A DNA stretch of 64,000 nt from Pseudomonadota bacterium (GTDB lineage: Bacteria; Desulfobacterota; Desulfarculia; Desulfarculales; Desulfarculaceae). Numbering within the stretch: the first letter of the stretch is position 1; every line of letters starts with the position of its first letter. The stretch spans positions 1 through 64,000 of the forward strand of contig JAHJPG010000110.1 in NCBI GenBank assembly GCA_018819925.1. The letters run 5' to 3'. The notes beneath the pieces were generated by a model, which was not told where the DNA came from, did not search any database, and saw only the letters and a list, made by a program, of their open reading frames with translations. The translations under genes were made by a program, and so were the position numbers. Below, one piece after another: positions 1-64,000 of this stretch.

Positions 1-1
1 C

Positions 2-304
2 GCGGGCCTGCAAGTGACCCAGGGGGGCCGCTTCTGGCACCTGCTGGGCGGGGGCGACAAGGGCAAGGCGGTGCGCCTGCTCTCGGTGCTCTACGCCAAA
101 CACGACCCGGAGTTGACGACCATGGCCCTGGGCGACGCGCCCAACGACCTGGGCATGCTGGAGGCGGTGGATCGGCCGGTGCTGGTGGCCCTGTCCGGCG
201 GCGGACACGCCGCAGTGGAGTTGCCGGGCCTGGTCCTGGAGCCTTTGGCCGGACCGGCTGGCTTCAACCACGCGGTGCTGGCCGCCCTGGAGGGTGGGAA
301 CTAA
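2..304 (+). CDS. Mannosyl-3-phosphoglycerate phosphatase-like HAD protein, C-terminal part
   Basis: The gene is cut by the window start; the frame is open from base 2, so the listed GTG at 14 is not a real start. The visible 100 residues contain the late HAD motifs: a lysine in GGGDKGKAV (motif III) and GDAPNDLGML (motif IV acidic pair). The GDxPNDxxML pattern with a following PVLV is typical of the MPGP subgroup of HAD subfamily IIB, which dephosphorylates mannosyl-3-phosphoglycerate to the compatible solute mannosylglycerate. It ends 2 bases before birA, so the two are probably co-transcribed. The nucleophile motif I lies outside the window, so the substrate is inferred from family resemblance only; a general Cof-type sugar phosphatase is the alternative. 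Confidence 0.75.
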   Translation, partial: AGLQVTQGGRFWHLLGGGDKGKAVRLLSVLYAKHDPELTTMALGDAPNDLGMLEAVDRPVLVALSGGGHAAVELPGLVLEPLAGPAGFNHAVLAALEGGN

Positions 305-306
305 GC

Positions 307-1299
307 GTGGCCGAGGCATCCCCCGGCGGCCAGGTGCTACGCCTGCTCATACATGGCAACGGCGAGCGCTCCGGCCAGGAGATGGCCCAGCGCCTGGGTA
401 TAAGCCGGGCGGCGGTGGCCAAGACCATCACCTCCCTCCGGGCCCAGGGCCTGGAGATCGACGCCGCCCCCCGGCGGGGCTATCGCCTGATCAGCGAACC
501 GCCCCTGCTGCTGCCGGCCATGGTGGAGGCTCGCCTGAAGCCCGGCTCCCTGGGCCTGCCTGTGCACCATTTCCAAGAGATCGACTCCACCAACCTGGAG
601 GCACGCCGCCGGGCCGAGACCGGAGCGCCCCATGGAACCTGCCTGGTGGCCGAGCACCAGAGCGCGGGACGGGGCCGCCTGGACCGGCGCTGGCAAGCGC
701 CCAAGGGCAGCGCCCTGCTCTTCTCCATCATCCTGCGGCCGGACTTGAGCCTTAGGCGGGTGTTCGCTCTGAACAACCTCGTCTCCTTGGCCGTGTGCCG
801 GGCCCTGGAAAAACACGGCGGCCTGGCCCCGGCCATCAAGTGGCCCAACGACGTTTACCTGGAGGGCAAGAAGCTGGCCGGGGTGCTCACCGAGTTCACC
901 AGCCGGGCCGAAGCGGTGGAATACGCCGTGGTGGGGGTGGGCCTCAACGTAAACCAGGAGCCCGCCTGGCTGGCCGGCCTGGACCAGCCGGCCATGAGCC
1001 TTCTGGCCGCCACGGGCCATGCCTGGGAGCGAGCCACCCTGCTGGCCCAGATCCTGGAAGAGACGACCGCCCTCCATGACCAGTTCGTGGCCGGCGGCGG
1101 AGACGACCTGGCCCAGGAATATGCCCGGCGATCCCTGATCCTGGGCCTGGACGTGACCGTGCGCCAGGGGCAGGCCGTGCGCCGGGGCAAGGCGGTGGGT
1201 TTCGCCCCGGAAGGCGCCTTGCTCCTGGAGGAAAACGGCCAGGTCAGCCCCATACACCACGGCGACGTGAGCCTGTTGGACTGGGAGGTGCTGGGCTAA
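307..1299 (+). CDS. birA: Bifunctional biotin ligase / biotin operon repressor BirA
   Basis: The 330-residue length matches two-domain BirA. Residues about 10-60 form a winged helix-turn-helix (GISRAAVAKTITSLRAQG). The catalytic domain carries the biotinyl-AMP loop GRGRLDRRW at 121-129 and KWPNDV at 178-183 followed by GKKLAGVL, and a C-terminal SH3-like domain follows. It makes biotinyl-5'-AMP and attaches biotin to carboxyl-carrier domains; as the biotinyl-AMP dimer it represses biotin synthesis. The GTG start lies 2 bases after the previous stop. The DNA-binding domain is consistent with the perfect palindrome in front of bioB, directly downstream. Family and function are clear; regulation is inferred from this pairing. 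Confidence 0.96.
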   Translation: MAEASPGGQVLRLLIHGNGERSGQEMAQRLGISRAAVAKTITSLRAQGLEIDAAPRRGYRLISEPPLLLPAMVEARLKPGSLGLPVHHFQEIDSTNLEARRRAETGAPHGTCLVAEHQSAGRGRLDRRWQAPKGSALLFSIILRPDLSLRRVFALNNLVSLAVCRALEKHGGLAPAIKWPNDVYLEGKKLAGVLTEFTSRAEAVEYAVVGVGLNVNQEPAWLAGLDQPAMSLLAATGHAWERATLLAQILEETTALHDQFVAGGGDDLAQEYARRSLILGLDVTVRQGQAVRRGKAVGFAPEGALLLEENGQVSPIHHGDVSLLDWEVLG

Positions 1300-1341
1300 A
1301 GCCCCATCCGTCCAATCCCACCCGCAACCCCCCATTCCTGC

Positions 1342-1370
1342 TTGCCAAGTCCGGCCCGGACTGGTAGATT
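1342..1370 (+). promoter_or_regulatory. Predicted sigma70-like promoter of the bio operon
   Basis: TTGCCA (1342-1347) and TAGATT (1365-1370) are separated by exactly 17 bases. They match the TTGACA/TATAAT consensus at 5 of 6 and 4 of 6 positions. The -10 box overlaps the left arm of the BirA palindrome. Transcription would start near 1377, giving a leader of about 25 bases. The same TTGCCA box recurs at other promoters in this window. Confidence 0.7.
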
Positions 1371-1400
1371 GTCAACCGTTTCACAACAGAGGTTGACAAT
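1368..1400 (+). promoter_or_regulatory. BirA operator (perfect inverted repeat) before bioB
   Basis: ATTGTCAACC (1368-1377) and GGTTGACAAT (1391-1400) are perfect reverse complements with a 13-base spacer. The arms resemble the known BirA box (TTGTAAACC, spacer, GGTTTACAA), with the spacer slightly shorter than usual. The left arm covers the -10 box and predicted start point; the right arm ends one base before the bioB ATG and includes the region where the ribosome would bind. Bound BirA would block both promoter opening and early elongation. Confidence 0.85.
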
Positions 1401-1401
1401 C

Positions 1402-2412
1402 ATGACTCAAGATTTCCCCACAGAGATAAGCAACACAATTCAGCGCGTCATGGACGGTGGTCTCCCCGAGGCGGAGCAGGCCGCCGCCTGGCTGGAGCGC
1501 AGCGATCTGGGCCAGTTGGGCCAGCTCTTGGCCGCGGCCGGCCGCCTGCGCGGGGCCAATGAAGGCGACGTGGTGGAGTTTTGCGCCATCGTCAACGCCC
1601 GCTCGGGCCATTGCTCGGAGAACTGCGCCTTTTGCGCCCAGAGCGCCCATCACCAGGGCCAGGCCGAGGTCTACCCCCTGTTAAGCGCCGAGGAAATGGT
1701 GCGCCGGGGCCGGGCCGCCGCCGAAGCCGGGGCCCAGCGCTTCGGCATCGTCACCAGCGGCCGCGAGTGCCCCAAAGGCGAGGCCCTGGACGAGATCTGC
1801 CGGGCGGTGGAGGTTTTGACCAGCGAAAAGGTCATCGCCCCCTGCGCCAGTCTGGGGCTCATCGGCCAGGCCCGGGCCCGCCGCCTGGCCGACGCCGGCC
1901 TGGTGCGCTACCACCACAACCTGGAGGCCGGGCCCAGCTTCTTTCCGCGCATCTGCACCACCCACACCTATGAGGACCGGGTGGACACGGTCAAGGCGGC
2001 CCAAGACGCCGGGCTTGAGGTGTGCGTGGGAGGCATCGTGGGTCTGGGCGAAACCCCGCTGGAGCGGGTGGAGTTGGCCCAGGCCGTGGCCGAGTTGAAG
2101 CCCCAGAGCATCCCTCTGAACTTTTTGACCCCCATCCCCGGCACCCCCATGGCCAACCACCAACCCCTCAAGCCCCTGGAGGCCCTGGCCACGGTGGCGG
2201 TGTTCAAGCTGTTCAACCCCAAGGCGGTGGTGCGCACCTGCGGGGGACGCCAGCAGGTGTTGGGCAACCTGGCCCCCCTGATGTATTTGGCCGGGGCCGG
2301 GGGCACCATGATCGGCAACTACCTGACCACCGAGGGCCGCCAGCCCGTGGAGGATATCAACGACCTCGCGGCCCTGGGCCTCAAGCCCGCCGCCAAGCTG
2401 ATGGGCGAGTAG
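1402..2412 (+). CDS. bioB: Biotin synthase
   Basis: This radical-SAM enzyme inserts sulfur into dethiobiotin. With the ATG at 1402 it has 336 residues; the radical-SAM cluster motif CSENCAFC places cysteines at 71, 75 and 78, followed by AQSAHH as in BioB. Other BioB signatures are HHNLEAG, NFLTPIPGTP and GRQQ. The listed ORF begins at a TTG (1342) that lies in the -35 box, so it cannot be the start. ATG 1402 falls directly after the operator and about 25 bases after the predicted transcription start. bioA follows after 3 bases. No bioC or bioH is present here, so the pimeloyl precursor must be made elsewhere. Confidence 0.97.
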   Translation: MTQDFPTEISNTIQRVMDGGLPEAEQAAAWLERSDLGQLGQLLAAAGRLRGANEGDVVEFCAIVNARSGHCSENCAFCAQSAHHQGQAEVYPLLSAEEMVRRGRAAAEAGAQRFGIVTSGRECPKGEALDEICRAVEVLTSEKVIAPCASLGLIGQARARRLADAGLVRYHHNLEAGPSFFPRICTTHTYEDRVDTVKAAQDAGLEVCVGGIVGLGETPLERVELAQAVAELKPQSIPLNFLTPIPGTPMANHQPLKPLEALATVAVFKLFNPKAVVRTCGGRQQVLGNLAPLMYLAGAGGTMIGNYLTTEGRQPVEDINDLAALGLKPAAKLMGE

Positions 2413-2415
2413 AAA

Positions 2416-3768
2416 ATGAGCCGCACCCAAGAAATTCTCAGCCAGGACCTGGATCATCTATGGCATCCCTTCACCCAGATGAAGCTCTGGCCCGGGGAGC
2501 CGCCCCTGGTCATCGAGCGGGGCAAGGGCAACTACCTCATCGACACCGAGGGCAACCGCTACTTCGACGGGGTAAGCTCCCTGTGGGTCACGGTGCACGG
2601 CCACAACCACCCGGCCATCAACCAGGCCATCGCCGAGCAACTGAAGCATTTGGATCACTCCACCCTGCTGGGGCTCACCCATCCCCTGGCCGCCCGCCTG
2701 GCCGCCGAGTTGGCCCGCGTCACCCCCGGCAAGCTAAACAAGGCCTTCTACTCCGAGAGCGGCTCCACCGCCGTGGAGATCGCCTTGAAGATCGCCTACC
2801 AGTATTGGCAGCAGTCGGGCCGCCCCGAGAAAAAGACCTTCGTGGCCCTGGGCGAGGCCTACCACGGCGACACCCTGGGCGCGGTGAGCGTGGGCGGCAT
2901 CGAGCTGTTCCACCAGGTCTACGGCCCCCTGCTCTTCCCGGTGCACCGCCTACCCCAGCCCTTTTGCCGCCAGTGCCCCCTGGGCCTGAAGCGCCCCTCC
3001 TGCGATCTGGCCTGCGCCCAGGCCCTGGAGCCCATGCTGGCCCAGCACGGCAGGGAGATATGCGCCCTGATCGTGGAGCCCCGGGTGCAGGGCGCGGCAG
3101 GCATCATCGTGCAGCCAAATGGCTATGTGCGCCGCCTGTGGGAGATATGCCGCAAGCACGATGTGCTGTTCATCGCCGATGAGGTGGCCACCGGCTTCGG
3201 CCGCACCGGCACGCTCTTCGCCTGCGAGTTGGAGGGCGTGGAGCCGGACCTCATGTGCCTGGGCAAGGGCCTTACCGGCGGGGTGCTGCCCCTGGCCGCC
3301 ACCATGGCCACCGACCGGGTCTACCAGGCCTTCCTGGGCGAGTTCGACGAGTTCAAGACCTTTTTCCACGGCCACACCTACACCGGCAACCCCCTGGCCT
3401 GCGCCGCCGCCCTGGCCAGCCTGGGGCTCATGGAAACCAACCGGGTGGTGGAGGGCGCCGCGCCGGTGATCGAGCATTTGGCCAAGGGCTTGGAGGCCAT
3501 CGCCCGGATGGACCATGTGGTGCAGGTGCGCCAACAGGGGCTCATGGCCGGGGTGGAGCTGGCGCGGGACAAGGCCACGGACACCCCCTATGATCCCAGC
3601 CTGCGCATGGGCCACAAGGTGATAATGGCCGCCCGCAAGCACGGGGTGATAATCCGCCCCCTGGGCGACACGGTGGTGCTCATGCCGCCCCTTAGCAGCA
3701 CCACCCAGGACATCGACCTGCTCCTGAGCGCCCTGGGCCAGGCCATCGCCGAAGTCACCGGAGGCTGA
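2416..3768 (+). CDS. bioA: Adenosylmethionine--8-amino-7-oxononanoate aminotransferase
   Basis: This PLP enzyme converts KAPA to DAPA with SAM as amino donor. It has 450 residues, usual for BioA. The N-terminal WHPFTQM (16-22) is diagnostic. The PLP aspartate lies in DEVATGFGRTG (255-265) and the Schiff-base lysine is K284 in CLGKGL. An odd feature is a four-cysteine segment at about 184-200 (C-x2-C-x8-C-x3-C) in the middle of the protein, which resembles a metal-binding knuckle. It starts 3 bases after bioB and ends 2 bases before bioF, within a tight operon. Confidence 0.96.
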   Translation: MSRTQEILSQDLDHLWHPFTQMKLWPGEPPLVIERGKGNYLIDTEGNRYFDGVSSLWVTVHGHNHPAINQAIAEQLKHLDHSTLLGLTHPLAARLAAELARVTPGKLNKAFYSESGSTAVEIALKIAYQYWQQSGRPEKKTFVALGEAYHGDTLGAVSVGGIELFHQVYGPLLFPVHRLPQPFCRQCPLGLKRPSCDLACAQALEPMLAQHGREICALIVEPRVQGAAGIIVQPNGYVRRLWEICRKHDVLFIADEVATGFGRTGTLFACELEGVEPDLMCLGKGLTGGVLPLAATMATDRVYQAFLGEFDEFKTFFHGHTYTGNPLACAAALASLGLMETNRVVEGAAPVIEHLAKGLEAIARMDHVVQVRQQGLMAGVELARDKATDTPYDPSLRMGHKVIMAARKHGVIIRPLGDTVVLMPPLSSTTQDIDLLLSALGQAIAEVTGG

Positions 3769-3770
3769 CC

Positions 3771-4955
3771 ATGGGTTCGGTTTCAGCCTTGGAAATACTG
3801 AAAAGCCGGGTGGCCGACCAACAGGCCCGGGGCCTCACCCGCCGCCTGGTTTCTGTGGTGCCCTCCTGCGGCCGCTTTGTAAGCGTGCGGGGGCGGCGCT
3901 GCCTGTTGATGGCCAGTAACGACTACCTGGGCCTGGCCGCCCATCCCCGCCTGGCCCAGGCCTCCCTGGAGGCCGCCCTCGCCTGCGGGGCCGGCTCCGG
4001 GGCCAGCCGCCTAATATCCGGCACTCTGGAAGCCCACCTGGAACTGGAGCGGGCCATCGCCCGCTTCAAGCACACCCCGGCGGCGCTGTTTTTCCCCACC
4101 GGCTACATGACCAACCTGGGTGTGGTGAGCACCCTGGCCGCAGAGGGCGACCTCATCGTCAGCGACCAGCTCAACCACGCCAGCCTCATCGACGCCTGCC
4201 GTTTGTCCCACGCCGAGGTTCAGGTGTACCCCCACGGCGATGTCGCCCGGGCCGAGGAGCTTCTCTCCCAGGGACCGGCCCACGGCATGCGGCTGTTGGT
4301 GAGTGACGGGGTGTTTTCCATGGACGGCGACCTGGCCCCGCTGCCCGCCCTGTTGGCGGCGGCCCGGCGGCAAGACGCCCTGCTGGTAATCGACGACGCC
4401 CACGCCACCGGGGTGTGGGGGGCCACCGGCCGGGGCACCATGGAGCATTTCGGCCTGGAGCCCGGCCCCGAGGTGGTGATGTTGGGCACCTTCAGCAAGG
4501 CCCTGGGCGGCCTGGGAGGTTTCGCCGCCGGAGCGCCGGAGGTCATAGAGGCCCTGGTGCATGGAGCCCGCTCCCTGCTCTATTCCACCGCCCCGCCCCC
4601 GGCCCAGGCCGCGGTGGCCCTGGCCGCCCTGGAGTTGGTGGACGCCGAGCCCTGGCGGCGGGAGCGCCTGCACACCCTCAGCGCTTTGCTGCGCCGCCGC
4701 CTGGCCGAGGCCGGGCTGGTGGTAGCGTGCGAATCCGGCCCCATCGTGCCGATGCTCACCGGCAGCGCCCAGGCCGCCCTGGAGCTGGCCGAGGGCCTGT
4801 GGCAACGGGGGGTGTTCGCCCCGGCGGTGCGGCCGCCCACGGTGCCCGAAGGGGCCAGCCGCATACGCCTCACCGTCACCGCCGCCCACGAGGAGCAGGA
4901 CATAGAGGACGCGGCCCAGGCCTTGATTCTGGCCGCCCGGGAGGCGGGCCTATGA
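3771..4955 (+). CDS. bioF: 8-amino-7-oxononanoate synthase
   Basis: This alpha-oxoamine synthase condenses pimeloyl-ACP or pimeloyl-CoA with alanine to form KAPA. Its 394 residues match the family. Signatures are NDYLGLA (50-56), GSGASRLISG (75-84), the PLP-ring aspartate in DDAHATG (208-214) and the Schiff-base lysine K243 in GTFSKALGG. The stop overlaps the bioD start as ATGA (4952-4955), implying translational coupling. The enzyme could be taken for the related 2-amino-3-ketobutyrate ligase, but the bio context settles the function. Confidence 0.95.
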   Translation: MGSVSALEILKSRVADQQARGLTRRLVSVVPSCGRFVSVRGRRCLLMASNDYLGLAAHPRLAQASLEAALACGAGSGASRLISGTLEAHLELERAIARFKHTPAALFFPTGYMTNLGVVSTLAAEGDLIVSDQLNHASLIDACRLSHAEVQVYPHGDVARAEELLSQGPAHGMRLLVSDGVFSMDGDLAPLPALLAAARRQDALLVIDDAHATGVWGATGRGTMEHFGLEPGPEVVMLGTFSKALGGLGGFAAGAPEVIEALVHGARSLLYSTAPPPAQAAVALAALELVDAEPWRRERLHTLSALLRRRLAEAGLVVACESGPIVPMLTGSAQAALELAEGLWQRGVFAPAVRPPTVPEGASRIRLTVTAAHEEQDIEDAAQALILAAREAGL

Positions 4956-5674
4956 GCGGCAAGGGCGTGGTGGTCATCGGCACCGACACCGACGCTGGCA
5001 AGACCATGGTTTCGGCGGCCCTGGTGATGGGCCTGCGCGACGCCGGAGTGGCCACGGGCTACCTCAAGCCCTTGGCCAGCGACTGCGCCGTCACCCCGGA
5101 GGGCCTCCTGAGCCCGGACGTGGCCTTGGTGCACCGCCTGGCCGGGCTCACCGAGCCCCTGGCCAGCCTGAACCCGGTGTGCCTGCGGGCCCCGCTTTCG
5201 CCCCTGGCCGCCGCCAGGGAAGAAGGCGTGGAGCTGGCCCTGGCCGCCTCGGCGGCCTCCTGCCGGGAGTTTCTGGCGGGCCAGGAGTTTGGAGTGATCG
5301 AGGGCGTGGGCGGGCTCCTGGTCCCCATCGCGCCGGGAGCCACATTCTTGGACCTGGCCGTGGACCTGGGCCTGCCGGTGGTGGTGGCCGCCCGGCCCGG
5401 CCTGGGCACCATCAACCACTCCCTGCTCACCCTGGAGGCCCTGAAAGGCGCGGGCCTGGCGGTGTTGGGCTTCGTATTCAGCCACACCCATCCCGCCGAC
5501 CCCGGCGACCCCTCCATCAAGGACAACCACGCCCTGATCGTGGAGTACAGCGGCACGCCCTTCCTGGGCGCCCTGCCCTACCTGGGGCCGCCGGATGAGT
5601 TGAGCGGCCCGGCCTTGCTGGAGAGCGTGCGGCAAAACCTGGACCTAGCCCCCCTGTTGGCCTTGGCCCGGTGA
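4952..5674 (+). CDS. bioD: Dethiobiotin synthetase
   Basis: This ATP-dependent carboxylase closes the ureido ring of dethiobiotin. The true start is ATG 4952, inside the longer listed ORF: it gives MSGKGVVVIGTDTDAGKT with the BioD P-loop GTDTDAGKT at 10-18 and a 240-residue protein, the normal BioD size. Other motifs are VEGVGGLLVPI (ATP/substrate site) and ARPGLGTINHSLLT. It overlaps bioF by 4 bases and precedes a small hypothetical gene by 4 bases. With bioB, bioA and bioF it completes the late biotin pathway. Confidence 0.96.
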   Translation: MSGKGVVVIGTDTDAGKTMVSAALVMGLRDAGVATGYLKPLASDCAVTPEGLLSPDVALVHRLAGLTEPLASLNPVCLRAPLSPLAAAREEGVELALAASAASCREFLAGQEFGVIEGVGGLLVPIAPGATFLDLAVDLGLPVVVAARPGLGTINHSLLTLEALKGAGLAVLGFVFSHTHPADPGDPSIKDNHALIVEYSGTPFLGALPYLGPPDELSGPALLESVRQNLDLAPLLALAR

Positions 5675-5678
5675 GACC

Positions 5679-6215
5679 ATGCTCCTGAATAGCTGTCTAC
5701 CCACCTACGACGTACGCGCCCGTTATCAGGAGTTCATGCCCGCCCCGCCGGAGCGGGTGTACGCCTTAGCCCGCGACCTGGACTGGAGCCGTTCGCCTCT
5801 GGTGAGTTGGCTGTTCAAGTTACGCGGCCTGGGCCGGGTTAAGGCCGAGCCCAGCTTGGCGAATATGCAAAAAATGGGATTTCTGATCCTGGACGAGGAA
5901 CCGGGCCGGGAGTTGGTGTTGGGGGTGGTGGGCCGTTTCTGGCTGCCCACCGGCGGCGTGCAACGGGTGAGCCCCCGGGGCTTCCTGGAGTTTGACCAGC
6001 CCGGCTACGCCAAGGCGGCCATGAACTTTTTGGCCGAGCCCGCGCCCGGCGGCGGCTGTCTGTTGAGCACCGAAACCAGGGTGCTGTGCCTCGGCCCCCA
6101 GGCCCGCCGTTATTTCCGCTTGTATTGGAGCCTTATCGGCCCATTCAGCGGCCTGATCCGTAAAGAAGCCCTGCGTCTGGTGCGGCGGCAGCTGCGCGAC
6201 GATGCGATGGGTTAA
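5679..6215 (+). CDS. Hypothetical protein, SRPBCC (START/polyketide-cyclase-like) fold suspected
   Basis: This is a 178-residue protein with no transmembrane segment or signal peptide. An N-terminal pattern, an acidic or aromatic strand followed by PAPPERVYALARDLD, resembles the first strand and helix of SRPBCC lipid-binding proteins. The C-terminal long helix (FSGLIRKEALRLVRRQL) would be the fold's closing helix. It starts 4 bases after bioD, so it is likely transcribed under BirA control, yet no known biotin enzyme matches it. The fold call is inference from pattern; the function is unknown. Confidence 0.6.
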   Translation: MLLNSCLPTYDVRARYQEFMPAPPERVYALARDLDWSRSPLVSWLFKLRGLGRVKAEPSLANMQKMGFLILDEEPGRELVLGVVGRFWLPTGGVQRVSPRGFLEFDQPGYAKAAMNFLAEPAPGGGCLLSTETRVLCLGPQARRYFRLYWSLIGPFSGLIRKEALRLVRRQLRDDAMG

Positions 6216-6305
6216 GTAGCCCTTCTGTTTCCGGCACAAACCATTCCAGAACATCAGACACGATTAACTTTGCGTCCGTAGGCCGTGTCTTGTTCAGCCA
6301 CCAGC

Positions 6306-6418
6306 GGCACAGCCAGGCGACGGCAGACAAGGCGTCCGGCGAGTGAAGGCCGCAGGCGTAGTGCTAACTACGTCGAGGCTTGAGCGATGCCGGCAACGCA
6401 GGATTCCGTTGCCTGGCG
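6306..6418. repeat. Structured intergenic repeat module, copy A1
   Basis: This is the first of two tandem units. It begins GGCACAGCCAGGC and shares an identical stretch of about 38 bases with unit A2 around the central hairpin CGTAGT-GCTA-ACTACG (6357-6372). The next stem outward is CCGGC/GCCGG. The outer right arm is degenerate (ends GTTGCCTGGC). Together with A2 it fills the 336-base gap between the bio operon and trkH; bases 6216-6305 of that gap show nothing recognisable. Confidence 0.85.
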
Positions 6419-6429
6419 AAGCCGCTTTA

Positions 6430-6547
6430 GGCACAGCCAGGCGGCGGCAGACAAGGCATTCGGCGAGCGAAAGCCGCAGGCGTAGTGCTAACTACGTCGA
6501 GGCTTGAGCGCAGCCGATAACGCCGTATGCCGCCGTCTGGCTGCGCC
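6430..6547. repeat. Structured intergenic repeat module, copy A2
   Basis: This is the second tandem unit, about 124 bases after the first. The ends form a long imperfect inverted repeat: GGCACAGCCAGGCGGCGGCA against TGCCGCCGTCTGGCTGCGCC. Inner stems are TCGGC/GCCGA, AAGCC/GGCTT and CGTAGT/ACTACG, all perfectly paired although their bases differ from other copies. It ends 5 bases from the trkH stop codon, so it could also act at the end of that transcript. Confidence 0.88.
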
Positions 6548-6551
6548 GAGC

Positions 6552-8003
6552 CTAGTCTCGCCAGAATTCGGGTAGGAACAGCACCAACACGGTGTAGACC
6601 TCCAGGCGGCCCACGATCATGGCCAAAGAGAGCAGCCACTTGGCCGCCAGGGGCAGGTGGGCGTAGTTGGCCGCCGGGCCCACCGAACCCAGGCCGGGGC
6701 CGATGTTGCCCAAACAAGCGATGGAGGCGGTGAAAGAGGTCACCAGGTCCAGGCCCATGCCCGACAGCAGTAGGCCCACCACCACGAAGCAGGCCAGATA
6801 GGCGCCCATGAATCCCCACACCGAGGCCACGATGCTCCGGTCCACGGTGTGATGCTCCAAGCGCACCGGGGCCACCACCCGGGGGTGCACTAGGCGGCGA
6901 AGCTCGGCCTTGATCTGCTTGGTCACCACCATCACCCGCATCACTTTGGGCCCGCCGCCGGTGGAGCCGGCCGAGCCGCCCACGAACATAAGAACCACCA
7001 GGGCGGCCAGGGCCGCCGGAGGCCACAGATCGTAATCCGCCGTGGCGAATCCGGTGGTGGTGAGGATGGTGGCGCTCTGGAAGGCGGCCAGGCGGATGGC
7101 ATCCCATGCCCCCTTGCCGGACACCAGGAACAGGGCCAGGGCCCCCAGCAGGGCAGCGCCCAGCCAGAGGTACATGTAGGTGCGCCACTCTTCGTTGCGC
7201 CACCAGGCGCTCCAGCGCCGCTGCCAGATCACCTGGAAGTGCAGGGTGAAGTTCATGCCCGCCAGGAGCATGAAGATGGTGATGATCACGTCAATGTAGC
7301 CGCTGCCAAACCCGGCGATGGAGGCGTCCTTGGTGGAGAAGCCCCCGGTGGCCATGGTGGCGAAGGCTTGGCAGGTGGCGTCGAACCAATCCATGCCCCC
7401 CAACATCAAAAGAACCACCTCGGCGGCGGTGATGGCCGCGTAGACCTTCCATAGCACGCTGGCGGTGTCGGTGATGCGCGGGGCCAGGCGGTCCGGGGTG
7501 GGGCTGGGCACCTCGGCCTTGAACAGCTGCATGCCGCCCACCCCCACGAAAGGCAGGATGGCCACGGACAACACGATGAAGCCCATGCCCCCCAACCAAT
7601 GGGTGAGCGCCCGCCAGAAGAGAACCCCCTTGGAGCAGGCCTCCACGCTGGTTAGCACGCTGGCCCCGGTGGTGGTGAAACCGCTCACCGACTCGAACAG
7701 GGCGTCCCCGAAACTGGCGAACTCTCCGCTGAGGTAGAAGGGCAGCCCGCCCAAAAGCCCGGCCACGACCCATGATACGCCCACGATGGCCATGCCCTGG
7801 CGGTGGTTCAGCTCCCGGCTGGTCTTGTCGCGGAAAAGCCAGAAGAGCACCGCGCCCAAGAGCAGGCTGACAAAGGCCCCTCCGGCAAAGGCGTGCCAGC
7901 CGGCCTCGCCATAGAGCAAGGCCACGCCCATGGGCAGGAGCATGAACAGCCCCACGCCCATGCACAGCACCCCCAACAGGGATAGGACGAAAGCCAGGCC
8001 CAA
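6552..8003 (-). CDS. trkH: Potassium uptake protein TrkH (membrane subunit)
   Basis: This 483-residue polytopic membrane protein has the repeated M1-P-M2 pore architecture. Four filter-like P-loops are visible: TTTGAS, ATGGFST, TTTGFAT and GNIGPG, each with the glycine that lines the K+ filter. The start is a TTG with GGGAGGG about 9 bases upstream. It lies 30 bases after trkA and is presumably co-expressed. The partner TrkA gates transport through NAD(H)/ATP binding. KtrB-type proteins are close relatives, but the following two-domain TrkA favours Trk. Confidence 0.93.
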   Translation of the reverse strand: MGLAFVLSLLGVLCMGVGLFMLLPMGVALLYGEAGWHAFAGGAFVSLLLGAVLFWLFRDKTSRELNHRQGMAIVGVSWVVAGLLGGLPFYLSGEFASFGDALFESVSGFTTTGASVLTSVEACSKGVLFWRALTHWLGGMGFIVLSVAILPFVGVGGMQLFKAEVPSPTPDRLAPRITDTASVLWKVYAAITAAEVVLLMLGGMDWFDATCQAFATMATGGFSTKDASIAGFGSGYIDVIITIFMLLAGMNFTLHFQVIWQRRWSAWWRNEEWRTYMYLWLGAALLGALALFLVSGKGAWDAIRLAAFQSATILTTTGFATADYDLWPPAALAALVVLMFVGGSAGSTGGGPKVMRVMVVTKQIKAELRRLVHPRVVAPVRLEHHTVDRSIVASVWGFMGAYLACFVVVGLLLSGMGLDLVTSFTASIACLGNIGPGLGSVGPAANYAHLPLAAKWLLSLAMIVGRLEVYTVLVLFLPEFWRD

Positions 8004-8033
8004 AGGTTTTAACCCTCCCGGACCAAGAAGGCC

Positions 8034-9395
8034 CTAGAAGTACTCCAAGCGCACGGTGAGGAGTTTCTCCACCTTCTTGAGCACCTTGCGGGTAACGAAG
8101 ATCACCAGGCGGTCGCCGGGTTGCACCACGGTTTCGCCGCTGGCGATCTCCACCGATTCTTGGCGGATAACCGCCGCCACCAGCGATCCCTGGGGCAGTT
8201 TCACCTGACTAAGCGGCCTGCCCACCACCGCCGAGGTCTCCTGGGCCTCCACCTCGATGACCTCGGTGTCCTCGTCCTTGAGCTGGGCCACGGCCAGGAC
8301 TTTGCCCGCCCGCAGATGGCGCAGGATGGCCCCCACCGCCGCGAAGCGGGGACTCACCACCAGATCCAGGCCCAGGGAGCTGATCAGGGGCACGTAGCCC
8401 AGATGGGCCACCCGGGCGATGGTCCGGCGCGCGCCCATCTTGCGGCCCAACAGGGCTATGAGCACGTTGTCTTCCTCGTCGTCGGTGACTGCCGCGAACA
8501 CGTCGGCCGCGCCCACGTTCTCTTCTTCCAACAGGCTCATGTCGGTGCCGTCGCCGTTGAGCACGGTGACGTCCTCCAACTGATCCACCAGGGCCTCGCA
8601 ACGGGCCTCGTTTTTCTCGATGATGCGAATCTTGATGCCCCGCTCACGGGCCCACTGGGCCACCAGGCGGCCGATGGCCCCGCCGCCCACCACCACCAGG
8701 TTGCGCACCGGCTGGTTTTGCAGGCCGAAGTGCTCCACCACCAGGTCGGTGTTTTCCCGCCGGGTGACCACATAGGCCAGGTCGTCGGAGAGGATCACGT
8801 CGTCGCCTCGGGGGATGATGGATTTGCCGGCCCGCTCGATGGACACCACCAAGAAGCGGGGCCCCCCGGCGATGCGCAACTCGCTCAGGGGCCGTCCCAC
8901 GTGGGGGCAGGTGGCGGGAATCTTGAGCCCCAGCATCTTGACCATGCCGCCGGCGAAGTCGGCGACGCTGCTGGCCGCGGGCACGGCCAGAAACTGCATG
9001 ATCTGGGTGGCCACCTCCCGCTCCGGGTTTATCACCGTGTCCACGTCCAGGCTGGCCGCGCCCACCTCCTCGAAGAACTCCAGGTAGTCGGCGCTGCGGA
9101 TGCGGGCGATGAGGGTGGCCGCCGGGGCCAGCAATCGGGCGAAACGGCAGGCGGTCAGGTTCACCTCGTCGCTGTTGGTGACTACCAAGACCAGGTCGGC
9201 CTTGTGCACCCCGGCGGCCCTGAGCACCACCGGGCTGGAGCCCTGGCCCACCATGGTCTGAACGTCCATCTGCTCGGAAATTTGGCGCACCCGCTCGGGC
9301 TGGCTGTCCACCACCACCACCCGGTGGCCTTCGTGGGAGAGCCTGAGCGCGCTGTGAAAGCCCACCTCGCCGGCGCCGATGATCAGTATTTGCAC
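8034..9395 (-). CDS. trkA: Trk system potassium uptake protein TrkA
   Basis: The cytoplasmic gating subunit of 453 residues is built of two tandem RCK units. The first Rossmann motif is GAGEVGFHSA (7-16); the second is GGGAIGRLVA near residue 237. Each is followed by a TrkA_C-like domain (SELRIAGGPRFLV and SQVKLPQGSLVAAV regions). The start is GTG at 9395 behind a strong GGGGAGGGG ribosome site. trkH follows in the same direction. The upstream glycosyltransferase gene ends 76 bases away, with a hairpin between. Confidence 0.94.
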   Translation of the reverse strand: MQILIIGAGEVGFHSALRLSHEGHRVVVVDSQPERVRQISEQMDVQTMVGQGSSPVVLRAAGVHKADLVLVVTNSDEVNLTACRFARLLAPAATLIARIRSADYLEFFEEVGAASLDVDTVINPEREVATQIMQFLAVPAASSVADFAGGMVKMLGLKIPATCPHVGRPLSELRIAGGPRFLVVSIERAGKSIIPRGDDVILSDDLAYVVTRRENTDLVVEHFGLQNQPVRNLVVVGGGAIGRLVAQWARERGIKIRIIEKNEARCEALVDQLEDVTVLNGDGTDMSLLEEENVGAADVFAAVTDDEEDNVLIALLGRKMGARRTIARVAHLGYVPLISSLGLDLVVSPRFAAVGAILRHLRAGKVLAVAQLKDEDTEVIEVEAQETSAVVGRPLSQVKLPQGSLVAAVIRQESVEIASGETVVQPGDRLVIFVTRKVLKKVEKLLTVRLEYF

Positions 9396-9434
9396 GGACC
9401 CCTCCCCAAGAGATTATGGCCGGCAAACGCCGCC

Positions 9435-9456
9435 GGGCCGCCTATTGCAGCGGCCC
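9435..9456 (-). terminator. Hairpin between glycosyltransferase operon and trkA
   Basis: GGGCCGC and GCGGCCC pair perfectly over 7 bp around an 8-base loop. It lies 15 bases past the stop of the glycosyltransferase gene and upstream of trkA. No U-tract follows on the minus strand, so it may be a weak terminator or an RNA-stabilising structure. Confidence 0.4.
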
Positions 9457-9471
9457 GCCAAAAACAATCTA

Positions 9472-10653
9472 TCATCGCTCCACCACCGGGTCAACGTCCA
9501 GGCCCGCCAACGCCTGGGCCAGATAGGCGGTAATTTTCTCAATGAAAACTTCAGTGTCGAACCCCGCCGCGTGGGCGGCCAGGGCCTGGGGGTCGAAGCG
9601 CTCCAGGGCGGCCTCAAACTCCTCCAGGGCGGCCAGCAAGGCCCCCGCATCTTGGCGGTTGAAAAAAATCCCCGTGGCCGGCCGTCCGGCGGGATCGTCC
9701 GGAGCCACCACCGTCTCCAGGGCTCCGCCCTTGGCGTAGGCGATAACCGGGCGGCCGCTGGCCATGGACTCCAGGGGGGTGATGCCGAAGTCTTCTTCCC
9801 CGGGAAACAAGAAGGCCCGGGCCCGGGCGTAGAGCCCGGCCAGGTGTTCGTCGCTCACCCATCCCAGAAATTCCACCGTGGGCCCGGCCATGGCCTTGAG
9901 GCGCTCCAGTTCGGGCCCGCTGCCCACCACCAACAGACGCCGCCCGGTTTTGGTGCAGGCCTCGATGGCCAGATCCACCCGTTTGTAGGGCACCAGGGCG
10001 CTGGCCACCAGGTAATAGTCCTCCACCTGGGCCGAGGGGGCGAAGCGCCCGGCATCCACCGGCGGGTGGATCACCTGGGCCTCGCGCTGATAATGCCGCT
10101 GGATGCGCCGGGCCACGTGGCGGCTGTTGGCCAGGAAATGATGCACCCGGCCGCAGGTCTCCACGTCCCAGCGCTGCAAGGGGCGGCGCAGCAGGGGCAT
10201 GACATAGCGGGCCGCTCCGCCCCGTCCGGGGCCGAAGTAGTCGGAGTACATGTCCCAGATGTAGCGCATGGGGGTGTGCAGATAGCTGACATGCACCGCG
10301 CCCCGGGGAGGACGCACCGCCTTGGCCACGCAGTGGCTGGTGGAGAGCACCAGATCGCAGGGCGGCAACCTCAACGACTCCATCGCCCGGGGAAAAATCG
10401 GCAAGTAGTGGCGGTAGCGCCGCCGGGCCAGGGGCAGCGATTGCACAAAGGAGGTGCGTATGGGCCGCTGTTCGATGAGGCTGCTCACCGAGCCGGGCAC
10501 GTGCAACAGGGTGTACAAGGGCGCCTGGGGGAAAAGGCGGCACAGGGCTTCCAGCACCTTTTCCCCGCCGCGCATGCCGGTGAGCCAGTCGTGCACCAGC
10601 ACCACCCGGGCCCCCCTGAGGGCCGGCGGCAGGGGGTAAGGGCTCACCGCCAC
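9472..10653 (-). CDS. Glycosyltransferase family 4 (mannosyltransferase-like)
   Basis: This 393-residue GT-B enzyme has an N-terminal acceptor domain beginning ALRGARVVLVHDWLTGMRGGEKVLEAL, and the YLHTPMRYIWD segment seen in bacterial mannosyltransferases of the WbaZ type. The C-terminal nucleotide-sugar domain contains GSGPELERLKAMAG and the GT4 E-x7-E motif region GEEDFGITPLESMASGRPVIA. It likely transfers a hexose from a nucleotide sugar at the cytoplasmic face. The GTG start overlaps the previous gene by 10 bases. The exact donor and acceptor cannot be read from sequence. Confidence 0.88.
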   Translation of the reverse strand: MAVSPYPLPPALRGARVVLVHDWLTGMRGGEKVLEALCRLFPQAPLYTLLHVPGSVSSLIEQRPIRTSFVQSLPLARRRYRHYLPIFPRAMESLRLPPCDLVLSTSHCVAKAVRPPRGAVHVSYLHTPMRYIWDMYSDYFGPGRGGAARYVMPLLRRPLQRWDVETCGRVHHFLANSRHVARRIQRHYQREAQVIHPPVDAGRFAPSAQVEDYYLVASALVPYKRVDLAIEACTKTGRRLLVVGSGPELERLKAMAGPTVEFLGWVSDEHLAGLYARARAFLFPGEEDFGITPLESMASGRPVIAYAKGGALETVVAPDDPAGRPATGIFFNRQDAGALLAALEEFEAALERFDPQALAAHAAGFDTEVFIEKITAYLAQALAGLDVDPVVER

Positions 10654-11759
10654 CTCGCCGCCACCTGGCGGTAGGTGGCCAGGGTGGTTTTGGCGGTGCG
10701 GGCCCAGGAAAACTTGGCCGCCTGCCCCGGCCCGGCCTGTCGCAGGCGCTGGGCCAAGGCCGAGTCGGCCAGCAGCCGGCCCAGGCCCTCGGCCAGGGAC
10801 TCGGCGTCAGGCTCGCAGAGTAGCCCGGCCTCCCCCACCACCTCGGGCAGGGAGGCCCGATTGGTGGCCAGCACCGGCGCGCCACAGGCCAGGGCCTCCA
10901 GGGCGGGCAAGCCAAAGCCTTCGTAGCGCGAGGGCACGGCCACCACCCGGGCGAAGCCGTAGGCCGCGGCCAACTCCTCGTCGGACAGGGAGGGCAGCAG
11001 GATAAGCTCGCCGCTGGGCTTGGCCCAGTCGGCCTGCCCCGGCCCCACCCCCACCACCACCAAAGGCGGCACCTCCACCCCGCCGGGCGGGTTGCGCAGC
11101 AGCTGCTGGTGGGCCTGAACCAGGGCCCCAAGGTTCTTGTGGGGCTTGGGGTTGCCCACGCCCAACACGTAGCGCGGCGGCAGGCCCGCCAGCGGAGCCG
11201 CTCCCTTGGCCGGCGGCTTGAAGGCCTCCCCCGCCGCGTTGGGGGTGACGACTATCTTGCCCTCGGGCACCCCCATGAGGTCGATGAGGTCCTGCTTGGA
11301 ATGTTGGCTGGGGGTGAAAACCGCCCCGGCCCTTTTGGCCGCCGGTGCGACCACCCACAAATAGAACAGGCGGTAGCGCAGGCCGTGATCCTTGGGGAAG
11401 CGCAGGTGGATGAGGTCGTGCACCGTAAAGACCATGGGGCCGTTATAGCGGGCCGGAGGGGCATAAAAGGGGCAGTGGTATATCTCGGGTTTCAGGCCGC
11501 CTAGCAGGCTGGGCATGTTCATTTGGCTGGAGATGCCGTAGGGGGCCAGATTGGCGGCGATGGCCACCACTCGCTTGTCGGCAGGCAAAAACCTGGCGTG
11601 CTCGGGCTTGCGCACCAGGGCCCCCACGGCAAGCTCGGGCTCCTGGTCCAGCATGGCCTGGAGCAACTCCAGGGCATAGCGGGCCATGCCGTGCATCTGG
11701 CCGGTCAACAGCCTTAGATCGTAGATGAGTTTCAAGGCGCGGTCCTCAAGGGGGGCCAT
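10644..11759 (-). CDS. Glycosyltransferase family 4
   Basis: This is a GT-B enzyme of 371 residues. The listed ORF is over-extended; ATG 11759 with GGGGAG 6 bases upstream is the natural start and gives the typical N-terminus LKLIYDLRLLTGQMHGMARYALELL. The C-terminal domain has VLGVGNPKPHKNLGALVQA, then PSRYEGFGLPALEALACGAPVLA, the GT4 catalytic region. It resembles mannosyl- and rhamnosyltransferases that act on lipid-linked glycans. It sits 17 bases after the GT2 gene and overlaps the next GT4 by 10 bases, so the three form one operon. Confidence 0.88.
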   Translation of the reverse strand: MAPLEDRALKLIYDLRLLTGQMHGMARYALELLQAMLDQEPELAVGALVRKPEHARFLPADKRVVAIAANLAPYGISSQMNMPSLLGGLKPEIYHCPFYAPPARYNGPMVFTVHDLIHLRFPKDHGLRYRLFYLWVVAPAAKRAGAVFTPSQHSKQDLIDLMGVPEGKIVVTPNAAGEAFKPPAKGAAPLAGLPPRYVLGVGNPKPHKNLGALVQAHQQLLRNPPGGVEVPPLVVVGVGPGQADWAKPSGELILLPSLSDEELAAAYGFARVVAVPSRYEGFGLPALEALACGAPVLATNRASLPEVVGEAGLLCEPDAESLAEGLGRLLADSALAQRLRQAGPGQAAKFSWARTAKTTLATYRQVAARWR

Positions 11760-11776
11760 GGTGCTCCCCGGAGGGA

Positions 11777-12736
11777 TCAGCCCCGTTTGGCCGGCGCGTA
11801 GTTTATCACCTGGCGCACGGCGTAGATGGGCTTGGCCTGGGCCTCGTAATAGGTGCGCACCTGCATCTCGCCCAACAGTCCGATGCAGATAAGCTGCACC
11901 CCGACAAACAAAAGCAGCACGGCCAAAAACAAGCCGGGCTTGCCCCACAGGGGCACCCCCGCGAAAAACTTCAGGCAGGTGTAGTACAGCCCCAAAAAGA
12001 AGCCCGCCCCAAAGGCGGCCAGGCCCCACAGACCGAATATCTGGATGGGCCGGGTGGAGTAGGACAAAAGGAACTTCACGGTGATCAGGTCCAAGAGCAC
12101 CCGGGGGGTGCGGCCGATGCCGTATTTGCTCTTGCCCGCCTTGCGGGGCCGGTGGTTCACCTTCACCTCGGCGATGGACACCCCCATGAGCGATGCTATG
12201 GCCGGGATGAAGCGGTGCAGCTCGCCATAGAGGCGCACGTTCTGGATTACATCCGCCCTGAAGGCCTTGAGAGTGCAGCCGTAGTCGTGCAGCTTCACCT
12301 TGGTTATGAGGCTGATGAGGCCGTTGGCCATCATGGAGGGCAGGCGGCGAGAGAGGAACTTGTCCTGGCGGTCATGGCGCCAGCCCGCCGCGATGTCATG
12401 GCCCTCATTGAGCTTGGCCAACAGCTTGGGGATGTCGTTGGGGTCGTTTTGCAAATCGCCGTCCATGGTCACGATGACCTTGCCCTGGGCATGATCGAAG
12501 CCGGCGCTCATGGCCGCAGTCTGGCCGAAGTTCTTGCGCAGGCGCACCACCACGTCCCGGGGCTCGTCAGCCGCCAAGCGGGCCAGGATGGCGAAGCTGT
12601 CGTCCCGGGAGCCGTCGTCCACATAGACCACCTCGTAATCCAGGTCCAGGGGCTCCAAGGCTTGGTGCAGCTCCTGGTGCAGGGCCTCCAGGTTGGCGCT
12701 TTCGTTATAAATCGGTACGACGACTGACAGGTCCAC
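11777..12736 (-). CDS. Polyprenyl-phosphate glycosyltransferase, GT2 with two membrane helices
   Basis: This 319-residue protein has a GT-A domain starting LSVVVPIYNESANLEAL with VDDGSRDDS, and the metal site in MDGDLQNDP. A C-terminal pair of transmembrane helices follows (IFGLWGLAAFGAGFFLG and GLFLAVLLLFVGVQLICIG). This is the GtrB/ArnC/DPM1-like layout that moves a sugar from UDP or GDP to polyprenyl phosphate. The conserved RKAGKSKYG is the family's lipid-proximal motif. The GTG start directly abuts the TAA of the DUF457 gene. It would supply lipid-linked sugar to the GT-C enzymes of this region. Confidence 0.9.
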   Translation of the reverse strand: MDLSVVVPIYNESANLEALHQELHQALEPLDLDYEVVYVDDGSRDDSFAILARLAADEPRDVVVRLRKNFGQTAAMSAGFDHAQGKVIVTMDGDLQNDPNDIPKLLAKLNEGHDIAAGWRHDRQDKFLSRRLPSMMANGLISLITKVKLHDYGCTLKAFRADVIQNVRLYGELHRFIPAIASLMGVSIAEVKVNHRPRKAGKSKYGIGRTPRVLLDLITVKFLLSYSTRPIQIFGLWGLAAFGAGFFLGLYYTCLKFFAGVPLWGKPGLFLAVLLLFVGVQLICIGLLGEMQVRTYYEAQAKPIYAVRQVINYAPAKRG

Positions 12737-13285
12737 TTAGTTTCGTCCTTTGGGCCAGCGGCGCTTGGCTTTCCGCCAGATCAGGGCCGCGGCTGCCGGC
12801 GGCCCCAGCAACAGGGTTTCCCAGGCCATGGCCATAAGGTCGTGCTTCACGATGGCCCAGGTCAGGGCGTGACGCTTAACATCCGGAAATATAGCATGAT
12901 GGGCCAGCATATACTCCCCGGAAAAGGGCCACAACAAGGGTATTCCAAAGGGGGGCCGCGTGTCCACGTTGAGGTAGTCCAGGACCACGTGGCTCAGGTA
13001 GGCGGCCAGGACCCCCAGAGCCAGCCTGCCGCCGTCCGGCCTTTGCCGCGCCCAGAGCCAGGCCAGCAGCCCGGCCACCGCCGCCGCGGTGATCGAATGA
13101 CTCACTCCCCGGTGCCAGCCGCTCCCCTGCCCCAAGATCAGGCCGGGAATAAAATCCAGGTCGGCCAGCATCCCCATGCCCGCGTATAGGGCCAGGTCCT
13201 TGTAGGGCCCCAGGATGGTGCGCCCGCCGCTGGCCGCGGTCCCGGCGGCCAAGCCGGCCAGGGCGTGTCCCAGGGGGGTGGGCAT
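12737..13285 (-). CDS. Membrane-bound metal-dependent hydrolase (YdjM/DUF457 family)
   Basis: The 182-residue protein has 3-4 hydrophobic segments and the family's His/Asp motifs: TPLGHALAG at the N-terminus, MLADLDFIPG, HRGVSHS and YLSHVVLDYLN. These residues form a presumed metal site; the reaction is unknown. It is the first gene of the GT2-GT4-GT4 operon. A 258-bp repeat element ends 6 bases upstream of its ATG, so its promoter and most of its ribosome site must lie within that element or the operon relies on transcription entering through it. Confidence 0.85.
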   Translation of the reverse strand: MPTPLGHALAGLAAGTAASGGRTILGPYKDLALYAGMGMLADLDFIPGLILGQGSGWHRGVSHSITAAAVAGLLAWLWARQRPDGGRLALGVLAAYLSHVVLDYLNVDTRPPFGIPLLWPFSGEYMLAHHAIFPDVKRHALTWAIVKHDLMAMAWETLLLGPPAAAALIWRKAKRRWPKGRN

Positions 13286-13291
13286 GGCCTT

Positions 13292-13550
13292 AGCCCGAAT
13301 ATCCCATGGAGGCCGCGCGTCCTGCTGCGCCAGCCGCCGGCATACCGCGTTGCCAGCTGCGCTCGGTCCTTGACGTAGCCCTGGCTACGCCAGCGGACCT
13401 CGCTTGCCGGACGCCTTGTCTGCCGGTGCCTGGCTGTGCAGGGCCCGAATGCAAACCGCACCCCGCTATAGCTAACTGTTTTTTCATGAGGACCGCTTCA
13501 ATTTAAGTTCGTTGCTCACTGCCGCCCAACCCCCATGAAATATCCGGGCT
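13292..13550 (-). repeat. MITE-like element, copy B (inverted orientation)
   Basis: This is a 259-bp element bounded by inverted repeats AGCCCGGATATTTCATGGGG (inward from 13550) and AGCCCGAATATCCCATGGAGG (inward from 13292), with TA on both outer sides (13291-13292 and 13550-13551). The inner module (13325-13439) has stems CCGGC/GCTGG, GGTCC/GGACC and CGTAGCC/GGCTACG. The remaining third carries a conserved TCATGAAAAAA stretch shared with copies D and E. It lies between two glycan operons, 6 bases from each neighbouring coding region. Confidence 0.88.
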
Positions 13551-13556
13551 ATCCCC

Positions 13557-14543
13557 TCACTTCAGGTAGCCCATCTCCTGGTACCAGAGATAGGTGTTCC
13601 TCAGACCCTCGTCGATGCCCACCTTGGGGGCGTAGCCCAACTCGGCCTTGGCCTTGTCTATCTTGAAGGCCCGGTTCTGGCGGTACCAGTCCACCCGGCG
13701 GGGGAAGATGGGCGGGACAACCCCAAAGGGCTTGCACAGCTTTTCGCACAAGTGCCCCGCCGCCACCAGGGGCCACACCGGGTAGTGGGGTATCTTGACC
13801 TCCCGGCCCATGGCCTTGGCAACCCGCTTGACCAACTCCTCGATGGAGTAGAAGTGCTCGTCGGCGATGAGGTAGGCCTGGCCCAGGCCGTTGTCCTCCT
13901 CCTGGGCCAGGAGGAAGGCGTCCACCAGGTTGTCTATGTACAAGGGGTGGTACAGGGTCTTTCCCGAGCCGAACATGGGGAACACCCCCTTGGCCACCCG
14001 CTTGTAGATCATGAAAAAGCGCTCCGGGTCGCCGGGGCCGTAGATGGCCGCGGGCCGCAGGATGGTGGTCTTCATGCCCTTGGCGAAGAACTCCTGGGCC
14101 ACCACCTCGCCGTTGTATTTGGTTTGCTGATAATAGTCGGCCGGTTGGATGGAGGCTCCTTCGCCGCCCGGAGGGTTGTCCACGTTGCCATGCACCCCGC
14201 AGGTGGAGCAATAGATCACCTTGCGCACCCCGTGGCGCATTGCCGCCTCGAAGACGTTGCGGGTGCCGCCGGTGTTCACCTCGTCGTAAAAGGTTTCGGG
14301 CACGTTCAGCTCGCGAAAGGCGGCGGCCAAGTGATGCACCATCTCCACCCCCTGCATGGCGCGCTCCACCAGATCCTTGTCGGTGACCGAACCGATATGC
14401 ACCTCGGCCCCGGCGTCCCGCAGGTTTTGGGGGACCAGGCCTTCCTTGTAGTCCAGGGCCACCACCTGGTGCCCCAGGCCGATTAACTTTTTGACCAGGG
14501 CCGATCCCGTGAAGCCGGTGCCGCCGGTTACCAGTATTTTCAT
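13557..14543 (-). CDS. NAD-dependent epimerase/dehydratase (extended SDR)
   Basis: This 328-residue protein carries the Rossmann motif GGTGFTGS (7-14) and a catalytic YQQTK (Y138, K142) with S113. Residues CSTCGVHG replace the more usual SSxxVYG. The protein resembles the 3-beta-hydroxysteroid/hopanoid-like SDRs as well as nucleotide-sugar epimerases, so the substrate is open. Its place as the last gene of an operon with methyltransferases and a GT4 favours a sugar nucleotide or lipid-linked sugar. It overlaps the upstream methyltransferase by 4 bases and ends 6 bases before repeat element B. Confidence 0.87.
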   Translation of the reverse strand: MKILVTGGTGFTGSALVKKLIGLGHQVVALDYKEGLVPQNLRDAGAEVHIGSVTDKDLVERAMQGVEMVHHLAAAFRELNVPETFYDEVNTGGTRNVFEAAMRHGVRKVIYCSTCGVHGNVDNPPGGEGASIQPADYYQQTKYNGEVVAQEFFAKGMKTTILRPAAIYGPGDPERFFMIYKRVAKGVFPMFGSGKTLYHPLYIDNLVDAFLLAQEEDNGLGQAYLIADEHFYSIEELVKRVAKAMGREVKIPHYPVWPLVAAGHLCEKLCKPFGVVPPIFPRRVDWYRQNRAFKIDKAKAELGYAPKVGIDEGLRNTYLWYQEMGYLK

Positions 14544-15337
14544 TGGCTTCTCCTGCGCCTCGCCTGAATAATCAATCTGTAGCCCTTGAAAAAGGGCAAA
14601 AGCATATCAAGGCCCACCCAGGCCCGCATGGCCGGGTACAGGGCCTTCACCAAGCCCGAGCCGCCGCCGTTCCAATCGGCCTGAGTGACCACCGTCCCCT
14701 TGGCCGTGGAGGTTTGCCCCCCCTTGCGGCGTTGTTTGATCACATACCCAAAATTCAGCGCCGTGTCCAACAGCTCGGAGAAAGTTTTGCAATAGGTGCG
14801 CGCCACGCTCACCTCGAAGTGGGGCTCCAGCAGGGCGGTGAGGCTGTCGGTGCGGTAGCCGGGCCGCAGGTGGCCGTGCCACTGGTCGGTTAGGCCAATG
14901 GCGTGGCGCAGGGGCCAGACCAGGGACCAGCGGGGTTCGCGGGGCACGTTGACGATGAGCCGCCCGCCGGGCTTGAGGATGCGGGCCAGATCGGCCACGA
15001 AGGCGGCGTCGCCGGGGATGTGCTCCAGGAAATCCACCACCACTATGGTGTCGAACTCGTGATCCGCGAAGGGGGTGGGGCCGCCGTCGATCTGCTCCAC
15101 CTGGCCGCCCACCAGGGAGCGGATGCTCTCCACCGCCTCGGGGGCCAGATCGGCGCTGGCCCAATGGCCCCCGCCTTGGCGCAACAAGAGGCTCACCACC
15201 CCGTTGTCCGCCCCGATGTCCAGGCAGCGTTGGCCGGTGGTGTCGCCCAACAGGGCCTTGATCTGGGCGAACTTCTGCTGCTTGAGCACCGAGCGCTTGA
15301 ACAGCTCCAGGGCCCAGATTTCTTGGCCCGCGCTCAT
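14540..15337 (-). CDS. Class I SAM-dependent methyltransferase
   Basis: This 265-residue protein starts at ATG 15337; the longer listed ORF is a read-through in front of it. SAM motif I is CLDIGADNGVVSLLL and motif II/III lies at FDTIVVVDFLEHIPGDAAF, followed by ILKPGGRLIVNVP. The C-terminus ends in a basic tail after a hydrophobic stretch (GLDMLLPFFKGYRLIIQARRRR), suggesting membrane association. The start overlaps the upstream GT4 stop as ATGA and its own stop overlaps the epimerase start. The target is probably a glycan or lipid; the sequence does not say which. Confidence 0.88.
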   Translation of the reverse strand: MSAGQEIWALELFKRSVLKQQKFAQIKALLGDTTGQRCLDIGADNGVVSLLLRQGGGHWASADLAPEAVESIRSLVGGQVEQIDGGPTPFADHEFDTIVVVDFLEHIPGDAAFVADLARILKPGGRLIVNVPREPRWSLVWPLRHAIGLTDQWHGHLRPGYRTDSLTALLEPHFEVSVARTYCKTFSELLDTALNFGYVIKQRRKGGQTSTAKGTVVTQADWNGGGSGLVKALYPAMRAWVGLDMLLPFFKGYRLIIQARRRRSQ

Positions 15338-16500
15338 GGCCGCCCTCCCCGCTCCAGGGCGCTTTCCAGGCCTTGGTAAAAGGTGAGCAGCTTGCGGCGG
15401 TAGGCCTCCAGGCTGTAGTGCCGGGCCACCCGTTCCCGGGCCGCCGCCGCCAGTGCGCGGCCTTGCTCGGGGTCGGCCAAAAGCTGGCCAAGGCCCCGGG
15501 CCATGTCCTGGGAATCGGGCTCCACCAACAGGCTGATCTCGTCGTCCAAAACCTGGGTGTGGGTGGCCAAACGGGTGGCCACCAGGGGGCGGCCCGAATC
15601 CAGATAGGAGTAGATCTTCATGGGGGTGTTCTCGCCCTGGGTGCGCGGGCTCACCAGGATGTCGGCCTGGGCCAGGTAGTGCCCCAAATGGGCCGGAGAG
15701 CGCGGCCCCAAAAAGTGGGCCCGGTTCGCCAGGCCCATGGCCTGAGCTTGGCCTCGGTACTTGGCCACGTCCTTGTCGCTGCCCCCGATCACCGCCAGAT
15801 GGGCCGAAGGATGCTCCCGCCCGGCCCTGGCGAAGCCCTCCAGCAAGAGGTCTATGCCCTGGTAGGACTCCAGATTGCCCACGTACATGACCACCGGGCC
15901 GTCCAAATTCAGGCGCTCGTCCGGCGGCTCGCCGGGCTGCTCCAAGAGGCTCACGTCCTCCAAGCGGCACACCGGCACCCCCGCGTCGTGCCCCTGGGCC
16001 ACCTCCACCAGGGACTGGCATACCGCCACCACCCCGGCGCTCCTCCGCACCGCGCCCGCCTCCCAGCGCTCCCACAGCTTGGCCAGGGGGCGGGCGGCTG
16101 GGAACTTGTCGGCGATCTGGGCGGACATGCACGAATCCATGTCGTAGACATAGGGCAGGCCGTAGATGCGCTTGAGGCGGCGGGCCATGAAGGCCGCCTC
16201 CTCCACCGCGTGCACCAGGTCGAAGCGGCCCCCGGCGGCCAGGCGCTTGGCCGCGGGCCACATGTAGGCGTCGCAGACCAGCTTTTGCCAGGAGGGCCCC
16301 GGCGGCACCCCCCGCACCCAGGCCGGGGGCGTGATGCGGTGCACCACCACACCGGCCATATCCACCTCTTGGCCCTCGTGGTAGCAGAGCATCTCCACCC
16401 CGTGGCCCTGTTCGGCCAGCACCGAGGCCAGCAGGCGCACCGCGATGGGGGTGCCCCGCTCCTGGAAAAAGGGATGCGGCGCCAGGAGCAGAATTTTCAT
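15334..16500 (-). CDS. Glycosyltransferase family 4
   Basis: This GT-B enzyme of 388 residues begins MKILLLAPHPFFQERGTPIAVRLLASVLAEQGH, the classic GT4 N-terminal pattern for a domain binding an acceptor. The donor domain has VMYVGNLESYQGIDLLLEGFA and SPRTQGENTPMKIYSYLDSGRPLVAT; the usual E-x7-E is partly altered, with the ENTPMKIYSYLDSG variant found in a subgroup of GT4 enzymes. It overlaps its neighbours by 4 bases on both sides (ATGA), so translation is coupled with the two flanking methyltransferases. Donor and acceptor are unknown. Confidence 0.87.
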   Translation of the reverse strand: MKILLLAPHPFFQERGTPIAVRLLASVLAEQGHGVEMLCYHEGQEVDMAGVVVHRITPPAWVRGVPPGPSWQKLVCDAYMWPAAKRLAAGGRFDLVHAVEEAAFMARRLKRIYGLPYVYDMDSCMSAQIADKFPAARPLAKLWERWEAGAVRRSAGVVAVCQSLVEVAQGHDAGVPVCRLEDVSLLEQPGEPPDERLNLDGPVVMYVGNLESYQGIDLLLEGFARAGREHPSAHLAVIGGSDKDVAKYRGQAQAMGLANRAHFLGPRSPAHLGHYLAQADILVSPRTQGENTPMKIYSYLDSGRPLVATRLATHTQVLDDEISLLVEPDSQDMARGLGQLLADPEQGRALAAAARERVARHYSLEAYRRKLLTFYQGLESALERGGRP

Positions 16501-17228
16501 GCGCCCCGCTCCATCCTCAGGATCACCGGCGAGCCCAAAAGGGCGGTGAGCCCCAGGCCCCGGGCCAGGCCCTCGGCGGTCTTGGTGAAGCCCCCCGAGC
16601 CCAAGGCCCGGTGCAGGGCCATGGGCCAGAAGTGCTGCCGCCGCCGCGCGGGCCGGTCAAAACCCTGGGCCGCGAACAGGGCCTCCACCTCGGAGTCCCA
16701 AAAGCTCACGAATGGCCGAGTGTGCTGGTTGTCGTCCAGGGACTGCTTGGCCTTGAACAGGGAGTCGGCCAGCAAATTGAAGCTCCGTTTGGCCGGGTAG
16801 TCCACCACCACCGCCCTCTTGGCCAGACGGCAGAGCTGGGCCGCGTAGGCCGGGGGATCGGCCACGTGGGTGAGCATGCGAAAGCTCAACACCAGGTCAA
16901 AGGACTGCTCGGGCCAGGGGAGGTCCATAAGGTCGGCGGCCACGAAATTATAAGAGCCCGGGGTCAACAGGCGCGCCAGACGCTGGGCGCAGGAGTCGTC
17001 GCTGCCGGCCACGGTGACCTGGTAGCCCGCCTGGATCAAAGGCGGGGCCAGTTGGGCGTGCCCCCCGCCCACGTCCAGCACCTTGGCTCCAGGCCAGGAG
17101 GCCATGAGCTCCAGGGTGCGGGCGGTCTGCACCGCCAGGAAATAGGCCCCCACCTCCCCGGCGAAACGCTGGGCATAGGCCTGGCTGGCGGTAACCCGGT
17201 CAGCTTCCTCGCGGCGGGGCGAGTTCAT
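16497..17228 (-). CDS. Class I SAM-dependent methyltransferase
   Basis: With ATG 17228, which overlaps the oxidase stop as ATGA, the protein has 243 residues. Motif I is VLDVGGGHAQLAPPL, the post-I acidic region is VTVAGSDDS, and motif II is FDLVLSFRMLTHVADP. The first 40 residues are a helical cap (ASQAYAQRFAGEVGAYF). It resembles methyltransferases acting on small molecules or sugar lipids. It is the second gene of a five-gene operon led by a glycerol-3-phosphate dehydrogenase-like oxidase. Confidence 0.85.
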   Translation of the reverse strand: MNSPRREEADRVTASQAYAQRFAGEVGAYFLAVQTARTLELMASWPGAKVLDVGGGHAQLAPPLIQAGYQVTVAGSDDSCAQRLARLLTPGSYNFVAADLMDLPWPEQSFDLVLSFRMLTHVADPPAYAAQLCRLAKRAVVVDYPAKRSFNLLADSLFKAKQSLDDNQHTRPFVSFWDSEVEALFAAQGFDRPARRRQHFWPMALHRALGSGGFTKTAEGLARGLGLTALLGSPVILRMERGA

Positions 17229-18811
17229 GCCAGGCCCTCCAAGATCGCGTAGGGCTTCAGGGCCTGGGCCATCTCCGCCTCCCGGCGTTCTTGGTCCCAG
17301 CCCAGGCGCGCGGCCATGATATCCGCCGCCGCGCTCAGGGCCTGGTCCGAAGGACGCCCCATCTTGCCCAAGACGGTGCGCCGCAGGCTCACGTCGGCCA
17401 GGTGTTGGGCCATCTCCGCCTCCACCGCCTGCACCACCTCGCAGCCCAGCACCGGGGTGTCCGGGGCCAAGGGGCCGAGCAGGTCCGCGTCGCCGCCGGC
17501 CCGGCCCGCCACTTCGCCGGCACGGCTGCCGTATTGGGCCCGCAAATGGGCCGCCGCCTGGGTGCTCAGTTCGCCAGGCAAAACAGCCTCCTCGGGCTCC
17601 CCGCCCCACAACGGGGCCAGGGGCAGCTCCGGGGCCGGTTGGCCCAGTTGGGCGCAGGCCCGGGCCACCGCCTCGGCGGCCACCGCCCGGGCGGTGGTGT
17701 ACTTGGCCCCGCTCACCGCGATCAGGCCGGGGCGCTCCAACAGGCGGCGCTTGCTTGCCAGGCCCCCGCCCACCGGGGTCTTGCCCGGCTGCTCCAGAGG
17801 CACCAGGCCCCAGTGGTAAAAGGCAATATCGCCGGGAGTAAGCTCCAGCTCGGGGCAGGCGGCGTTGAACTCATCCAGCAGGGCCAGCAGTTCCCCGTGG
17901 CTGGGGCCGGCCGGCCGAGCCGGGCCTTGCCAAACCCGGTAGGCGGTGCCCAGCAGGGTGTGGCCGTGCCAGGGCACCATGAACATGAAGCGGCGCCCCC
18001 CGCACACCGGGTCGTCGGCCCGGCTGGTCAGGGAGCGCAGGCCCACGGCGGTGGAGCCCAGGGAGCGTCTCACCACCAAGTTGAGGGCCGAGGCCAGGGC
18101 CGGGGGCTGGTCCGCCTGGCCGAAAAGCTCCAGGGCCCAGGGCCCGGCGGTGGAGAGCACCACCTTGCCTCTGACCTCCATCTCCTGCCCGTTCAGCTCG
18201 TCGCGGACCCTGACTCCGGCGGTGCGCCCCCCCTCGGATAGCAGGCCAATGACCCGCGCATAGTTGGCAACCTGGGCCCCCAGCTCGGAGGCCGACAGCA
18301 CATAGCTCAGACTCAGGCGCTCGGAATCGTGGACCAAGCCGTCGTGCCAGAGCACCCCTCCGCTGAAGCCCTCGGGAAGGCACAAGCCGCAACGCGAAAC
18401 CGTCTCGGCCTTGCCCAGCAGCTTGCCGCGCAGTTTTTCGTGTCCGGTAAGGTAGTTGTATATGGCCAGGGCCACGGCGAAGGCGGGGCGCCCCTGCTTG
18501 CCCAGGCCCTTGGTGGGCACCAGGCAGGGCAAGGGACTCACCAGGTGGGGGGCAATGAGCATAAGCCCCACCAACTCGGCGGCGGACAGGCGCACCCGGG
18601 CCAAGTCCATGGATTGCAGATAGCGGAACCCGCCGTGGATCACCTTGAGGCTGTTGGCGCTGGTGGCCCCGCCAAAGTCGCCGGCCTCCAGCAAAACCAC
18701 CCCCAGGCCCCGGCGGGCCGCCTCCCAGGCCGCGGCCGCGCCGTAGATGCCTCCGCCCACCACAACCAGGTCCCACTGGCCCTGGCCCAAGCTGTTGATC
18801 TCGCGTTGCAT
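17225..18811 (-). CDS. glpD: Glycerol-3-phosphate dehydrogenase-like FAD oxidoreductase
   Basis: The 528-residue protein has the FAD Rossmann motif VVGGGIYGAAAAWEAARRG (about 17-35), followed by GDFGGATSANSLKVIHGGFRYLQ, the GlpD signature that positions FAD and substrate. A C-terminal helical domain resembling DAO_C ends the protein. It oxidises glycerol-3-phosphate to DHAP at the membrane, or a related phosphopolyol. It is the first gene of an operon with methyltransferases and a glycosyltransferase, unusual company for central metabolism. The promoter's perfect -10 box sits only 8 bases before the ATG, so the message looks leaderless. Family is sure; the physiological substrate is less so. 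Confidence 0.82.
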   Translation of the reverse strand: MQREINSLGQGQWDLVVVGGGIYGAAAAWEAARRGLGVVLLEAGDFGGATSANSLKVIHGGFRYLQSMDLARVRLSAAELVGLMLIAPHLVSPLPCLVPTKGLGKQGRPAFAVALAIYNYLTGHEKLRGKLLGKAETVSRCGLCLPEGFSGGVLWHDGLVHDSERLSLSYVLSASELGAQVANYARVIGLLSEGGRTAGVRVRDELNGQEMEVRGKVVLSTAGPWALELFGQADQPPALASALNLVVRRSLGSTAVGLRSLTSRADDPVCGGRRFMFMVPWHGHTLLGTAYRVWQGPARPAGPSHGELLALLDEFNAACPELELTPGDIAFYHWGLVPLEQPGKTPVGGGLASKRRLLERPGLIAVSGAKYTTARAVAAEAVARACAQLGQPAPELPLAPLWGGEPEEAVLPGELSTQAAAHLRAQYGSRAGEVAGRAGGDADLLGPLAPDTPVLGCEVVQAVEAEMAQHLADVSLRRTVLGKMGRPSDQALSAAADIMAARLGWDQERREAEMAQALKPYAILEGLA

Positions 18812-18819
18812 GACTCGGG

Positions 18820-18848
18820 ATTATATAGAGTTGGCGGGGCGTTGGCAA
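18820..18848 (-). promoter_or_regulatory. Strong predicted promoter, leaderless, before the glpD-like gene
   Basis: On the minus strand TTGCCA (18848-18843) and a perfect TATAAT (18825-18820) are spaced by 17 bases. The start point would fall about 6-8 bases after the -10 box, at 18814-18812, directly next to the ATG at 18811. There is no room for a Shine-Dalgarno sequence. Confidence 0.75.
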
Positions 18849-18864
18849 TGCGCCCCGGGGAGGT

Positions 18865-21800
18865 TCAGGGCTTGGCCTCACGGGGCGAAGCGGATGCGGA
18901 GCCGCCTTGATTGCCCAGGTTTTTCAGCTTGGTCCGGGCCCATGCGGCCAGCTCGCCCTGTTTGGGCAGCCCGGGCAGGGCCTTGACCAGCCGCTCACGG
19001 GCCGCCTCGGGCTGGCCGCTGGCCTCCAGGGCCTCCACCTGGCTTATCAGACCGGGGGTGAACTCCGGGTCCAGGCGCTCCGCCCAGGACAAAAGAGCCG
19101 CCGCCGGTGAGGGCCGCCCCTGGCGGCGCATAAGCTCGCCCTGGGCCCAAAAGGCCCAGCGGGCCATGGCCATAAGTTGGGGCCGGGGCTCCACCATCAC
19201 CTCCACCCCCTCCAGATGCACCGCACCCCCGGCCAGGGAGCGCGCCTCAAAGCTCCAGCGTTGGGCTGGTTGGGCGGCGGGAAGCTCCAGCTCCAGAACG
19301 CGGCGGCCCGACCCCACCCACAGATCGGCCTGGTTCAACTCCCGGCGCACCGTCTCGGCCTTGCCCTGGGGGCCTTGGGCCACGGCCTGGACCACGGCCA
19401 AGGGGCCGGAGCCATCTCGGGGCAGGCCGCGCCAGCTCAAGTGAAGGCGGGCCCGCAGAGGCCAGGAGGGTAAAAGCTCATTGAGGCGCAACTCCTCACG
19501 GGGGCCCTGATTTTTGTTGGCCAGCCAGGCCTGAAAATCAAAGGAGGGATGCTCCTGTTTGATCTCCCGGCCCGTCCCTTGGTCATATGCCAGGGGGAAA
19601 TAGCGCCGGGTCAGGGAGTTGGCCAGCAGATCGGGGTAGAGCCCGGCCCAGGCGGCAAACTCCTTGAGGCCGCCATCCGGGGGCGCGGAGCCCAGGACCA
19701 GGGCGGCCAGACGCTCCAGGGCCTGGGCCTGGCCGGCCAACAGGGGCGCGGCCGGCTGCACCCGGCCCTGCCCCAACAGGGCCGCCGCGCCCAGGGCCCG
19801 GGGCAGCAGGGCCTGGGGGCGCATGGCGTGGGCTTGCCCCAGCAGGCGGCCGGCCAGCTCCCATCGCCCGGTTTCCAGGCAGCGGAGGCCAACCAGCAGG
19901 GGATCGCTGTGCAGGCGCAAAAACACCAGGCCGGGGCCTTCCAGCCACAGGGTGAAGGGATAGACCCGCTCCACCGGGGTGGGCCAATTTTGCGGCTGGT
20001 GGATGAAGCGACGCCGCTGGCCGGGCTCCAGGCGCAACCTTTGGCGGCCCAGGCCCTGCACCAGCTTAACCTCCACCGCCCGGCGTCCCAGATTCACCAA
20101 CTCCACCTCCACGGCCAAGAGTTCCCGGGGCGGGCGCAACACCCGCACCGCGCGGGCCGGGCCGCTGACCAAGGCGTCGCCGCCGGCGGCGCTGTAGGCC
20201 CGGTGGTTGGTGTAGACCACGGCGTAGGGCGCCGGGGCGAAGGCGGGGGGCCGCTCCAGGCCCAGGCTCTGGGTTTGGTCCAGGCTGGGCCGGGCGGCGT
20301 AGAACTTCAAATAGGGGTCCACGAACACCGGGAACTTGAATCGCCCCGGCAGCTTGTCTCCCGGGCGGTTGTAGCCCAGGTCGAACTCCTTGATGATCTG
20401 GCAGTTTTGGTCAAAGCCGTCCAGCAGGCGGCCCATGGCGTTGCGGGGGACGTGACCCCACTGGAAAAAATGGCGGTCCGCATCCGAAGAAGAGGTGAGC
20501 ACGAAGTTGTCAGGCCCCTGGTAGTTGGCCGGGTCCTGGGAGCGGTAGAACTCGGTGGCCATGGGCACCTGGGGAATGCCGTAACCCCCCTGGAACAAGC
20601 GGCCCGTGGGCGGCAGGTTGGCCACGGCCCAGCGCTGGGCCGAGAAGCGGGTCTCCTCCTGCCAAAACAGGTAGGCCCCGGCGATGGAGCGGCTCAGGGG
20701 GGTGACCATCAAGGCCAGGGCGGCCACGGACCACAGGGCGGGCTTGCCCCAGCGGGGCATGCGGCCCACGGCCCAGGCCAGGGGCAGCATGCCCAGGCAA
20801 ATCAAGGGCGGCACGATGCTGGTGAGGTCCCGCTCGGCCAGGCGGTGGGACAAAAACAGATAAGGGAAATAGTAGAACAAGGGGTAGGCGGCCACCACCC
20901 AGGCCACGCGGTAGCGCCGCCACAGGGCCAAGCCAAGGCCCAGGACGAACAGCGCCACCAATTCCCAGCCGATGCCGTCGGTGATGGTGTGCATGGACCA
21001 GGTAAGGCGGTCGCCCAAGGGGCTGTTTAAAAACGATATGTGCTCCGGGAAATGGGGCCGGGTGAAGGCATGCACCTGCTCGGCGTATTTGAACAGCGGG
21101 TTGTCCCGGGCCAAGAGAAAGCCGGGGTAGCCCAGAATCATGCCCAGCGCTCCGCCCAGGGCGAAGACCCCTGGCTGGGCGGCCAGCCAACGCCACCAGG
21201 GCGGCTTGCGCTCGTACACCGTGACCAGGTGGGCGGTGACAAAGGCGAAGAGCACCACCCCGCCGTTGGCCTTGGTGGTCAGGGTAAGGCCAAAAGCCAG
21301 GCCGGCCAGAAGGTAGCGCCACCAGCGGGGGTCCTGGGCCAAGCGAACCCCGGCCCACAGGGCCAGGGTCACCGCCAGGGCCAAGGGGGCGTCCACGGTG
21401 AGGTAGTGGCAGTGCACCACCAGCAAGGGGTTGACCGCCAAAAGCAGGGCCGCCGCCAGCCCCGCGCCTCGGCTCAGGCCCAAGGCCCGCACCAGGGCGT
21501 ACAGGGCCCAGATGTTGGCCGCGCCCAAAAGGGCCACCCACAGACGCCCCCAGAAAAGATAGGAGATCACCGGCACCTGGGCATAGGCCGGGCCCAAGAG
21601 CAGGCACAGCTTGCCCAGAAGCATCTGGGCCGGGATGTGGCTGAAACCGGCCACCAGGTAAAAGCTTTGGTGCCAGATCACCGGGTGGGGATAGTACAGG
21701 TGGCCCTGGGCGAAGGAGGCGATGATGTCGGCGGCCCACTCGTCCGGGTGCATGCCCTGAGGCCAGTCCAGGCCCCACAGGCGCAGGGCCAGGCCCAGGG

Positions 21801-21876
21801 CCAAGACCGCGGCCAAGCCCAGGCCGAACCAGGGCAGGCGCGTCACCCAAGTTTTCAGCGCCCCGGAAATGAGCAT
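18865..21876 (-). CDS. Giant GT-C (GT39/PMT-like) membrane glycosyltransferase with periplasmic C-terminal region
   Basis: The protein has 1003 residues. About the first 470 form a polytopic GT-C domain with many hydrophobic helices. The first periplasmic loop carries the acidic pair D45-E46 in GMHPDEW, the position of the catalytic acid in PMT/ArnT enzymes. LLVVHCHYLTVDAPLA and TLTTKANG are further PMT_2-like motifs. The C-terminal half holds beta-sandwich-like and TPR-like stretches (GRWELAGRLLGQAHAMRP, AALLSWAERLDPEF). It would transfer a sugar from a polyprenyl-phosphate donor on the periplasmic side. It is a clear paralogue of the 1125-residue protein at 59381-62758. The acceptor is unknown. 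Confidence 0.83.
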   Translation of the reverse strand: MLISGALKTWVTRLPWFGLGLAAVLALGLALRLWGLDWPQGMHPDEWAADIIASFAQGHLYYPHPVIWHQSFYLVAGFSHIPAQMLLGKLCLLLGPAYAQVPVISYLFWGRLWVALLGAANIWALYALVRALGLSRGAGLAAALLLAVNPLLVVHCHYLTVDAPLALAVTLALWAGVRLAQDPRWWRYLLAGLAFGLTLTTKANGGVVLFAFVTAHLVTVYERKPPWWRWLAAQPGVFALGGALGMILGYPGFLLARDNPLFKYAEQVHAFTRPHFPEHISFLNSPLGDRLTWSMHTITDGIGWELVALFVLGLGLALWRRYRVAWVVAAYPLFYYFPYLFLSHRLAERDLTSIVPPLICLGMLPLAWAVGRMPRWGKPALWSVAALALMVTPLSRSIAGAYLFWQEETRFSAQRWAVANLPPTGRLFQGGYGIPQVPMATEFYRSQDPANYQGPDNFVLTSSSDADRHFFQWGHVPRNAMGRLLDGFDQNCQIIKEFDLGYNRPGDKLPGRFKFPVFVDPYLKFYAARPSLDQTQSLGLERPPAFAPAPYAVVYTNHRAYSAAGGDALVSGPARAVRVLRPPRELLAVEVELVNLGRRAVEVKLVQGLGRQRLRLEPGQRRRFIHQPQNWPTPVERVYPFTLWLEGPGLVFLRLHSDPLLVGLRCLETGRWELAGRLLGQAHAMRPQALLPRALGAAALLGQGRVQPAAPLLAGQAQALERLAALVLGSAPPDGGLKEFAAWAGLYPDLLANSLTRRYFPLAYDQGTGREIKQEHPSFDFQAWLANKNQGPREELRLNELLPSWPLRARLHLSWRGLPRDGSGPLAVVQAVAQGPQGKAETVRRELNQADLWVGSGRRVLELELPAAQPAQRWSFEARSLAGGAVHLEGVEVMVEPRPQLMAMARWAFWAQGELMRRQGRPSPAAALLSWAERLDPEFTPGLISQVEALEASGQPEAARERLVKALPGLPKQGELAAWARTKLKNLGNQGGSASASPREAKP

Positions 21877-22138
21877 GGCCCACTACCCTTTCGCCGCCCA
21901 CCAAGGCGGCGTCATCACCCTAACCACCGCTTAGGCCCGGCGCCGGGACAGGGCTCCCAAAAACCCTCCCCGCGCCGGAGTCCCACGGCCCTGGCCAATC
22001 TTAACCCAGGCCCACCTGGTCCACAAGGGCGCTTTGTCCGCCTTTCAACCGGACTATCAAGGTGTTGGGCTGCTTGACTTTCCACCAGTGAAAGTTTCAT
22101 CCTGGGAACAACGTCCGAAAGATCCGAGGAGTAAGGAA

Positions 22139-24808
22139 TTGACCACGCCCTACGCCCCCGATCACCATCGGCCCTCCCGCCTTAATCAAGCGCTGATCTG
22201 GACCCTGGCCGGTGCGTCCCTGGTGGTGCTCCTGCCCTGGCTGCAGCGCTGGCTGTACCTGTGGCCGGAATCGGACTACAGGTTGTTTTTGGGCCGTGAT
22301 TTCCTGGAGTTGACCGCACAACGGGCCTATTTTTACCGGGCCCTGGCTCATGGCAAGCTGGTCTTGTGGGACCCCATCATGGCCACCGGCCTGCCTTTCA
22401 TGGACTACCTCTTTGACCTGTTCAACCCGCTGTCGCTCATCAACGTCTTTTTTCTGGAAGAAGGCCTGCTGCGCAGCGACCACCTGCAAAAGGTGCTCAC
22501 CGCCTATTGCTCACTGGCCGGGCTGGGGGCCTTTTTGCTGGGCATGCAGTTGGGCCTGGGCCGGGCGGCGGCCACGGTCATGGGCTGCGTCATGGGCTGC
22601 ATGGGAGTGGTGGTGGCCCACAGCGAACACTCCATGATGATCCAGACCTTCTGTTGGGCCCCCCTGGTGCTGTTGTTTTTGCACCGGGCCCGCCTTCGCC
22701 ACAGCCTGCTCAACGCCGCCTGGGCCGGGGTGTTTCTGGGATGGAGCTTCATGGGCGGCATCCCCCAGATTTTTTATTACGTAGGCACGGCTGCCACCCT
22801 TTATGCCCTGTATGCGGCGGTCAGCGAATTCCAGCAAGGAGGCTGGCGGGCCGCCTGGCGCTGGGGCCTGGCCCCCTATTTGGTAATGGGCCTGGCCTCG
22901 GTGATATGGGCCCTGCCCAACGTGGTCCACCTGGCCGGGGCCGGCCTTGGCGATCCCCTGGGAGTGCACGACGCCGAGGCCCTGGTTGGAAGCCATCGGC
23001 GGGATTTCATCGCCCAGGGTTCGGGCCACTGGTGGATGCCGGCCCAATTCCTGGCCCCCGTGCTCATGAAAGGCCACGCCGAAAACAGCGGCTACGTAGG
23101 TATATTGCCCCTGGCCCTGGCCCTGATTGCCGTGGCCTGGGTGCGGCGCGACGAAACCGGCTTTTACAAGCTGCTGGGCCTGGCGGGCCTGATTCTGATG
23201 ATGGGCGTCAACCTGGGCCTGCACAAGGTTCTCATGGACCTGATGCCGGGTTACTACCTTTTCCGGCAGACGGTGCGCTGGATGTTCCTGCTGCACTTGG
23301 CCATGTTGGTCCTGGCCGGCTATGGCCTGCACTGGCTGCTCTACCGGGCCCAGGCTCCCGAACTCGGCGCCCTGCGCCGCATCCTGGCGGTATTGGCCGG
23401 CATCCTCACCGCCCTGGTCCTGTTGATGATGAGCGCCGAGGGCCTTGGCTTCAAAGAGATAGGCTTTCGCCATACCCTGCCGCCCATAGGCATCCTGACC
23501 TGGCTTTTGTTCTGCGTGGGGGTGCTTTGGTGGGCCGTTTTGCGCCGCGCCCAGCAGGCCAACACCCGTCTGGTGGCCTTGGTGCTGGTGGCCATGGTGG
23601 CCCTGGACCTGGGCTTTTACTTCGCGCCCACCTTCGTGGGGGGCGACCCGGTGGAGCGCAGCGACCCCACCCGGCCCGACCCGGCCCTGGAGGCCCGGGC
23701 CGCCAACCTGGTGCGCCTGGCCGGGGGGCCGGGCCAGGGGCGGGTGCTGGTCTACCGCGAAAAAAACGTGGTGGGCTACCAGTACCCCGCCTATCTCAAG
23801 CAGCTCAACTACATCAACCCGCCGGGGGGCTACATGGACCGCCGCCTGCCCCTGGGCTTTTGGCAGACGTGGTGGAACCCGGAAGCCAACCCCCGCTATT
23901 TGCAGCTATGGGCGGTGAAGCTGGTGGACGCTCAAAGCCCGGTGGTGGAGGCCCAGCGCGGCGACTGGGCCCTGTGCGGCCATAGCCAGTCGGCGGTGCG
24001 CCTGGAGGGCTCCATTTCGGTGCAAAAGCTCACCCTGCGGGCCGAGGCCCTGTTGCCCGGCCAGGCCCAGCCCGGCGAGGTGGTGGCCAGGGTGGCCCTG
24101 GTGCGCCAGGGCCAAGTCAACGCCCAGTGGCCCCTGCGCCAGGGGCGGGAGGTTAACGGCAAGCTATTGAGCCTGGCCGCGCCACCGGGGACCCAGGCCG
24201 ACGCGGTGATCCTGGCCTCGGCCCACCCCACGGCCCTGGTGGGCATAACGGACCTGGCCCTGGACGCACGGCCCTTGGTGGACCGCCCCTGGCTGGAGCC
24301 TGGCCCGGACGGCTTCCTTTTAAACCGTAACTACCTGGGCCGGGCCTTTTTCGTCTCCCGGGCGGCGGTGGTGAAGCCGGGATGGGAATACGAGCAAGTG
24401 CTGGCCTCGATGGACCCCTCACGCTCGGTGGTGTTCCGCCGGCCCCCCCGGGACTGGAGGCCGCCCCAAGGCCTGGCCGCCGACGCCGGAGGCCGGGTCC
24501 GGGTGCTTGCCTGGCAAGACCAGGCCATGGAAATGGAGGTGGAGGCCCAACACCCCGGCTGGCTGGTGGTCAGCCAAAGCGCCCATCACGGCTGGCGGGC
24601 CTTCCTGGACGGCCAAGACGCGCCCATTGAGTGGGCCTACGGCTTCATGGCCGCGGTGGCCGTGCCCCAAGGCCGGCACTCGGTAAAGCTGGTATACGGC
24701 GAACCCTGGGTCAAGGCCGCCCTGCCCGCGCCGACATTGCTTATCCTGGGCCTGGCCGCGGCTTGGCTTTGGACCCGCCGCCGGAGGAAACCGCACCCGT
24801 CAAAATGA
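22139..24808 (+). CDS. YfhO-like large membrane protein (putative GT-C glycosyltransferase)
   Basis: I place the start at TTG 22139, 7 bases after a GAGGAG site, rather than TTG 22034 of the ORF track, giving 889 residues. About 12 hydrophobic helices fill residues 20-500, beginning after LNQALIWTLAGASLVVLLPWL. The FLGRDFLELTAQRAYFYRALAHGKLVLWDP loop is typical of the YfhO family, which modifies lipoteichoic acid or other glycans in Firmicutes and occurs widely elsewhere. A C-terminal extracytoplasmic domain (HPGWLVVSQSAHHGWRAFLDG) matches the YfhO tail. It diverges from the giant GT-C gene and overlaps the converging next gene by 68 bases. Confidence 0.78.
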   Translation: MTTPYAPDHHRPSRLNQALIWTLAGASLVVLLPWLQRWLYLWPESDYRLFLGRDFLELTAQRAYFYRALAHGKLVLWDPIMATGLPFMDYLFDLFNPLSLINVFFLEEGLLRSDHLQKVLTAYCSLAGLGAFLLGMQLGLGRAAATVMGCVMGCMGVVVAHSEHSMMIQTFCWAPLVLLFLHRARLRHSLLNAAWAGVFLGWSFMGGIPQIFYYVGTAATLYALYAAVSEFQQGGWRAAWRWGLAPYLVMGLASVIWALPNVVHLAGAGLGDPLGVHDAEALVGSHRRDFIAQGSGHWWMPAQFLAPVLMKGHAENSGYVGILPLALALIAVAWVRRDETGFYKLLGLAGLILMMGVNLGLHKVLMDLMPGYYLFRQTVRWMFLLHLAMLVLAGYGLHWLLYRAQAPELGALRRILAVLAGILTALVLLMMSAEGLGFKEIGFRHTLPPIGILTWLLFCVGVLWWAVLRRAQQANTRLVALVLVAMVALDLGFYFAPTFVGGDPVERSDPTRPDPALEARAANLVRLAGGPGQGRVLVYREKNVVGYQYPAYLKQLNYINPPGGYMDRRLPLGFWQTWWNPEANPRYLQLWAVKLVDAQSPVVEAQRGDWALCGHSQSAVRLEGSISVQKLTLRAEALLPGQAQPGEVVARVALVRQGQVNAQWPLRQGREVNGKLLSLAAPPGTQADAVILASAHPTALVGITDLALDARPLVDRPWLEPGPDGFLLNRNYLGRAFFVSRAAVVKPGWEYEQVLASMDPSRSVVFRRPPRDWRPPQGLAADAGGRVRVLAWQDQAMEMEVEAQHPGWLVVSQSAHHGWRAFLDGQDAPIEWAYGFMAAVAVPQGRHSVKLVYGEPWVKAALPAPTLLILGLAAAWLWTRRRRKPHPSK

Positions 24809-26624
24809 CCCGCCAGCGCCCCAGGTCCTCCTCCTCAAAGGGGATTCCCTTGCGTTGCAGTTCTTGGCGCACCTCGCGCAGGGCGTCGTCGTCCACCTTT
24901 GGCCGGAACAGGTAGATCTGGCGGGGAGCCCGCAGAACCCGCCCGCAATAGGGTTGGTAGCGTTGCAGTTTGACCGGGAAGTGCTTGCTAACGGCGAAAA
25001 CCAGCCTCTCCTGGCTCAAGAAGTTCAACTTGTGGGCCTCCCAGTAGTCGGCCCAGCCGTGATGCACCTGGTGCTGTTGCATGTAGCGCAGCAGGGGTCC
25101 GTAGTGCTCCCGCCAGGTGGTGGTGGCCCAGGCCGCGGGGTGCAGGGCCACGGCCAAGGCCCCCGCCCCCAACACCCCCAGCAGGGCGGCACCGGCCAAG
25201 ACGCCCTTCCAGCGGACCCGCCGGCCCAGGACGGCCACTCCCCAGGCCAAAAGGAAAGGCCACCACACGATGCTCACCCACAGATAGCGCACCGAAAAGC
25301 GGTCCACCGTGGCGGTGCTGAAGATCAGGGCCGCCAGCAGTGACAAGTAGGACAGGGCGCAGGCATAGGCCATCCAATCCCCGGCCAGGGCCCGGGCCAG
25401 GCCGTGTTCCCGAGCCCGCCGGGCCAGGAGAATTAGCGCCGCCAAGCCGGCCGCCACCCCCGCCGCAAACAAAAGCCAGGCCAGCCAGATCCAGTCCAGG
25501 GGGGCGTGCAGGCTCCAGGCCTCGGGCACGAAGCTTGCGGTGAGCAGGACCAAGTTGTCCCAGATGCGCTCCGGGGTGGCCGGCAGCATGGGGGGCACGT
25601 AGCGGCCCCAGGCGGCAATGTCGCTTTGCTGAAACAGGACATCCCCGACCTGCTTGGCCAAAAGCCCCACTCCCAGGGCGACCAAACCCAGCAGATGGGC
25701 CCGTCCCTCGTCCCCCAGGCGGCCCAGGGTCCAGCGCTCCACGCGGGGCCAGAGGTACAGCGCCCCGGCTAAAACCAGCGCGCACAAGGCCAGGGGCAGG
25801 TCTTGGTGCAGGGCCAGCTTGGGATCGCTGGAGATGGCCAGACCGGGCAGGACCTGCCAGGAGAAATTCCGGCCCGCCGCCAGCACCGCCAGAGCGTAGG
25901 CCAGGTACGCCAAACCCAGGACGGCCAGCGTTTTGGTTGCCGGGTCCCACCAGGGGTACCGCCCTCCATGGCGGGAAAGGCCCAGGTCCTGGCGGGCGCG
26001 GCCGGCCAAAAAAGCCGCGTGGTGCACCAGGCAGGGGATCACCATGAACCAGAACAGGGTCCAGGTCCACCAGCCCAGGCCGGCCAACAGGGCCAGCAGG
26101 CCCAGCCGCCAACCTCCCCGGCCCAGGTCCGGGTGCGGCCCGGCCAGATAGGCGCGGGTCCATACCAGCCACAGCAGCACCCCCCACAACAGAACCGCGG
26201 TGTAGCCGCCGTAGCACAACAGGCCCAGGCGGAAGAAAAAAGGCGGGGCCAGGGCGGCCAGCAACAAGGTGGCCAGGGCCGGCCCGGGCCCGGCCAGACG
26301 GCGGATCAAGACGGCGTTGAGCAAGAGCACCAGCATCACCAGGCCGGTCATGGCCCAGGCCATCACCGTGGGCGAGGCGCCGAACCAGGCGAAAAACGGC
26401 GCCAGGTAATAGGCCTCGCCCGCGCCCATGTAGCCTTGGCCATACATGTAATAGGGGAAGTGCAGACCTTGGGAGATGTGGCGGGCCATGAGCCCCCACA
26501 AGGCGTGGTCCGCATCCAGGAACTTGTCGGCCTTGAGCAGCCAGGGCAGGCGGGTGGCCAGGTTTAAGACCAACAGCAGGCCCGCCCCGGGCCAGAAGGC
26601 CCTATGCCAAAAGCTGGTTGGCAA
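24741..26624 (-). CDS. GT39-like membrane glycosyltransferase
   Basis: The ORF track begins at GTG 26657, but that codon overlaps a predicted -10 box. TTG 26624 with AAGGAG 4 bases upstream is the better start (627 residues). Around a dozen transmembrane helices follow. The first loop has DADHALWGLMARHISQG with D37 and D39, equivalent to the acidic motif of the paralogues at 27527 and 30954, and YGQGYMGAGEAYYLAPFFAWFG matches their second motif. Unlike them it lacks an F5/8-type domain and ends in a short soluble tail. The last 22 codons overlap the end of the YfhO-like gene in antisense. Confidence 0.78.
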   Translation of the reverse strand: MPTSFWHRAFWPGAGLLLVLNLATRLPWLLKADKFLDADHALWGLMARHISQGLHFPYYMYGQGYMGAGEAYYLAPFFAWFGASPTVMAWAMTGLVMLVLLLNAVLIRRLAGPGPALATLLLAALAPPFFFRLGLLCYGGYTAVLLWGVLLWLVWTRAYLAGPHPDLGRGGWRLGLLALLAGLGWWTWTLFWFMVIPCLVHHAAFLAGRARQDLGLSRHGGRYPWWDPATKTLAVLGLAYLAYALAVLAAGRNFSWQVLPGLAISSDPKLALHQDLPLALCALVLAGALYLWPRVERWTLGRLGDEGRAHLLGLVALGVGLLAKQVGDVLFQQSDIAAWGRYVPPMLPATPERIWDNLVLLTASFVPEAWSLHAPLDWIWLAWLLFAAGVAAGLAALILLARRAREHGLARALAGDWMAYACALSYLSLLAALIFSTATVDRFSVRYLWVSIVWWPFLLAWGVAVLGRRVRWKGVLAGAALLGVLGAGALAVALHPAAWATTTWREHYGPLLRYMQQHQVHHGWADYWEAHKLNFLSQERLVFAVSKHFPVKLQRYQPYCGRVLRAPRQIYLFRPKVDDDALREVRQELQRKGIPFEEEDLGRWRVILTGAVSSGGGSKAKPRPGPG

Positions 26625-26655
26625 ATTGCTCCTTGCTTGGGCGACAGTTGCTTGC

Positions 26656-26685
26656 ACTATATTTTTAGGGCCGTGCCGGCGTCAA
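26656..26685 (-). promoter_or_regulatory. Predicted promoter of the GT39-like gene
   Basis: On the minus strand TTGACG (26685-26680) and TATAGT (26661-26656) lie 18 bases apart, matching the sigma70 consensus at 5 of 6 positions each. The start point would be near 26649, downstream of the ORF track's GTG, so that GTG cannot be translated from this transcript. Confidence 0.7.
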
Positions 26686-26731
26686 GCCCGCCGCACAGAT
26701 AGGGGCATGTCTGTTAGAGGACAAAAAGCTT

Positions 26732-26759
26732 TTGCCAACCCGGCATTTTTCTATAGACT
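26732..26759 (+). promoter_or_regulatory. Possible promoter of the GT2 / GT-C operon
   Basis: TTGCCA (26732-26737) and TAGACT (26754-26759) are spaced by 16 bases, in the divergent gap upstream of the GT2 gene at 26796. A TATAGA overlaps the -10 region. The leader would be about 30 bases. Confidence 0.45.
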
Positions 26760-26795
26760 TGACCGCCAGCCAAGCCATCTAACGAAAGTTTCCCC

Positions 26796-27527
26796 ATGGA
26801 AGTCCTGGTCGTCATACCCACATATAACGAGGCCGACAACCTGCGGCCCCTCAGCGAGGCCCTGTTCGGCCTGGGCCTGGACCTGGGCATCTTGATCGTG
26901 GACGACAACTCCCCGGACGGCACCGGAAAAATCGCCGACGAGTTGGCCGGTGAAAACCCGCGCTTCAAGGTAATCCACCGGCCCGGCAAGCAGGGTCTGG
27001 GCACCGCCTACCGCGAAGGCTTCACCTGGGCCCTGGCCAATTACGACGTGCCGCTGTTAGCCCAGATGGACGCCGACTTCTCCCATCCCCCCGAGCGCCT
27101 GCCCAACCTAGTCCAGGCGGCCAGGGGGGGCGCGGTGGGCATTGGTTCGCGCTACGTGTCCGGCGGTGGAGTGAAAAATTGGGGTCTGGGGCGGCGCTTC
27201 CTCAGTAAGGGAGCCAACGTCTACGTGAGCACCATGCTGGGCCTGCCGGTGGGCGACCTCACCGGGGCCTACAAGTGCTGGCCCCGCCGGGCCCTGGAGC
27301 GCCTGGATTTGGCCACCCTGGGGGCCGGGGGCTTCGCCGCCCTGTCGGAGATGGCCTACCGAGCCCACCTTTTGGGCTATCGCCATGAAGAGTTTCCCAT
27401 CATCTTCGAGGACCGGCGGGTGGGCCAGTCCAAGCTGACCGGCTCCATCGCCCTGGAGGCCTTCCTCAACGTATGGCGTTTGCGTTTTTCCAAGACCTTC
27501 GACCCCTCGCAAGCTCCGCCCGCCTGA
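26796..27527 (+). CDS. Dolichol/polyprenyl-phosphate mannosyltransferase-like GT2
   Basis: This 243-residue soluble GT2 begins EVLVVIPTYNEADNLRPL and carries VDDNSPDGT, the metal site QMDADFSHPP, and GSRYVSGGGVKNWGLGRRFLSKGAN. These are the hallmarks of the DPM1 catalytic domain, which forms polyprenyl-phosphomannose from GDP-mannose. There are no C-terminal transmembrane helices, as in the short DPM1 type. Its stop overlaps the next gene's ATG by one base (TGATG), so it is coupled to a GT-C transferase that would consume its product. The sugar could also be glucose or another hexose. Confidence 0.92.
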   Translation: MEVLVVIPTYNEADNLRPLSEALFGLGLDLGILIVDDNSPDGTGKIADELAGENPRFKVIHRPGKQGLGTAYREGFTWALANYDVPLLAQMDADFSHPPERLPNLVQAARGGAVGIGSRYVSGGGVKNWGLGRRFLSKGANVYVSTMLGLPVGDLTGAYKCWPRRALERLDLATLGAGGFAALSEMAYRAHLLGYRHEEFPIIFEDRRVGQSKLTGSIALEAFLNVWRLRFSKTFDPSQAPPA

Positions 27528-29797
27528 TGAAATCCGGCTCGGCCCCCCCCCGCCCTTCGCGCTGGCTTACCGCCCTGTGCCTGGCCGGTTGCGTGGCCCT
27601 GTATTGGGGAGTGCGCCTGTGGCTCATCTCCTGCCCCTCGTTCAGCCAGGTGGACTACGACGAAGCGGTGACCGGGCTCATGGCCCTGGATATTCTCAAG
27701 GGCGAGCACCAGCTGCTTTTCTGGGGCCAGCCCTACATGGGCACCCTGGAGGCCTACCTGGCCGCCTTGCTGTTCAAGCTGTTCGGCCCTTCCACTTTGA
27801 TGCTGCGCCTGGCACTTCTCATATACGGCTCCGCCGGGGTGCTGGCCCTGTACGCCCTGGGCCGGTCGGCGGACAGTTGGCGCACCGGAGTGTTGGCCGC
27901 GTCCCTGTGGTCCCTGCCGCCGCTGTTTCTCAGCTTCCAGGGGATCTATGTCACCGGCGGGCACCTGGAGGCGGTGGTGGCCGGGGCGCTTCTTTTGGCC
28001 GGGGCCTGCCGTTTGGCCTTCCATCCGCCCCTCCGCGCCGGTCTTTGGGCCCTGGGGCTGGGGGTGGTGGGCGGCCTGGGGCTGTGGTCCAGCCTGCTGA
28101 TCCTGCCCCTGGTGGCCGCGTCTCTGCTGGGGCTGTGCCTGGCCCGGCCCACCTGGCTGCTGGGCCGGGGGCCCTGGCTGGCCGGAGCGGGCCTGCTCCT
28201 GGGCGCGGCTCCCTTGCTCGTCTGGAACGCCGAGCACCACTGGCTGACCCTGGTCCAGGTGGGCGGCTCCCAACTCGACCGCGCCTGGTCCAACGCCTCG
28301 ATGCTGGTGGGCAATGTGTGGACTCCGATGCTCACCGGGGCCTGGTGGGACGCCCGCAGCGTGGCCGGTCAGATGCCCCTGCCGCTGGCCCCGGTGGTGC
28401 TGGCCCTGGTCTATCTGCCCGCCCTGGGCCTGGCCCTGGCCGCGGCGGTGGGTTGGGTCCGGCGGGCCTGGCGGCGGGAAAATCCCTGGCAGAGCCCGGC
28501 CGACCTGGTGGCCCTGGCCCTGTGGGTGCTTTTGTTTCTGCACGCATCCAGCGGGCATGGCCACAAGGCCATCCTGCGCTACGCCACCCCGCTGATGGTG
28601 CCCATCACCGTCCTGGCCGCCCTGTGGTTGGGCAAGGTGGTCCGTTGGCGGCCCCTGTTGGGTTTGGGGATGGCCGCCGGGCTCCTGGCCTTCAATTTCT
28701 ACACCCACCATCTGTACCTGGAACGCTTCTCTCAGACTCCCCACCGGCCGGTGGAAGCGGTGCTGGAGGTGCTGGAGGCCAAGGGGGTGGATTTCGGCTA
28801 CGCCCACGGCCGGGTGGCCCTGCCCATCACCTTTGAGAGTCAGGGCCGGGTGATGGCGGCGGACTTCTTCGGGGCGCGTAACCTCAGCCACCTTCGCCAG
28901 GTGGACGCCTCGGCCCAGCCGGCCCTGGTCACCCACACGGGCCTGGCCGTGCCCCCACCGGCGGTGATGGACACGGCGCTGCGCGGCCTGGGGGTCTGGA
29001 AAGAGCCCCTGAAGGTGGAGCAATACGTGGTGTGGCACGATTTCCCCCCGGCGCCGGTGCTGGCCCCCCTGGCATCCCAAGGCTGGAAAACCCGGGCATC
29101 CCAGGGGCAAGCCGCCGCGGTGCTGGACCGTAACCTGGACACCACCTGGAGCCTCAAGCCCGGCCGAACCTCCCATCTCTGGCTGGACCTGGGCGCGGCC
29201 CAGCCGGTGGCCCGCGTCAGCCTTTTGCCCGGACCGACCTGGAAGGGAAAGCCGGGCATGCTCTACAACCTCACCATCCAGGGCTCGCTGGACGGTATAA
29301 CCTGGCAGCCCCTGGCCGGGGGCGCCGGCTGCATGGCCGGCCTCACCTGGCGGGAGCGCCGGGTTAAGCTGGAGGCGGTGCCAACCCTGGAGTTCACCTT
29401 CCCGGCCCAAAAGGTGCGCTGGCTGGGCTTGAAGGTGGAGCCGGGCAACCCCTCCTGGCCCCCCCTGGAGGTGGCCGAGCTGTTCCTCTACCAACCCGCC
29501 GAGGGCCCGCCCCAGTGGCCCCAGGAAGCCGAGGACCAGCTCAAGCTGGGCCGCCAGGCCCTGGCCGCCTGGGAAACCCGGCCCACCGCTCCCTTCCCCG
29601 GGGGCCACGCGGCCTTTGCCCGTTTCTGGGCATCCCAGGTGGACTGGACCAAAGTGGTGGCCCACCTGCGCCAGGCCGCCTGCGACGCCCCGGATTGGGA
29701 GCGGCCCTATCGCCTGCTGCTGGAGGCCGCCCGCAAGAACCGCCAGCCCAAGCAGCGCCTGCAGGGGGCGGGCGGCTGCCAGCCCAGCCGGTCCTGA
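27527..29797 (+). CDS. GT39-like glycosyltransferase fused to an F5/8-type C (discoidin-like) domain
   Basis: With ATG 27527, which overlaps the GT2 stop by one base, it has 756 residues. Residues 15 to about 410 are a GT-C membrane domain; the first loop has VDYDEAVTGLMALDILKGEHQLLFWGQPYMG with D45-E46. From about 490 to 670 lies a beta-sandwich: LDRNLDTTWSLKPG, SHLWLDLGAAQPVARVSLLPG, LTIQGSLDGITWQPLAGG, a clear F5/8 type C pattern that commonly binds carbohydrate. A short alpha-helical tail follows. It is likely a periplasmic-face transferase that holds its glycan acceptor with the appended domain. The paralogue at 30954 has the same design. Confidence 0.8.
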   Translation: MKSGSAPPRPSRWLTALCLAGCVALYWGVRLWLISCPSFSQVDYDEAVTGLMALDILKGEHQLLFWGQPYMGTLEAYLAALLFKLFGPSTLMLRLALLIYGSAGVLALYALGRSADSWRTGVLAASLWSLPPLFLSFQGIYVTGGHLEAVVAGALLLAGACRLAFHPPLRAGLWALGLGVVGGLGLWSSLLILPLVAASLLGLCLARPTWLLGRGPWLAGAGLLLGAAPLLVWNAEHHWLTLVQVGGSQLDRAWSNASMLVGNVWTPMLTGAWWDARSVAGQMPLPLAPVVLALVYLPALGLALAAAVGWVRRAWRRENPWQSPADLVALALWVLLFLHASSGHGHKAILRYATPLMVPITVLAALWLGKVVRWRPLLGLGMAAGLLAFNFYTHHLYLERFSQTPHRPVEAVLEVLEAKGVDFGYAHGRVALPITFESQGRVMAADFFGARNLSHLRQVDASAQPALVTHTGLAVPPPAVMDTALRGLGVWKEPLKVEQYVVWHDFPPAPVLAPLASQGWKTRASQGQAAAVLDRNLDTTWSLKPGRTSHLWLDLGAAQPVARVSLLPGPTWKGKPGMLYNLTIQGSLDGITWQPLAGGAGCMAGLTWRERRVKLEAVPTLEFTFPAQKVRWLGLKVEPGNPSWPPLEVAELFLYQPAEGPPQWPQEAEDQLKLGRQALAAWETRPTAPFPGGHAAFARFWASQVDWTKVVAHLRQAACDAPDWERPYRLLLEAARKNRQPKQRLQGAGGCQPSRS

Positions 29798-29835
29798 GGC
29801 CTTGTAAAGCCGGGGCGCGGTCTTTACACTGGCCT
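29797..29835. repeat. Imperfect palindrome after the GT-C gene
   Basis: AGGCC-TTGTAAAG and CTTTACA-CTGGCCT face each other around a GC-rich centre; TGTAAAG/CTTTACA pairs perfectly over 7 bp and AGGCC/GGCCT over 5. It starts at the stop codon region of the GT-C gene. No T-tract follows, so it may be a protein-binding site or a processing hairpin rather than a terminator. Nothing else is seen in the 158-base gap before the next gene. Confidence 0.45.
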
Positions 29836-29955
29836 AAGGCGTTCCGGCGCGGGGCCCGGACCGCCAATTGGAGCTAGCGCCCTGCCCCTTGCCGGAGAGC
29901 CCTTGCCCAACCTAAGCGGCCTTTGCCCATACCTGCCTGGCACGGAGCGCACCGT

Positions 29956-30957
29956 ATGAGGTGGCAGCTCCCGCTGGGCTTGGCCATCAGCGCGGCCTGC
30001 CTGGTCTGGCTATTGGGCCAGGTGGACCTGACCCGCCTGGCCCGTCTCATGACCAGCTTCAGCCCCTGGTATCCCCTGGCCGTGGCCATCCTGCTGGCCT
30101 GGGTTTTTTGGCTGCGCTCCCAGCGCTGGCAGCTTTTGCTGCGGCCCCTGAAGCGTTGCCCGGTGGGCGAGCTTTATTCGGCCAACCTCATCGGCTTCAT
30201 GGCCAACAACGTCCTTCCCGCCCGCCTGGGAGAAATCGTGCGGGCCTACTCGGTGAACCGCCTGTGCGCGGTGCCGGTTTCCGGGGTCCTGGCCACCCTG
30301 GTAATCGAACGGGTGTTGGACGGCATGGCCATCTTGGCCTTTTTCTTCCTGGCGCTATTTTTCACCGACCCCACCGCCCAGGCCGGAGCCTTCAACGTGG
30401 CCTACCTGAGGGGCATCGGGCTGTTTTTGCTAGCCGGCTACCTGGGGGTGTTGGGCCTCATGGCCGCCCTGTGGCGCTGGCCCTCGGCCACCAGCGGCTG
30501 GCTGGCCCGGCTGGCCGGCCGCCTAAGCCCCCGCCTGGGGGAAAAGGCGGCCTCGATCCTGGCCAACTTCACCCAGGGACTGGGGCTGTTGGGCCAGGGG
30601 CGCCATCTGCCCCTGTTGATCGCCCAGTCCCTGGCCATGTGGCTGCTCGTGTTGCTAACCGCCTATGTGTTCTTGCCGGCCGTGGGCCTGCCCCACAGCC
30701 TGTTGATGGCGGCCATGGCCCTAGTGGGAGGCTCCCTGGCCGCGGCGGTGCCCGCCGGGCCCGGTTACATCGGCACCACCCAGGTGGCGGTGATGTGGAC
30801 CCTGATGCTGGCCGGGGCCGACCAGGAACGGGCCGCGGCCTTCAGCCTGGTCTACTGGGCGGCTCTGTATTTCCCGGTCACCGCCGCCGGGCTGGTGGAG
30901 ATGCTGCGCCGGGGCATGAGCCTTTCCTCCCTGCGCGGCGGCGGGAAAAAGCCGTGA
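29956..30957 (+). CDS. LPG_synthase_TM (AglD/UPF0104-like) flippase-related membrane protein
   Basis: The start is ATG 29956 with GGAG 8 bases before, giving 333 residues and about 8 transmembrane helices. The family signature N-x-L-P-A-R-x-G-E-x-x-R is present as NNVLPARLGEIVRAYSVNR, followed by LATLVIERVLDG. A late P-loop-like turn, AAVPAGPGYIGTTQ, is also typical. Members resemble the membrane half of lysyl-phosphatidylglycerol synthase and archaeal AglD, and are thought to handle or flip polyprenyl-linked sugars. It overlaps the next GT-C gene by 4 bases (GTGA), which supports a joint role. The reaction is not established for this family. Confidence 0.83.
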   Translation: MRWQLPLGLAISAACLVWLLGQVDLTRLARLMTSFSPWYPLAVAILLAWVFWLRSQRWQLLLRPLKRCPVGELYSANLIGFMANNVLPARLGEIVRAYSVNRLCAVPVSGVLATLVIERVLDGMAILAFFFLALFFTDPTAQAGAFNVAYLRGIGLFLLAGYLGVLGLMAALWRWPSATSGWLARLAGRLSPRLGEKAASILANFTQGLGLLGQGRHLPLLIAQSLAMWLLVLLTAYVFLPAVGLPHSLLMAAMALVGGSLAAAVPAGPGYIGTTQVAVMWTLMLAGADQERAAAFSLVYWAALYFPVTAAGLVEMLRRGMSLSSLRGGGKKP

Positions 30958-33326
30958 GCATCCGGCAAGGCGCGGGACGGGAGGCCGGAGACCCGGGCCT
31001 GGGCCGCACGGCCCTGCTGCTGCTGGGCATCATCCTGCTGGGGGCCCTGGTGCGCGGGATGTATTTGCTGTGGCCCTACCTTGACAGCGACATCGCGGTG
31101 GTGGGGCTCATGGCCCGCCACGCCCTGGCCGGTGAGTTCTACCCCCTGTATTGGGGCAACCACTACGGCGGCAGCCTGGAGTCCCTGGCCGCCGCCGGAG
31201 TCTTCGCCCTGGCCGGCTCCGGGACCAGGGCCCTGAACGCCACCGCCGCGCTCATCTCCCTGACCTATCTGCCCCTGCTCTACCTCCTGGGCAAGGAGGT
31301 GATAGGCCGGCGGGCCGGCCTGTGCGCCGCCTTCCTGGCCGCCCTGGGCCCCTACATGCTGGTGGCCTACTCGGTGGTGGCCCGGGGCCTGCACGTGGAG
31401 ATGCTTCCCCTGGGCGCGCTGCTGTTGTGGCTGACGGTGCGCCTGCTAAAGGCCGGGCCCACCAGCCCCGGCCAGACCTCGGCCCTGGTTGCCTGGGGGC
31501 TCACCGCCGGGGTGGGGGTGTGGACCAATCCCCTGTTCGTCTACTTCCTGCCACCCACCCTGCTGCTGTTGCTCTACAGCGCGCCGCGCCTGGTGCTCAC
31601 CTTGCGCTTCTGGCTAATGGCCCTGGCCGCCCTGGCGGGGGCCGCGCCGCTGATCTACCACAACTGGCTCACCGCCGGGGGCACCCTGCACTACATGGAG
31701 ATACCCCGGCCCCATTCTGGCTTTGTCAACAACCTGAACTTTTTGCTGCGCCACGGACTGCCCGCCGCGGTGGGCGCCACCTGGTTCAAAAAGAGTTGGG
31801 TGCTTGCCGGCCTGGGCCCGGCCCTGGCCCTGGCCGCCGGCCTCAGTCTGGCCTGGGCCCTGTGGCGCTGGGGAGGGGATCTGCTCAGACGCCTGGCCCG
31901 GCGCGACCATGGAGCCAGCGGCGGCGAGGTGCTGTTGCTCACCATGGGCAGCGTGGCCTACGTTTTCTGCGCCGTGGGCGGAGCCGACTCGGGCTCCTTC
32001 CGCTACTTGCTGGCCCTGTACATCATCTGGCCCCTGGTGGCCGCCCTGGCCTGGGACTCCCTGCGCCGCCGGGGCGGGGCGTTGGCCATGCTGGGGTGGC
32101 TGTTCCTGGCCCTGGTGGCGGCGGGCAGCCTGTGGGGCACCGTGGCCTTCTCGCCGTTGAACCACGCCGAACAGCGGGCCGACTCCCGGGAAATGGGTCC
32201 TGAGCAAGAGTCTCTGACCAAGACCTTGCAAGGGCTGGGCATACGCTACGCCTATGTGGTCGATTATTGGCTGGGCATGAAGGGCACCTTCCTGGCCGAT
32301 GAGAAAGTGGTGATGCTGCCCTTTGACCACGAGCGCCATCCGCCCTACAAAGAGGCCCTGCTGCGCGCCCCCCGCTACGCGGTGGTGATGCTGGGAGAGT
32401 CCAACGCCAAGGTGACCCGCCAGAGCCTGGCCACGGTGCGGGCCTCTTACAAGGAAAAGACCGCCCCGCCCCGCTGGCACATTTTTTATGATATCGCCCC
32501 GCCGCCCCAGGGGGTGACCGCAGTGCCGCCCCGGGCCTGGAGCCTGAAAGGCGGCGATGGCGCGGCCCTGTGGGACCGCGACGCAACCACCCGCCTCACC
32601 TGGCCCCAGCAACCGGGCGCCGGACCCACCCTGGATTTGGGCGGCGAGGTGGAGAGAGTGTGCCAGGTGCTCATCTTCCCGGGCAAGGCCCAGCTCTTGC
32701 CCAGGGAACTGCGGGTGCTGGGCAGCGGCGACGGCCAAAGCTGGCAAGCGTTGGCCAAGGCCCAGCCCTATTTGCCCTTCCACTGGAGCGGAGGCCGTCT
32801 GTCCATAAACCGGCGGGCCCCCTGGCAGGAGATACGCTTCGCCCCCACCACCTTGCGCTATCTGCGCCTGGAGCAGAGCGGGCAGGCCAAGGATGTTTGG
32901 GCGGTCAACGAATTGATCGTGGGGCGGGCCGTGGAGGGTGGCAAGCCCTCGCCGCCGGCCGGGGCGGCCCAACGCCTGGCCGGGAACTGGCGGCAAGATG
33001 AGCGCATCTGGGCTCCTCCAGCCCTGCGGGCTTGGCTGCCGCCGGAGATGCGCATCGGCCCGGCCCCCCGGCACCAACCCGCCTGGCTGCCGCCATACCT
33101 CTATGCCCTGGAGTTGATGCCCACCCAACGCCCCCTGAACCTGGCCGTGGAGGCCCAGTTGGCCCCGGCCGCCGCCCAGGCCTTGCAACTGGCCGGGTAC
33201 GCCCAGGAGGCCGCGCAGCCCTTGGATGGTTGGGTGCTGTTCAAGGCAGCGCCGGGACCCGGGGCCCGGCCCCTGTACTGGGCCGGGCTGCTGCCCTTGG
33301 CGCTCGGCCGGGGCGCGGGTGACTAG
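30954..33326 (+). CDS. GT39-like glycosyltransferase with C-terminal discoidin-like domain
   Basis: The true start is GTG 30954, overlapping the flippase-like stop as GTGA; the listed ORF reads the upstream gene out of frame. It has 790 residues. The membrane part begins at residue 19; its first loop is PYLDSDIAVVGLMARHALAGEFYPLYWGNHYGG, with D44 and D46. From about 520 to 660 a discoidin-like domain shows LWDRDATTRLTWPQQPG, PTLDLGGEVERVCQVLIFPG, LRVLGSGDGQSWQALA and RYLRLEQSG. The last 110 residues are proline-rich. It is a diverged paralogue of the 27527 protein. The stop shares a CTAG with the converging GT2 gene. Confidence 0.8.
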   Translation: MSIRQGAGREAGDPGLGRTALLLLGIILLGALVRGMYLLWPYLDSDIAVVGLMARHALAGEFYPLYWGNHYGGSLESLAAAGVFALAGSGTRALNATAALISLTYLPLLYLLGKEVIGRRAGLCAAFLAALGPYMLVAYSVVARGLHVEMLPLGALLLWLTVRLLKAGPTSPGQTSALVAWGLTAGVGVWTNPLFVYFLPPTLLLLLYSAPRLVLTLRFWLMALAALAGAAPLIYHNWLTAGGTLHYMEIPRPHSGFVNNLNFLLRHGLPAAVGATWFKKSWVLAGLGPALALAAGLSLAWALWRWGGDLLRRLARRDHGASGGEVLLLTMGSVAYVFCAVGGADSGSFRYLLALYIIWPLVAALAWDSLRRRGGALAMLGWLFLALVAAGSLWGTVAFSPLNHAEQRADSREMGPEQESLTKTLQGLGIRYAYVVDYWLGMKGTFLADEKVVMLPFDHERHPPYKEALLRAPRYAVVMLGESNAKVTRQSLATVRASYKEKTAPPRWHIFYDIAPPPQGVTAVPPRAWSLKGGDGAALWDRDATTRLTWPQQPGAGPTLDLGGEVERVCQVLIFPGKAQLLPRELRVLGSGDGQSWQALAKAQPYLPFHWSGGRLSINRRAPWQEIRFAPTTLRYLRLEQSGQAKDVWAVNELIVGRAVEGGKPSPPAGAAQRLAGNWRQDERIWAPPALRAWLPPEMRIGPAPRHQPAWLPPYLYALELMPTQRPLNLAVEAQLAPAAAQALQLAGYAQEAAQPLDGWVLFKAAPGPGARPLYWAGLLPLALGRGAGD

Positions 33327-34000
33327 GAGCCGAAGCGAACCTTGAGAATGCGCTTCAGGGTCCACCAGGCGCTTTTCAGGGGGTCCAGGGTGCTTTCACC
33401 GGTGCGCTCGTCGTAGGGAATGAACACCACCTTGAGCTTTTTGCCGTGGGCCATGGGCTTGAGCAACAGCTCCACCGGCAGGGCCGAGCCGTTGGCCTGA
33501 AACTCCATTTCATCGAACAGGCTGGTGCGGTAGGCCCGCATGCCCGAGTGCAGGTCGGTGATGCGGCGCAGAAAAAGCGCGCTGGCCAGCCAGGCGAAGC
33601 CCCAGTTGGCCAGGTAGTTGATCCAGGGCATGGAGGCGGGCTTGGTTTCCAGGCGCGAGGCGTCCACAACGTCGGCCTGGCCGGAGAGCACGTATTCGGC
33701 GATTTCCATAATGCGGCTGGTGGGATAGGTGTCGTCGCAGTCCAGGGTGACCACCACCTGGCCTCGGGCCGAGGTGAGGGCCCGCATCATGGCCGGCCCG
33801 TAGCCCTTGGGGGGAAACTGGCGTATCACCTCGGCTCCGGCGGCGGCGGCGATCTCCGGAGTGCGGTCCTTGGAGGAGTCCACCAACAGGATGTGGGCCT
33901 CGGGCGCGGCCGCCTGGATGTCGGCGATGACCTTGCCCACCGCCGCTTCCTCGTTCATGGAGATCATGGCCACGGTGATCTGGGGGTCGCTTGGGCTCAT
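33323..34000 (-). CDS. Glycosyltransferase family 2 (DPM1/DPG-synthase-like)
   Basis: The protein has 225 residues, starts at ATG 34000 and has AAAGGA 8 bases upstream. GT-A motifs are VAMISMNEEAAVGKVI, LLVDSSKDRTPEIA and the metal site TLDCDDTYPTSRIME. FPPKGYGPAMMRAL replaces the usual GKGxA loop and resembles archaeal and bacterial polyprenyl-phosphate glucosyltransferases. There is no transmembrane helix. The 3' end overlaps the facing GT-C gene by 4 bases. It is a second potential maker of polyprenyl-phosphate sugar, possibly with a different donor from the 26796 enzyme. Confidence 0.87.
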   Translation of the reverse strand: MSPSDPQITVAMISMNEEAAVGKVIADIQAAAPEAHILLVDSSKDRTPEIAAAAGAEVIRQFPPKGYGPAMMRALTSARGQVVVTLDCDDTYPTSRIMEIAEYVLSGQADVVDASRLETKPASMPWINYLANWGFAWLASALFLRRITDLHSGMRAYRTSLFDEMEFQANGSALPVELLLKPMAHGKKLKVVFIPYDERTGESTLDPLKSAWWTLKRILKVRFGS

Positions 34001-34062
34001 TTATGCGTCCTTTCGCGTGGCTACATTTAGCACATCCGCCCGGCTCGCGCCAGCCGCCCTGG

Positions 34063-34091
34063 TTGCCAAAAACCCGGCCCTCTGATAGGTT
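34063..34091 (+). promoter_or_regulatory. Possible promoter of the flippase-epimerase operon
   Basis: TTGCCA (34063-34068) and TAGGTT (34086-34091) are separated by 17 bases, the same layout as the bioB promoter (TTGCCA-17-TAGATT). It lies 73 bases upstream of ATG 34165, in a divergent intergenic region. Confidence 0.5.
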
Positions 34092-34164
34092 GACCTGACA
34101 TTTGCCCGGGGCCAAAGCCCCCCAGACAGCAACCCGCGCCACGGCCCTCCCGGCCGGGAACGCC

Positions 34165-35160
34165 ATGAAAAGTCTTCTCAAACGACTGATACTCCTAGCC
34201 ATTACCGCCCTGTTCCTCTACTTGGTGTTGCGCAAGGTGGAGCCGGCCAAGCTGTGGCAGGCCCTTACCCAGGTCTACTGGCCCCTGCTTTTGCCGGTGG
34301 TGGCGGTGTATCTGGCCGGCTTCGTGCCCCGAGCCCAGAAGTGGCGCATCATCCTGGGGCGCATAAAGCCGGTGAGCCTGGGCGGCTGCCTGGGCTACAT
34401 CCTGGTGGGCTGCGCCGCCAACTCCCTGTTGCCCGCCCGTTTGGGCGAGCTGGTGCGGGCCTTTATCTGCGGCCGGCGGGAAAAGGTGCCGGCCACGTCG
34501 GTGCTCTCCACCATCGTTTTGGAACGGGTGCTGGAGGTCTTGTCGCTGCTGATCCTGCTGTGCGCGGTGGTGGGGGCCACGGGCCGGGGAGAATTGTACC
34601 AACTGGCCCTGGTGGGCCTGGCAATGTGCCTGGGCCTCATGGCTGGGCTGTTCTTGTTGCAGCAACGGCCCGGTTGGCTGCTAAAGCTGGCTTCCCTGCT
34701 ACCCTGGCCCGGCCTGCGGGAAAGGGCCCAGGGCTGGCTCACCACCTTCGTGGAAGGCCTGGCCGTGGTCAAGAGCCCGGCCCGCCTGCTGGCGGTCATC
34801 GTCCTGGGCTGGGTGGTGTACCTCATCGAGGGAGCCTCCTACTGGCTGCTGGCCTATGCATTTGACATGCAAATCAGTTATTTGCAGGTGCTGTTCGTGC
34901 TCTGCTTCATCTTCGTGGGCATGACCATCCCCTCCACGGTGGGCAACATCGGCCCCCTGCAATACTTCTGCGTGCTGGGCCTGGGCTACTTCGGCGTGGA
35001 CAGCTCCACCGCCCTGATCTACAGTGTTTTCATCAACGCTATGATGTACTTGACCGTGCCTCTGGGCCTGGTTTACATGCACGCCTACGGCGCCACCCTG
35101 GGCAGCCTGCGCAGCCAGATCGGCGCGGGCTCCGGGTCGCCTCCCCCCCTTGCGGAGTAA
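34165..35160 (+). CDS. LPG_synthase_TM (AglD/UPF0104-like) flippase-related membrane protein
   Basis: Starting at ATG 34165 it has 331 residues with about 8 helices. The family signature reads NSLLPARLGELVRAFICGR, nearly identical in position to that of the 29956 protein, followed by LSTIVLERVLEVLSLL. The late turn is MTIPSTVGNIGPLQ. It is the first gene of a four-gene operon with an epimerase, a nucleotidyltransferase and a UGM-like flavoprotein, so it may move a lipid-linked product of that pathway. The substrate is inferred from context only. Confidence 0.83.
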   Translation: MKSLLKRLILLAITALFLYLVLRKVEPAKLWQALTQVYWPLLLPVVAVYLAGFVPRAQKWRIILGRIKPVSLGGCLGYILVGCAANSLLPARLGELVRAFICGRREKVPATSVLSTIVLERVLEVLSLLILLCAVVGATGRGELYQLALVGLAMCLGLMAGLFLLQQRPGWLLKLASLLPWPGLRERAQGWLTTFVEGLAVVKSPARLLAVIVLGWVVYLIEGASYWLLAYAFDMQISYLQVLFVLCFIFVGMTIPSTVGNIGPLQYFCVLGLGYFGVDSSTALIYSVFINAMMYLTVPLGLVYMHAYGATLGSLRSQIGAGSGSPPPLAE

Positions 35161-35164
35161 TCTC

Positions 35165-36100
35165 ATGCGCACCTTCATCACCGGCGGGGCCGGCTTCATC
35201 GGCAGCCACATGGTGGGCGCCATCATCGAGCGCGGCCCCCTCACCGTGTACGACAACCTCTCCTCCGGCTCCCTGGACTTCCTGAAAGACCACCTGAATC
35301 ACCCCAATTTCAATTTTGTGCAAGGCGAGCTGTCAGACCTGAAGCTGGTCACCAAATCCATGGCCGGGCACGAATTGGTAATCCACTACGCCTCCAACCC
35401 GGACATCGCCCGGGGTATGCTGGAGACCGACCTGGACATCCGCGAGGGCACTCTGCTCACCTACAACGTGCTGGAGGCCATGCGCTTGACCGAGGCCAAG
35501 GAGATCCTCTACACCTCGGGCAGCGGCATCTACGGCGACGTGGGCACCTTCCCCACTCCCGAGGACTTCGGCCCCCTGACCCCCATCAGCTTCTACGGGG
35601 CCAGCAAGCTGGCCTGCGAAGGGCTCATCAGCGCCTTTTGCTTCCAATACGGCATGACCGGCTACGTGCTGCGCATGGGCAACGTGGTGGGCGACCACCA
35701 GACCCACGGGGTGGGTTACGACTTCATACGAAAACTTAAGAAAGACACGCATAGACTCGAAATTCTTGGCGATGGAACCCAGGCCAAAAGCTATGTGCAC
35801 GTCAACGACGTGATCGCGGCCATGCTGTTCGTCATGGAGAAAACCAGCGACACGGTGAACATCTTCAACGTGGCCACCGACGACGTGCTTGACGTCACCT
35901 CCATCGCCAGGATCGTCATCGCCGAGATGGGCCTCAGCGACGTGGAGCTGGCCTACACCGGCGGCGACCGGGGCTGGAAGGGCGACGTGCCCCAGGTGCG
36001 CCTGGTGCTGGACAAGATTCACGACCTGGGCTGGGCCTCCAAAATGAACTCGGCCCAGGCCATCACCGCCTCGGTGCGGGCCATGCTGGACGAAGGGTAG
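35165..36100 (+). CDS. NAD-dependent nucleotide-sugar epimerase/dehydratase
   Basis: ATG 35165 lies 8 bases after GGAG, giving 311 residues. The Rossmann motif is GGAGFIGS (7-14), the catalytic residues are S118 in TSGSGIYG and Y144/K148 in YGASK, as in UDP-glucose 4-epimerase and dTDP-glucose dehydratase relatives. The C-terminal substrate-binding region has RLEILGDGTQAKSYVHVNDV, typical of nucleotide-sugar SDRs. It lies between a flippase-like gene and a nucleotidyltransferase gene, so it probably modifies the base sugar of a GDP- or UDP-linked donor. Confidence 0.9.
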   Translation: MRTFITGGAGFIGSHMVGAIIERGPLTVYDNLSSGSLDFLKDHLNHPNFNFVQGELSDLKLVTKSMAGHELVIHYASNPDIARGMLETDLDIREGTLLTYNVLEAMRLTEAKEILYTSGSGIYGDVGTFPTPEDFGPLTPISFYGASKLACEGLISAFCFQYGMTGYVLRMGNVVGDHQTHGVGYDFIRKLKKDTHRLEILGDGTQAKSYVHVNDVIAAMLFVMEKTSDTVNIFNVATDDVLDVTSIARIVIAEMGLSDVELAYTGGDRGWKGDVPQVRLVLDKIHDLGWASKMNSAQAITASVRAMLDEG

Positions 36101-36103
36101 TCG

Positions 36104-36811
36104 GTGCAGGTCGCCATTATCGCCGGTGGCCTGGGCACCCGCCTGGGCGCGCTTACCAAGGACATCCCCAAACCACTGGTGCCAGTGGCCGGGCGGCCCT
36201 TTTTGGACCACCAGCTGCGGCTGCTTAAGGCCGGCGGGGTGGAGCGGGTGGTGCTTTGCATCGGCCATATGGGGGAGCAGATCCGGGAGTTCGTGGGCGA
36301 CGGCTCCCGCTGGGGGCTATCGGTGGCCTACAGCCTGGACGGCCCCGTCCTTTTGGGCACCGGCGGCAGCCTCAAGAAGGCCGCCCCGCTCTTGGAAGAT
36401 CGCTTTCTGCTCACCTGGGGGGACAGCTATCTGGAGATAGAGCACCGCCAGGTGTGGGCCTCTTTCTTGGCCACGGGCCTGCCGGCCATGATGGTGGTGT
36501 GGCGCAACCGGGGGGCCAAAGAGCCCAGCAACGTGCGCCTGGAGGGAAACCGGGTGGCGGCCTATGACAAGTGGGCTCCCGGCCCGGAGTTCGACTGCAT
36601 CGACTACGGCCTCAGCGCCCTGAGCAAAAGCCTGCTCACGGCCATACCCGAGGGCAGGCCCTTTGCCATAGAAGAAGTGTTCCGCGACCTGGCCGCCCGG
36701 GGCGAGTTGGGAGCCTACGTGGTGGAGCGGGCCTTCATGGAGATAGGCTCGCCGGCTGGTCTGGCCGAGTTGGAGGCCCACCTCAGGGCCCAGGAAGGAA
36801 AACAACCATGA
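36104..36811 (+). CDS. Sugar-1-phosphate nucleotidyltransferase (HddC-like)
   Basis: This 235-residue protein has the NTP-binding loop AGGLGTRLG and DIPKPLVPVAGRPFLDHQL, then GTGGSLKKA and the metal aspartate in TWGDSYLE. The size and start resemble HddC, the guanylyltransferase that makes GDP-D-glycero-D-manno-heptose, and the HddA, GmhA and GmhB homologues face it about 3 kb downstream. An RmlA- or GCD1-like activity on another sugar-1-phosphate is the alternative. The start is GTG 36104; its stop overlaps the next gene's start as ATGA. Confidence 0.85.
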   Translation: MQVAIIAGGLGTRLGALTKDIPKPLVPVAGRPFLDHQLRLLKAGGVERVVLCIGHMGEQIREFVGDGSRWGLSVAYSLDGPVLLGTGGSLKKAAPLLEDRFLLTWGDSYLEIEHRQVWASFLATGLPAMMVVWRNRGAKEPSNVRLEGNRVAAYDKWAPGPEFDCIDYGLSALSKSLLTAIPEGRPFAIEEVFRDLAARGELGAYVVERAFMEIGSPAGLAELEAHLRAQEGKQP

Positions 36812-38094
36812 GTGAACACGCCGAGACCATCATCCTGGGAGGGGGCCTCACCGGCCTGAGCCTGGCCCAATATATCAATGGCGAGACCCTGGTGCTGGAG
36901 GCCAATGAGCGCCCTGGCGGCCTGTGCCGCAGCTTCGTCAAGGACGGCTTCACCTACGACATCGGCGGGCATATCCTGTTTTCCCGGGACTCGGAACTGC
37001 TGGCCCAGCTCACCGCCTGGCTCAAGGGCAACCTCCGCCAGCAGCGGCGCAACAACCAGATTTGGTTCAAGGACCGTTTTGTAAAGTACCCCTTTGAAAA
37101 CGGCCTCTATGCCCTGGACAAAGAGGACATCTTCGAATGCCTCATGGGTTTTCTGGAGCGTAGCGACGCCGAGCCCTCCAACCTAGAGGAGTGGTGCCGC
37201 TTCCGTTTCGGCCAGGGCATCAGTGAAAAGTACCTGATCCCCTACAACGACAAGATTTGGAAGCGCCCGGCCAAGGACATCTCGGTGCACTGGGTGGAGC
37301 GCATCCCCAGCCCGCCCACCGCCGACGTGGTCAAGGCGGCCATCGGCATCGAGACCGAGGGCTACACCCACCAGCTAAATTTCCTCTACCCAGAGCGGGG
37401 GGGCATCGAATCCCTGACCAACGCCCTGGCCCAGGGCGTGAACCTGGTCACCGGCTTCAGGGCCAGCGCCATAAAAAAGACCGCCACCGGCTGGGAGGTG
37501 AGCGACGGCCAGGACACCTACGCCTGCCGCCGCCTCATCTCCACCATCCCGGTGATGGACCTGGCCGCCTGCCTGGACGGCGCGCCGGAGGACGCCCAGC
37601 GCGCCTGCGCGGCCCTGCAATACAACAGCGTGATCTTGGTGATGCTGGGGGTGGGGCACCAGGGCCTGGCCGACAAGAGCGCCATCTACATCCCCGACCC
37701 GGCCATCCTGCCCCACCGGGTGTGCTACATGAGCTACTTCAGCCCCTTCAACGCGCCGGAAGGCAGCTCCCATTTGGTGGCCGAGATCACCGTGCCGCCG
37801 GGCGACGCCCTGCTCTCCGCCTCCGAGGACGAGTTGGTGGGCCGGGTGGCCAAGGACGTAAGCGGGCTCTGCGGCATCAGCCAGGCGGAGATCACGGCCA
37901 GCCAGGCCCAACGCATCAAACACGCCTACGTGGTCTACGACCAGGGCTACCTGAGCAACCGGGCGCGGGTCTACCAGTGGCTGGACGGGCTGGGCCTGTA
38001 CACCTGCGGCCGCTTCGGCTCCTTCGAGTACCTGAACATGGACCAGTGCCTGGAGCGGGCCAGGGACCTGGCCGCCGAGTTGAATAAGGGATAA
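36808..38094 (+). CDS. FAD-dependent amine-oxidase/UDP-galactopyranose-mutase-like flavoprotein
   Basis: ATG 36808 follows AGGAAGGA and overlaps the previous stop; the longer ORF is not used. The 428-residue protein has GGGLTGLS (11-18), an acidic end of beta-2 in LVLEANERPGGLC and DGFTYDIGGHILF, an arrangement shared with protoporphyrinogen-oxidase-like and UGM-like enzymes. KYPFENGL and PYNDKIWKRPAKDIS are reminiscent of UGM-related sugar mutases of glycan clusters. A role in isomerising or oxidising a nucleotide-bound or lipid-bound sugar is inferred from its place after the nucleotidyltransferase. Confidence 0.75.
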   Translation: MSEHAETIILGGGLTGLSLAQYINGETLVLEANERPGGLCRSFVKDGFTYDIGGHILFSRDSELLAQLTAWLKGNLRQQRRNNQIWFKDRFVKYPFENGLYALDKEDIFECLMGFLERSDAEPSNLEEWCRFRFGQGISEKYLIPYNDKIWKRPAKDISVHWVERIPSPPTADVVKAAIGIETEGYTHQLNFLYPERGGIESLTNALAQGVNLVTGFRASAIKKTATGWEVSDGQDTYACRRLISTIPVMDLAACLDGAPEDAQRACAALQYNSVILVMLGVGHQGLADKSAIYIPDPAILPHRVCYMSYFSPFNAPEGSSHLVAEITVPPGDALLSASEDELVGRVAKDVSGLCGISQAEITASQAQRIKHAYVVYDQGYLSNRARVYQWLDGLGLYTCGRFGSFEYLNMDQCLERARDLAAELNKG

Positions 38095-38374
38095 GAGGAG
38101 ACGCGGGGAAAGAGGCAGGTAAGGAAAGAGGGGGTAGGTTCTGGTTGAGCCGGTGGCCTGGGGGATGCCCCACATGGATTTGGCGGCGGGAAGAGCAAGT
38201 AAGGAAAAAACATGGTTCCGGCCCTGGCGGGGCGGCCATTCTTACCTGTCCGCTGGACCGACTCCACCACCCCGGCACACGGCCAAACTCCCGCCTCACC
38301 CATTGAGACCACTTCTTTTTACCTACCCGACTTAATCCCTCGGCCCGCGATTGCCCGCTAATGCTCCAAATCAA

Positions 38375-38418
38375 AACCCAGCCCTCCACACGGAGGACCG
38401 GGTTCTTTATTTCTTCTT
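38375..38418 (+). terminator. Rho-independent terminator of the plus-strand operon
   Basis: AACCCAGCCCTCC-ACAC-GGAGGACCGGGTT forms a 13-position stem with two mismatches (38375-38404) and is followed by CTTTATTTCTTCTTCT, a T-rich tail. It lies about 280 bases past the flavoprotein stop. The stretch 38095-38374 before it is non-coding as far as I can see; it holds short purine-rich repeats (CAGGTAAGGAAAG, CAAGTAAGGAAAA) and partial inverted copies of them, but no gene. Confidence 0.65.
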
Positions 38419-38447
38419 CTCTTTAACGACTCGGCAAGGCCCTGGGG

Positions 38448-38560
38448 CTGGCTGGGCGCGGCTGACTAGGCGTCCGGCGAGCGCGTTCCGGAGGCGTAGG
38501 TAATCCTACGTGGAGGAACAAGCGATGCCGGCAACAACGTCAGGCGCGTCCAGACGGACC
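38448..38560. repeat. Structured intergenic repeat module, divergent copy C
   Basis: It matches the other modules in the core (AGGCGTCCGGCGAGCG, GCGATGCCGGCAAC) but differs elsewhere. The central hairpin is CGTAGG-TAAT-CCTACG, where both stem positions differ from CGTAGT/ACTACG and CGTAGC/GCTACG, so pairing is preserved. The CCGGC/GCCGG stem is also intact. The outer arms are degenerate. It abuts the stop codon of the transaldolase-family gene. Confidence 0.7.
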
Positions 38561-39243
38561 TAGCATAATTCGCACTTTTTGGCGTCGTCGAGGAACATGC
38601 GCACGGTCTCTTTGCTGTACGGATGCACCAACATGCCGCCCAAGATGTCCGGGGTAACGGTGACGATGTGAGCCCCGGCGTGCAGCCAGGTGATCACGTT
38701 GTTGATCTCGCGCACCGAGCCGATGATGATCTGGCTCTCCAGGCCCTGCATCTCAAGCAGCTCGCGCAGGCGGGTTATCTCGTCGGTGGCGTCGTAGCCC
38801 ATGTTGTTCACCCGGCCGCCGAACAGCGAGACGTAGGTGGCGCCGGCCAAGGCGGCCAAAAGGCACTGCTGGCCGCTCATCATGGCCGTGGCGTTGACCC
38901 GCACGTCGTACTTGGTCTCCAGGGCGTGGATAACCTCGATGTTGTCGGTTTCGCCTTCGGGGCCGTGGATGGTGATCTTCACGTTGATGTTCTCGGCCAA
39001 GGCCGCGAACTCCCGGGCCTGGTCGATCATCTGCACCGGGTCATTGCTGGTCACTTCCAGCGACAGGGGCAGGGGCGCGATCATGGCCGCTATTTCCTTG
39101 GCCCGGGCCTTCATGCCGCTGGCTCCGCCGGTGACCCCGTCCTTGAGCAGGATGGTGGGATTGGTGGTGACCCCGCGGATCACGCCCCAACGCAAAAACT
39201 TCTCCACCTGCTCGATCTTGCCGCTGTCCAGAAAAATGGCCAT
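38560..39243 (-). CDS. Transaldolase / fructose-6-phosphate aldolase family protein
   Basis: A TIM-barrel protein of 227 residues, the short transaldolase size. TTNPTIL (26-32) is the family's opening motif and K89 in NINVKITI is the presumed Schiff-base lysine; GGRVNNMG, GSVREINNV and ATVTPD-like (IVTVTPDIL) follow. Transaldolases interconvert sedoheptulose-7-phosphate with other sugar phosphates, and sedoheptulose-7-phosphate is the substrate of the GmhA-type isomerase encoded two genes upstream. The start lies 3 bases after the gmhB stop. I infer that it tunes the heptulose pool for this operon. Confidence 0.87.
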   Translation of the reverse strand: MAIFLDSGKIEQVEKFLRWGVIRGVTTNPTILLKDGVTGGASGMKARAKEIAAMIAPLPLSLEVTSNDPVQMIDQAREFAALAENINVKITIHGPEGETDNIEVIHALETKYDVRVNATAMMSGQQCLLAALAGATYVSLFGGRVNNMGYDATDEITRLRELLEMQGLESQIIIGSVREINNVITWLHAGAHIVTVTPDILGGMLVHPYSKETVRMFLDDAKKCELC

Positions 39244-39246
39244 GGC

Positions 39247-39783
39247 CTATCCTTGCTCCAAAATTAAATCCACCGCCTCGGCCAGATCGGCTACCCGCTG
39301 GGGGGCCTCCACCTCGGCGTTGTAATCGGCGTTTATAAGTACGGCCCGCACTCCGGCGGCGCGGGCGGCTTCCATGTCTTTATACCCGTCGCCCACCATC
39401 CACGAGGCCGCCAGATCCAGGCCGCGCTCTTGGGCCGCCTGGGTGAGCATGCCCGGCTTGGGCTTGCGGCAGGCGCAGGCGTGGTGGTCGTCGTGGGGGC
39501 AGGACACTATCTCGTCGGGGCCCACCGCTTGCTCCAGCGCCCGGTGCATGGCCGCCAGTTCTTCTCCCGGCAAAAGCCCCCGGGCCACGTCGGGCTGGTT
39601 GGTCACCACGATGACCACGTAACCAGCCTCCTTGAGCCGGGCCACCTGCTCCCCCGCGCCGGGGGTCAGGCTGAATTCGTCCAGGCCGCGGGGCGAGGCG
39701 GGCGAGCCCCCGCGCATCACCACGGGGTTTAGCACCCCGTCGCGGTCCAGGAAAACCGCCCGCTTTATTTGACCGACTCCCAC
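39247..39783 (-). CDS. gmhB: D-glycero-D-manno-heptose-1,7-bisphosphate 7-phosphatase-like HAD protein
   Basis: The protein has HAD motif I FLDRDGVLN (nucleophile D13), motif II VVTNQPD, motif III RKPKPGM and motif IV VGDGYKDMEAA. The cysteine/histidine loop C-P-H ... C-A-C before RKPKPGM matches the zinc loop of GmhB. I choose GTG 39783, which overlaps the end of the isomerase gene by 19 bases and gives 178 residues; the longer ORF would overlap it further with no good start. The enzyme removes the 7-phosphate of heptose-1,7-bisphosphate. It follows the isomerase and precedes the transaldolase. Confidence 0.88.
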   Translation of the reverse strand: MGVGQIKRAVFLDRDGVLNPVVMRGGSPASPRGLDEFSLTPGAGEQVARLKEAGYVVIVVTNQPDVARGLLPGEELAAMHRALEQAVGPDEIVSCPHDDHHACACRKPKPGMLTQAAQERGLDLAASWMVGDGYKDMEAARAAGVRAVLINADYNAEVEAPQRVADLAEAVDLILEQG

Positions 39784-40364
39784 TTCATCTCGTTCTGCAG
39801 GATGTCCGGGTGCGACACCACCATGTGCCACACCACCGCCTGGAAGGCCTCGGTGTGGGGAGTGACCGTGGCCTCGTTCACCGTGGGGATGACTATGACC
39901 GCGTCGCCCACCTGGGCGGTGTAGCCGCCGTCGCGCCCCACCACGCCCAAAATCTTGGCGCCCACTTCCTGGGCCAGCTTGAGCGCCTCCACGATGTTCA
40001 CGCTGATCTGCTTTTCAACATTGCCGCCGCCCACGCTGAACACGAACACCCCGTCCTTGGGGCCCAGGCGGCTGGTCTTGAGCCAGCGGGAAAACACGCC
40101 GTCCCAGCCCTCGTCGTTTATGAGCGCGGTCAGCTCGCTCACGTTGTCGGTGGGGGTGTAGCACTCCAGGCCCGCTATCTTGCGGAAGTCGTTCACCGCG
40201 TGGTTGGCGTTGCCAGCCCCTCCGCCCACTCCCACGAAGAACAGGCGGCCGCCGTCTTCCCTGATCTGCTTAATGACCTGAACCATGGCCTCGATGGCCT
40301 TGGGGTCCAGGGAGGCGGTGATGCGCCCGGCCTCTTCCAGATATTGCCTTGCGTATTCGCTCAT
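39765..40364 (-). CDS. gmhA: Sedoheptulose-7-phosphate isomerase-like SIS-domain protein
   Basis: ATG 40364 has GAGAGG 5 bases upstream and gives 199 residues, the usual GmhA size; the listed ORF is over-extended. The SIS domain shows FVGVGGGAGNANHAVNDF, FSVGGGNVEKQISVN and AKILGVVGRDGG. The late histidine-rich helix TEAFQAVVWHMVVSHP occupies the place of the GmhA catalytic histidine. The motif GGAGNAN is less canonical than GNGGSAADA, so this is a distant GmhA. Between hddA (11-base gap) and gmhB it fits the first step of heptose activation. Confidence 0.83.
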   Translation of the reverse strand: MSEYARQYLEEAGRITASLDPKAIEAMVQVIKQIREDGGRLFFVGVGGGAGNANHAVNDFRKIAGLECYTPTDNVSELTALINDEGWDGVFSRWLKTSRLGPKDGVFVFSVGGGNVEKQISVNIVEALKLAQEVGAKILGVVGRDGGYTAQVGDAVIVIPTVNEATVTPHTEAFQAVVWHMVVSHPDILQNEMKWESVK

Positions 40365-40375
40365 GGGGCCTCTCT

Positions 40376-41365
40376 TTATTTGCGCAGGTTGGCCACGATC
40401 TTGGCCCCCTCGTAGTCGAAGCGGAAGGGGAAGTACCTGAGGCCCATGGCCGTGAGGCGCTGGATCACCTGGGCCTTGGTGCCCGGGCAATAGAACATGA
40501 AAAAGCCGCCGCCGCCGGCCCCCATTATCTTGCCGCCCAGGGCCCCGGCCTTGATCGCCTCTTCGTAGGCCTCGTCGATGGAGGGGTTGCTTATGGCCGC
40601 GCTGAGTTTTTTCTTGGTGTTCCAATGCTGGTGCAGCAGATCGCCAAAGGAGTCGATATCGCCCTTTTCAAACAGGCGGCGGGTCTCCAGACCGATCTGC
40701 TTGATGCCATGCAGGCGCTCGATGATGGCCTGGTCATCCTCCAGGGTCTTCTGGTTCTGCGAGGAGAGAATATCCGAGGCGCTGCGTTCGATGCCCGTGT
40801 AGAACAGGGCGATGTTGTACTCCAACTCCACCAGCTTGCCGCCCGGCATGCGCAGGGGCTCCACCATGACCGTGCCGTCTTTCTCGAATGTGAGCGCGGT
40901 CACTCCGCCGAAAGCGGCCATGTACTGGTCCTGCTTGCCGATAGGATTCTTGAGCCGGTCTATCTCGATGTGGCAGGCCTCCTCGGCCAAATCGCGCAGG
41001 GAGGAGAAGTCCCGGGTGTAAGAGCGCAGGGCAGTCAGGAGGGCCACCGTAAAACTGGAGGAGGAGCCCAGGCCGCAGTTGGCCGGCACGTCGGCGATGG
41101 AGGACAGCTCCACCTGGTTCTCCACCCCGGCCAGGCGCAGGGCCTCCCGGAAGATTTTGTGCTCTACCTGGCCCACGCCCTCCACCACCTCGGTCTTGGA
41201 ATAAGACAACTTGATGGAGCGCTCGAAGCGCCGGTTTATGCAGATGAAAATATACTTGTCGATGGCTCCGGCGATGAGGAAGCCGCCGAATTTGGAGTAG
41301 TAGGAAGCCAGGTCGGTGCCCCCGCCTCCCAGAGATATGCGCACCGGCGCCTTGGAGATGATCAT
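40376..41365 (-). CDS. hddA: D-glycero-D-manno-heptose-7-phosphate kinase-like GHMP kinase
   Basis: The 329-residue protein starts best at ATG 41365 (MIISKAPVRISLGGGGTDL), as HddA kinases do; ATG 41434 of the track lies one base from the -10 box. The ATP loop is PANCGLGSSSSFTVALL and the C-terminal GHMP motif is KIMGAGGGGFFMFY. HddA phosphorylates the 1-position of heptose-7-phosphate on the way to GDP-heptose. It is the first gene of the operon hddA-gmhA-gmhB-transaldolase and has a promoter about 70 bases upstream. L-fucose kinase-like activity is the main alternative. Confidence 0.88.
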   Translation of the reverse strand: MIISKAPVRISLGGGGTDLASYYSKFGGFLIAGAIDKYIFICINRRFERSIKLSYSKTEVVEGVGQVEHKIFREALRLAGVENQVELSSIADVPANCGLGSSSSFTVALLTALRSYTRDFSSLRDLAEEACHIEIDRLKNPIGKQDQYMAAFGGVTALTFEKDGTVMVEPLRMPGGKLVELEYNIALFYTGIERSASDILSSQNQKTLEDDQAIIERLHGIKQIGLETRRLFEKGDIDSFGDLLHQHWNTKKKLSAAISNPSIDEAYEEAIKAGALGGKIMGAGGGGFFMFYCPGTKAQVIQRLTAMGLRYFPFRFDYEGAKIVANLRK

Positions 41366-41434
41366 GCCGTATTCCCGGGCAGAGGTTAGGCGGCCCCCCG
41401 GGGCCCTGGGGCCCAGCCGCGGTTCAGTCCCCAT

Positions 41435-41463
41435 CTTTTAGCAGTTCGGGGCCCTCTTGGCAA
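41435..41463 (-). promoter_or_regulatory. Predicted promoter of the heptose operon
   Basis: On the minus strand TTGCCA (41463-41458) and TAAAAG (41440-41435) are separated by 17 bases. Transcription would start near 41428, inside the N-terminal extension of the track's ORF, which supports ATG 41365 with a leader of about 60 bases. Confidence 0.6.
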
Positions 41464-41482
41464 CGAAAGCCGAGTCCTTGGG

Positions 41483-41511
41483 TTGCCCATTTTGGACTCC
41501 TTGCGTATAGT
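41483..41511 (+). promoter_or_regulatory. Predicted promoter of the GT-C/DUF362 operon
   Basis: TTGCCC (41483-41488) and TATAGT (41506-41511) with a 17-base spacer. The start point would be near 41518, giving a leader of about 30 bases before ATG 41550. Back to back with the heptose promoter. Confidence 0.65.
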
Positions 41512-41549
41512 TTGAGCCAACAGATCAAGCCCCAGCGCCCTGGAGCCAG

Positions 41550-43058
41550 ATGATTCGCCTTCTTGAGAGCCTTCCCCCGAAACTGGCCCCGCCCTCTTGT
41601 AACAGAGCGCGGCTGCGCCTGCTGGGCCACGTTCTGCTCATGGCCGCCCTTTTGGCCGGTTTCGCGCTCAATGCCGCCCACAACCTGCCCAGCCAATCCA
41701 TAGACCACGACGCCACCCACTATCTATGCATGGCCCACAATCTGGTGCACCATGGCACCATCAGCGCCCAGCGAACCCTGACCCCCATGCCCTGGCTGGA
41801 AGCCTGGCGCTCGCCCGGCTATCCCGCCTTTTTGGCTCTGGGAGTGGCCTTGGTTCCCGGCCTGAGCGATCACGCCCTGCCCTCATTTTTGCGGGCCCCC
41901 TTGTTGCCGCTCAAAAAATGGCAACTGGGCTGGCTGCTCATCACGGCCATCGCCGCCGGAGTCTTTGTCTGGCGGCGCACCGGCTCTCCCTGGCCGGGCT
42001 ACCTGGCCTTCGCCCTCATCGCCTACAGCCCGGCCATGCTGTACTTCATCAACCGTTTTTACAGCGAGGCGGGCGCGGCCATAGTGGTGCTGTTTCTGTC
42101 CCTGGCCATGCACCGGGCGGTGCGCCGTCCCAGTTGGTGGGCCTTTGCCCTGGCCGGGTTGCTCCTGGGGCTGGGAGCCCTCACCAGGGCGGCCCTGATG
42201 TATTTATGGCTGCCGGCGGCGGTGTTTTTCCTGCTGCTGGCCTGGCGGGGAGGCCTGCCCCGGGGCAAGATGTTGGCCGGCCTGGCCCTGTTCACCCTGG
42301 CCTTCGCCCTGCCGGTGGGAGCCTGGATGGCCCGCAACCACTACCACTTCGGGCACTGGATGCTCTCCTTCCGGGGGGGCCAGGTCTTGGACATCCGGGC
42401 CAACCACGCGGCCATGACCCCCAAGGAGCACCTGGCCGCCTTCATCTACTACACGCCCTGGGTCTACCTGAACCCCCTGGTTCATGAATCTCCCACGCCT
42501 GGCCTGGACAGCTACGACCCGCCCAAGCATCAAAAGCTGTGGGGGACCGATATCTACCAGGCCACCCTGGGCAAGGTGCTGGAGCCCCGCGACTTCAACC
42601 GCCTGAGAGTGCAGAACCGGGGCGACACCTTTGAGATGATCGGCCAACACACTTGGGCCCGCCACACCAAATGGCTGGGCCACTACACCGTGGGCGACAC
42701 CCACAGCCAAAAAGTGGCCATACGCAAGATTTTGGCCGACCCCGGCGGCCACCTGCTGGCCTCGGCGCCCCTGGCTTGGCGAGGCTTGTTCGTGGACCTG
42801 TGGTGGGTGGCCTTGCCCGGCTTCGCCTGTTTGTTCTACTTGGGGGTGTCTTCGCTGCGTAGGCGGGACTGGCCCTTGACCGCCTTTGTGCTGCCGGCCA
42901 TTTTCCTTTTCAGCTTCCACAGCCTGATCACGGTGAACGCGGCGCGCTTCAACTCGCCCCTGGTCCCGGTGCTGGCGGTTTGCCTGGGCCTGTGCGCCCA
43001 CCGGTTGGCGCGGCGCTGGCTGGGGCGGCGCGCGCCCAAGGAGCCGGATCATGCCTGA
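41550..43058 (+). CDS. GT39-like membrane glycosyltransferase
   Basis: The 502-residue protein is a compact GT-C enzyme with about 10 helices. GGAG lies 4 bases before the ATG. The first loop reads SQSIDHDATHYLCMAHNLVHHG with D52 and D54 near the expected catalytic position. A mid-length periplasmic loop (GGQVLDIRANHAAMTPKEHL onward) follows helix 8 and the protein ends in a basic cytoplasmic tail. It overlaps the DUF362 gene by 8 bases. It should act on a lipid-linked sugar at the outer face of the inner membrane. No soluble domain is attached, unlike most GT-C proteins nearby. Confidence 0.78.
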   Translation: MIRLLESLPPKLAPPSCNRARLRLLGHVLLMAALLAGFALNAAHNLPSQSIDHDATHYLCMAHNLVHHGTISAQRTLTPMPWLEAWRSPGYPAFLALGVALVPGLSDHALPSFLRAPLLPLKKWQLGWLLITAIAAGVFVWRRTGSPWPGYLAFALIAYSPAMLYFINRFYSEAGAAIVVLFLSLAMHRAVRRPSWWAFALAGLLLGLGALTRAALMYLWLPAAVFFLLLAWRGGLPRGKMLAGLALFTLAFALPVGAWMARNHYHFGHWMLSFRGGQVLDIRANHAAMTPKEHLAAFIYYTPWVYLNPLVHESPTPGLDSYDPPKHQKLWGTDIYQATLGKVLEPRDFNRLRVQNRGDTFEMIGQHTWARHTKWLGHYTVGDTHSQKVAIRKILADPGGHLLASAPLAWRGLFVDLWWVALPGFACLFYLGVSSLRRRDWPLTAFVLPAIFLFSFHSLITVNAARFNSPLVPVLAVCLGLCAHRLARRWLGRRAPKEPDHA

Positions 43059-44109
43059 GGTCTTTTGCCGCGCCGTTGCTCCGCCCACCGAGGCCGGCAT
43101 GGCCTCGGCGGTGGAGGATGTCCTGGATTTCGCCGGGCTCACCCCCGGGGAACTGGGGGCCCGCTGTCTGGTAAAGATCAACGCCATGAGCCAGGAGGTA
43201 TTGCCCGGGCGCAACACCAGCCCTTGGCTGGTGGAGGCGGTGCTGGGCCAACTGGTGCGGCGATTCCCCGCCACCACTTTTGTCCTGGCCGACAGCGACG
43301 TGGCCGGCTATCCCCAGTTCGCCCGGGCCTGCCTGCACTGGGGCTACTTGGACATCGCCGCCCGCCACGGGGTGAAGATCGTCAACCTGGCCCGCCAGGA
43401 ATACCGCGAGGTGTCCACCGGCAACGAGGCCTGTCCCGTGCTGGCCTTTCCCCAGGCGGTGTTCCAGGCCGACAGCATCGTCAATCTGCCGGTGATGAAA
43501 ACCCACGTGCTCTCGGGCATATCCTGCTGCCTCAAGAACCACTGGGGGCTGCTGCCCCGCTTGCGCTACCAGTTTCACCAGCGGGTGCACGAGGTCATCG
43601 CCGAGATAAACCGCCAGGTGGACCAGACGGTGTTCAACATTCTGGACGCCACCGTGGCCATGGAGGCCAGTGGCCCCAAGACCGGCCTGCCCCGGGTCTG
43701 CGGGCTCATCCTGGCCGGGCGGGACCGGGTGGCCACCGACAGCGCGGCCCTGGACTACATGGGCCTGCCCCGGGACATGGCCCCTCACCTGGCCCTGAGC
43801 CAAGAGGCGGGCGTGGGCAGCCTGGCCTACACCCGGGCCGGGGACGCGGTGCAGCCGGCGGGCTTCATCCCGCCCCAGTTGGGCCAGGACCTGGTGTCGC
43901 TTCTGGAGCGCCGCCTGCGGGCCGTGCCCGGCCTGGGCAAGATGCTATACCGCCCGGAGATAGCCCCCTTGCTGGGCTGGGCGGGCACTCAATACAATGA
44001 GCAGGTATGGTTCCGCCGCCACGGACGCGCCTTGCTCCAGGAAATCTTGCACGGCTCGCCCTGGGGCGAGCAATACCGGCGGCTGCCCGGCTGCCAGGGG
44101 AGGGATTGA
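43051..44109 (+). CDS. DUF362 domain protein
   Basis: The 352-residue protein shows the DUF362 pattern: VLVKIN-like opening (ARCLVKINAMSQEV), FVLADSDVAGYPQ, VNLPVMKTHVLSGISCCLKNHWGLLPR and AGRDRVATDSAALDYMGL. Some DUF362 proteins carry ferredoxin domains; no CxxCxxC cluster motif is present here. The function of this family is not known to me. It overlaps the GT-C gene by 8 bases and is followed by a secreted protein after 3 bases, so it belongs to this glycan operon. Confidence 0.85.
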   Translation: MPEVFCRAVAPPTEAGMASAVEDVLDFAGLTPGELGARCLVKINAMSQEVLPGRNTSPWLVEAVLGQLVRRFPATTFVLADSDVAGYPQFARACLHWGYLDIAARHGVKIVNLARQEYREVSTGNEACPVLAFPQAVFQADSIVNLPVMKTHVLSGISCCLKNHWGLLPRLRYQFHQRVHEVIAEINRQVDQTVFNILDATVAMEASGPKTGLPRVCGLILAGRDRVATDSAALDYMGLPRDMAPHLALSQEAGVGSLAYTRAGDAVQPAGFIPPQLGQDLVSLLERRLRAVPGLGKMLYRPEIAPLLGWAGTQYNEQVWFRRHGRALLQEILHGSPWGEQYRRLPGCQGRD

Positions 44110-44112
44110 GCC

Positions 44113-45072
44113 GTGGCCATGACCCGACGCCTGACGGTCTGGACCCTGGCTTTGCTTCTGCTGCTGGCCGCCGCCCCGGCGCTGGCCGGGGCCGATCCCC
44201 TGGCCGGGGACCATGCCCCCCTGCCCGGCCCTAAGTGGAAGCTCTACGAGAGCCGCGGGGTGAGCCTGGCGGTGCCCCAAAAATGGTACGGCTTTTTCTA
44301 CGTGGGCCTGCGCCACTTCTACGGCTGGTGGGCCCGCAAGACCGAGCCTCTGTACACCGAGATGGAGTTTTCCCTTTTCCAATTGGCCCAGTTGCCACAG
44401 CCGGGCCTGGCGGATCAGGTGCGCACCGTGGCCTTGGGACAGGCCCACCTGGCGGGACGCCCCGCCCTGGTCTTTGAACAAACCGAGTTGGAGGGCACCG
44501 GCGACGCCCGGCGGCGGCGCATTCTGGTCCTGAAACAGGTTTTGCCCGGGGGCGGCAGGCTCTGGGCCCTGGCAGACAGCGACAAGAAGAAATGGAACCA
44601 AAACCAGCCCACTCTGGATGCCATTTTTGCCTCGTTGCGCATCGAACCTTTTTTCTTCGTGCTGGGACCCCAGTGGCGCTTCGTGGAGTGGCGGGGGATG
44701 TATATTTCCCTGCCCTGGTCCTGGGAGGGGCGCAGCCTGCCTTCGGGCTACGCATGGGAAGGCGGCGCGGGCCAAGGCCGCGCCATGAGCCTGGAACTGC
44801 ACCTGGACGCCCTGCCGCCGCTGGAGGGTTACGCCGCCCTGGGCCAGTCTGTGGTGGACCGCCGGACGCTGGACCTATACCAGCGCCAGGGGCCTGGCGG
44901 CTACGAACTGTTGGCCGTGACCCACAACCGCTTGCCGAACGGCCGCTTCCTGTGGGCCCGGGGCAGCCTGCGCGGCAAGGTGGGGGCCCGGGACTGGACC
45001 CTGCTGGGGCCGGCCCTCAAGACCATGCTGCGCTCCCTGCGCATCGATTGGGACCTCTACCCCGTCAAATAG
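44113..45072 (+). CDS. Secreted protein of unknown function
   Basis: The 319-residue protein has a clear signal peptide (RRLTVWTLALLLLLAAAPALAGA) with probable cleavage after ALA. The mature part is organised as two similar halves, each with an aromatic-rich segment (VSLAVPQKWYGFFYVG and MYISLPWSWEGRSLPS) and a beta-rich continuation (LADQVRTVALGQAHLAGRPALVFEQTELEG; the second half has RTLDLYQRQGPGGYELLAVTHN). A duplication is plausible. The start may be GTG 44113 or ATG 44119. It is not recognised beyond this; location in the periplasm next to GT-C and DUF362 suggests a glycan-related role. Confidence 0.7.
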   Translation: MAMTRRLTVWTLALLLLLAAAPALAGADPLAGDHAPLPGPKWKLYESRGVSLAVPQKWYGFFYVGLRHFYGWWARKTEPLYTEMEFSLFQLAQLPQPGLADQVRTVALGQAHLAGRPALVFEQTELEGTGDARRRRILVLKQVLPGGGRLWALADSDKKKWNQNQPTLDAIFASLRIEPFFFVLGPQWRFVEWRGMYISLPWSWEGRSLPSGYAWEGGAGQGRAMSLELHLDALPPLEGYAALGQSVVDRRTLDLYQRQGPGGYELLAVTHNRLPNGRFLWARGSLRGKVGARDWTLLGPALKTMLRSLRIDWDLYPVK

Positions 45073-45074
45073 GC

Positions 45075-46109
45075 CTATTTTTCAATGAATATGTCCGGCC
45101 AACGGTCGTTGGCCTGGTTCTGGGTCAGGCGCAGGGCCTTTTCCCAGGGCTGCCCCAGTTGCCACAGGAATATCTCGTAGTCGGCGATGTCGTGCTCGTG
45201 GCCCTTGGCCGCCGCTCCCCACACCATCCACTTGCCGTCCGGCGACAGGCGGGGGAAGTATTCGTGGCTGAAATCGCCGGGCAGGTCCATGAGCACCAGG
45301 GGCTTCACCGGGTGCAGCGCCGAGTGCAAAATGCGGTTGCCCCCGTTGCCGCCGTTTTCCACCCACAGCACCCTGCGGCCGTCCGGGTACCAGGTGAGCT
45401 CGCAGCCCCCGGCGATGCGCTCCATCTTCTTGGTGGCCAGGTCCAAAACCATGGTGCCCGAGAGCTTGCCCCGGGCGGTGAAAGCCAGCAGGCCGCAGTT
45501 GATCGGGTTAAGCTCCGGGGTGTAGGGCCTCCCCTGCACCGGGGGTTGGGCGGCGTCGTAGAGCATGACCTCCCCGCCGGTGGCCAGGTCCTTGAGCATC
45601 ACCCGGCTGCCGCGCAAAAAGCTGATCTTGCCCGCTCCCACCCATTGGGGGTAGTTGGCGTCTTTGGCCGCCAACTGCTCCTGGCCGGTTTCCAGGTCCA
45701 GGATGTAGGTGTCCCAGGGGTCCAGGTCGCGTTCGCTGACCCACAGGCGCTGGCTGCGGGCGAAGACGATGCGCTTGCCGTCCGGCGAAAAGCGGCTGTA
45801 AAACTCCACCCGGTCGTTGTGGGTGAGGCGGAAGAACTCCATGTCCGGCAGGGTGAGCATGTAAAGCTCGTGGTTGCCGCTGCGGCTGGAGGACCACACC
45901 ACCTTGGCCTTGAGACCCCGGGTGCCCTGGCGGACCGCCGCTTTTTGCTCGGGGCTCAGGCCGCCCACCACCTTGCCCAGCACCAAGTCCCCGAAGTGGG
46001 AATAGAGATAGCGAGGACCGAAATGCACCAGGGTGACCACCAGCATCAGGGCCAGCACCCCCATGATGATCCAGTGCTTCATCGGCTGCTTTTTAAGCTT
46101 GCTCTTCAC
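45075..46109 (-). CDS. TolB-like WD40/PD40 beta-propeller protein with N-terminal membrane anchor
   Basis: The 344-residue protein has an N-terminal helix (HWIIMGVLALMLVVTLVHFG) after a basic stretch, so it is probably anchored with its bulk in the periplasm. The repeats VVWSSSRSGNHELYMLTLPD, SRFSPDGKRIVFARS and FPRLSPDGKWMVWGA are PD40 blades as in TolB. It is the last gene of a five-gene operon headed by asparagine synthase and overlaps the flippase-like gene by 17 bases. It faces the secreted protein gene with a 2-base gap. Binding partner unknown. Confidence 0.82.
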   Translation of the reverse strand: MKSKLKKQPMKHWIIMGVLALMLVVTLVHFGPRYLYSHFGDLVLGKVVGGLSPEQKAAVRQGTRGLKAKVVWSSSRSGNHELYMLTLPDMEFFRLTHNDRVEFYSRFSPDGKRIVFARSQRLWVSERDLDPWDTYILDLETGQEQLAAKDANYPQWVGAGKISFLRGSRVMLKDLATGGEVMLYDAAQPPVQGRPYTPELNPINCGLLAFTARGKLSGTMVLDLATKKMERIAGGCELTWYPDGRRVLWVENGGNGGNRILHSALHPVKPLVLMDLPGDFSHEYFPRLSPDGKWMVWGAAAKGHEHDIADYEIFLWQLGQPWEKALRLTQNQANDRWPDIFIEK

Positions 46110-47169
46110 GGTCGCTCTCTCGCGGCTTTATCAGGCTAAGGGCCACCAGGGCCACCCCTCCCAGGGTGTAGTCGATCACTTGAGTAAGCAGGTGCAGGCC
46201 AAAGGGTATCAGGGCGGCCTGGGTGGCCGCCAGCCCGGCACCCCGCAGGGTGGCCATCATCACCCCCTCGTAGGCCCCGAACCCGGCCAGGCCGCTGATG
46301 GGCAGGCTGGCCGTGGCCTCGGCGGCCACCAGGGCGAAGAGCACCAGGGGGAATGTGAGCTGGGCCGCCTGGTCCGGCCACTGGGCGGCCAGCCCGGCAA
46401 CCAGCAGATACAGGGCCAAATATTTGAGGGCCCGGATGGCCACCGACACCAACAGCACCCGGCCGTAGACACCCTGGCCCTTGACCCGGTTCACGTCCCC
46501 GGCCATGGCCGCCAGCTCCTCGGCCAGGCGGCGGCCCCAATGCCCGGCCTTGCCCGTCAGGCGCAGGGCCAGCCAAGCGACCAGCCGGGCGATGAGGGCC
46601 AGCACCTTTTCCAGCAGATACAGGGCCAACCCGGCTATGACCGCCAGCGCCCCCAACAGGGCCCAAAGCAAGGGCGCCTGGTCCCCGGCGGCCATACTGT
46701 GCAGCACGATGGCCAAGAAGAACAGGGGCAGCATGCCGATGAGGTCGAAAATGAAAGAAAAGGCGAAGGAGCTGAAGCAGGCGGGCAGGCCAACGGCCAG
46801 CTTGCGGTTTAGAAAAACGATGTAGGCCAGGCTTCCCGAACGGGCGGGCAGCAGGTCCACGAAAAGGTTGCTCACGAAGGTGACCGCCACCAGGCCCATG
46901 AAAGGCGGGGGCTTGTCCAGGCTGGAGGCCGCCAAGAGCAGGCGGTAGCGCAGGGCCTTGAGCAGCATGGAGCCCAAGAACAGCGCCAGGAATCCCGCCA
47001 GCCAGCCCCAGTGCAGACCCCGGTAGAGGTTCAGCCAGTCTTCCAGAGTGGTGGTGCGAAACAAATACCAGAACAGGGCCCCGGTAAAGCAGGCGGCCAC
47101 CAGCAACGAAACACCGGCCCTCCATCTTTTGTAGAAGGGCCGGTTTTTTCCGTTGCCAAGGCTTGGCAT
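46093..47169 (-). CDS. LPG_synthase_TM (AglD/UPF0104-like) flippase-related membrane protein
   Basis: The 358-residue protein has about 8 helices and the family signature in variant form, NLFVDLLPARSGSLAYIVFLNR, where the usual G-E-x-x-R reads G-S-x-x-Y. A late LPISGLAGFGAYEG turn is typical. Loss of the glutamate and arginine in the signature may alter its substrate. It sits between a methyltransferase (15-base gap) and the TolB-like protein (17-base overlap). It is the third of four such proteins in the window. Confidence 0.82.
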   Translation of the reverse strand: MPSLGNGKNRPFYKRWRAGVSLLVAACFTGALFWYLFRTTTLEDWLNLYRGLHWGWLAGFLALFLGSMLLKALRYRLLLAASSLDKPPPFMGLVAVTFVSNLFVDLLPARSGSLAYIVFLNRKLAVGLPACFSSFAFSFIFDLIGMLPLFFLAIVLHSMAAGDQAPLLWALLGALAVIAGLALYLLEKVLALIARLVAWLALRLTGKAGHWGRRLAEELAAMAGDVNRVKGQGVYGRVLLVSVAIRALKYLALYLLVAGLAAQWPDQAAQLTFPLVLFALVAAEATASLPISGLAGFGAYEGVMMATLRGAGLAATQAALIPFGLHLLTQVIDYTLGGVALVALSLIKPRESDREEQA

Positions 47170-47184
47170 ATCTTTAACCGAAAA

Positions 47185-48171
47185 CTATCCCTTTTTGGTG
47201 CCAGCGATGGTGAAGCAGTTGAAGCGCAGTCCGAAAGGCACCCAGATCAACTGGGACAGCACGCAGGAGGCCAGGCTGGGCCGGGGAAAGGGAGGCACGC
47301 TGCCCTCCTTGGGCCCCAGGGAGCCGGCCAGCTTGACCATGCCGTCGGCCACCGCCCTCATCACCGGGAAGCCGTCGAAGGTGGAGCGGAAGCGGGAGTA
47401 TTCCGGCTGCTGGAAGGCGTAGAAATAATCGGTGATGCGCAGGGGGGCGAAGGCTCCCTTGTACTCCAGGCCGGTCTCGTCGAACCAGCGCAGCACCTCC
47501 TGGGCCGAGTGCAGGCTCTCGTGGGGGAACCCGAAGATGTCGTAGGCGATCTGCTTGGTGTTCAGGCCGTGGTAGCGCTTGTCCAGCTTGCGCAGGGTGC
47601 CGCCGAACAGGCGCTCGCCCCACTCCACCCGCTTGTCGATGTCCGCCCCGCCCAACCAGCGGCAGATGGTCTGCTTGGTCCTCAGGGTCCGGCGGGAGAA
47701 GGAGTTGTACAGGCTCACCACCACCACCCCGCCGGGCTTGGTGGCCCGCACCAAATGCTTGAAGCCGCGCAGGGGATCGCCGGTGTGGTGCAACACCCCC
47801 ACCGAGTAGGAGTAGTCGAAGTAGTTGTCGGGCAAGGAGCAGTTGAGGATGTCCATCTCACGGAAATCGGCGTTATGGTAGCCGCCCTCGGCTTTGCGCT
47901 GGTTGGCAATGGCCAAGGACCCCTTGGACAGGTCGATGCCCTGGACCTCGGCCGCGCCCTGTTTGGCGTACCACATGGCGTATTCGCCGGTGCCGCAGCC
48001 CATGTCCAGGACCTTCTTGCCCTGATAGTCGGACGGCGTCACTCCCAGGCACTTGAGCCGCCAGCCCATCTCTTCGTCGGTCTCGCGGTTAAGGGGCCAA
48101 GGATGCTCCGAGTACATGCCCACCACGGTCTCTTGGATCTTCTTGATCTCCGGTGACAGATCGCCTTGCAC
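47185..48171 (-). CDS. SAM-dependent methyltransferase with C-terminal extension
   Basis: The start is GTG 48171 behind AGGAG with 10 bases spacing, giving 328 residues. Motif I is VLDMGCGTGEYAMWYAKQGA, motif II/III FDYSYSVGVLHHTGDPLRGFKHL followed by TKPGGVVVVSLYN. The C-terminal third is unlike common methyltransferase tails and ends in a hydrophobic stretch (SLASCVLSQLIWVPFGLRFNCF), suggesting membrane contact. It follows the acetyltransferase by 41 bases in the asnB operon. Target probably a glycan or peptide; not identified. Confidence 0.86.
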   Translation of the reverse strand: MQGDLSPEIKKIQETVVGMYSEHPWPLNRETDEEMGWRLKCLGVTPSDYQGKKVLDMGCGTGEYAMWYAKQGAAEVQGIDLSKGSLAIANQRKAEGGYHNADFREMDILNCSLPDNYFDYSYSVGVLHHTGDPLRGFKHLVRATKPGGVVVVSLYNSFSRRTLRTKQTICRWLGGADIDKRVEWGERLFGGTLRKLDKRYHGLNTKQIAYDIFGFPHESLHSAQEVLRWFDETGLEYKGAFAPLRITDYFYAFQQPEYSRFRSTFDGFPVMRAVADGMVKLAGSLGPKEGSVPPFPRPSLASCVLSQLIWVPFGLRFNCFTIAGTKKG

Positions 48172-48212
48172 TTGCTCTAATCTCCTTTGAGGCCCTTGGG
48201 GCGCGGTACGCT

Positions 48213-48974
48213 TCAGTCTTGTTCCCCGCGGGTTTTTATCACCTTTGCCGGCGCCCCGGCCACCACCGCGTTGTGCGGCACATCCTTGGTCACGACGGCC
48301 CCGGCCGCGGCTATGCCGCCGGCCGCCATGCTAACGCCCCCCAGGACGCACACCTTGGCGCCCAGCCAAACGCCCTGGCCGATGACCACGCCGCCGTCTT
48401 GGGCTATGCCCTGCTGTCCGATGGGTATGTCCAAACGGTCGGTATTGTAGTTGCCACCCCCGACTATATAGCATTGCGGCCCGATGACCACATCCGCCTC
48501 CACCTTCACCGGATTGCCGGCGGCGGAGTGGATTATGGTCTTGGCCCCGATGCCCACCCGCTCGCCTATCTCGATGCTGCCCATCTTGGCCGAGAGCATC
48601 ACGTCGTTGGCCAGGTTCACGTCGTCGCCCAGCACCAACGCCTTTTCGGTGTCCGGGTTGCGCCCGTCCAGGATGCAGCCCTCGCTGACCACCACCCGCT
48701 CACCCAGGCGTATGCGCCCGGGGTGACGCAGCACCACCCCGGTGGCGAACATCACCCCCTGGCCGCAGGAGGCGAACAGGCGGGGCCACATGAGCTTGCG
48801 CAAAAACAGCCCCAGAGCCCCGGGGCAATTGGTCAAAAACATGCACAGCTCGAAGTAGACCAGGCGGCCCCAGGAGCGCGAGCCCACGATGAGGTCCTGA
48901 TAGCCCTTGAGGGCACCGCCCCCTCCGGTGGCCATCTGGTGGGTCTTATATGGTTCCTGCTTGGAATCGGCCAT
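48213..48974 (-). CDS. Acyltransferase with left-handed beta-helix (hexapeptide repeats)
   Basis: The 253-residue protein has an N-terminal helical part of about 75 residues and then hexapeptide repeats (GVVLRHPGRIRLGERVVVSEGCILDG, IGIEIGERVGIGAKTIIHS, VIGQGVWLGAKVCVLGGV, GIAAAGAVVTKDVP). It ends with the family's AVVAGAPAKVIK. Such enzymes add acetyl or other acyl groups to sugars. AAGGTAAATCC precedes the ATG. It lies between asnB and a methyltransferase, pointing to decoration of the glycan made here. Confidence 0.9.
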   Translation of the reverse strand: MADSKQEPYKTHQMATGGGGALKGYQDLIVGSRSWGRLVYFELCMFLTNCPGALGLFLRKLMWPRLFASCGQGVMFATGVVLRHPGRIRLGERVVVSEGCILDGRNPDTEKALVLGDDVNLANDVMLSAKMGSIEIGERVGIGAKTIIHSAAGNPVKVEADVVIGPQCYIVGGGNYNTDRLDIPIGQQGIAQDGGVVIGQGVWLGAKVCVLGGVSMAAGGIAAAGAVVTKDVPHNAVVAGAPAKVIKTRGEQD

Positions 48975-49021
48975 GGATTTACCTTGCCTGACAGGCGGTT
49001 AGCTTAGGGAGAAAATATCAC

Positions 49022-49034
49022 GCCCCGCCGGGGC
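49022..49034 (-). terminator. Hairpin after asnB
   Basis: GCCCC-GGC-GGGGC on the minus strand, 18 bases after the asnB stop, is followed by GTGATATTTTC. The tail is only moderately T-rich, so partial termination or attenuation before the downstream acyltransferase gene is the likely effect. Confidence 0.4.
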
Positions 49035-49051
49035 TGTCCACTTGAGGCTGT

Positions 49052-50917
49052 CTAGTTTTCGAAGAAGCGGCGATGCCACAGGGCGGCGTTCATCAGGGCC
49101 CACAGCACGTGGTTGTGGTTGTGGGTTCCGGCCAGGTGTTCGGCCATGAGCCGGTTCACCGTGGCCGGTTGCAGATATTCGGTGACCAGGGGGCTGGTGG
49201 TCAAGAGCTCGCGCATCACCGGTTGCAGTTGGTCGCGCAGCAGATTCTTGACCGGCAGGGAGTAGCCCTGCTTGCCCCGGAAGGCCACCCGGTCGGGCAC
49301 CAGGCCCCGAATGGCCTGACGCAGGATGTACTTGGTGGTGAAGCCCTTGAGCTTGAACCAGGAAGGCAGGCTGGCCGTAAATTCCACCACTTCGTGGTCC
49401 AGGAAAGGCACCCGCACCTCCAGGGAGGTGGACATGGACATCTTGTCCACCTTCATGAGCACGCTGTCGGCCATGGCCAGCTTTAGGTCCAGATAGACCT
49501 CCCGGTCCAGGCGGTCGCTGGAGTTGCAGTGGGCCAGCACCGAGCGGATGGGCGCGAAGGGGTCGTTAAGGTTGAGCTGGGCCGCGGCCTCGGCGTTGAA
49601 AAGCTCGCCGGCCAGGGCCGGGGGCAGGAAATACTGCCAGCGCAAGTGCTCGCCTTCCCGGGGCAGCACGCAGCCCTCCAGAAAGCGCTTGGCCACGTTG
49701 ATGGCCCCTTTCTTCTGGGGCTGGTCTGGCAGCAGCGAGGCCAGGCGGTGCAGCAGGGGGGCGCAGCCGGGCAGGCGATTCAGGTACCCCGCCGCCTTGG
49801 AGGCCTTGAAGCGGTCGTAGCCCGCGAAGATCTCGTCGCCGCCCTCGCCGGAGAGCACCACGGTCACCGTCTCCTTGGCCTTGCGGCAGATGAGCATCAG
49901 GGGGATGGCCGAGAGGTCGGTCATGGGCTCGTCCAGGTGGTAGACCGCGCTCTGTAAATCCTCCATGGTCAGGCCCTCGATCATCAGCACCGTCTGATCG
50001 GTGCCGTAATACTGGGCCATGTCGTTGGCGTACTCCAGCTCGCTGAAAGTTGGGTCGGGATAGGCGATTGAAAAGCTGCGGATGTGCTCCACCCCCAGCT
50101 GGCGCATCAGGGCCACCACGGTGGTGGAGTCCAGCCCGCCGGAGAGGAACACCCCCAGGGGCACGTCGCTCATCAGGCGGCGCTTGACCGCCAGCCTGAG
50201 CAGGGAGCGCAGCTCCTCCACCGCCTCCTCGGGCCGGGAAAAGCGCGGAGCGAACTTCACGTCCCAATACTGGGTTTCGGTGAAGTTGCCGCTGTCCATG
50301 TCGAAGATGGCGTAGTGGCCTTGGCGTAGCTTGTTCACCCCGGCGAAAAGGGTGCGCGGGGCGGGCACGTATTCGTAGCCCAGATATTGGTGCAAACCGG
50401 GCAGGTCCACCCGGCGCTCCAGGCCGTCCCAGGCCAGCAGGCCCTTGATCTCGTTGCTGAAGATGAGCTTGTTGCCCGCGTGGTGGTAGTAGAGGGGCTT
50501 GATGCCCAGGCGGTCGCGGCCCAGCATGACGCGCCGCCGTTTGCTGTCTAGCACCGCGAAGCAGAACATGCCCATGATGCGTTCGATGACCCCGGGCCCC
50601 CACTGCTCGTAGCCGTGCAGCACCACCTCGGAATCGCTGTCGGAGCGGAACACGTGGCCAGCGTCGATCAACTCCTTGCGCAGATCCAGATAGTTGTATA
50701 TCTCGCCGTTGACCACGATGCGCACGTCGCCATGCTCGTTGACCATGGGCTGGCGGCCTCGCTCAGACAGGTCGATGATGGACAGGCGGGTGTGCCCCAG
50801 GCTGGCCCCGCCGCCCACGTAATCGCCGTGGGCGTCCGGCCCCCGGTGCGCCAGGCGCTCGTTCATGGCCTGGATCAGGCCTTGGTCTTCCCAGCTGAAT
50901 CCGTTGATGCCGCACAT
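49052..50917 (-). CDS. asnB: Asparagine synthase (glutamine-hydrolysing)
   Basis: The 621-residue protein begins MCGINGF, so C2 is the glutaminase nucleophile. RLSIIDLSERGRQPM is in the glutaminase domain, and SGGLDSTTVVALM is the PP-loop that activates the carboxylate as an acyl-adenylate. EVRVPFLDHEVVEF is the family's conserved C-terminal motif. AsnB-type enzymes in polysaccharide operons often amidate uronic acids or other carboxylates rather than aspartate, and this one leads an operon with acyl- and methyltransferase genes. The start lies 51 bases from repeat element D. Confidence 0.93.
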   Translation of the reverse strand: MCGINGFSWEDQGLIQAMNERLAHRGPDAHGDYVGGGASLGHTRLSIIDLSERGRQPMVNEHGDVRIVVNGEIYNYLDLRKELIDAGHVFRSDSDSEVVLHGYEQWGPGVIERIMGMFCFAVLDSKRRRVMLGRDRLGIKPLYYHHAGNKLIFSNEIKGLLAWDGLERRVDLPGLHQYLGYEYVPAPRTLFAGVNKLRQGHYAIFDMDSGNFTETQYWDVKFAPRFSRPEEAVEELRSLLRLAVKRRLMSDVPLGVFLSGGLDSTTVVALMRQLGVEHIRSFSIAYPDPTFSELEYANDMAQYYGTDQTVLMIEGLTMEDLQSAVYHLDEPMTDLSAIPLMLICRKAKETVTVVLSGEGGDEIFAGYDRFKASKAAGYLNRLPGCAPLLHRLASLLPDQPQKKGAINVAKRFLEGCVLPREGEHLRWQYFLPPALAGELFNAEAAAQLNLNDPFAPIRSVLAHCNSSDRLDREVYLDLKLAMADSVLMKVDKMSMSTSLEVRVPFLDHEVVEFTASLPSWFKLKGFTTKYILRQAIRGLVPDRVAFRGKQGYSLPVKNLLRDQLQPVMRELLTTSPLVTEYLQPATVNRLMAEHLAGTHNHNHVLWALMNAALWHRRFFEN

Positions 50918-50968
50918 ATTCGCCCTCGCTGTCCGGCCCGGGGGTCGCCCCAGGCGCGGGAGTTGGCC

Positions 50969-51226
50969 AGCCCGGATATTTCATGAAGGTTGAGCGGTAA
51001 CTAACAATAAATCAGTTTTTATGCTGTCTTTATGAAAAAAGCGCCCGCCCTATCAAGATGCAGTTTTACCCGAACCCGGCACAGCCAGGCAGCGGCAGAC
51101 AAGGCGACCGGCAAGCGAGGGCCGCAGGCGTAGCCTATGCTACGTCGAGGCCCGAGCACAGCCGGCAACGCGGTATGCCGGTGACTGGCGCAGCCGGACG
51201 CACTGCCTTCATGTAATATCCGGGCT
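50969..51226 (+). repeat. MITE-like element, copy D
   Basis: The element is 258 bp with terminal inverted repeats AGCCCGGATATTTCATGAAGG and CCTTCATGTAATATCCGGGCT (one mismatch in 21). The inner module (51078-51196) shows stems CCGGC/GCCGG, GGGCC/GGCCC and CGTAGC/GCTACG. Between the left end and the module lies an AT-rich stretch with TTTATGAAAAAAGCG shared with copy E. It occupies most of the 412-base gap between asnB and the next gene; the rest (51227-51267) shows nothing special. Confidence 0.9.
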
Positions 51227-51267
51227 AAGCCTAATGAAACCTGACGGTTTGTGCAACAGCCCTCGCG

Positions 51268-51295
51268 TTGACGCCCGGGGGGGCTGGTGTTAACT
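51268..51295 (+). promoter_or_regulatory. Possible promoter of the flippase-like gene
   Basis: TTGACG (51268-51273) and TTAACT (51290-51295) with a 16-base, G-rich spacer. The -10 match is only partial (3 of 6). It starts 42 bases after repeat element D. Confidence 0.4.
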
Positions 51296-51329
51296 TGGCT
51301 CCAGGCACTTCACCGGGAGGCGAGGCCCC

Positions 51330-52322
51330 TTGAACAAATCCGGCAAAACCTGGCTGCGCATGGGCATTAGCCTGGGGCTATTGCTTCTCCTGCTGTTTTT
51401 CTTCGTGGACCTGAAACAGGCCTGGCGGGCGATCGCGGGGGCCCGTTGGGAATTTCTTCTGCTGCTGTTGGCCGCCTTCACCCTGGACCGGGGGCTGATG
51501 AGCTACAAGTGGCGGCTGCTGCTGGTAAGCCAGGGGTACGCCGCCGGCCACGGCGAGGCGCTCAAGGCTTACTACCTGGCCGCCTTCGCCGGCTCCTTTT
51601 TACCCAGCACCTTGGGGGCCGACGCGGTGCGGGTGAGCCTGTTCTCCCGGCCCGGCCGCCCCAGCCAGGCGGTGGCGGCCAGCATATTCCTGGAGCGGGC
51701 CCTGGGCTTCGTGGCCGCCGCCCTGGCCGCGGTGATCGGCCTGGTTCTGTTGGCCGGCATCACCACCGGGCTGCCCGCCACGTTTTTCTATTGGTCCTTC
51801 GGCCTGCTGGGGGCCGCCTGCCTGGCGGTGGCGCTCTCCTTCAGCGCCTGGGCCGGGCGCTTGCACGCCCACGCCGACCGCCGCTGGCGGGAGAAGAGCC
51901 GCCTTTTGGCCTGGCTGCTGGACTTCGTGGCCGCCTACCACCAGTACCGCAGCCGGCGGGGGGTGTTGCTGTGGTTTTTGCTCCTGTCTTTCATCGAGCA
52001 GGGCGCCCCGGTGATTTTCAACTGGCTGGCCGCCCAGGCCCTTCATCTGGACCTGACCCTGTTGCAGTCGGCGGCGGTGACCCCGGTGGTGTTTTTCCTG
52101 GCCCGCCTGCCGGTGTCCTTTTCCAGCTTCGGGGTGCTGGAGGGGCTGTACGTGGCCTTCTTCAGCCTGGTGGGCATAGGCTCCACCCCGGCCTTCTTGA
52201 TCGGCTTCCTGATCAACCTGGGCTCCATGGCCAGCGCCCTGCCGGCGGTGCCCATGTACCTGCGCGGGGGCATGGGCCGGGCCAAGCCGGAGCCGGACCC
52301 GCCGCTTGACCCCGCCCCCTGA
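51330..52322 (+). CDS. LPG_synthase_TM (AglD/UPF0104-like) flippase-related membrane protein
   Basis: The 330-residue protein starts at TTG 51330, preceded by GGGAGGCGAGG. About 8 helices are visible. The signature motif reads GSFLPSTLGADAVRVSLFSR, with the P-S-x-x-G-A-D-x-x-R form seen in another branch of the family, followed by ASIFLERALGFV. The final part has RLPVSFSSFGVLEG. It stands alone between repeat element D and a DUF4412 gene. As with its three paralogues, a polyprenyl- or lipid-linked substrate is inferred. Confidence 0.83.
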   Translation: MNKSGKTWLRMGISLGLLLLLLFFFVDLKQAWRAIAGARWEFLLLLLAAFTLDRGLMSYKWRLLLVSQGYAAGHGEALKAYYLAAFAGSFLPSTLGADAVRVSLFSRPGRPSQAVAASIFLERALGFVAAALAAVIGLVLLAGITTGLPATFFYWSFGLLGAACLAVALSFSAWAGRLHAHADRRWREKSRLLAWLLDFVAAYHQYRSRRGVLLWFLLLSFIEQGAPVIFNWLAAQALHLDLTLLQSAAVTPVVFFLARLPVSFSSFGVLEGLYVAFFSLVGIGSTPAFLIGFLINLGSMASALPAVPMYLRGGMGRAKPEPDPPLDPAP

Positions 52323-52376
52323 ATCCAGGAAATCACCGCACCCGGCACAATCGTCTTTCCCCGGCCTCGAGGCCTG

Positions 52377-52405
52377 CTTACACCTTGCTTTTGGGCTGCT
52401 ATACT
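52377..52405 (+). promoter_or_regulatory. Predicted promoter of the DUF4412 gene
   Basis: CTTACA (52377-52382) and TATACT (52400-52405) spaced by 17 bases; the -10 matches the consensus at 5 of 6 positions. A perfect 12-bp palindrome, GGCCTCGAGGCC, ends a few bases upstream of the -35 box and could be an operator or the end of the upstream transcript. Confidence 0.6.
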
Positions 52406-52445
52406 TCGCCAAATCCGTACGCCTCAACTTGTGAAAGGACCTGAG

Positions 52446-53192
52446 ATGAAAACGGTGAAAGCGCTCTTGGCGGCCCTGTTGATCTTTGGCCTGGCCTGCC
52501 CGGCCCTGGCCGGCTGGCTCATAAAGGAAAAATCCGACGGCGAGGTCAACAACCTGTATTTCCAAAACAACCAGATGCGTGACGAGTCCCCGGAAGCGGT
52601 TTCCCTCATGGACCTGGCCCAGGGCCGGCTAACCATCATCAACCCTGCCGAAAAGACCTATTGGTCCGGCCCCTATTCCGAGGTGGCCAAGATTCGCGAC
52701 CAAGCCATGAACCAGATGCAGGAACAGCTCAAACAATTGCCTCCGGAGCAGCGGGCCGCGGCCATGCAGGCCATGCAGGCGGCCATGGGCAAGGGCGACA
52801 AGCCCCGGCCCAAGGTGGAGGTGAAAAAGACAGGCCAGAGCGAGGTGATCGCCGGTTTCAAGGCTTTCAAATACGAGATATGGTCCGACGGTCAGCTCCG
52901 GGAGGAGCTGTGGATATCCCCGGACATCGCCCTGTCCAAGGAGTTGGACACCAAGAAGATGAAGAAAATGATGGCCGCTTTCGCCCAGACCGGGGGAGAC
53001 GACGCCTATGAGATGGACCCCGCGGTGCAGGCCCTGTGGACCAAGGGATATCCGGTGAAGGTGGTCAGCAAACTTCAGGGCGAAACCATGGTGCGCCAGG
53101 TCATTCAGGCCCAGCGCAAGAATCTGCCCTCTTCCCTGTTCGTCGTGCCCAAGGGCTACCGCCAAGTGGAGCTGATGGAGATGTTCAAGTAG
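52446..53192 (+). CDS. Secreted DUF4412-family protein
   Basis: ATG 52446 is placed after AAAGGACCTGAG; the GTG 52431 of the track would fall in that ribosome site. The 248-residue protein begins with a signal peptide (KALLAALLIFGLACPALAG). The mature part fits the DUF4412 pattern: GQLTIINPAEKTYWSGPYSE-like segment, a helical MQEQLKQLPPEQRAAAMQAMQ repeat, and FKAFKYEIWSDGQLREELWISPD. Function unknown, probably periplasmic or outer membrane. It is a single-gene transcript ending in two overlapping hairpins. Confidence 0.82.
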   Translation: MKTVKALLAALLIFGLACPALAGWLIKEKSDGEVNNLYFQNNQMRDESPEAVSLMDLAQGRLTIINPAEKTYWSGPYSEVAKIRDQAMNQMQEQLKQLPPEQRAAAMQAMQAAMGKGDKPRPKVEVKKTGQSEVIAGFKAFKYEIWSDGQLREELWISPDIALSKELDTKKMKKMMAAFAQTGGDDAYEMDPAVQALWTKGYPVKVVSKLQGETMVRQVIQAQRKNLPSSLFVVPKGYRQVELMEMFK

Positions 53193-53198
53193 CATACC

Positions 53199-53241
53199 GC
53201 GCTCCCGTGCCGCCGGGAGTGCGGGGCGCCTCTCGCCCCGC
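53199..53241 (+). terminator. Two competing hairpins after the DUF4412 gene
   Basis: GCGCTCCCG pairs with CGGGAGTGC (one wobble), and GCGGGGCG-CCTCT-CGCCCCGC forms a perfect 8-bp stem right behind it; the two stems share two bases (53221-53222), so only one can be complete. No T-tract follows, suggesting RNA end protection or Rho-linked termination. Bases 53242-53372 contain nothing I recognise. Confidence 0.5.
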
Positions 53242-53372
53242 GCTCCGCAATATCTCCTTGAGAAGCACGCGGCAATCGTGTTACAGGAAATGTTAGCGAT
53301 AAACGAGCCCTTATCCACGGCAACCCGAACCGGGCCGGCCAGGCCCCGCCTTCCCACCCGCTGAAACTCGCC

Positions 53373-53882
53373 ATGGAGCCTTTGGCCCCCAGGCGGATTT
53401 ATGGGAGCCCAGGTAGCTTGCAACTATCCTCCTTCCAGCCCCTGCCCCGACGGCAAGGCATCCCTCCTTGGGTTATCTGGGTGGGGGTGGTGCTTTTGGG
53501 CCTGATTCTGCTCTGGCCCACAATGCAAGGGCGCGAGCTTAGGCGCATGGCCGCCCAGCACCGCGTGGACGCCAACTGGCGGCCCGACTACCGCCTGTTG
53601 CCGCTTTTGGGCCTGGCCCACCAACAAAGCGTGGCTCAGGGGGGCAAGCTTTCCCCAGGGCAGCGCGACGGCCTGTGGGCCGAGTTGGAGGCCTACAAGG
53701 GAAGCTACCCGGTGTTTTTCTGGCTGGAGCTGGCCTGGCTGGAGGCCCGGGCCGGAGACGATGGGCGGGCCCGCCGGGCCCTTAAACGGGCCGAGGCCGA
53801 CAACCCCCGCCTTTACCTCGCCATGACCAAGACTCGCCTGTGGGACCCATGGCGAGAGCGCTTCGGGCTGCCCCCGCGATGA
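53373..53882 (+). CDS. Hypothetical single-span membrane protein
   Basis: The 169-residue protein has one transmembrane helix (WVIWVGVVLLGLILLWP, about 33-50) after a short basic N-terminus. The rest is probably periplasmic and helical; LELAWLEARAGDDGRARRALKRAEAD looks like one TPR unit. It ends in an ATGA overlap with a giant GT-C gene, so it is likely a small accessory subunit for that enzyme. The start codon is uncertain because the ribosome site is weak. Confidence 0.68.
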   Translation: MEPLAPRRIYGSPGSLQLSSFQPLPRRQGIPPWVIWVGVVLLGLILLWPTMQGRELRRMAAQHRVDANWRPDYRLLPLLGLAHQQSVAQGGKLSPGQRDGLWAELEAYKGSYPVFFWLELAWLEARAGDDGRARRALKRAEADNPRLYLAMTKTRLWDPWRERFGLPPR

Positions 53883-56308
53883 GCATCGGCAAGATCAACT
53901 CAGGCGGCCTGGGTCATCCGGTGGCATGGGCCGCCGGCCTGGCCTGGGCCTTGTTGGCCGCCACCCGCTGGGCGGTGGTCATGGCCACCCAGGAGGGCGG
54001 CCAATGCGCGGTGATCTGGCGCTGGCCCCCTTGGTGGATTCCGGTACTGATCGGGGTGGCGATGTGGGCGGTGCAGCTTTTGGCCGCCTCTTGGCAACAG
54101 GGCTGGCTGGTCCGCCAGGGTGTGGAACGCCCCCGGGCGCGCCGCATGGCCGGCCTGGCCTGGCTGCCCTCCCTGGCCCTGTTGCTGGTGCCCCTGGCCG
54201 AGTTTCTGCCACCGGTTTTTGGGGGAAGCCTGGCCCCCCTGGCCTTGTCCCGGGAGGCCTGGCCCCTGGCCGCCCTGGCCGTGGCCGGAGCGGTGTTCAT
54301 CCAGACCCGCCTGGCCGCCCCGGATTTGATCCGCAAACGCGAAGAACAGCACCACCCCTGGTTGGCCCCGGTGGTGTTTTTCCTGGCCCTGGCCCTGTTC
54401 GCCGGAGTGGGCGCCCGTCTCACCCAGGAGAGCAACAGGGTGGGCAAGTTCATGGGCGGCGACGAGCCCCAATACTTGTTCAACGCCCACAGCCTGGCCG
54501 TGGACCACGACCTGGACCTGGCCGAAAACATCTTCCTGCGGGAAAGCTCCTATTACCTGGATCCGGCCAAGGTCATCGGCGGCCACGGCGGCTGGACCAA
54601 AGACGGCAAGTGGATAAGCAAGCACCGTCCGGGCCTGCCCGCCCTCATGGCCCCTTTCTACGCCTGGGGGCTGTACCTGGGCCAGGGCCCGCGCAAGACC
54701 GCCACCGTGGCCCTGTGGCTCCTGGCCGCATGGATGGTCACCGAGGTGTTCTGGCTGGGCCGCTTGTTCACCAAGCGGGAGGGCCCGGCGCTGTTGGGCG
54801 CGGCCGGAGCGGCGGTGGCCATGCCCGGGCTCATCTACTCCAACCTGGCCTTTCCCGAGATAGCCGCCGCCGCCTTCGCGGTGAGCGCCTTCCGCCTGTT
54901 GCGCTCCGCCTCGCCGGGGCAATGGGGCCTGCTCTTGCTGGCCGGTTTGTTGACCGCCTATTTGGCCTGGTTCCACGAACGCTTCGTGATCCTGGCCCTG
55001 CTCCTGGGCCTCTACTGCCTGGCCCGGGGCCACTGGCGCTCGCTCAAGGGCCTGGCCGCCTTCTACCTTCCGTGCATGGTGTCGGCCTGGCTGCTGATAA
55101 CCTATTTCATGTGGCTCTACGGCCAGCCCTTCCCCGGCCAGGAGATCCACGCCCAGGGGGTCTACTTGAACCCCCGTGGGTTCTGGGAGGGACTAAGCGG
55201 CATCTGGGTGGACGCCGGCGAAGGCATGCTAACCTACGGGGCCATCTGGCTGGCCGCGGTGGCGGGCCTGGTGTGGCTCTTGCGCCGTCGGCCCGGGGAC
55301 GGCTTCTGGTGCCTGGCCATGGCCGGGGCGGTGTACGTCATCGCCGGGCTTTTCGCCGACTGGTTCGGGGGTATCAACCCGCCCTCGCGCTACATGGTGG
55401 CGGCGGTGCCCTTCATGGCCGTGGGCCTGGCCGCCGGAGCCCACTGGGGACCGCCCCGTTTCATGCTGTTCGCGGCGGTGCTGGGGGCCCTTAGCCTGGC
55501 GGCGGCGGCCTGGGTGATGCACTACCCATCGGCGGTGTACGGCCACAAACTGGTCTTGGGCCAAGGCTTGCAGTTCCCCCTTATCGACAACCTGCTGCCC
55601 GCCTTCATCTTCAACTACAAGACCCCCCAGGTGAACGCCTCTTTGGCCCGCATCTGGATGCTCTTGGCCGGCGCCGCCCTGGTGGCCATGAACCTGGGAG
55701 CCCAGCGCTACGGCCCGGGGCGCTCCCTGGCGGGCATGGCCCTGACCCTGGTGCTGGTGGCCACCGCCGGAATCGCCGCCGACCGTATCGGGGCCGGGGT
55801 GCTCACCTACGCCAACCCGGCCCAGCGGGTGGTGCTGTGGAACCGCCTTTCCGACCTGCCCCCCGGCGGGGGCGCCTGGCGCCTGGGCGCGGGCACGGTG
55901 GAGCCCAAGGCCCTCATGAATCTGCCCCTGCCTCCGTCCCGCTACCAGCACGGCGGGGCCAAAAGCGCTGCTGAAAGCTCCCAGGCCCTGAGCATCGCCG
56001 CCGGGGTGAAACCGCAGCTTTTCGTGTGGGGGCAATATCTGGCCCTCCCGCCGGGGCGTTACCGCGCCACGGCTCGCCTAGCCAGCCCCTACCAGGGCCC
56101 GGAGCAGGCGGTCTGGCTGGACCTGAGCGAAAACAAAGGAAAGAGCGTATTGTTGGGTCGCAAACTAAGCGGAGCCCAACTCCAAGAGCCGGTGGTCTTG
56201 GAGTTCCAGTTGGATCGCTGGGCCACCAATCTGGAGTTTAGGGTGGGCACCACCGGCCTGGCCCCCCTCACCGTGCAATCCATGAGCATCACCCGGTTGG
56301 AGCCATGA
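53879..56308 (+). CDS. Large GT-C type membrane protein with C-terminal beta-sandwich
   Basis: ATG 53879 overlaps the previous stop and gives 809 residues. Four helices precede a first large loop with GGDEPQYLFNAHSLAVDHDLDLAEN, where GDE is the likely acidic catalytic motif of GT39-like enzymes. Further helices run to about residue 625. The C-terminal 150 residues contain LPPGRYRATARLASPYQG and NLEFRVGTTGLAPLTVQSMSITRLE, a jelly-roll-like beta-sandwich shared with the downstream protein. It is coupled to both neighbours by ATGA overlaps. Sugar and acceptor are unknown. Confidence 0.77.
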   Translation: MSIGKINSGGLGHPVAWAAGLAWALLAATRWAVVMATQEGGQCAVIWRWPPWWIPVLIGVAMWAVQLLAASWQQGWLVRQGVERPRARRMAGLAWLPSLALLLVPLAEFLPPVFGGSLAPLALSREAWPLAALAVAGAVFIQTRLAAPDLIRKREEQHHPWLAPVVFFLALALFAGVGARLTQESNRVGKFMGGDEPQYLFNAHSLAVDHDLDLAENIFLRESSYYLDPAKVIGGHGGWTKDGKWISKHRPGLPALMAPFYAWGLYLGQGPRKTATVALWLLAAWMVTEVFWLGRLFTKREGPALLGAAGAAVAMPGLIYSNLAFPEIAAAAFAVSAFRLLRSASPGQWGLLLLAGLLTAYLAWFHERFVILALLLGLYCLARGHWRSLKGLAAFYLPCMVSAWLLITYFMWLYGQPFPGQEIHAQGVYLNPRGFWEGLSGIWVDAGEGMLTYGAIWLAAVAGLVWLLRRRPGDGFWCLAMAGAVYVIAGLFADWFGGINPPSRYMVAAVPFMAVGLAAGAHWGPPRFMLFAAVLGALSLAAAAWVMHYPSAVYGHKLVLGQGLQFPLIDNLLPAFIFNYKTPQVNASLARIWMLLAGAALVAMNLGAQRYGPGRSLAGMALTLVLVATAGIAADRIGAGVLTYANPAQRVVLWNRLSDLPPGGGAWRLGAGTVEPKALMNLPLPPSRYQHGGAKSAAESSQALSIAAGVKPQLFVWGQYLALPPGRYRATARLASPYQGPEQAVWLDLSENKGKSVLLGRKLSGAQLQEPVVLEFQLDRWATNLEFRVGTTGLAPLTVQSMSITRLEP

Positions 56309-59300
56309 GCAAGCAGCCCCAAAGCACCGGCGCATCGCGGCGGGCCTGGCCGGCGGGCCTGGCCGTGGCCGTGCTGTTGGCCCTGTTGACCCTGGCCCAC
56401 ACCTGGCCCCTGGCCGCTCACTGGAACCAGGCCATCCCCTACGTGTACCACCCCTCGCCGGGCTGGGAGTTGGTGCCCCAGATGCCCGGCGACCATCTCC
56501 AGTTCTACTATTGGTCCTGGCTGTTCACCGATAACGTGCTGGGGCCCAGTTCCTTTCCCAGCAACCCCTACGAGTTCAACACCTTTCTGCATCCCCAGGG
56601 CATCGCCCTGTACGCCAACTTCCCATTCTCCCTGTTCTACCTGGCCTTGCTACCCCTGGGCGAGCTATCGGCCTACAACGCGGTGGTGGCTCTGACCTAC
56701 CTTCTGGCCGGGCTGGCCGCCTTTGCCCTGGCCCGGCGCATGTTGGGCAGTTCCCTGGCCGCCCTGCCCGTGGCCCTGATCTACGCCTTGCTGCCCTTCA
56801 GGGCCTCCCAGGCCTTGTCCGGCCACCTCTACGGCTTCATAGCCTTCATGCTGCCCGCCACCCTGTGGTGTCTGGAACAGGGCTGGGCCAAGCGTTCGGC
56901 CTGGTGGGGGGCATTGGGCGGGCTGCTGCTGTTGGCGGTGGGGTTCATGGAAGGGCACCTGCTCTTCTACACCACCCTGCTCCTGGGCCTGTACGTGCCG
57001 CTACGGCTCCTCACCCTGACCAGCCCGGCCGATCCGCCCGCCGGCAGCACTGGGACAAGTGCCGGCGCGGGGGCCGCCTGGGTGGCCGGGGCCGGCTTGG
57101 CCCTGGGCCTCAGCCTGCACCTGGCCGCCGGCCGGGGGCAGGAAGGGCTGGCCGGAGGCGCCGCCCTGGCGGTGAGCCTGGGGCTGGGGCTGGTGCTGCT
57201 GGTGTCGCTGTGGCTGGTGCTGGCCGAGTTGGCCGTCCGGCTCACCTCCCTGGGGCCGCATCAGGCCCGGACCTGCCTGGCCCGGGGTTTGGCCCCATTG
57301 TTGTTAAGCCCCTTGTACGCGGTGCAGTACTGGCTGGACGTGCCCCATCTGGGCAAGCTGCTGGTGGCCGCCCTGCTGGTGTGGGGGGCCCTGCGCTGCC
57401 TTCCCGTGCTGTGGCGAGCCCGGCGCTGGCCCGGGATGCCCCGTGGAACCTGGCCGCCGCTCATCGCCCTGGGCCTGGGTTGGGGCCTGGCCTCGGCGGC
57501 CATGATGGTGCAAAAGGCCCGGGTGCTGGACGCCAGCATCGCCAGCCAGGGGCGCAGCATGGGCGAAGTGAAGCTCTTCGCCCCCCGCCTGGCCGACCTT
57601 TTCCACCTGAGCCCGGCCCACTCCGAGCAGGTGGTCTACCTGGGCCTGGTCACCCTGATCCTGGCCGGGGCGGGCCTTTTGCTGCTGGCCATGGGACGGC
57701 GGGGAGAGGGCCAGCGGGCCCCGGCGGCCCTGTGGGCCGGTCTGGGGATATTGGCCGCCCTGTTGTGCCTGGGCCCCAACCTCCCCCAGGTGCCGCTGTA
57801 TGCCTGGCTCTACGACTACATGCCCTTTTTCAACTACCCCCGGGTGCCCGGACGTCTGGTGATCTTCGCGGTGCTGTTTTTGGGCCTGCTGGCCGGCTGG
57901 ACCCTCAAGGAACTGGCCCGGGCCTGGGGCGGAGGACGGGTGGCGGCGGTGACCTTGGCGGTGGCGGTGAGCCTGGGGGTGGCCTGGGATTTCTGGCCAG
58001 CCCGCCGCCTGGGCTTGTGCCTCATGCCCCCGCCCGGCCCCCTGGCCGCCGCCATCAAGGAAAAAATCCCCACCGGCCCCCATGCCGGCCAGCGCCTGTT
58101 GGGCCTGCCCATCTGGCCGGGCGACTCCCACCAGTCCTCGATTTACGAGCTTCTCATCCCTGGCACCAGGGCAATCATGGTCAACGGCTACTCGCCCCAG
58201 GCGCCCCGGGCCTACGTTGACCAGGTTTTCTGGCCTCTATATCCCCTGGACTTCGGCCTGATCACCCCGTCGGCCAACGACACCCTGGGCCGCCTCAAGG
58301 TGGGCCTGGTGGCCTTTTACGAGGACGAGGAGGTCTACACCCGCAAGGTGTGCCCCTTCCCGCCGGAGTTGGCCCGGCGCAGACTGGTGGCCGGCGGCCG
58401 TTTCCAGGCGGAGTTGCAAACCGGCAACGTGTGGCTGCTGAAGCCCCGGGACGGGGCGCTCAACGCCGGGCAGGCCCTGGCCCAGGTCTCGCCGGTGACC
58501 AGCTGGTGGGACGCCTCATGGCTGCCCGGAAACACCGGACGGCTGGTGGAGGAACGGGGCGCCTCGGGATGGGGCCTGCTCTTTGAAGAAGCGCCGCGCT
58601 GGGGAGGCCCCCTGGGGCCGCGCCTGGCCCGGCCCGCGGGCAACGTGGCCCAGGCCCGGGCCGGGAGCGACCTGCCCGGCTGGCTGGCCAAGGGCCCGGG
58701 GCGGCCCATGCCGCCGGGGAGCTATGTGGCCCGCCTGCGGCTGCGCCGGGGACCCGGCGGCGCGCCCGGCCGGGTGGAGGCCGTGGACAAGACCAGCGGG
58801 CGGGTGCTGGCCTCGGTCCCCCTGGACCCGGCCCGCCTGCCGGCCGACGGCGCTTGGCACGACGTGGCTCTGCCTTACAGCTTGGAGGGGCTGGTCACGC
58901 TGGAGCTGGGGGTTTGGTTCAGCGGAAAGGCCGACCTGGCCCTGGACGCGGCGCTTATCAATTTCGCGGGCATGCAAGAGCCCCAGACCTTTTACCCGGC
59001 CAGCCGCCTGTGGCGGCAAACCGGCGAACTGGTGGCCGATCCCCAAGCCCCCACCGGCCTGGCGGTCCGGGGCCGGGCCGGCTGGCACCCGCCCCTGTAC
59101 CTGATGCACGGCCCCCAGCAGACCTACCCCCCGGGGCGCTACGTGGCCCGCTTCAGCCTGGCCGCCGAGGGCGCGCCCCCCGCTGACGCACTGCTGGCCC
59201 AGGTGGCGGTGGCCACCGACCTGGGGCGCATTCCCCTGGCCGTGGCCCTGGTGCATGGCCGCGACCTGGGATCTGGCTACCGCCAGGTGGAGCTTAACTT

Positions 59301-59397
59301 CGAGCTTAAACGGCGCTGCGAGTTGGGTCTAAGGGTGCGCTTCGCCCAGGGCGGCGATGTGAGGGTGGCCGGCGCCTCGGTCACTTCTTCGGAGTAG
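56305..59397 (+). CDS. Giant membrane protein, GT-C-like, with tandem C-terminal beta-sandwiches
   Basis: The 1030-residue protein starts in an ATGA overlap with the 53879 gene. About a dozen helices span residues 17-560; an early periplasmic loop has GDHLQFYYWSWLFTDNVLG and NPYEFNTFLHPQGIALYANFPFSLF, typical of large glycan-modifying membrane proteins related to YfhO/GT-C. Two copies of a beta-sandwich domain occupy the C-terminal 400 residues: PPGSYVARLRLRRGPGG with LALDAALINFAG, and PPGRYVARFSLAAEG with VRVAGASVTSSE. The same domain ends the upstream protein. It overlaps the converging giant gene by 17 bases. Confidence 0.75.
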   Translation: MSKQPQSTGASRRAWPAGLAVAVLLALLTLAHTWPLAAHWNQAIPYVYHPSPGWELVPQMPGDHLQFYYWSWLFTDNVLGPSSFPSNPYEFNTFLHPQGIALYANFPFSLFYLALLPLGELSAYNAVVALTYLLAGLAAFALARRMLGSSLAALPVALIYALLPFRASQALSGHLYGFIAFMLPATLWCLEQGWAKRSAWWGALGGLLLLAVGFMEGHLLFYTTLLLGLYVPLRLLTLTSPADPPAGSTGTSAGAGAAWVAGAGLALGLSLHLAAGRGQEGLAGGAALAVSLGLGLVLLVSLWLVLAELAVRLTSLGPHQARTCLARGLAPLLLSPLYAVQYWLDVPHLGKLLVAALLVWGALRCLPVLWRARRWPGMPRGTWPPLIALGLGWGLASAAMMVQKARVLDASIASQGRSMGEVKLFAPRLADLFHLSPAHSEQVVYLGLVTLILAGAGLLLLAMGRRGEGQRAPAALWAGLGILAALLCLGPNLPQVPLYAWLYDYMPFFNYPRVPGRLVIFAVLFLGLLAGWTLKELARAWGGGRVAAVTLAVAVSLGVAWDFWPARRLGLCLMPPPGPLAAAIKEKIPTGPHAGQRLLGLPIWPGDSHQSSIYELLIPGTRAIMVNGYSPQAPRAYVDQVFWPLYPLDFGLITPSANDTLGRLKVGLVAFYEDEEVYTRKVCPFPPELARRRLVAGGRFQAELQTGNVWLLKPRDGALNAGQALAQVSPVTSWWDASWLPGNTGRLVEERGASGWGLLFEEAPRWGGPLGPRLARPAGNVAQARAGSDLPGWLAKGPGRPMPPGSYVARLRLRRGPGGAPGRVEAVDKTSGRVLASVPLDPARLPADGAWHDVALPYSLEGLVTLELGVWFSGKADLALDAALINFAGMQEPQTFYPASRLWRQTGELVADPQAPTGLAVRGRAGWHPPLYLMHGPQQTYPPGRYVARFSLAAEGAPPADALLAQVAVATDLGRIPLAVALVHGRDLGSGYRQVELNFELKRRCELGLRVRFAQGGDVRVAGASVTSSE

Positions 59398-62300
59398 ATT
59401 CCACCGGGGTCACCTCGATCTTGGTCACCTCCACGTGGCGGCGGCCGGCATCCTCGCCCTCGATCACCGGCAGGGCCTCGCTGGCCACCGCCGGGTCCCA
59501 CAGGCCCAACCTCAGGGTGTAGCTCCCCGGCGGAGTGCCGGGCGGGATGGCCAGGCTAAGGTCTTCCCGCACCACCTGGCCGGCCCTGAGGGTGGTCATG
59601 AGGTGGCGGCCCTGGGCCAAGCGGTGGTCATAGTTCAGCACGCCTCCCGGGCCCACCAGATGCAGAAAGATGGTGTAGTCCACCGGCACCGTATGCCACG
59701 CCCGCCAGTAGAAGTGCACCTCCAACTTGCCCCCGGGCTTCACTTTGGCCTTGGGCAGGTCGTAGCCCAACAGGCTGATGCCGTCTTCAAAGCGGCTCAC
59801 CCGTTTGAGTGAGGGCCGCAGATGGCCCAGGCGCTTGTCCACCCGGGCCAGGGCGTCTTGCTTGCGCAGATCCTTGTAGAGGGCGGCCACCTGGGTCAAG
59901 CGGTCGGGGAAGGAATGATAGGCCTTCTCGGCTTGGTTGGTGACCAGGGCGGCCTGGTCCAGCTTGCCCACCTCCAACAGGGAGCGGGCCAGAGGCAGGT
60001 AGGCGGCGCGATAGCCGGAGTCGAGGCCCAGGAGGGCCTGGAAGGCGTCCACCGCCGCTTGGTGCTGCCCCGCCCCTAGGGACACCAGGCCATGGGCGTC
60101 GTAGTACCAGCGCAGCATCCGGCGCATATGGGCCTGCACGTCCGCTCCCACCAGCAGGTGCTCCAGGCGCAGGCCGGCTTCCGGAGCCAAGGCCAGGTGC
60201 AACTCCAAGCGGTCGCCATCCTCCCCCAGGCCAAAGGGCAACTCCAAACCGCCGGAGGCCAGGCTGGCCCCGTTTATCTCGGCATGGGCCAGCAAGTGGG
60301 CGCCACGAGGCCCCAGGGCCCTGATCTCGGCCTGGCCCAGCACTCGCCCGGGGTCGCCTTGGTCGGCCCCCTTGAACTTGAGGAAAGCCTTCCACTGCCC
60401 CTGGGGCCAGGGATTGTTTGGCCACAGGTTCAGCACCACCCGGCCGCTGTCGGCCGACCGTCGCAGGCTACCGGTGAAGCCCTTGCCCTGCAGGCTCACC
60501 GGCTTGTCGTCGGCAAGGCACAGGGTGCCCAGGATTTGGTAGTCAAGGGATGTGGCCTGCTCCAGCAACTCCAGGTGATATCCGGTCAGATCAACCAGGT
60601 TTTTACGCCAGGCCTCGTCCATGGGACTATTGGCCAAGGCGATGTATTGCGCTGCCGTGATGGAGTCCAGGCGGTCCAAGACCCGGGAGGCGTCCTTCAG
60701 CTTGTTTTGCCGGGCCAGGGCCCCGGCCAGCATGCTCAAGGACTCGAAGCTCTCCTGCCGCTTCACGGCCGATTCCAGCCATTCCCGGGCCTGGCCCCAG
60801 CGTCCGGCATCCATCTCCAGCTTGCCCAGGAGCAGGGGGTCGGACACCAGGCGGGCCCACAGGTGCCCCTGGTGGCCCACGTTCAGCTTTACCGGATACA
60901 GCCCGCTCACCACCGGGGGCCAACCCCGCACCTCCAAGGGCAGGTCCATCTGCTGCCCCGGGTACAAGGACAGGTTCTGCCTGCGCCAAGGGCCCTGGCT
61001 AAGGCCCACCTTGAGCAGCCCGGCCCCCAGGTTGCGCAGGCGCAGGCCCACCGGAGGCGGACCGGACACCAGGCGCAACACCCGCACCGTCTGGCCGCCC
61101 GGTTTTACCAGCATAACCGCGTCGTCGCGGCTGTAGGGCATGCCGTTCTGATAGACCACGCCGTAAGGGCGCTGCTGGCCCACCGGCGGACGGTCCAGGG
61201 CCAGGGGCTCCCTGAGTGGGCTGCGGGGCACGGGGGCATACACAGACAGGGCTGGGTTGAGCAGGGCCGGGCCGCCGGACCCCAGGCCCCAAGGCCCCCT
61301 GGCCCAGGCGCTTCCCAGACTAAAGCGTTGCAGGGGTTGGCGGGCGGCCAATCGCTCGCCGGCCCGGTCCATTGGCTCTTGTCCACGGGCCTGGCCGGGG
61401 TCAAGCACCAGATAGGCCTCGGGGCGGTCCTTGCCGGACCGCCAGGGCCGGGCGCCGGGGAATATGTCCAGGGGCGCTCCCGGACCGGCCAACACCGGCG
61501 CGCCGGCGGGCAGGTTGGCCTCCAGCCAGAAGCGGGCCGCGGACACGGTGTCTTCCTGCCAAAACAAATACCCCGCCCCGGCCGAACGCCACATCCCGGC
61601 CAGGGTGATGGCCGCCAACAAGACCCCCACCGCGGCGGCCTGCCAGGCAAAAACCGGCAAGCGGCGGCAGAGCAGGACCATAGGCCACACCGCTGTGACC
61701 GCCGCCCCGGGCAACCACATGGCCAGCCATCCCTGGGCGGAGGCGGCCGGCCAGAAGAAGGCCAAAAGGGCCAGGGGAGCCGGGGTCAGGGCCACCACCA
61801 GGCGGCGGCCTTGGCCCCGTACGAGCAGGATGCCCAGACCCAGCAGCCAAAGGCCGGCCACTCCCAGACCCTCCCAGCCCAAAAGCAGGCGGCCTGCCTG
61901 GGCCAGACGGGCTCGGACCAGGGCCAGCCAGCCCCCCCCTCCCGGCAGGGCCGCGCCCAAGGAGGACCAATCCCAGACAGCCTGCCCTTCCTGGGGCCAC
62001 CACAGTCCCGGCGCGCCCAGGCCCAGGCCCAGCGCCAGCCCGGCCATCAGGCACAGGGGCCAAGCCACCCAGCGGCGCAAGGCCGGCGCCCGGATGGAGG
62101 ACAGGGCCACCGCCCAAGCGGCCAGCCCCGCCGGCCATAGCAACATCCCCACCGCCGAGGTGGCCGCGGCCAAGCCCAGGGTGAGGCCCAGGCCGGTCAT
62201 GATCCCCCGGCGGGGGCTCTCCATGGCTTGCCAAGCCAGCAGGGCGGTCAGAAGGGCCAGAAAACCCAGGAGCGTTTCAGGGGAGAGGTAGTGGCTCTGC

Positions 62301-62758
62301 ACCACCAGCAGGGGGCTGACCGACACCAGGGCGGCGGCCAACAGGCCGGTGGCCACGCTGTCAAAACAACGGCGGCCCAACAGATAGGCCAGAGGAATCT
62401 GACCGGCTCCCAGCAGAGCGGCGCTCAGGCGGCCGGCCAGGCGGGGGTCCAGGGCCAACTCGGCCAGAAAGCGGGCCTGGCCCATCAAGAGGGCCAGGCC
62501 GCCGGCCAAAAACGAAGCAGCCCCTTGCAGCAAGGCGGCCAGGGAGAAAAAGGTCTGGGTGATCAGGCCGGGGTAGACCGGCGAGGACCAACTCAAGGCG
62601 GCGATGACCCGCCAGCCCCATTGTTCGGGGCCCGCCTCCCCGGAGGCGAGCGGGCCCCAGTCCAGGCCCCACAGGCGCAGGCCCAGGCCCACGAGCAACA
62701 GCGCGGCCAGAATGACCCGCCGGGGAGTTATGTAGCGGCCCAAGGTCATGGGGCACAT
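59381..62758 (-). CDS. Giant GT-C (GT39-like) protein with TPR-like and beta-sandwich C-terminus
   Basis: The 1125-residue protein is a paralogue of the 18865 protein: both share RLWGLDW, LLVVxSHYLS, a beta-domain ending in VSDPLLLGKLEMDAGRWGQA, and TPR-like helices. At the position of HPDEW in the paralogue it has GPEQW, so the presumed catalytic D-E pair is E-Q here. The last 130 residues (KPGGKLEVHFYWRAW, YTIFLHLVGPGG, PPGSYTLRLGLWDP) form the beta-sandwich often attached to GT39 proteins. ATG 62758 sits 3 bases from a GC-rich hairpin; M4 is an alternative start. Enzyme activity is uncertain because of the motif change. Confidence 0.75.
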   Translation of the reverse strand: MCPMTLGRYITPRRVILAALLLVGLGLRLWGLDWGPLASGEAGPEQWGWRVIAALSWSSPVYPGLITQTFFSLAALLQGAASFLAGGLALLMGQARFLAELALDPRLAGRLSAALLGAGQIPLAYLLGRRCFDSVATGLLAAALVSVSPLLVVQSHYLSPETLLGFLALLTALLAWQAMESPRRGIMTGLGLTLGLAAATSAVGMLLWPAGLAAWAVALSSIRAPALRRWVAWPLCLMAGLALGLGLGAPGLWWPQEGQAVWDWSSLGAALPGGGGWLALVRARLAQAGRLLLGWEGLGVAGLWLLGLGILLVRGQGRRLVVALTPAPLALLAFFWPAASAQGWLAMWLPGAAVTAVWPMVLLCRRLPVFAWQAAAVGVLLAAITLAGMWRSAGAGYLFWQEDTVSAARFWLEANLPAGAPVLAGPGAPLDIFPGARPWRSGKDRPEAYLVLDPGQARGQEPMDRAGERLAARQPLQRFSLGSAWARGPWGLGSGGPALLNPALSVYAPVPRSPLREPLALDRPPVGQQRPYGVVYQNGMPYSRDDAVMLVKPGGQTVRVLRLVSGPPPVGLRLRNLGAGLLKVGLSQGPWRRQNLSLYPGQQMDLPLEVRGWPPVVSGLYPVKLNVGHQGHLWARLVSDPLLLGKLEMDAGRWGQAREWLESAVKRQESFESLSMLAGALARQNKLKDASRVLDRLDSITAAQYIALANSPMDEAWRKNLVDLTGYHLELLEQATSLDYQILGTLCLADDKPVSLQGKGFTGSLRRSADSGRVVLNLWPNNPWPQGQWKAFLKFKGADQGDPGRVLGQAEIRALGPRGAHLLAHAEINGASLASGGLELPFGLGEDGDRLELHLALAPEAGLRLEHLLVGADVQAHMRRMLRWYYDAHGLVSLGAGQHQAAVDAFQALLGLDSGYRAAYLPLARSLLEVGKLDQAALVTNQAEKAYHSFPDRLTQVAALYKDLRKQDALARVDKRLGHLRPSLKRVSRFEDGISLLGYDLPKAKVKPGGKLEVHFYWRAWHTVPVDYTIFLHLVGPGGVLNYDHRLAQGRHLMTTLRAGQVVREDLSLAIPPGTPPGSYTLRLGLWDPAVASEALPVIEGEDAGRRHVEVTKIEVTPVESTPKK

Positions 62759-62761
62759 TGT

Positions 62762-62777
62762 GCGGCGCGCACGCCGC
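62762..62777 (-). promoter_or_regulatory. GC-rich hairpin in front of the giant GT-C start codon
   Basis: On the minus strand GCGGCG-TGCG-CGCCGC is a perfect 6-bp stem ending 3 bases before ATG 62758, where a ribosome binding site would be expected. TTGACC lies upstream at 62787-62782. The hairpin may limit translation of this very large membrane protein. Confidence 0.4.
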
Positions 62778-62801
62778 CCGGGTCAAGCAACTCCCGGCTC
62801 C

Positions 62802-63060
62802 AGCCCGCATATTTCATGAAGGTTGGTCGGCATCGAACAGCGATTTAATATTGATGCGATCCTTATGAAAAAAGCGTTGGCTTTATCGGGGTGCGGTTTG
62901 TAATCGGACCCGGCACAGCCAGCCGCCGCCAGACAAGGCGTCTGGCAAGCGAGGGCTGCTGGCGTAGCCAGGGCTACGTCGAGGCCCGAGCGCAGCCAGC
63001 AACACGGTATGCCGGCGGCTGGCGCAGCCGGACCCACGGCCTTCATGGAATATGCGGGCT
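62802..63060 (+). repeat. MITE-like element, copy E
   Basis: The element is 259 bp with terminal inverted repeats AGCCCGCATATTTCATGAAGG and CCTTCATGGAATATGCGGGCT (one mismatch in 21). Both ends carry GCCCGC where both ends of copy D carry GCCCGG. The inner module (about 62913-63031) has stems CTGGC/GCCAG, GGGCT/GGCCC and CGTAGCC/GGCTACG. Its right end overlaps the stop codon of the NIL-ferredoxin gene. It fills nearly the whole 300-base gap. Confidence 0.9.
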
Positions 63061-63466
63061 AAAACTGGCTTTCCATGGCCCCGTAGGAGCAGGCGGCGAT
63101 ACAGGATTCGCACATTATGCAGTGGGAGGGCTCGAAAACTATCTCACGGCTCACCGGCTCCACTGTGAGCGCGTCGGTGGGGCACACCGCGGTGCAGGCG
63201 GTGCACTGCACGCAAAGCTCACCATAGTGGCGCATCTCCTGGACCATGGGGTCCACCTGCACGCCCTGCTCCTCCAGGTATTCCAGGCCGTCCTTGAGGC
63301 TCTTGGCCGAGCCTTTCAGCTCCATGACGATGCGGCCCTGTTCCCGGGGCACCACCCTGGCCCGCAGGATGTTAACCTCCAGGTCGAAGAGGCGGATGAG
63401 ATTATTAGTGACCGGCTGCTGGATCAGCCGGGGGGGGAAGCTTAGAACGAGCTTTTTTTTGACCAT
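63059..63466 (-). CDS. NIL-domain ferredoxin (partner of DUF39 sulfurtransferase)
   Basis: The 135-residue protein has an N-terminal NIL domain (about 4-78) and two 4Fe-4S motifs: CVQCTACTAVCP (C85, 88, 91, 95) and CIMCESCIAACS (C116, 119, 122, 126). This is the layout of the MA1822-type protein that works with DUF39 in making homocysteine from aspartate semialdehyde and sulfide in anaerobes. AAAGGAG precedes the ATG. The upstream neighbour is DUF39, 28 bases away. The TAG stop uses bases at the boundary of repeat element E. Confidence 0.92.
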   Translation of the reverse strand: MVKKKLVLSFPPRLIQQPVTNNLIRLFDLEVNILRARVVPREQGRIVMELKGSAKSLKDGLEYLEEQGVQVDPMVQEMRHYGELCVQCTACTAVCPTDALTVEPVSREIVFEPSHCIMCESCIAACSYGAMESQF

Positions 63467-63494
63467 GGCCCTGCTCCTTTCTCGCGGTGTGTTT

Positions 63495-64000
63495 CTACAG
63501 GCCCTGGGCCAGCTCGGCCCCGGGAAGGGCGGCCACCGGCCGGGTCAGGAAAAAACCGCCCTGGGCGATGCGCTGCTTGAGCTCCCTGGCCACTTCGCGG
63601 CCCCGGGCCCGGCTGGCCATGCCTCCGGTGGACACCTTCTTGCCGTCCACCTCGATTTCCCCGCTCATGAGCTGGGCCATGGAAACCCGCCCCAGGGAGC
63701 CGGGGCGCCCCAGGGGATAGGCCTCGGAGTAGTCCACCACGGGGAAGGTGATGTCCTCGTCCCGCACCGCGGCGTAGGCGATAACCTCTTCATCGATCAC
63801 CGGGAGAGGGATGCCCAGGCCCACGGCCAGGGAGGCCCCGTAGCCGGCGATGGAAGCCGCCCGCAGGTAATGATCGTTCATGCCGTTCAGGTCGCCCATG
63901 ACCGCCAAGGTAGCCGAGGGCGTCAAGGGAAGGCCCTTGGCGTCGCGCTCCGGGTTGGGCACGTGCTGGGTTCCCGGCCAGACTACATAGCCCTCGCCGC
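63495..64000 (-). CDS. DUF39 protein (L-aspartate semialdehyde sulfurtransferase, catalytic subunit), partial
   Basis: The frame is open to the window edge (GEGYVVWPGTQHVPNPERD at the border), so the track's GTG 63962 is not the start; about 167 C-terminal residues are visible. Motifs such as VMGDLNGMNDHYLRAASIAGYGASLAVGLGIPLPV and VVDYSEAYPLGRPGSLGRVSMAQL belong to the DUF39/homocysteine biosynthesis family (MA1821 type). The enzyme incorporates sulfide into aspartate semialdehyde to form homocysteine, with electrons from the NIL-ferredoxin encoded next. Identification rests on family pattern and this pairing. Confidence 0.88.
   Translation of the reverse strand, partial: GEGYVVWPGTQHVPNPERDAKGLPLTPSATLAVMGDLNGMNDHYLRAASIAGYGASLAVGLGIPLPVIDEEVIAYAAVRDEDITFPVVDYSEAYPLGRPGSLGRVSMAQLMSGEIEVDGKKVSTGGMASRARGREVARELKQRIAQGGFFLTRPVAALPGAELAQGL

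Follow-up and report, generated by a model that had tools for sequence, protein, structure and literature searches.

What kind of element is the hairpin that recurs in this stretch of DNA, and why do its copies lie where they do? The window, i.e., the whole stretch of DNA analysed here, covers 64 kb of a metagenome-assembled genome of 4.03 Mb (G000, with a completeness of 96%). The original prediction had placed six copies of a hairpin module at 6306, 6430, 13325, 38448, 51078 and 62913, and all of them are present. A covariance model derived from 43 own-genome copies finds the same six; in the 64-kb window it matches exactly these modules, on their sense strand, and none other.

Conservation of the fold and the strand that carries it

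The module is about 122 nt in length and forms one long hairpin with internal loops, among which CAAGGCG/CAACGCAG, GAGCGA/GAGCGA and GCAGG/TCGAGG are conserved. Three nested stems had been read in it, and the readings of the central, next and outer stems are borne out in the sequence of the six copies. In the copy at 38448, the middle stem takes a fourth form, GTTCC/GGAAC, and the third stem of the copy at 13325 contains one G.T wobble pair. The stem that was called outer is present but is not the outermost, as 15-18 further pairs enclose it.

It had also been claimed that paired positions change together, so that the fold is kept and not the sequence. This was examined in the 43 own-genome copies, with an alignment made from sequence only and a structure predicted from the same sequences. 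Paired cells amounted to 95.2%, against 88.3 ± 0.3 after shuffling, and changes on both sides were observed in 25 of the 38 pairs (9.7 when shuffled). The covariation score was 0.259, against 0.128 ± 0.006 in the shuffled versions (0/500), and did not exceed 0.062 when the partners were slid by 1-3 columns; it is, therefore, twice that of the shuffled and four times that of the slid versions. Similarly, in 34 independent copies from Geothermobacter, aligned by fitting to the model, the score was 0.442 against 0.162 shuffled (0/500). The stem sequences of Geothermobacter differ from those of the own genome, and the fold covaries even more in this fitted alignment. The outermost pair, which lies just outside the model, covaries too (C-G in 48 copies and G-C in 32) and thus also marks the ends of the unit. 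Covariation in both lineages, which by the shuffling test lies far above the shuffled level, thus supports the claim that the module is conserved in its fold and not in its sequence. A small sample of vertically inherited copies, about 14 orthologous occupied pairs, contains both kept and broken base pairs. Single changes that keep a pair seem to be commoner in these clearly vertical copies than those that break one, and this excess hints at some selection in place.

If only the double-stranded DNA mattered, G.U and A.C would be expected to be equally common. In the sequence-only alignment, however, there are 101 G.U cells against 15 A.C (25 pairs to 3, sign test 1.4e-5), and in Geothermobacter 118 against 9, the prediction of the structure on the + strand being itself a bias towards G.U in such counts. 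Prediction on the other strand instead yields a structure with fewer pairs and with counts of 20 to 29. The consensus energy is -57.6 kcal/mol on the + strand and -25.0 kcal/mol on the other. It was further observed that the + strand folds better in 160 of 171 single copies, by a mean of 8.9 kcal/mol, and in all 34 of the 34 Geothermobacter copies, by a mean of 16.6, and CG-UG-UA intermediates are present in the Geothermobacter stems. The excess of G.U and the stronger folding thus indicate that the + strand, as RNA or as single-stranded DNA, is the one whose fold is kept. Both options offered by the original prediction, a structured RNA or a hairpin handled as single-stranded DNA, need one folding strand, and one strand does carry the fold.

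Copy number, MITE cargo and empty sites

The own genome contains about 97 copies, as counted by the covariance model with antisense echoes excluded. All of the other 7 genomes of the genus carry the module, with 29 to at least 60 copies each, and in the rest of the family searched, Desulfocarbo alone carries it (45 copies), G008, G009 and G011-G013 being close relatives that lack it. The 122-nt unit is sharp-ended and lies in unrelated flanks, and the own copies are almost all intergenic.

Within the own genome, 28 of the 97 copies are found inside a 260-bp MITE, always at the same place, 111 nt from one end and 38 nt from the other. This MITE has the inverted ends GCCCGSATATTTCATGA with TA at both sides. 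Its end pattern gives 69 matches genome-wide (control, 1), and the own genome showed no 1-3 kb pair of such ends with room for an autonomous transposon. The window contains three such MITEs. The first, with TA-flanked inverted ends (TAGCCCGGATATTTCATG..) recognised by the TIR pattern, lies at 13291..13551 on the - strand and encloses a module at 13321-13441 (-, 125.9 bits). The other two, with TIR matches at both ends, lie on the + strand at 50968..51227, with a module at 51077-51197 (+, 130.3 bits), and at 62801..63061, with a module at 62911-63031 (+, 126.4 bits). Half of the window's copies are thus MITE cargo, and the free ones lie against stop codons, always facing one way; both facts go beyond the original prediction. 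In other lineages, the core sits in MITEs with several unrelated inverted ends, mostly TA-flanked, as seen in copies from Acidobacteria, Actinomycetota, Phycisphaerae, Desulfobulbaceae and Dive96. Several different inverted-end families of TA-flanked MITEs, therefore, carry the same core hairpin. The free-standing modules differ from them, as they have no TA-flanked inverted ends, and no target duplication was found for them.

Comparison with the sister genomes revealed occupied and empty versions of the same site. At the gene end of trkH, a module is present in G000, G003, G005 and G007, whereas G004 and G006 have an empty site, with the trkH stop codon at the same place; in an empty relative, trkH has the same last residues FWRD followed by the stop. 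The copy in G003 is the same as the second of the two window copies beside trkH, though diverged, and in G002 another gene lies beside trkH and no module copy is found there. Twelve further gene ends were compared in five sisters. Some are empty, in one to four of the sisters; site L134 is so in G001, G004, G005 and G006, and site L123 in G001, G005 and G006. At L130, the same subtype is found in G004 and G005. At L117, L128 and L145, the stop codon is shared but the module beside it in the sisters belongs to another subtype, a replacement that can be a new insertion or gene conversion between copies. The exact junctions are blurred because the species with empty sites are only ~80-87% identical. 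Most gene ends are without a module, and the sister species freely lose or replace it.

Two features of individual loci were also observed. Loci L128, L062, L318, L309 and L324 have remnants of the left end of older modules immediately to the left of a full one, which looks as though the right part of the older module had given way to a newer copy at the gene end. A minority of the modules (L145, L102, L304, L323 and L155) contain an insert of ~105 nt (CCCAAGGCTTGGGCTGCCAAGG...CGACCCGCTCTGCCGCCAGCGGC) right after CAAGGCG, at one spot in the module; it has one open frame, PKAWAAKGVS..DPRCRQR.

Placement at stop codons and spread across lineages

The window has two free sites, one at the 3' end of trkH (6552) and one at that of a transaldolase gene (38560). 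At the former, a head-to-tail pair of free-standing modules is found on the + strand, the first at 6304..6425 (model match 6305-6425, 125.9 bits) and the second at 6428..6549 (6429-6549, 129.9 bits). The 3' end of the second is 2 nt off the stop codon (CTA, - strand) of trkH, which occupies 6552..8003 on the - strand (Pfam TrkH, 6.1e-81). At the latter, the right end of a diverged free-standing module (38443..38563, +, 87.1 bits) coincides with the CTAG stop of the transaldolase gene (38560-39243, -; Pfam TAL_FSA, 1.6e-35).

The same arrangement holds across the own genome. In 49 of the 69 free-standing copies, no more than 15 nt separate the 3' end from an opposite-strand stop codon, and in a few others the next module along is the one that reaches such a stop. 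Among the 59 own copies with genes called on both sides, the right end lies within 5 nt of the next gene in 37, against 3.7 expected under uniform placement between the two genes, and the neighbour is nearly always an opposite-strand stop codon. The left end is that close to its neighbour in just 2 of the 59, and the median gap is 124 nt at the left end and 3 nt at the right. A few of these distances may be off, a simple GC3 method having been used to call the genes' ends. In the sister genomes, 27 of 40 copies have the right end within 5 nt (2.6 expected, on the same assumption), and the left end does so in 0 of 40 copies of relatives. The folded strand is, thus, antisense to the abutting gene. 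Furthermore, both neighbours lie on the other strand in 17 own copies and in 21 of the 34 Geothermobacter copies, so that the folded strand is transcribed by no neighbouring gene. The abutting genes end in TAG (51), TAA (15) and TGA (11; n = 77), against a background of 158, 59 and 85 (n = 302). As this usage is near the background, what matters is the stop codon or the end of the gene and not one motif, and TAG (51/77 against 158/302) is ruled out as a target motif.

In Geothermobacter, an opposite-strand stop lies no more than 15 nt beyond the end of 14 of the 34 copies sampled, and the remainder mostly belong to head-to-tail arrays that end at such a stop. Arrays of this kind were noted at L369, L372 and L373, with a period of ~136 bp, anchored at the stop codon and extending away from the gene. 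Single copies at 0-2 nt from an opposite-strand stop are also found in Geobacter, Geomobilimonas, Syntrophus and Pseudodesulfovibrio.

The core is multicopy across the Desulfobacterota. Among the matches listed by a scan with the core pattern CAAGGCG-N18-34-GGCGTA-N3-10-TACGYCGAGG are Geobacter, Geomobilimonas, Geothermobacter, Syntrophus, Desulfofustis, Desulfatitalea, Pseudodesulfovibrio and Desulfobulbaceae, along with bins labelled Acidobacteria, Phycisphaerae (Planctomycetes), Actinomycetota and others, bins being liable to contamination or mislabelling. The own-genome model gives 88 matches in Geothermobacter hydrogeniphilus, 54 in bin Dive96, 29 in a Syntrophus bin, 18 in an Acidobacteria bin and 14 in Geobacter sp. 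AOG1, counts that may include antisense echoes. The loop letters CAAGGCG, GCAGG, TCGAGG and CAACGCAG are common to the lineages while the stems differ, some of these letters being required by the search pattern itself. The Rfam covariance models give no family match on the modules, and the apparent spread of an element without an Rfam model over several phyla suggests that annotation commonly overlooks it. An Acidobacteriota contig that carries the core hairpin (L254) also contains a strong Acido-Lenti-1 RNA (Rfam RF01687; 6210-6255, -); this RNA occupies the opposite end of the contig and apparently has no relation to the module.

The nearest counterpart in print is a family of ‘predicted short RNA elements’ with 24 members in Geobacter metallireducens, described in 2009 (PMC2700814). 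There, the family is given as intergenic and multicopy, with a central palindrome GRCGTAGCGCTGCTACGCC, and is reported also from other Geobacter and from Desulfotalea. Compared by this palindrome alone, it matches the apical helix of the module (GGCGTAG..CTACGYC), and the family is probably the same core. The main text and legends mention no stop-codon rule, strand bias, covariation or mobility (PMC2700814).

A proposed mobile element and its alternatives

Free copies that adjoin stop codons in the same way, together with relatives of the core in several phyla, argue for a large REP-like mobile repeat and not for an ordinary terminator. Such a repeat, mobile and recognised as a folded single strand, also agrees with the number of copies, their sharp ends and fixed orientation, the empty sites and the strand bias. 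On balance, we lean with about even confidence towards a non-autonomous REP-like mobile element of ~122 nt, which would be recognised as a folded single strand by a putative enzyme. Such an enzyme, which we infer together with a single-strand intermediate, would recognise the folded + strand, as single-stranded DNA or RNA, and insert the element directly past stop codons in one orientation. Insertion may sometimes occur beside earlier copies and so give rise to head-to-tail arrays, and the polarity would arise from insertion and not from later selection. It is proposed that the stems drift by compensatory change because the fold and the loop letters, rather than the stem letters, are recognised. 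In some lineages, the core may have been picked up as cargo by TA-flanked MITEs as a second way to spread. What speaks against mobility is that Y1 transposase and reverse transcriptase (PF00078) are absent from the own genome and TnpB (PF07282) from five carrier genomes, and that no event of insertion was observed; the excess of pair-keeping changes in vertical copies and the possible gene conversion weigh on the same side. A TnpB guide RNA was rejected on the same five genomes. Target-primed reverse transcription, with 5' truncation as its sign, and a retroelement or group II intron derivative were also rejected, as left-only and right-only fragments are about equally common and the host has no reverse transcriptase.

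The main rival is a structured RNA, since the strand bias and the use of G.U fit RNA as well as single-stranded DNA. Here, the + strand would be transcribed and fold at the 3' end of the gene, where it would block antisense or read-through transcription or act as an antisense RNA or RNase barrier, and selection would keep each fold. The CG-UG-UA intermediates, the internal-loop letters kept across phyla and the position fixed relative to genes suit this reading, as does the annotation of the Geobacter family with the same central palindrome as predicted short RNAs (PMC2700814). It is nevertheless rather doubtful. The strand that folds runs antisense to the gene it abuts and, in the 17 own and 21 of 34 Geothermobacter copies, lies outside the transcription of any neighbouring gene. 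Moreover, no T run follows the hairpin, no Rfam family matches, and the module is missing at most gene ends and freely lost or replaced in sisters.

An element of the mRNA 3' end appears unlikely. A hairpin past the stop would slow ribosomes or protect the mRNA, insertion being random and only the stop-adjacent copies being kept. The distance of 0-5 nt from the stop agrees with this. Ribosome stalling has been reported for E. coli REPs located up to 15 nt from a stop (PMC12306157), and in two other species REPs are found within 20 bp of gene ends (PMC3733652). However, the mRNA strand is the weaker folder, the bias of G.U over A.C lies on the other strand, and the MITE-borne copies keep the fold though they are not adjacent to stops.

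In the attC sites of integrons, too, the strand that folds is antisense to a gene whose stop it directly follows, and structure is conserved over sequence. The module shares this geometry, its folded strand being antisense to the gene and just past its stop, but an attC-like recombination site, with the folded bottom strand used by a tyrosine recombinase, is very improbable, as both boxes (RYYYAAC ... GTTRRRY, the R-box/inverse-core pair) occur in 0 of 171 copies and the abutting genes are no cassettes but resident ones, with empty sites at their orthologues.

REPs are known to lie near gene 3' ends, within 20 bp in two species diagrammed, and the GTAG and CGTC superfamilies are 20-40 nt long and head-tagged, those of CGTC, like the module, lacking a known transposase (Di Nocera et al. 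2013, PMC3733652). Like REPs and BIMEs, the module is a dispersed, extragenic, high-copy palindrome near gene 3' ends; it differs in its length of 122 nt, its lack of a head tag, its conserved internal loops, its single orientation relative to the gene and its stems rich in G.U. The classical REP/RAYT system, the option that the original prediction had named, is accordingly very improbable as well. Y1/RAYT (PF01797) is absent from the host genome G000, from the single-contig sister G005 and from Desulfocarbo G060 despite their many copies. Y1 is present in some other relatives, and no module lies beside any of the three loci checked. A GTAG/CGTC head tetranucleotide occurs within 8 nt of an end in just 3 of 171 copies. 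A diverged Y1 enzyme below the sensitivity of Pfam would rescue the REP/RAYT reading.

To return to the mobile REP-like element, a wider form of it is possible, and put forward tentatively: a cross-phylum class of mobile elements with its own mobiliser, which would move as a folded single strand (RNA or single-stranded DNA), sense the end and direction of a coding sequence and land a few bases from the stop. We know of no mechanism for a fixed orientation and a 0-5 nt stop gap across lineages with unrelated stems. A concrete and testable question is thus raised as to what recognises gene ends and inserts DNA there. The clustering of REPs near gene ends is known; the fixed orientation and the gap of 0-5 nt to the stop are what the module adds to it.
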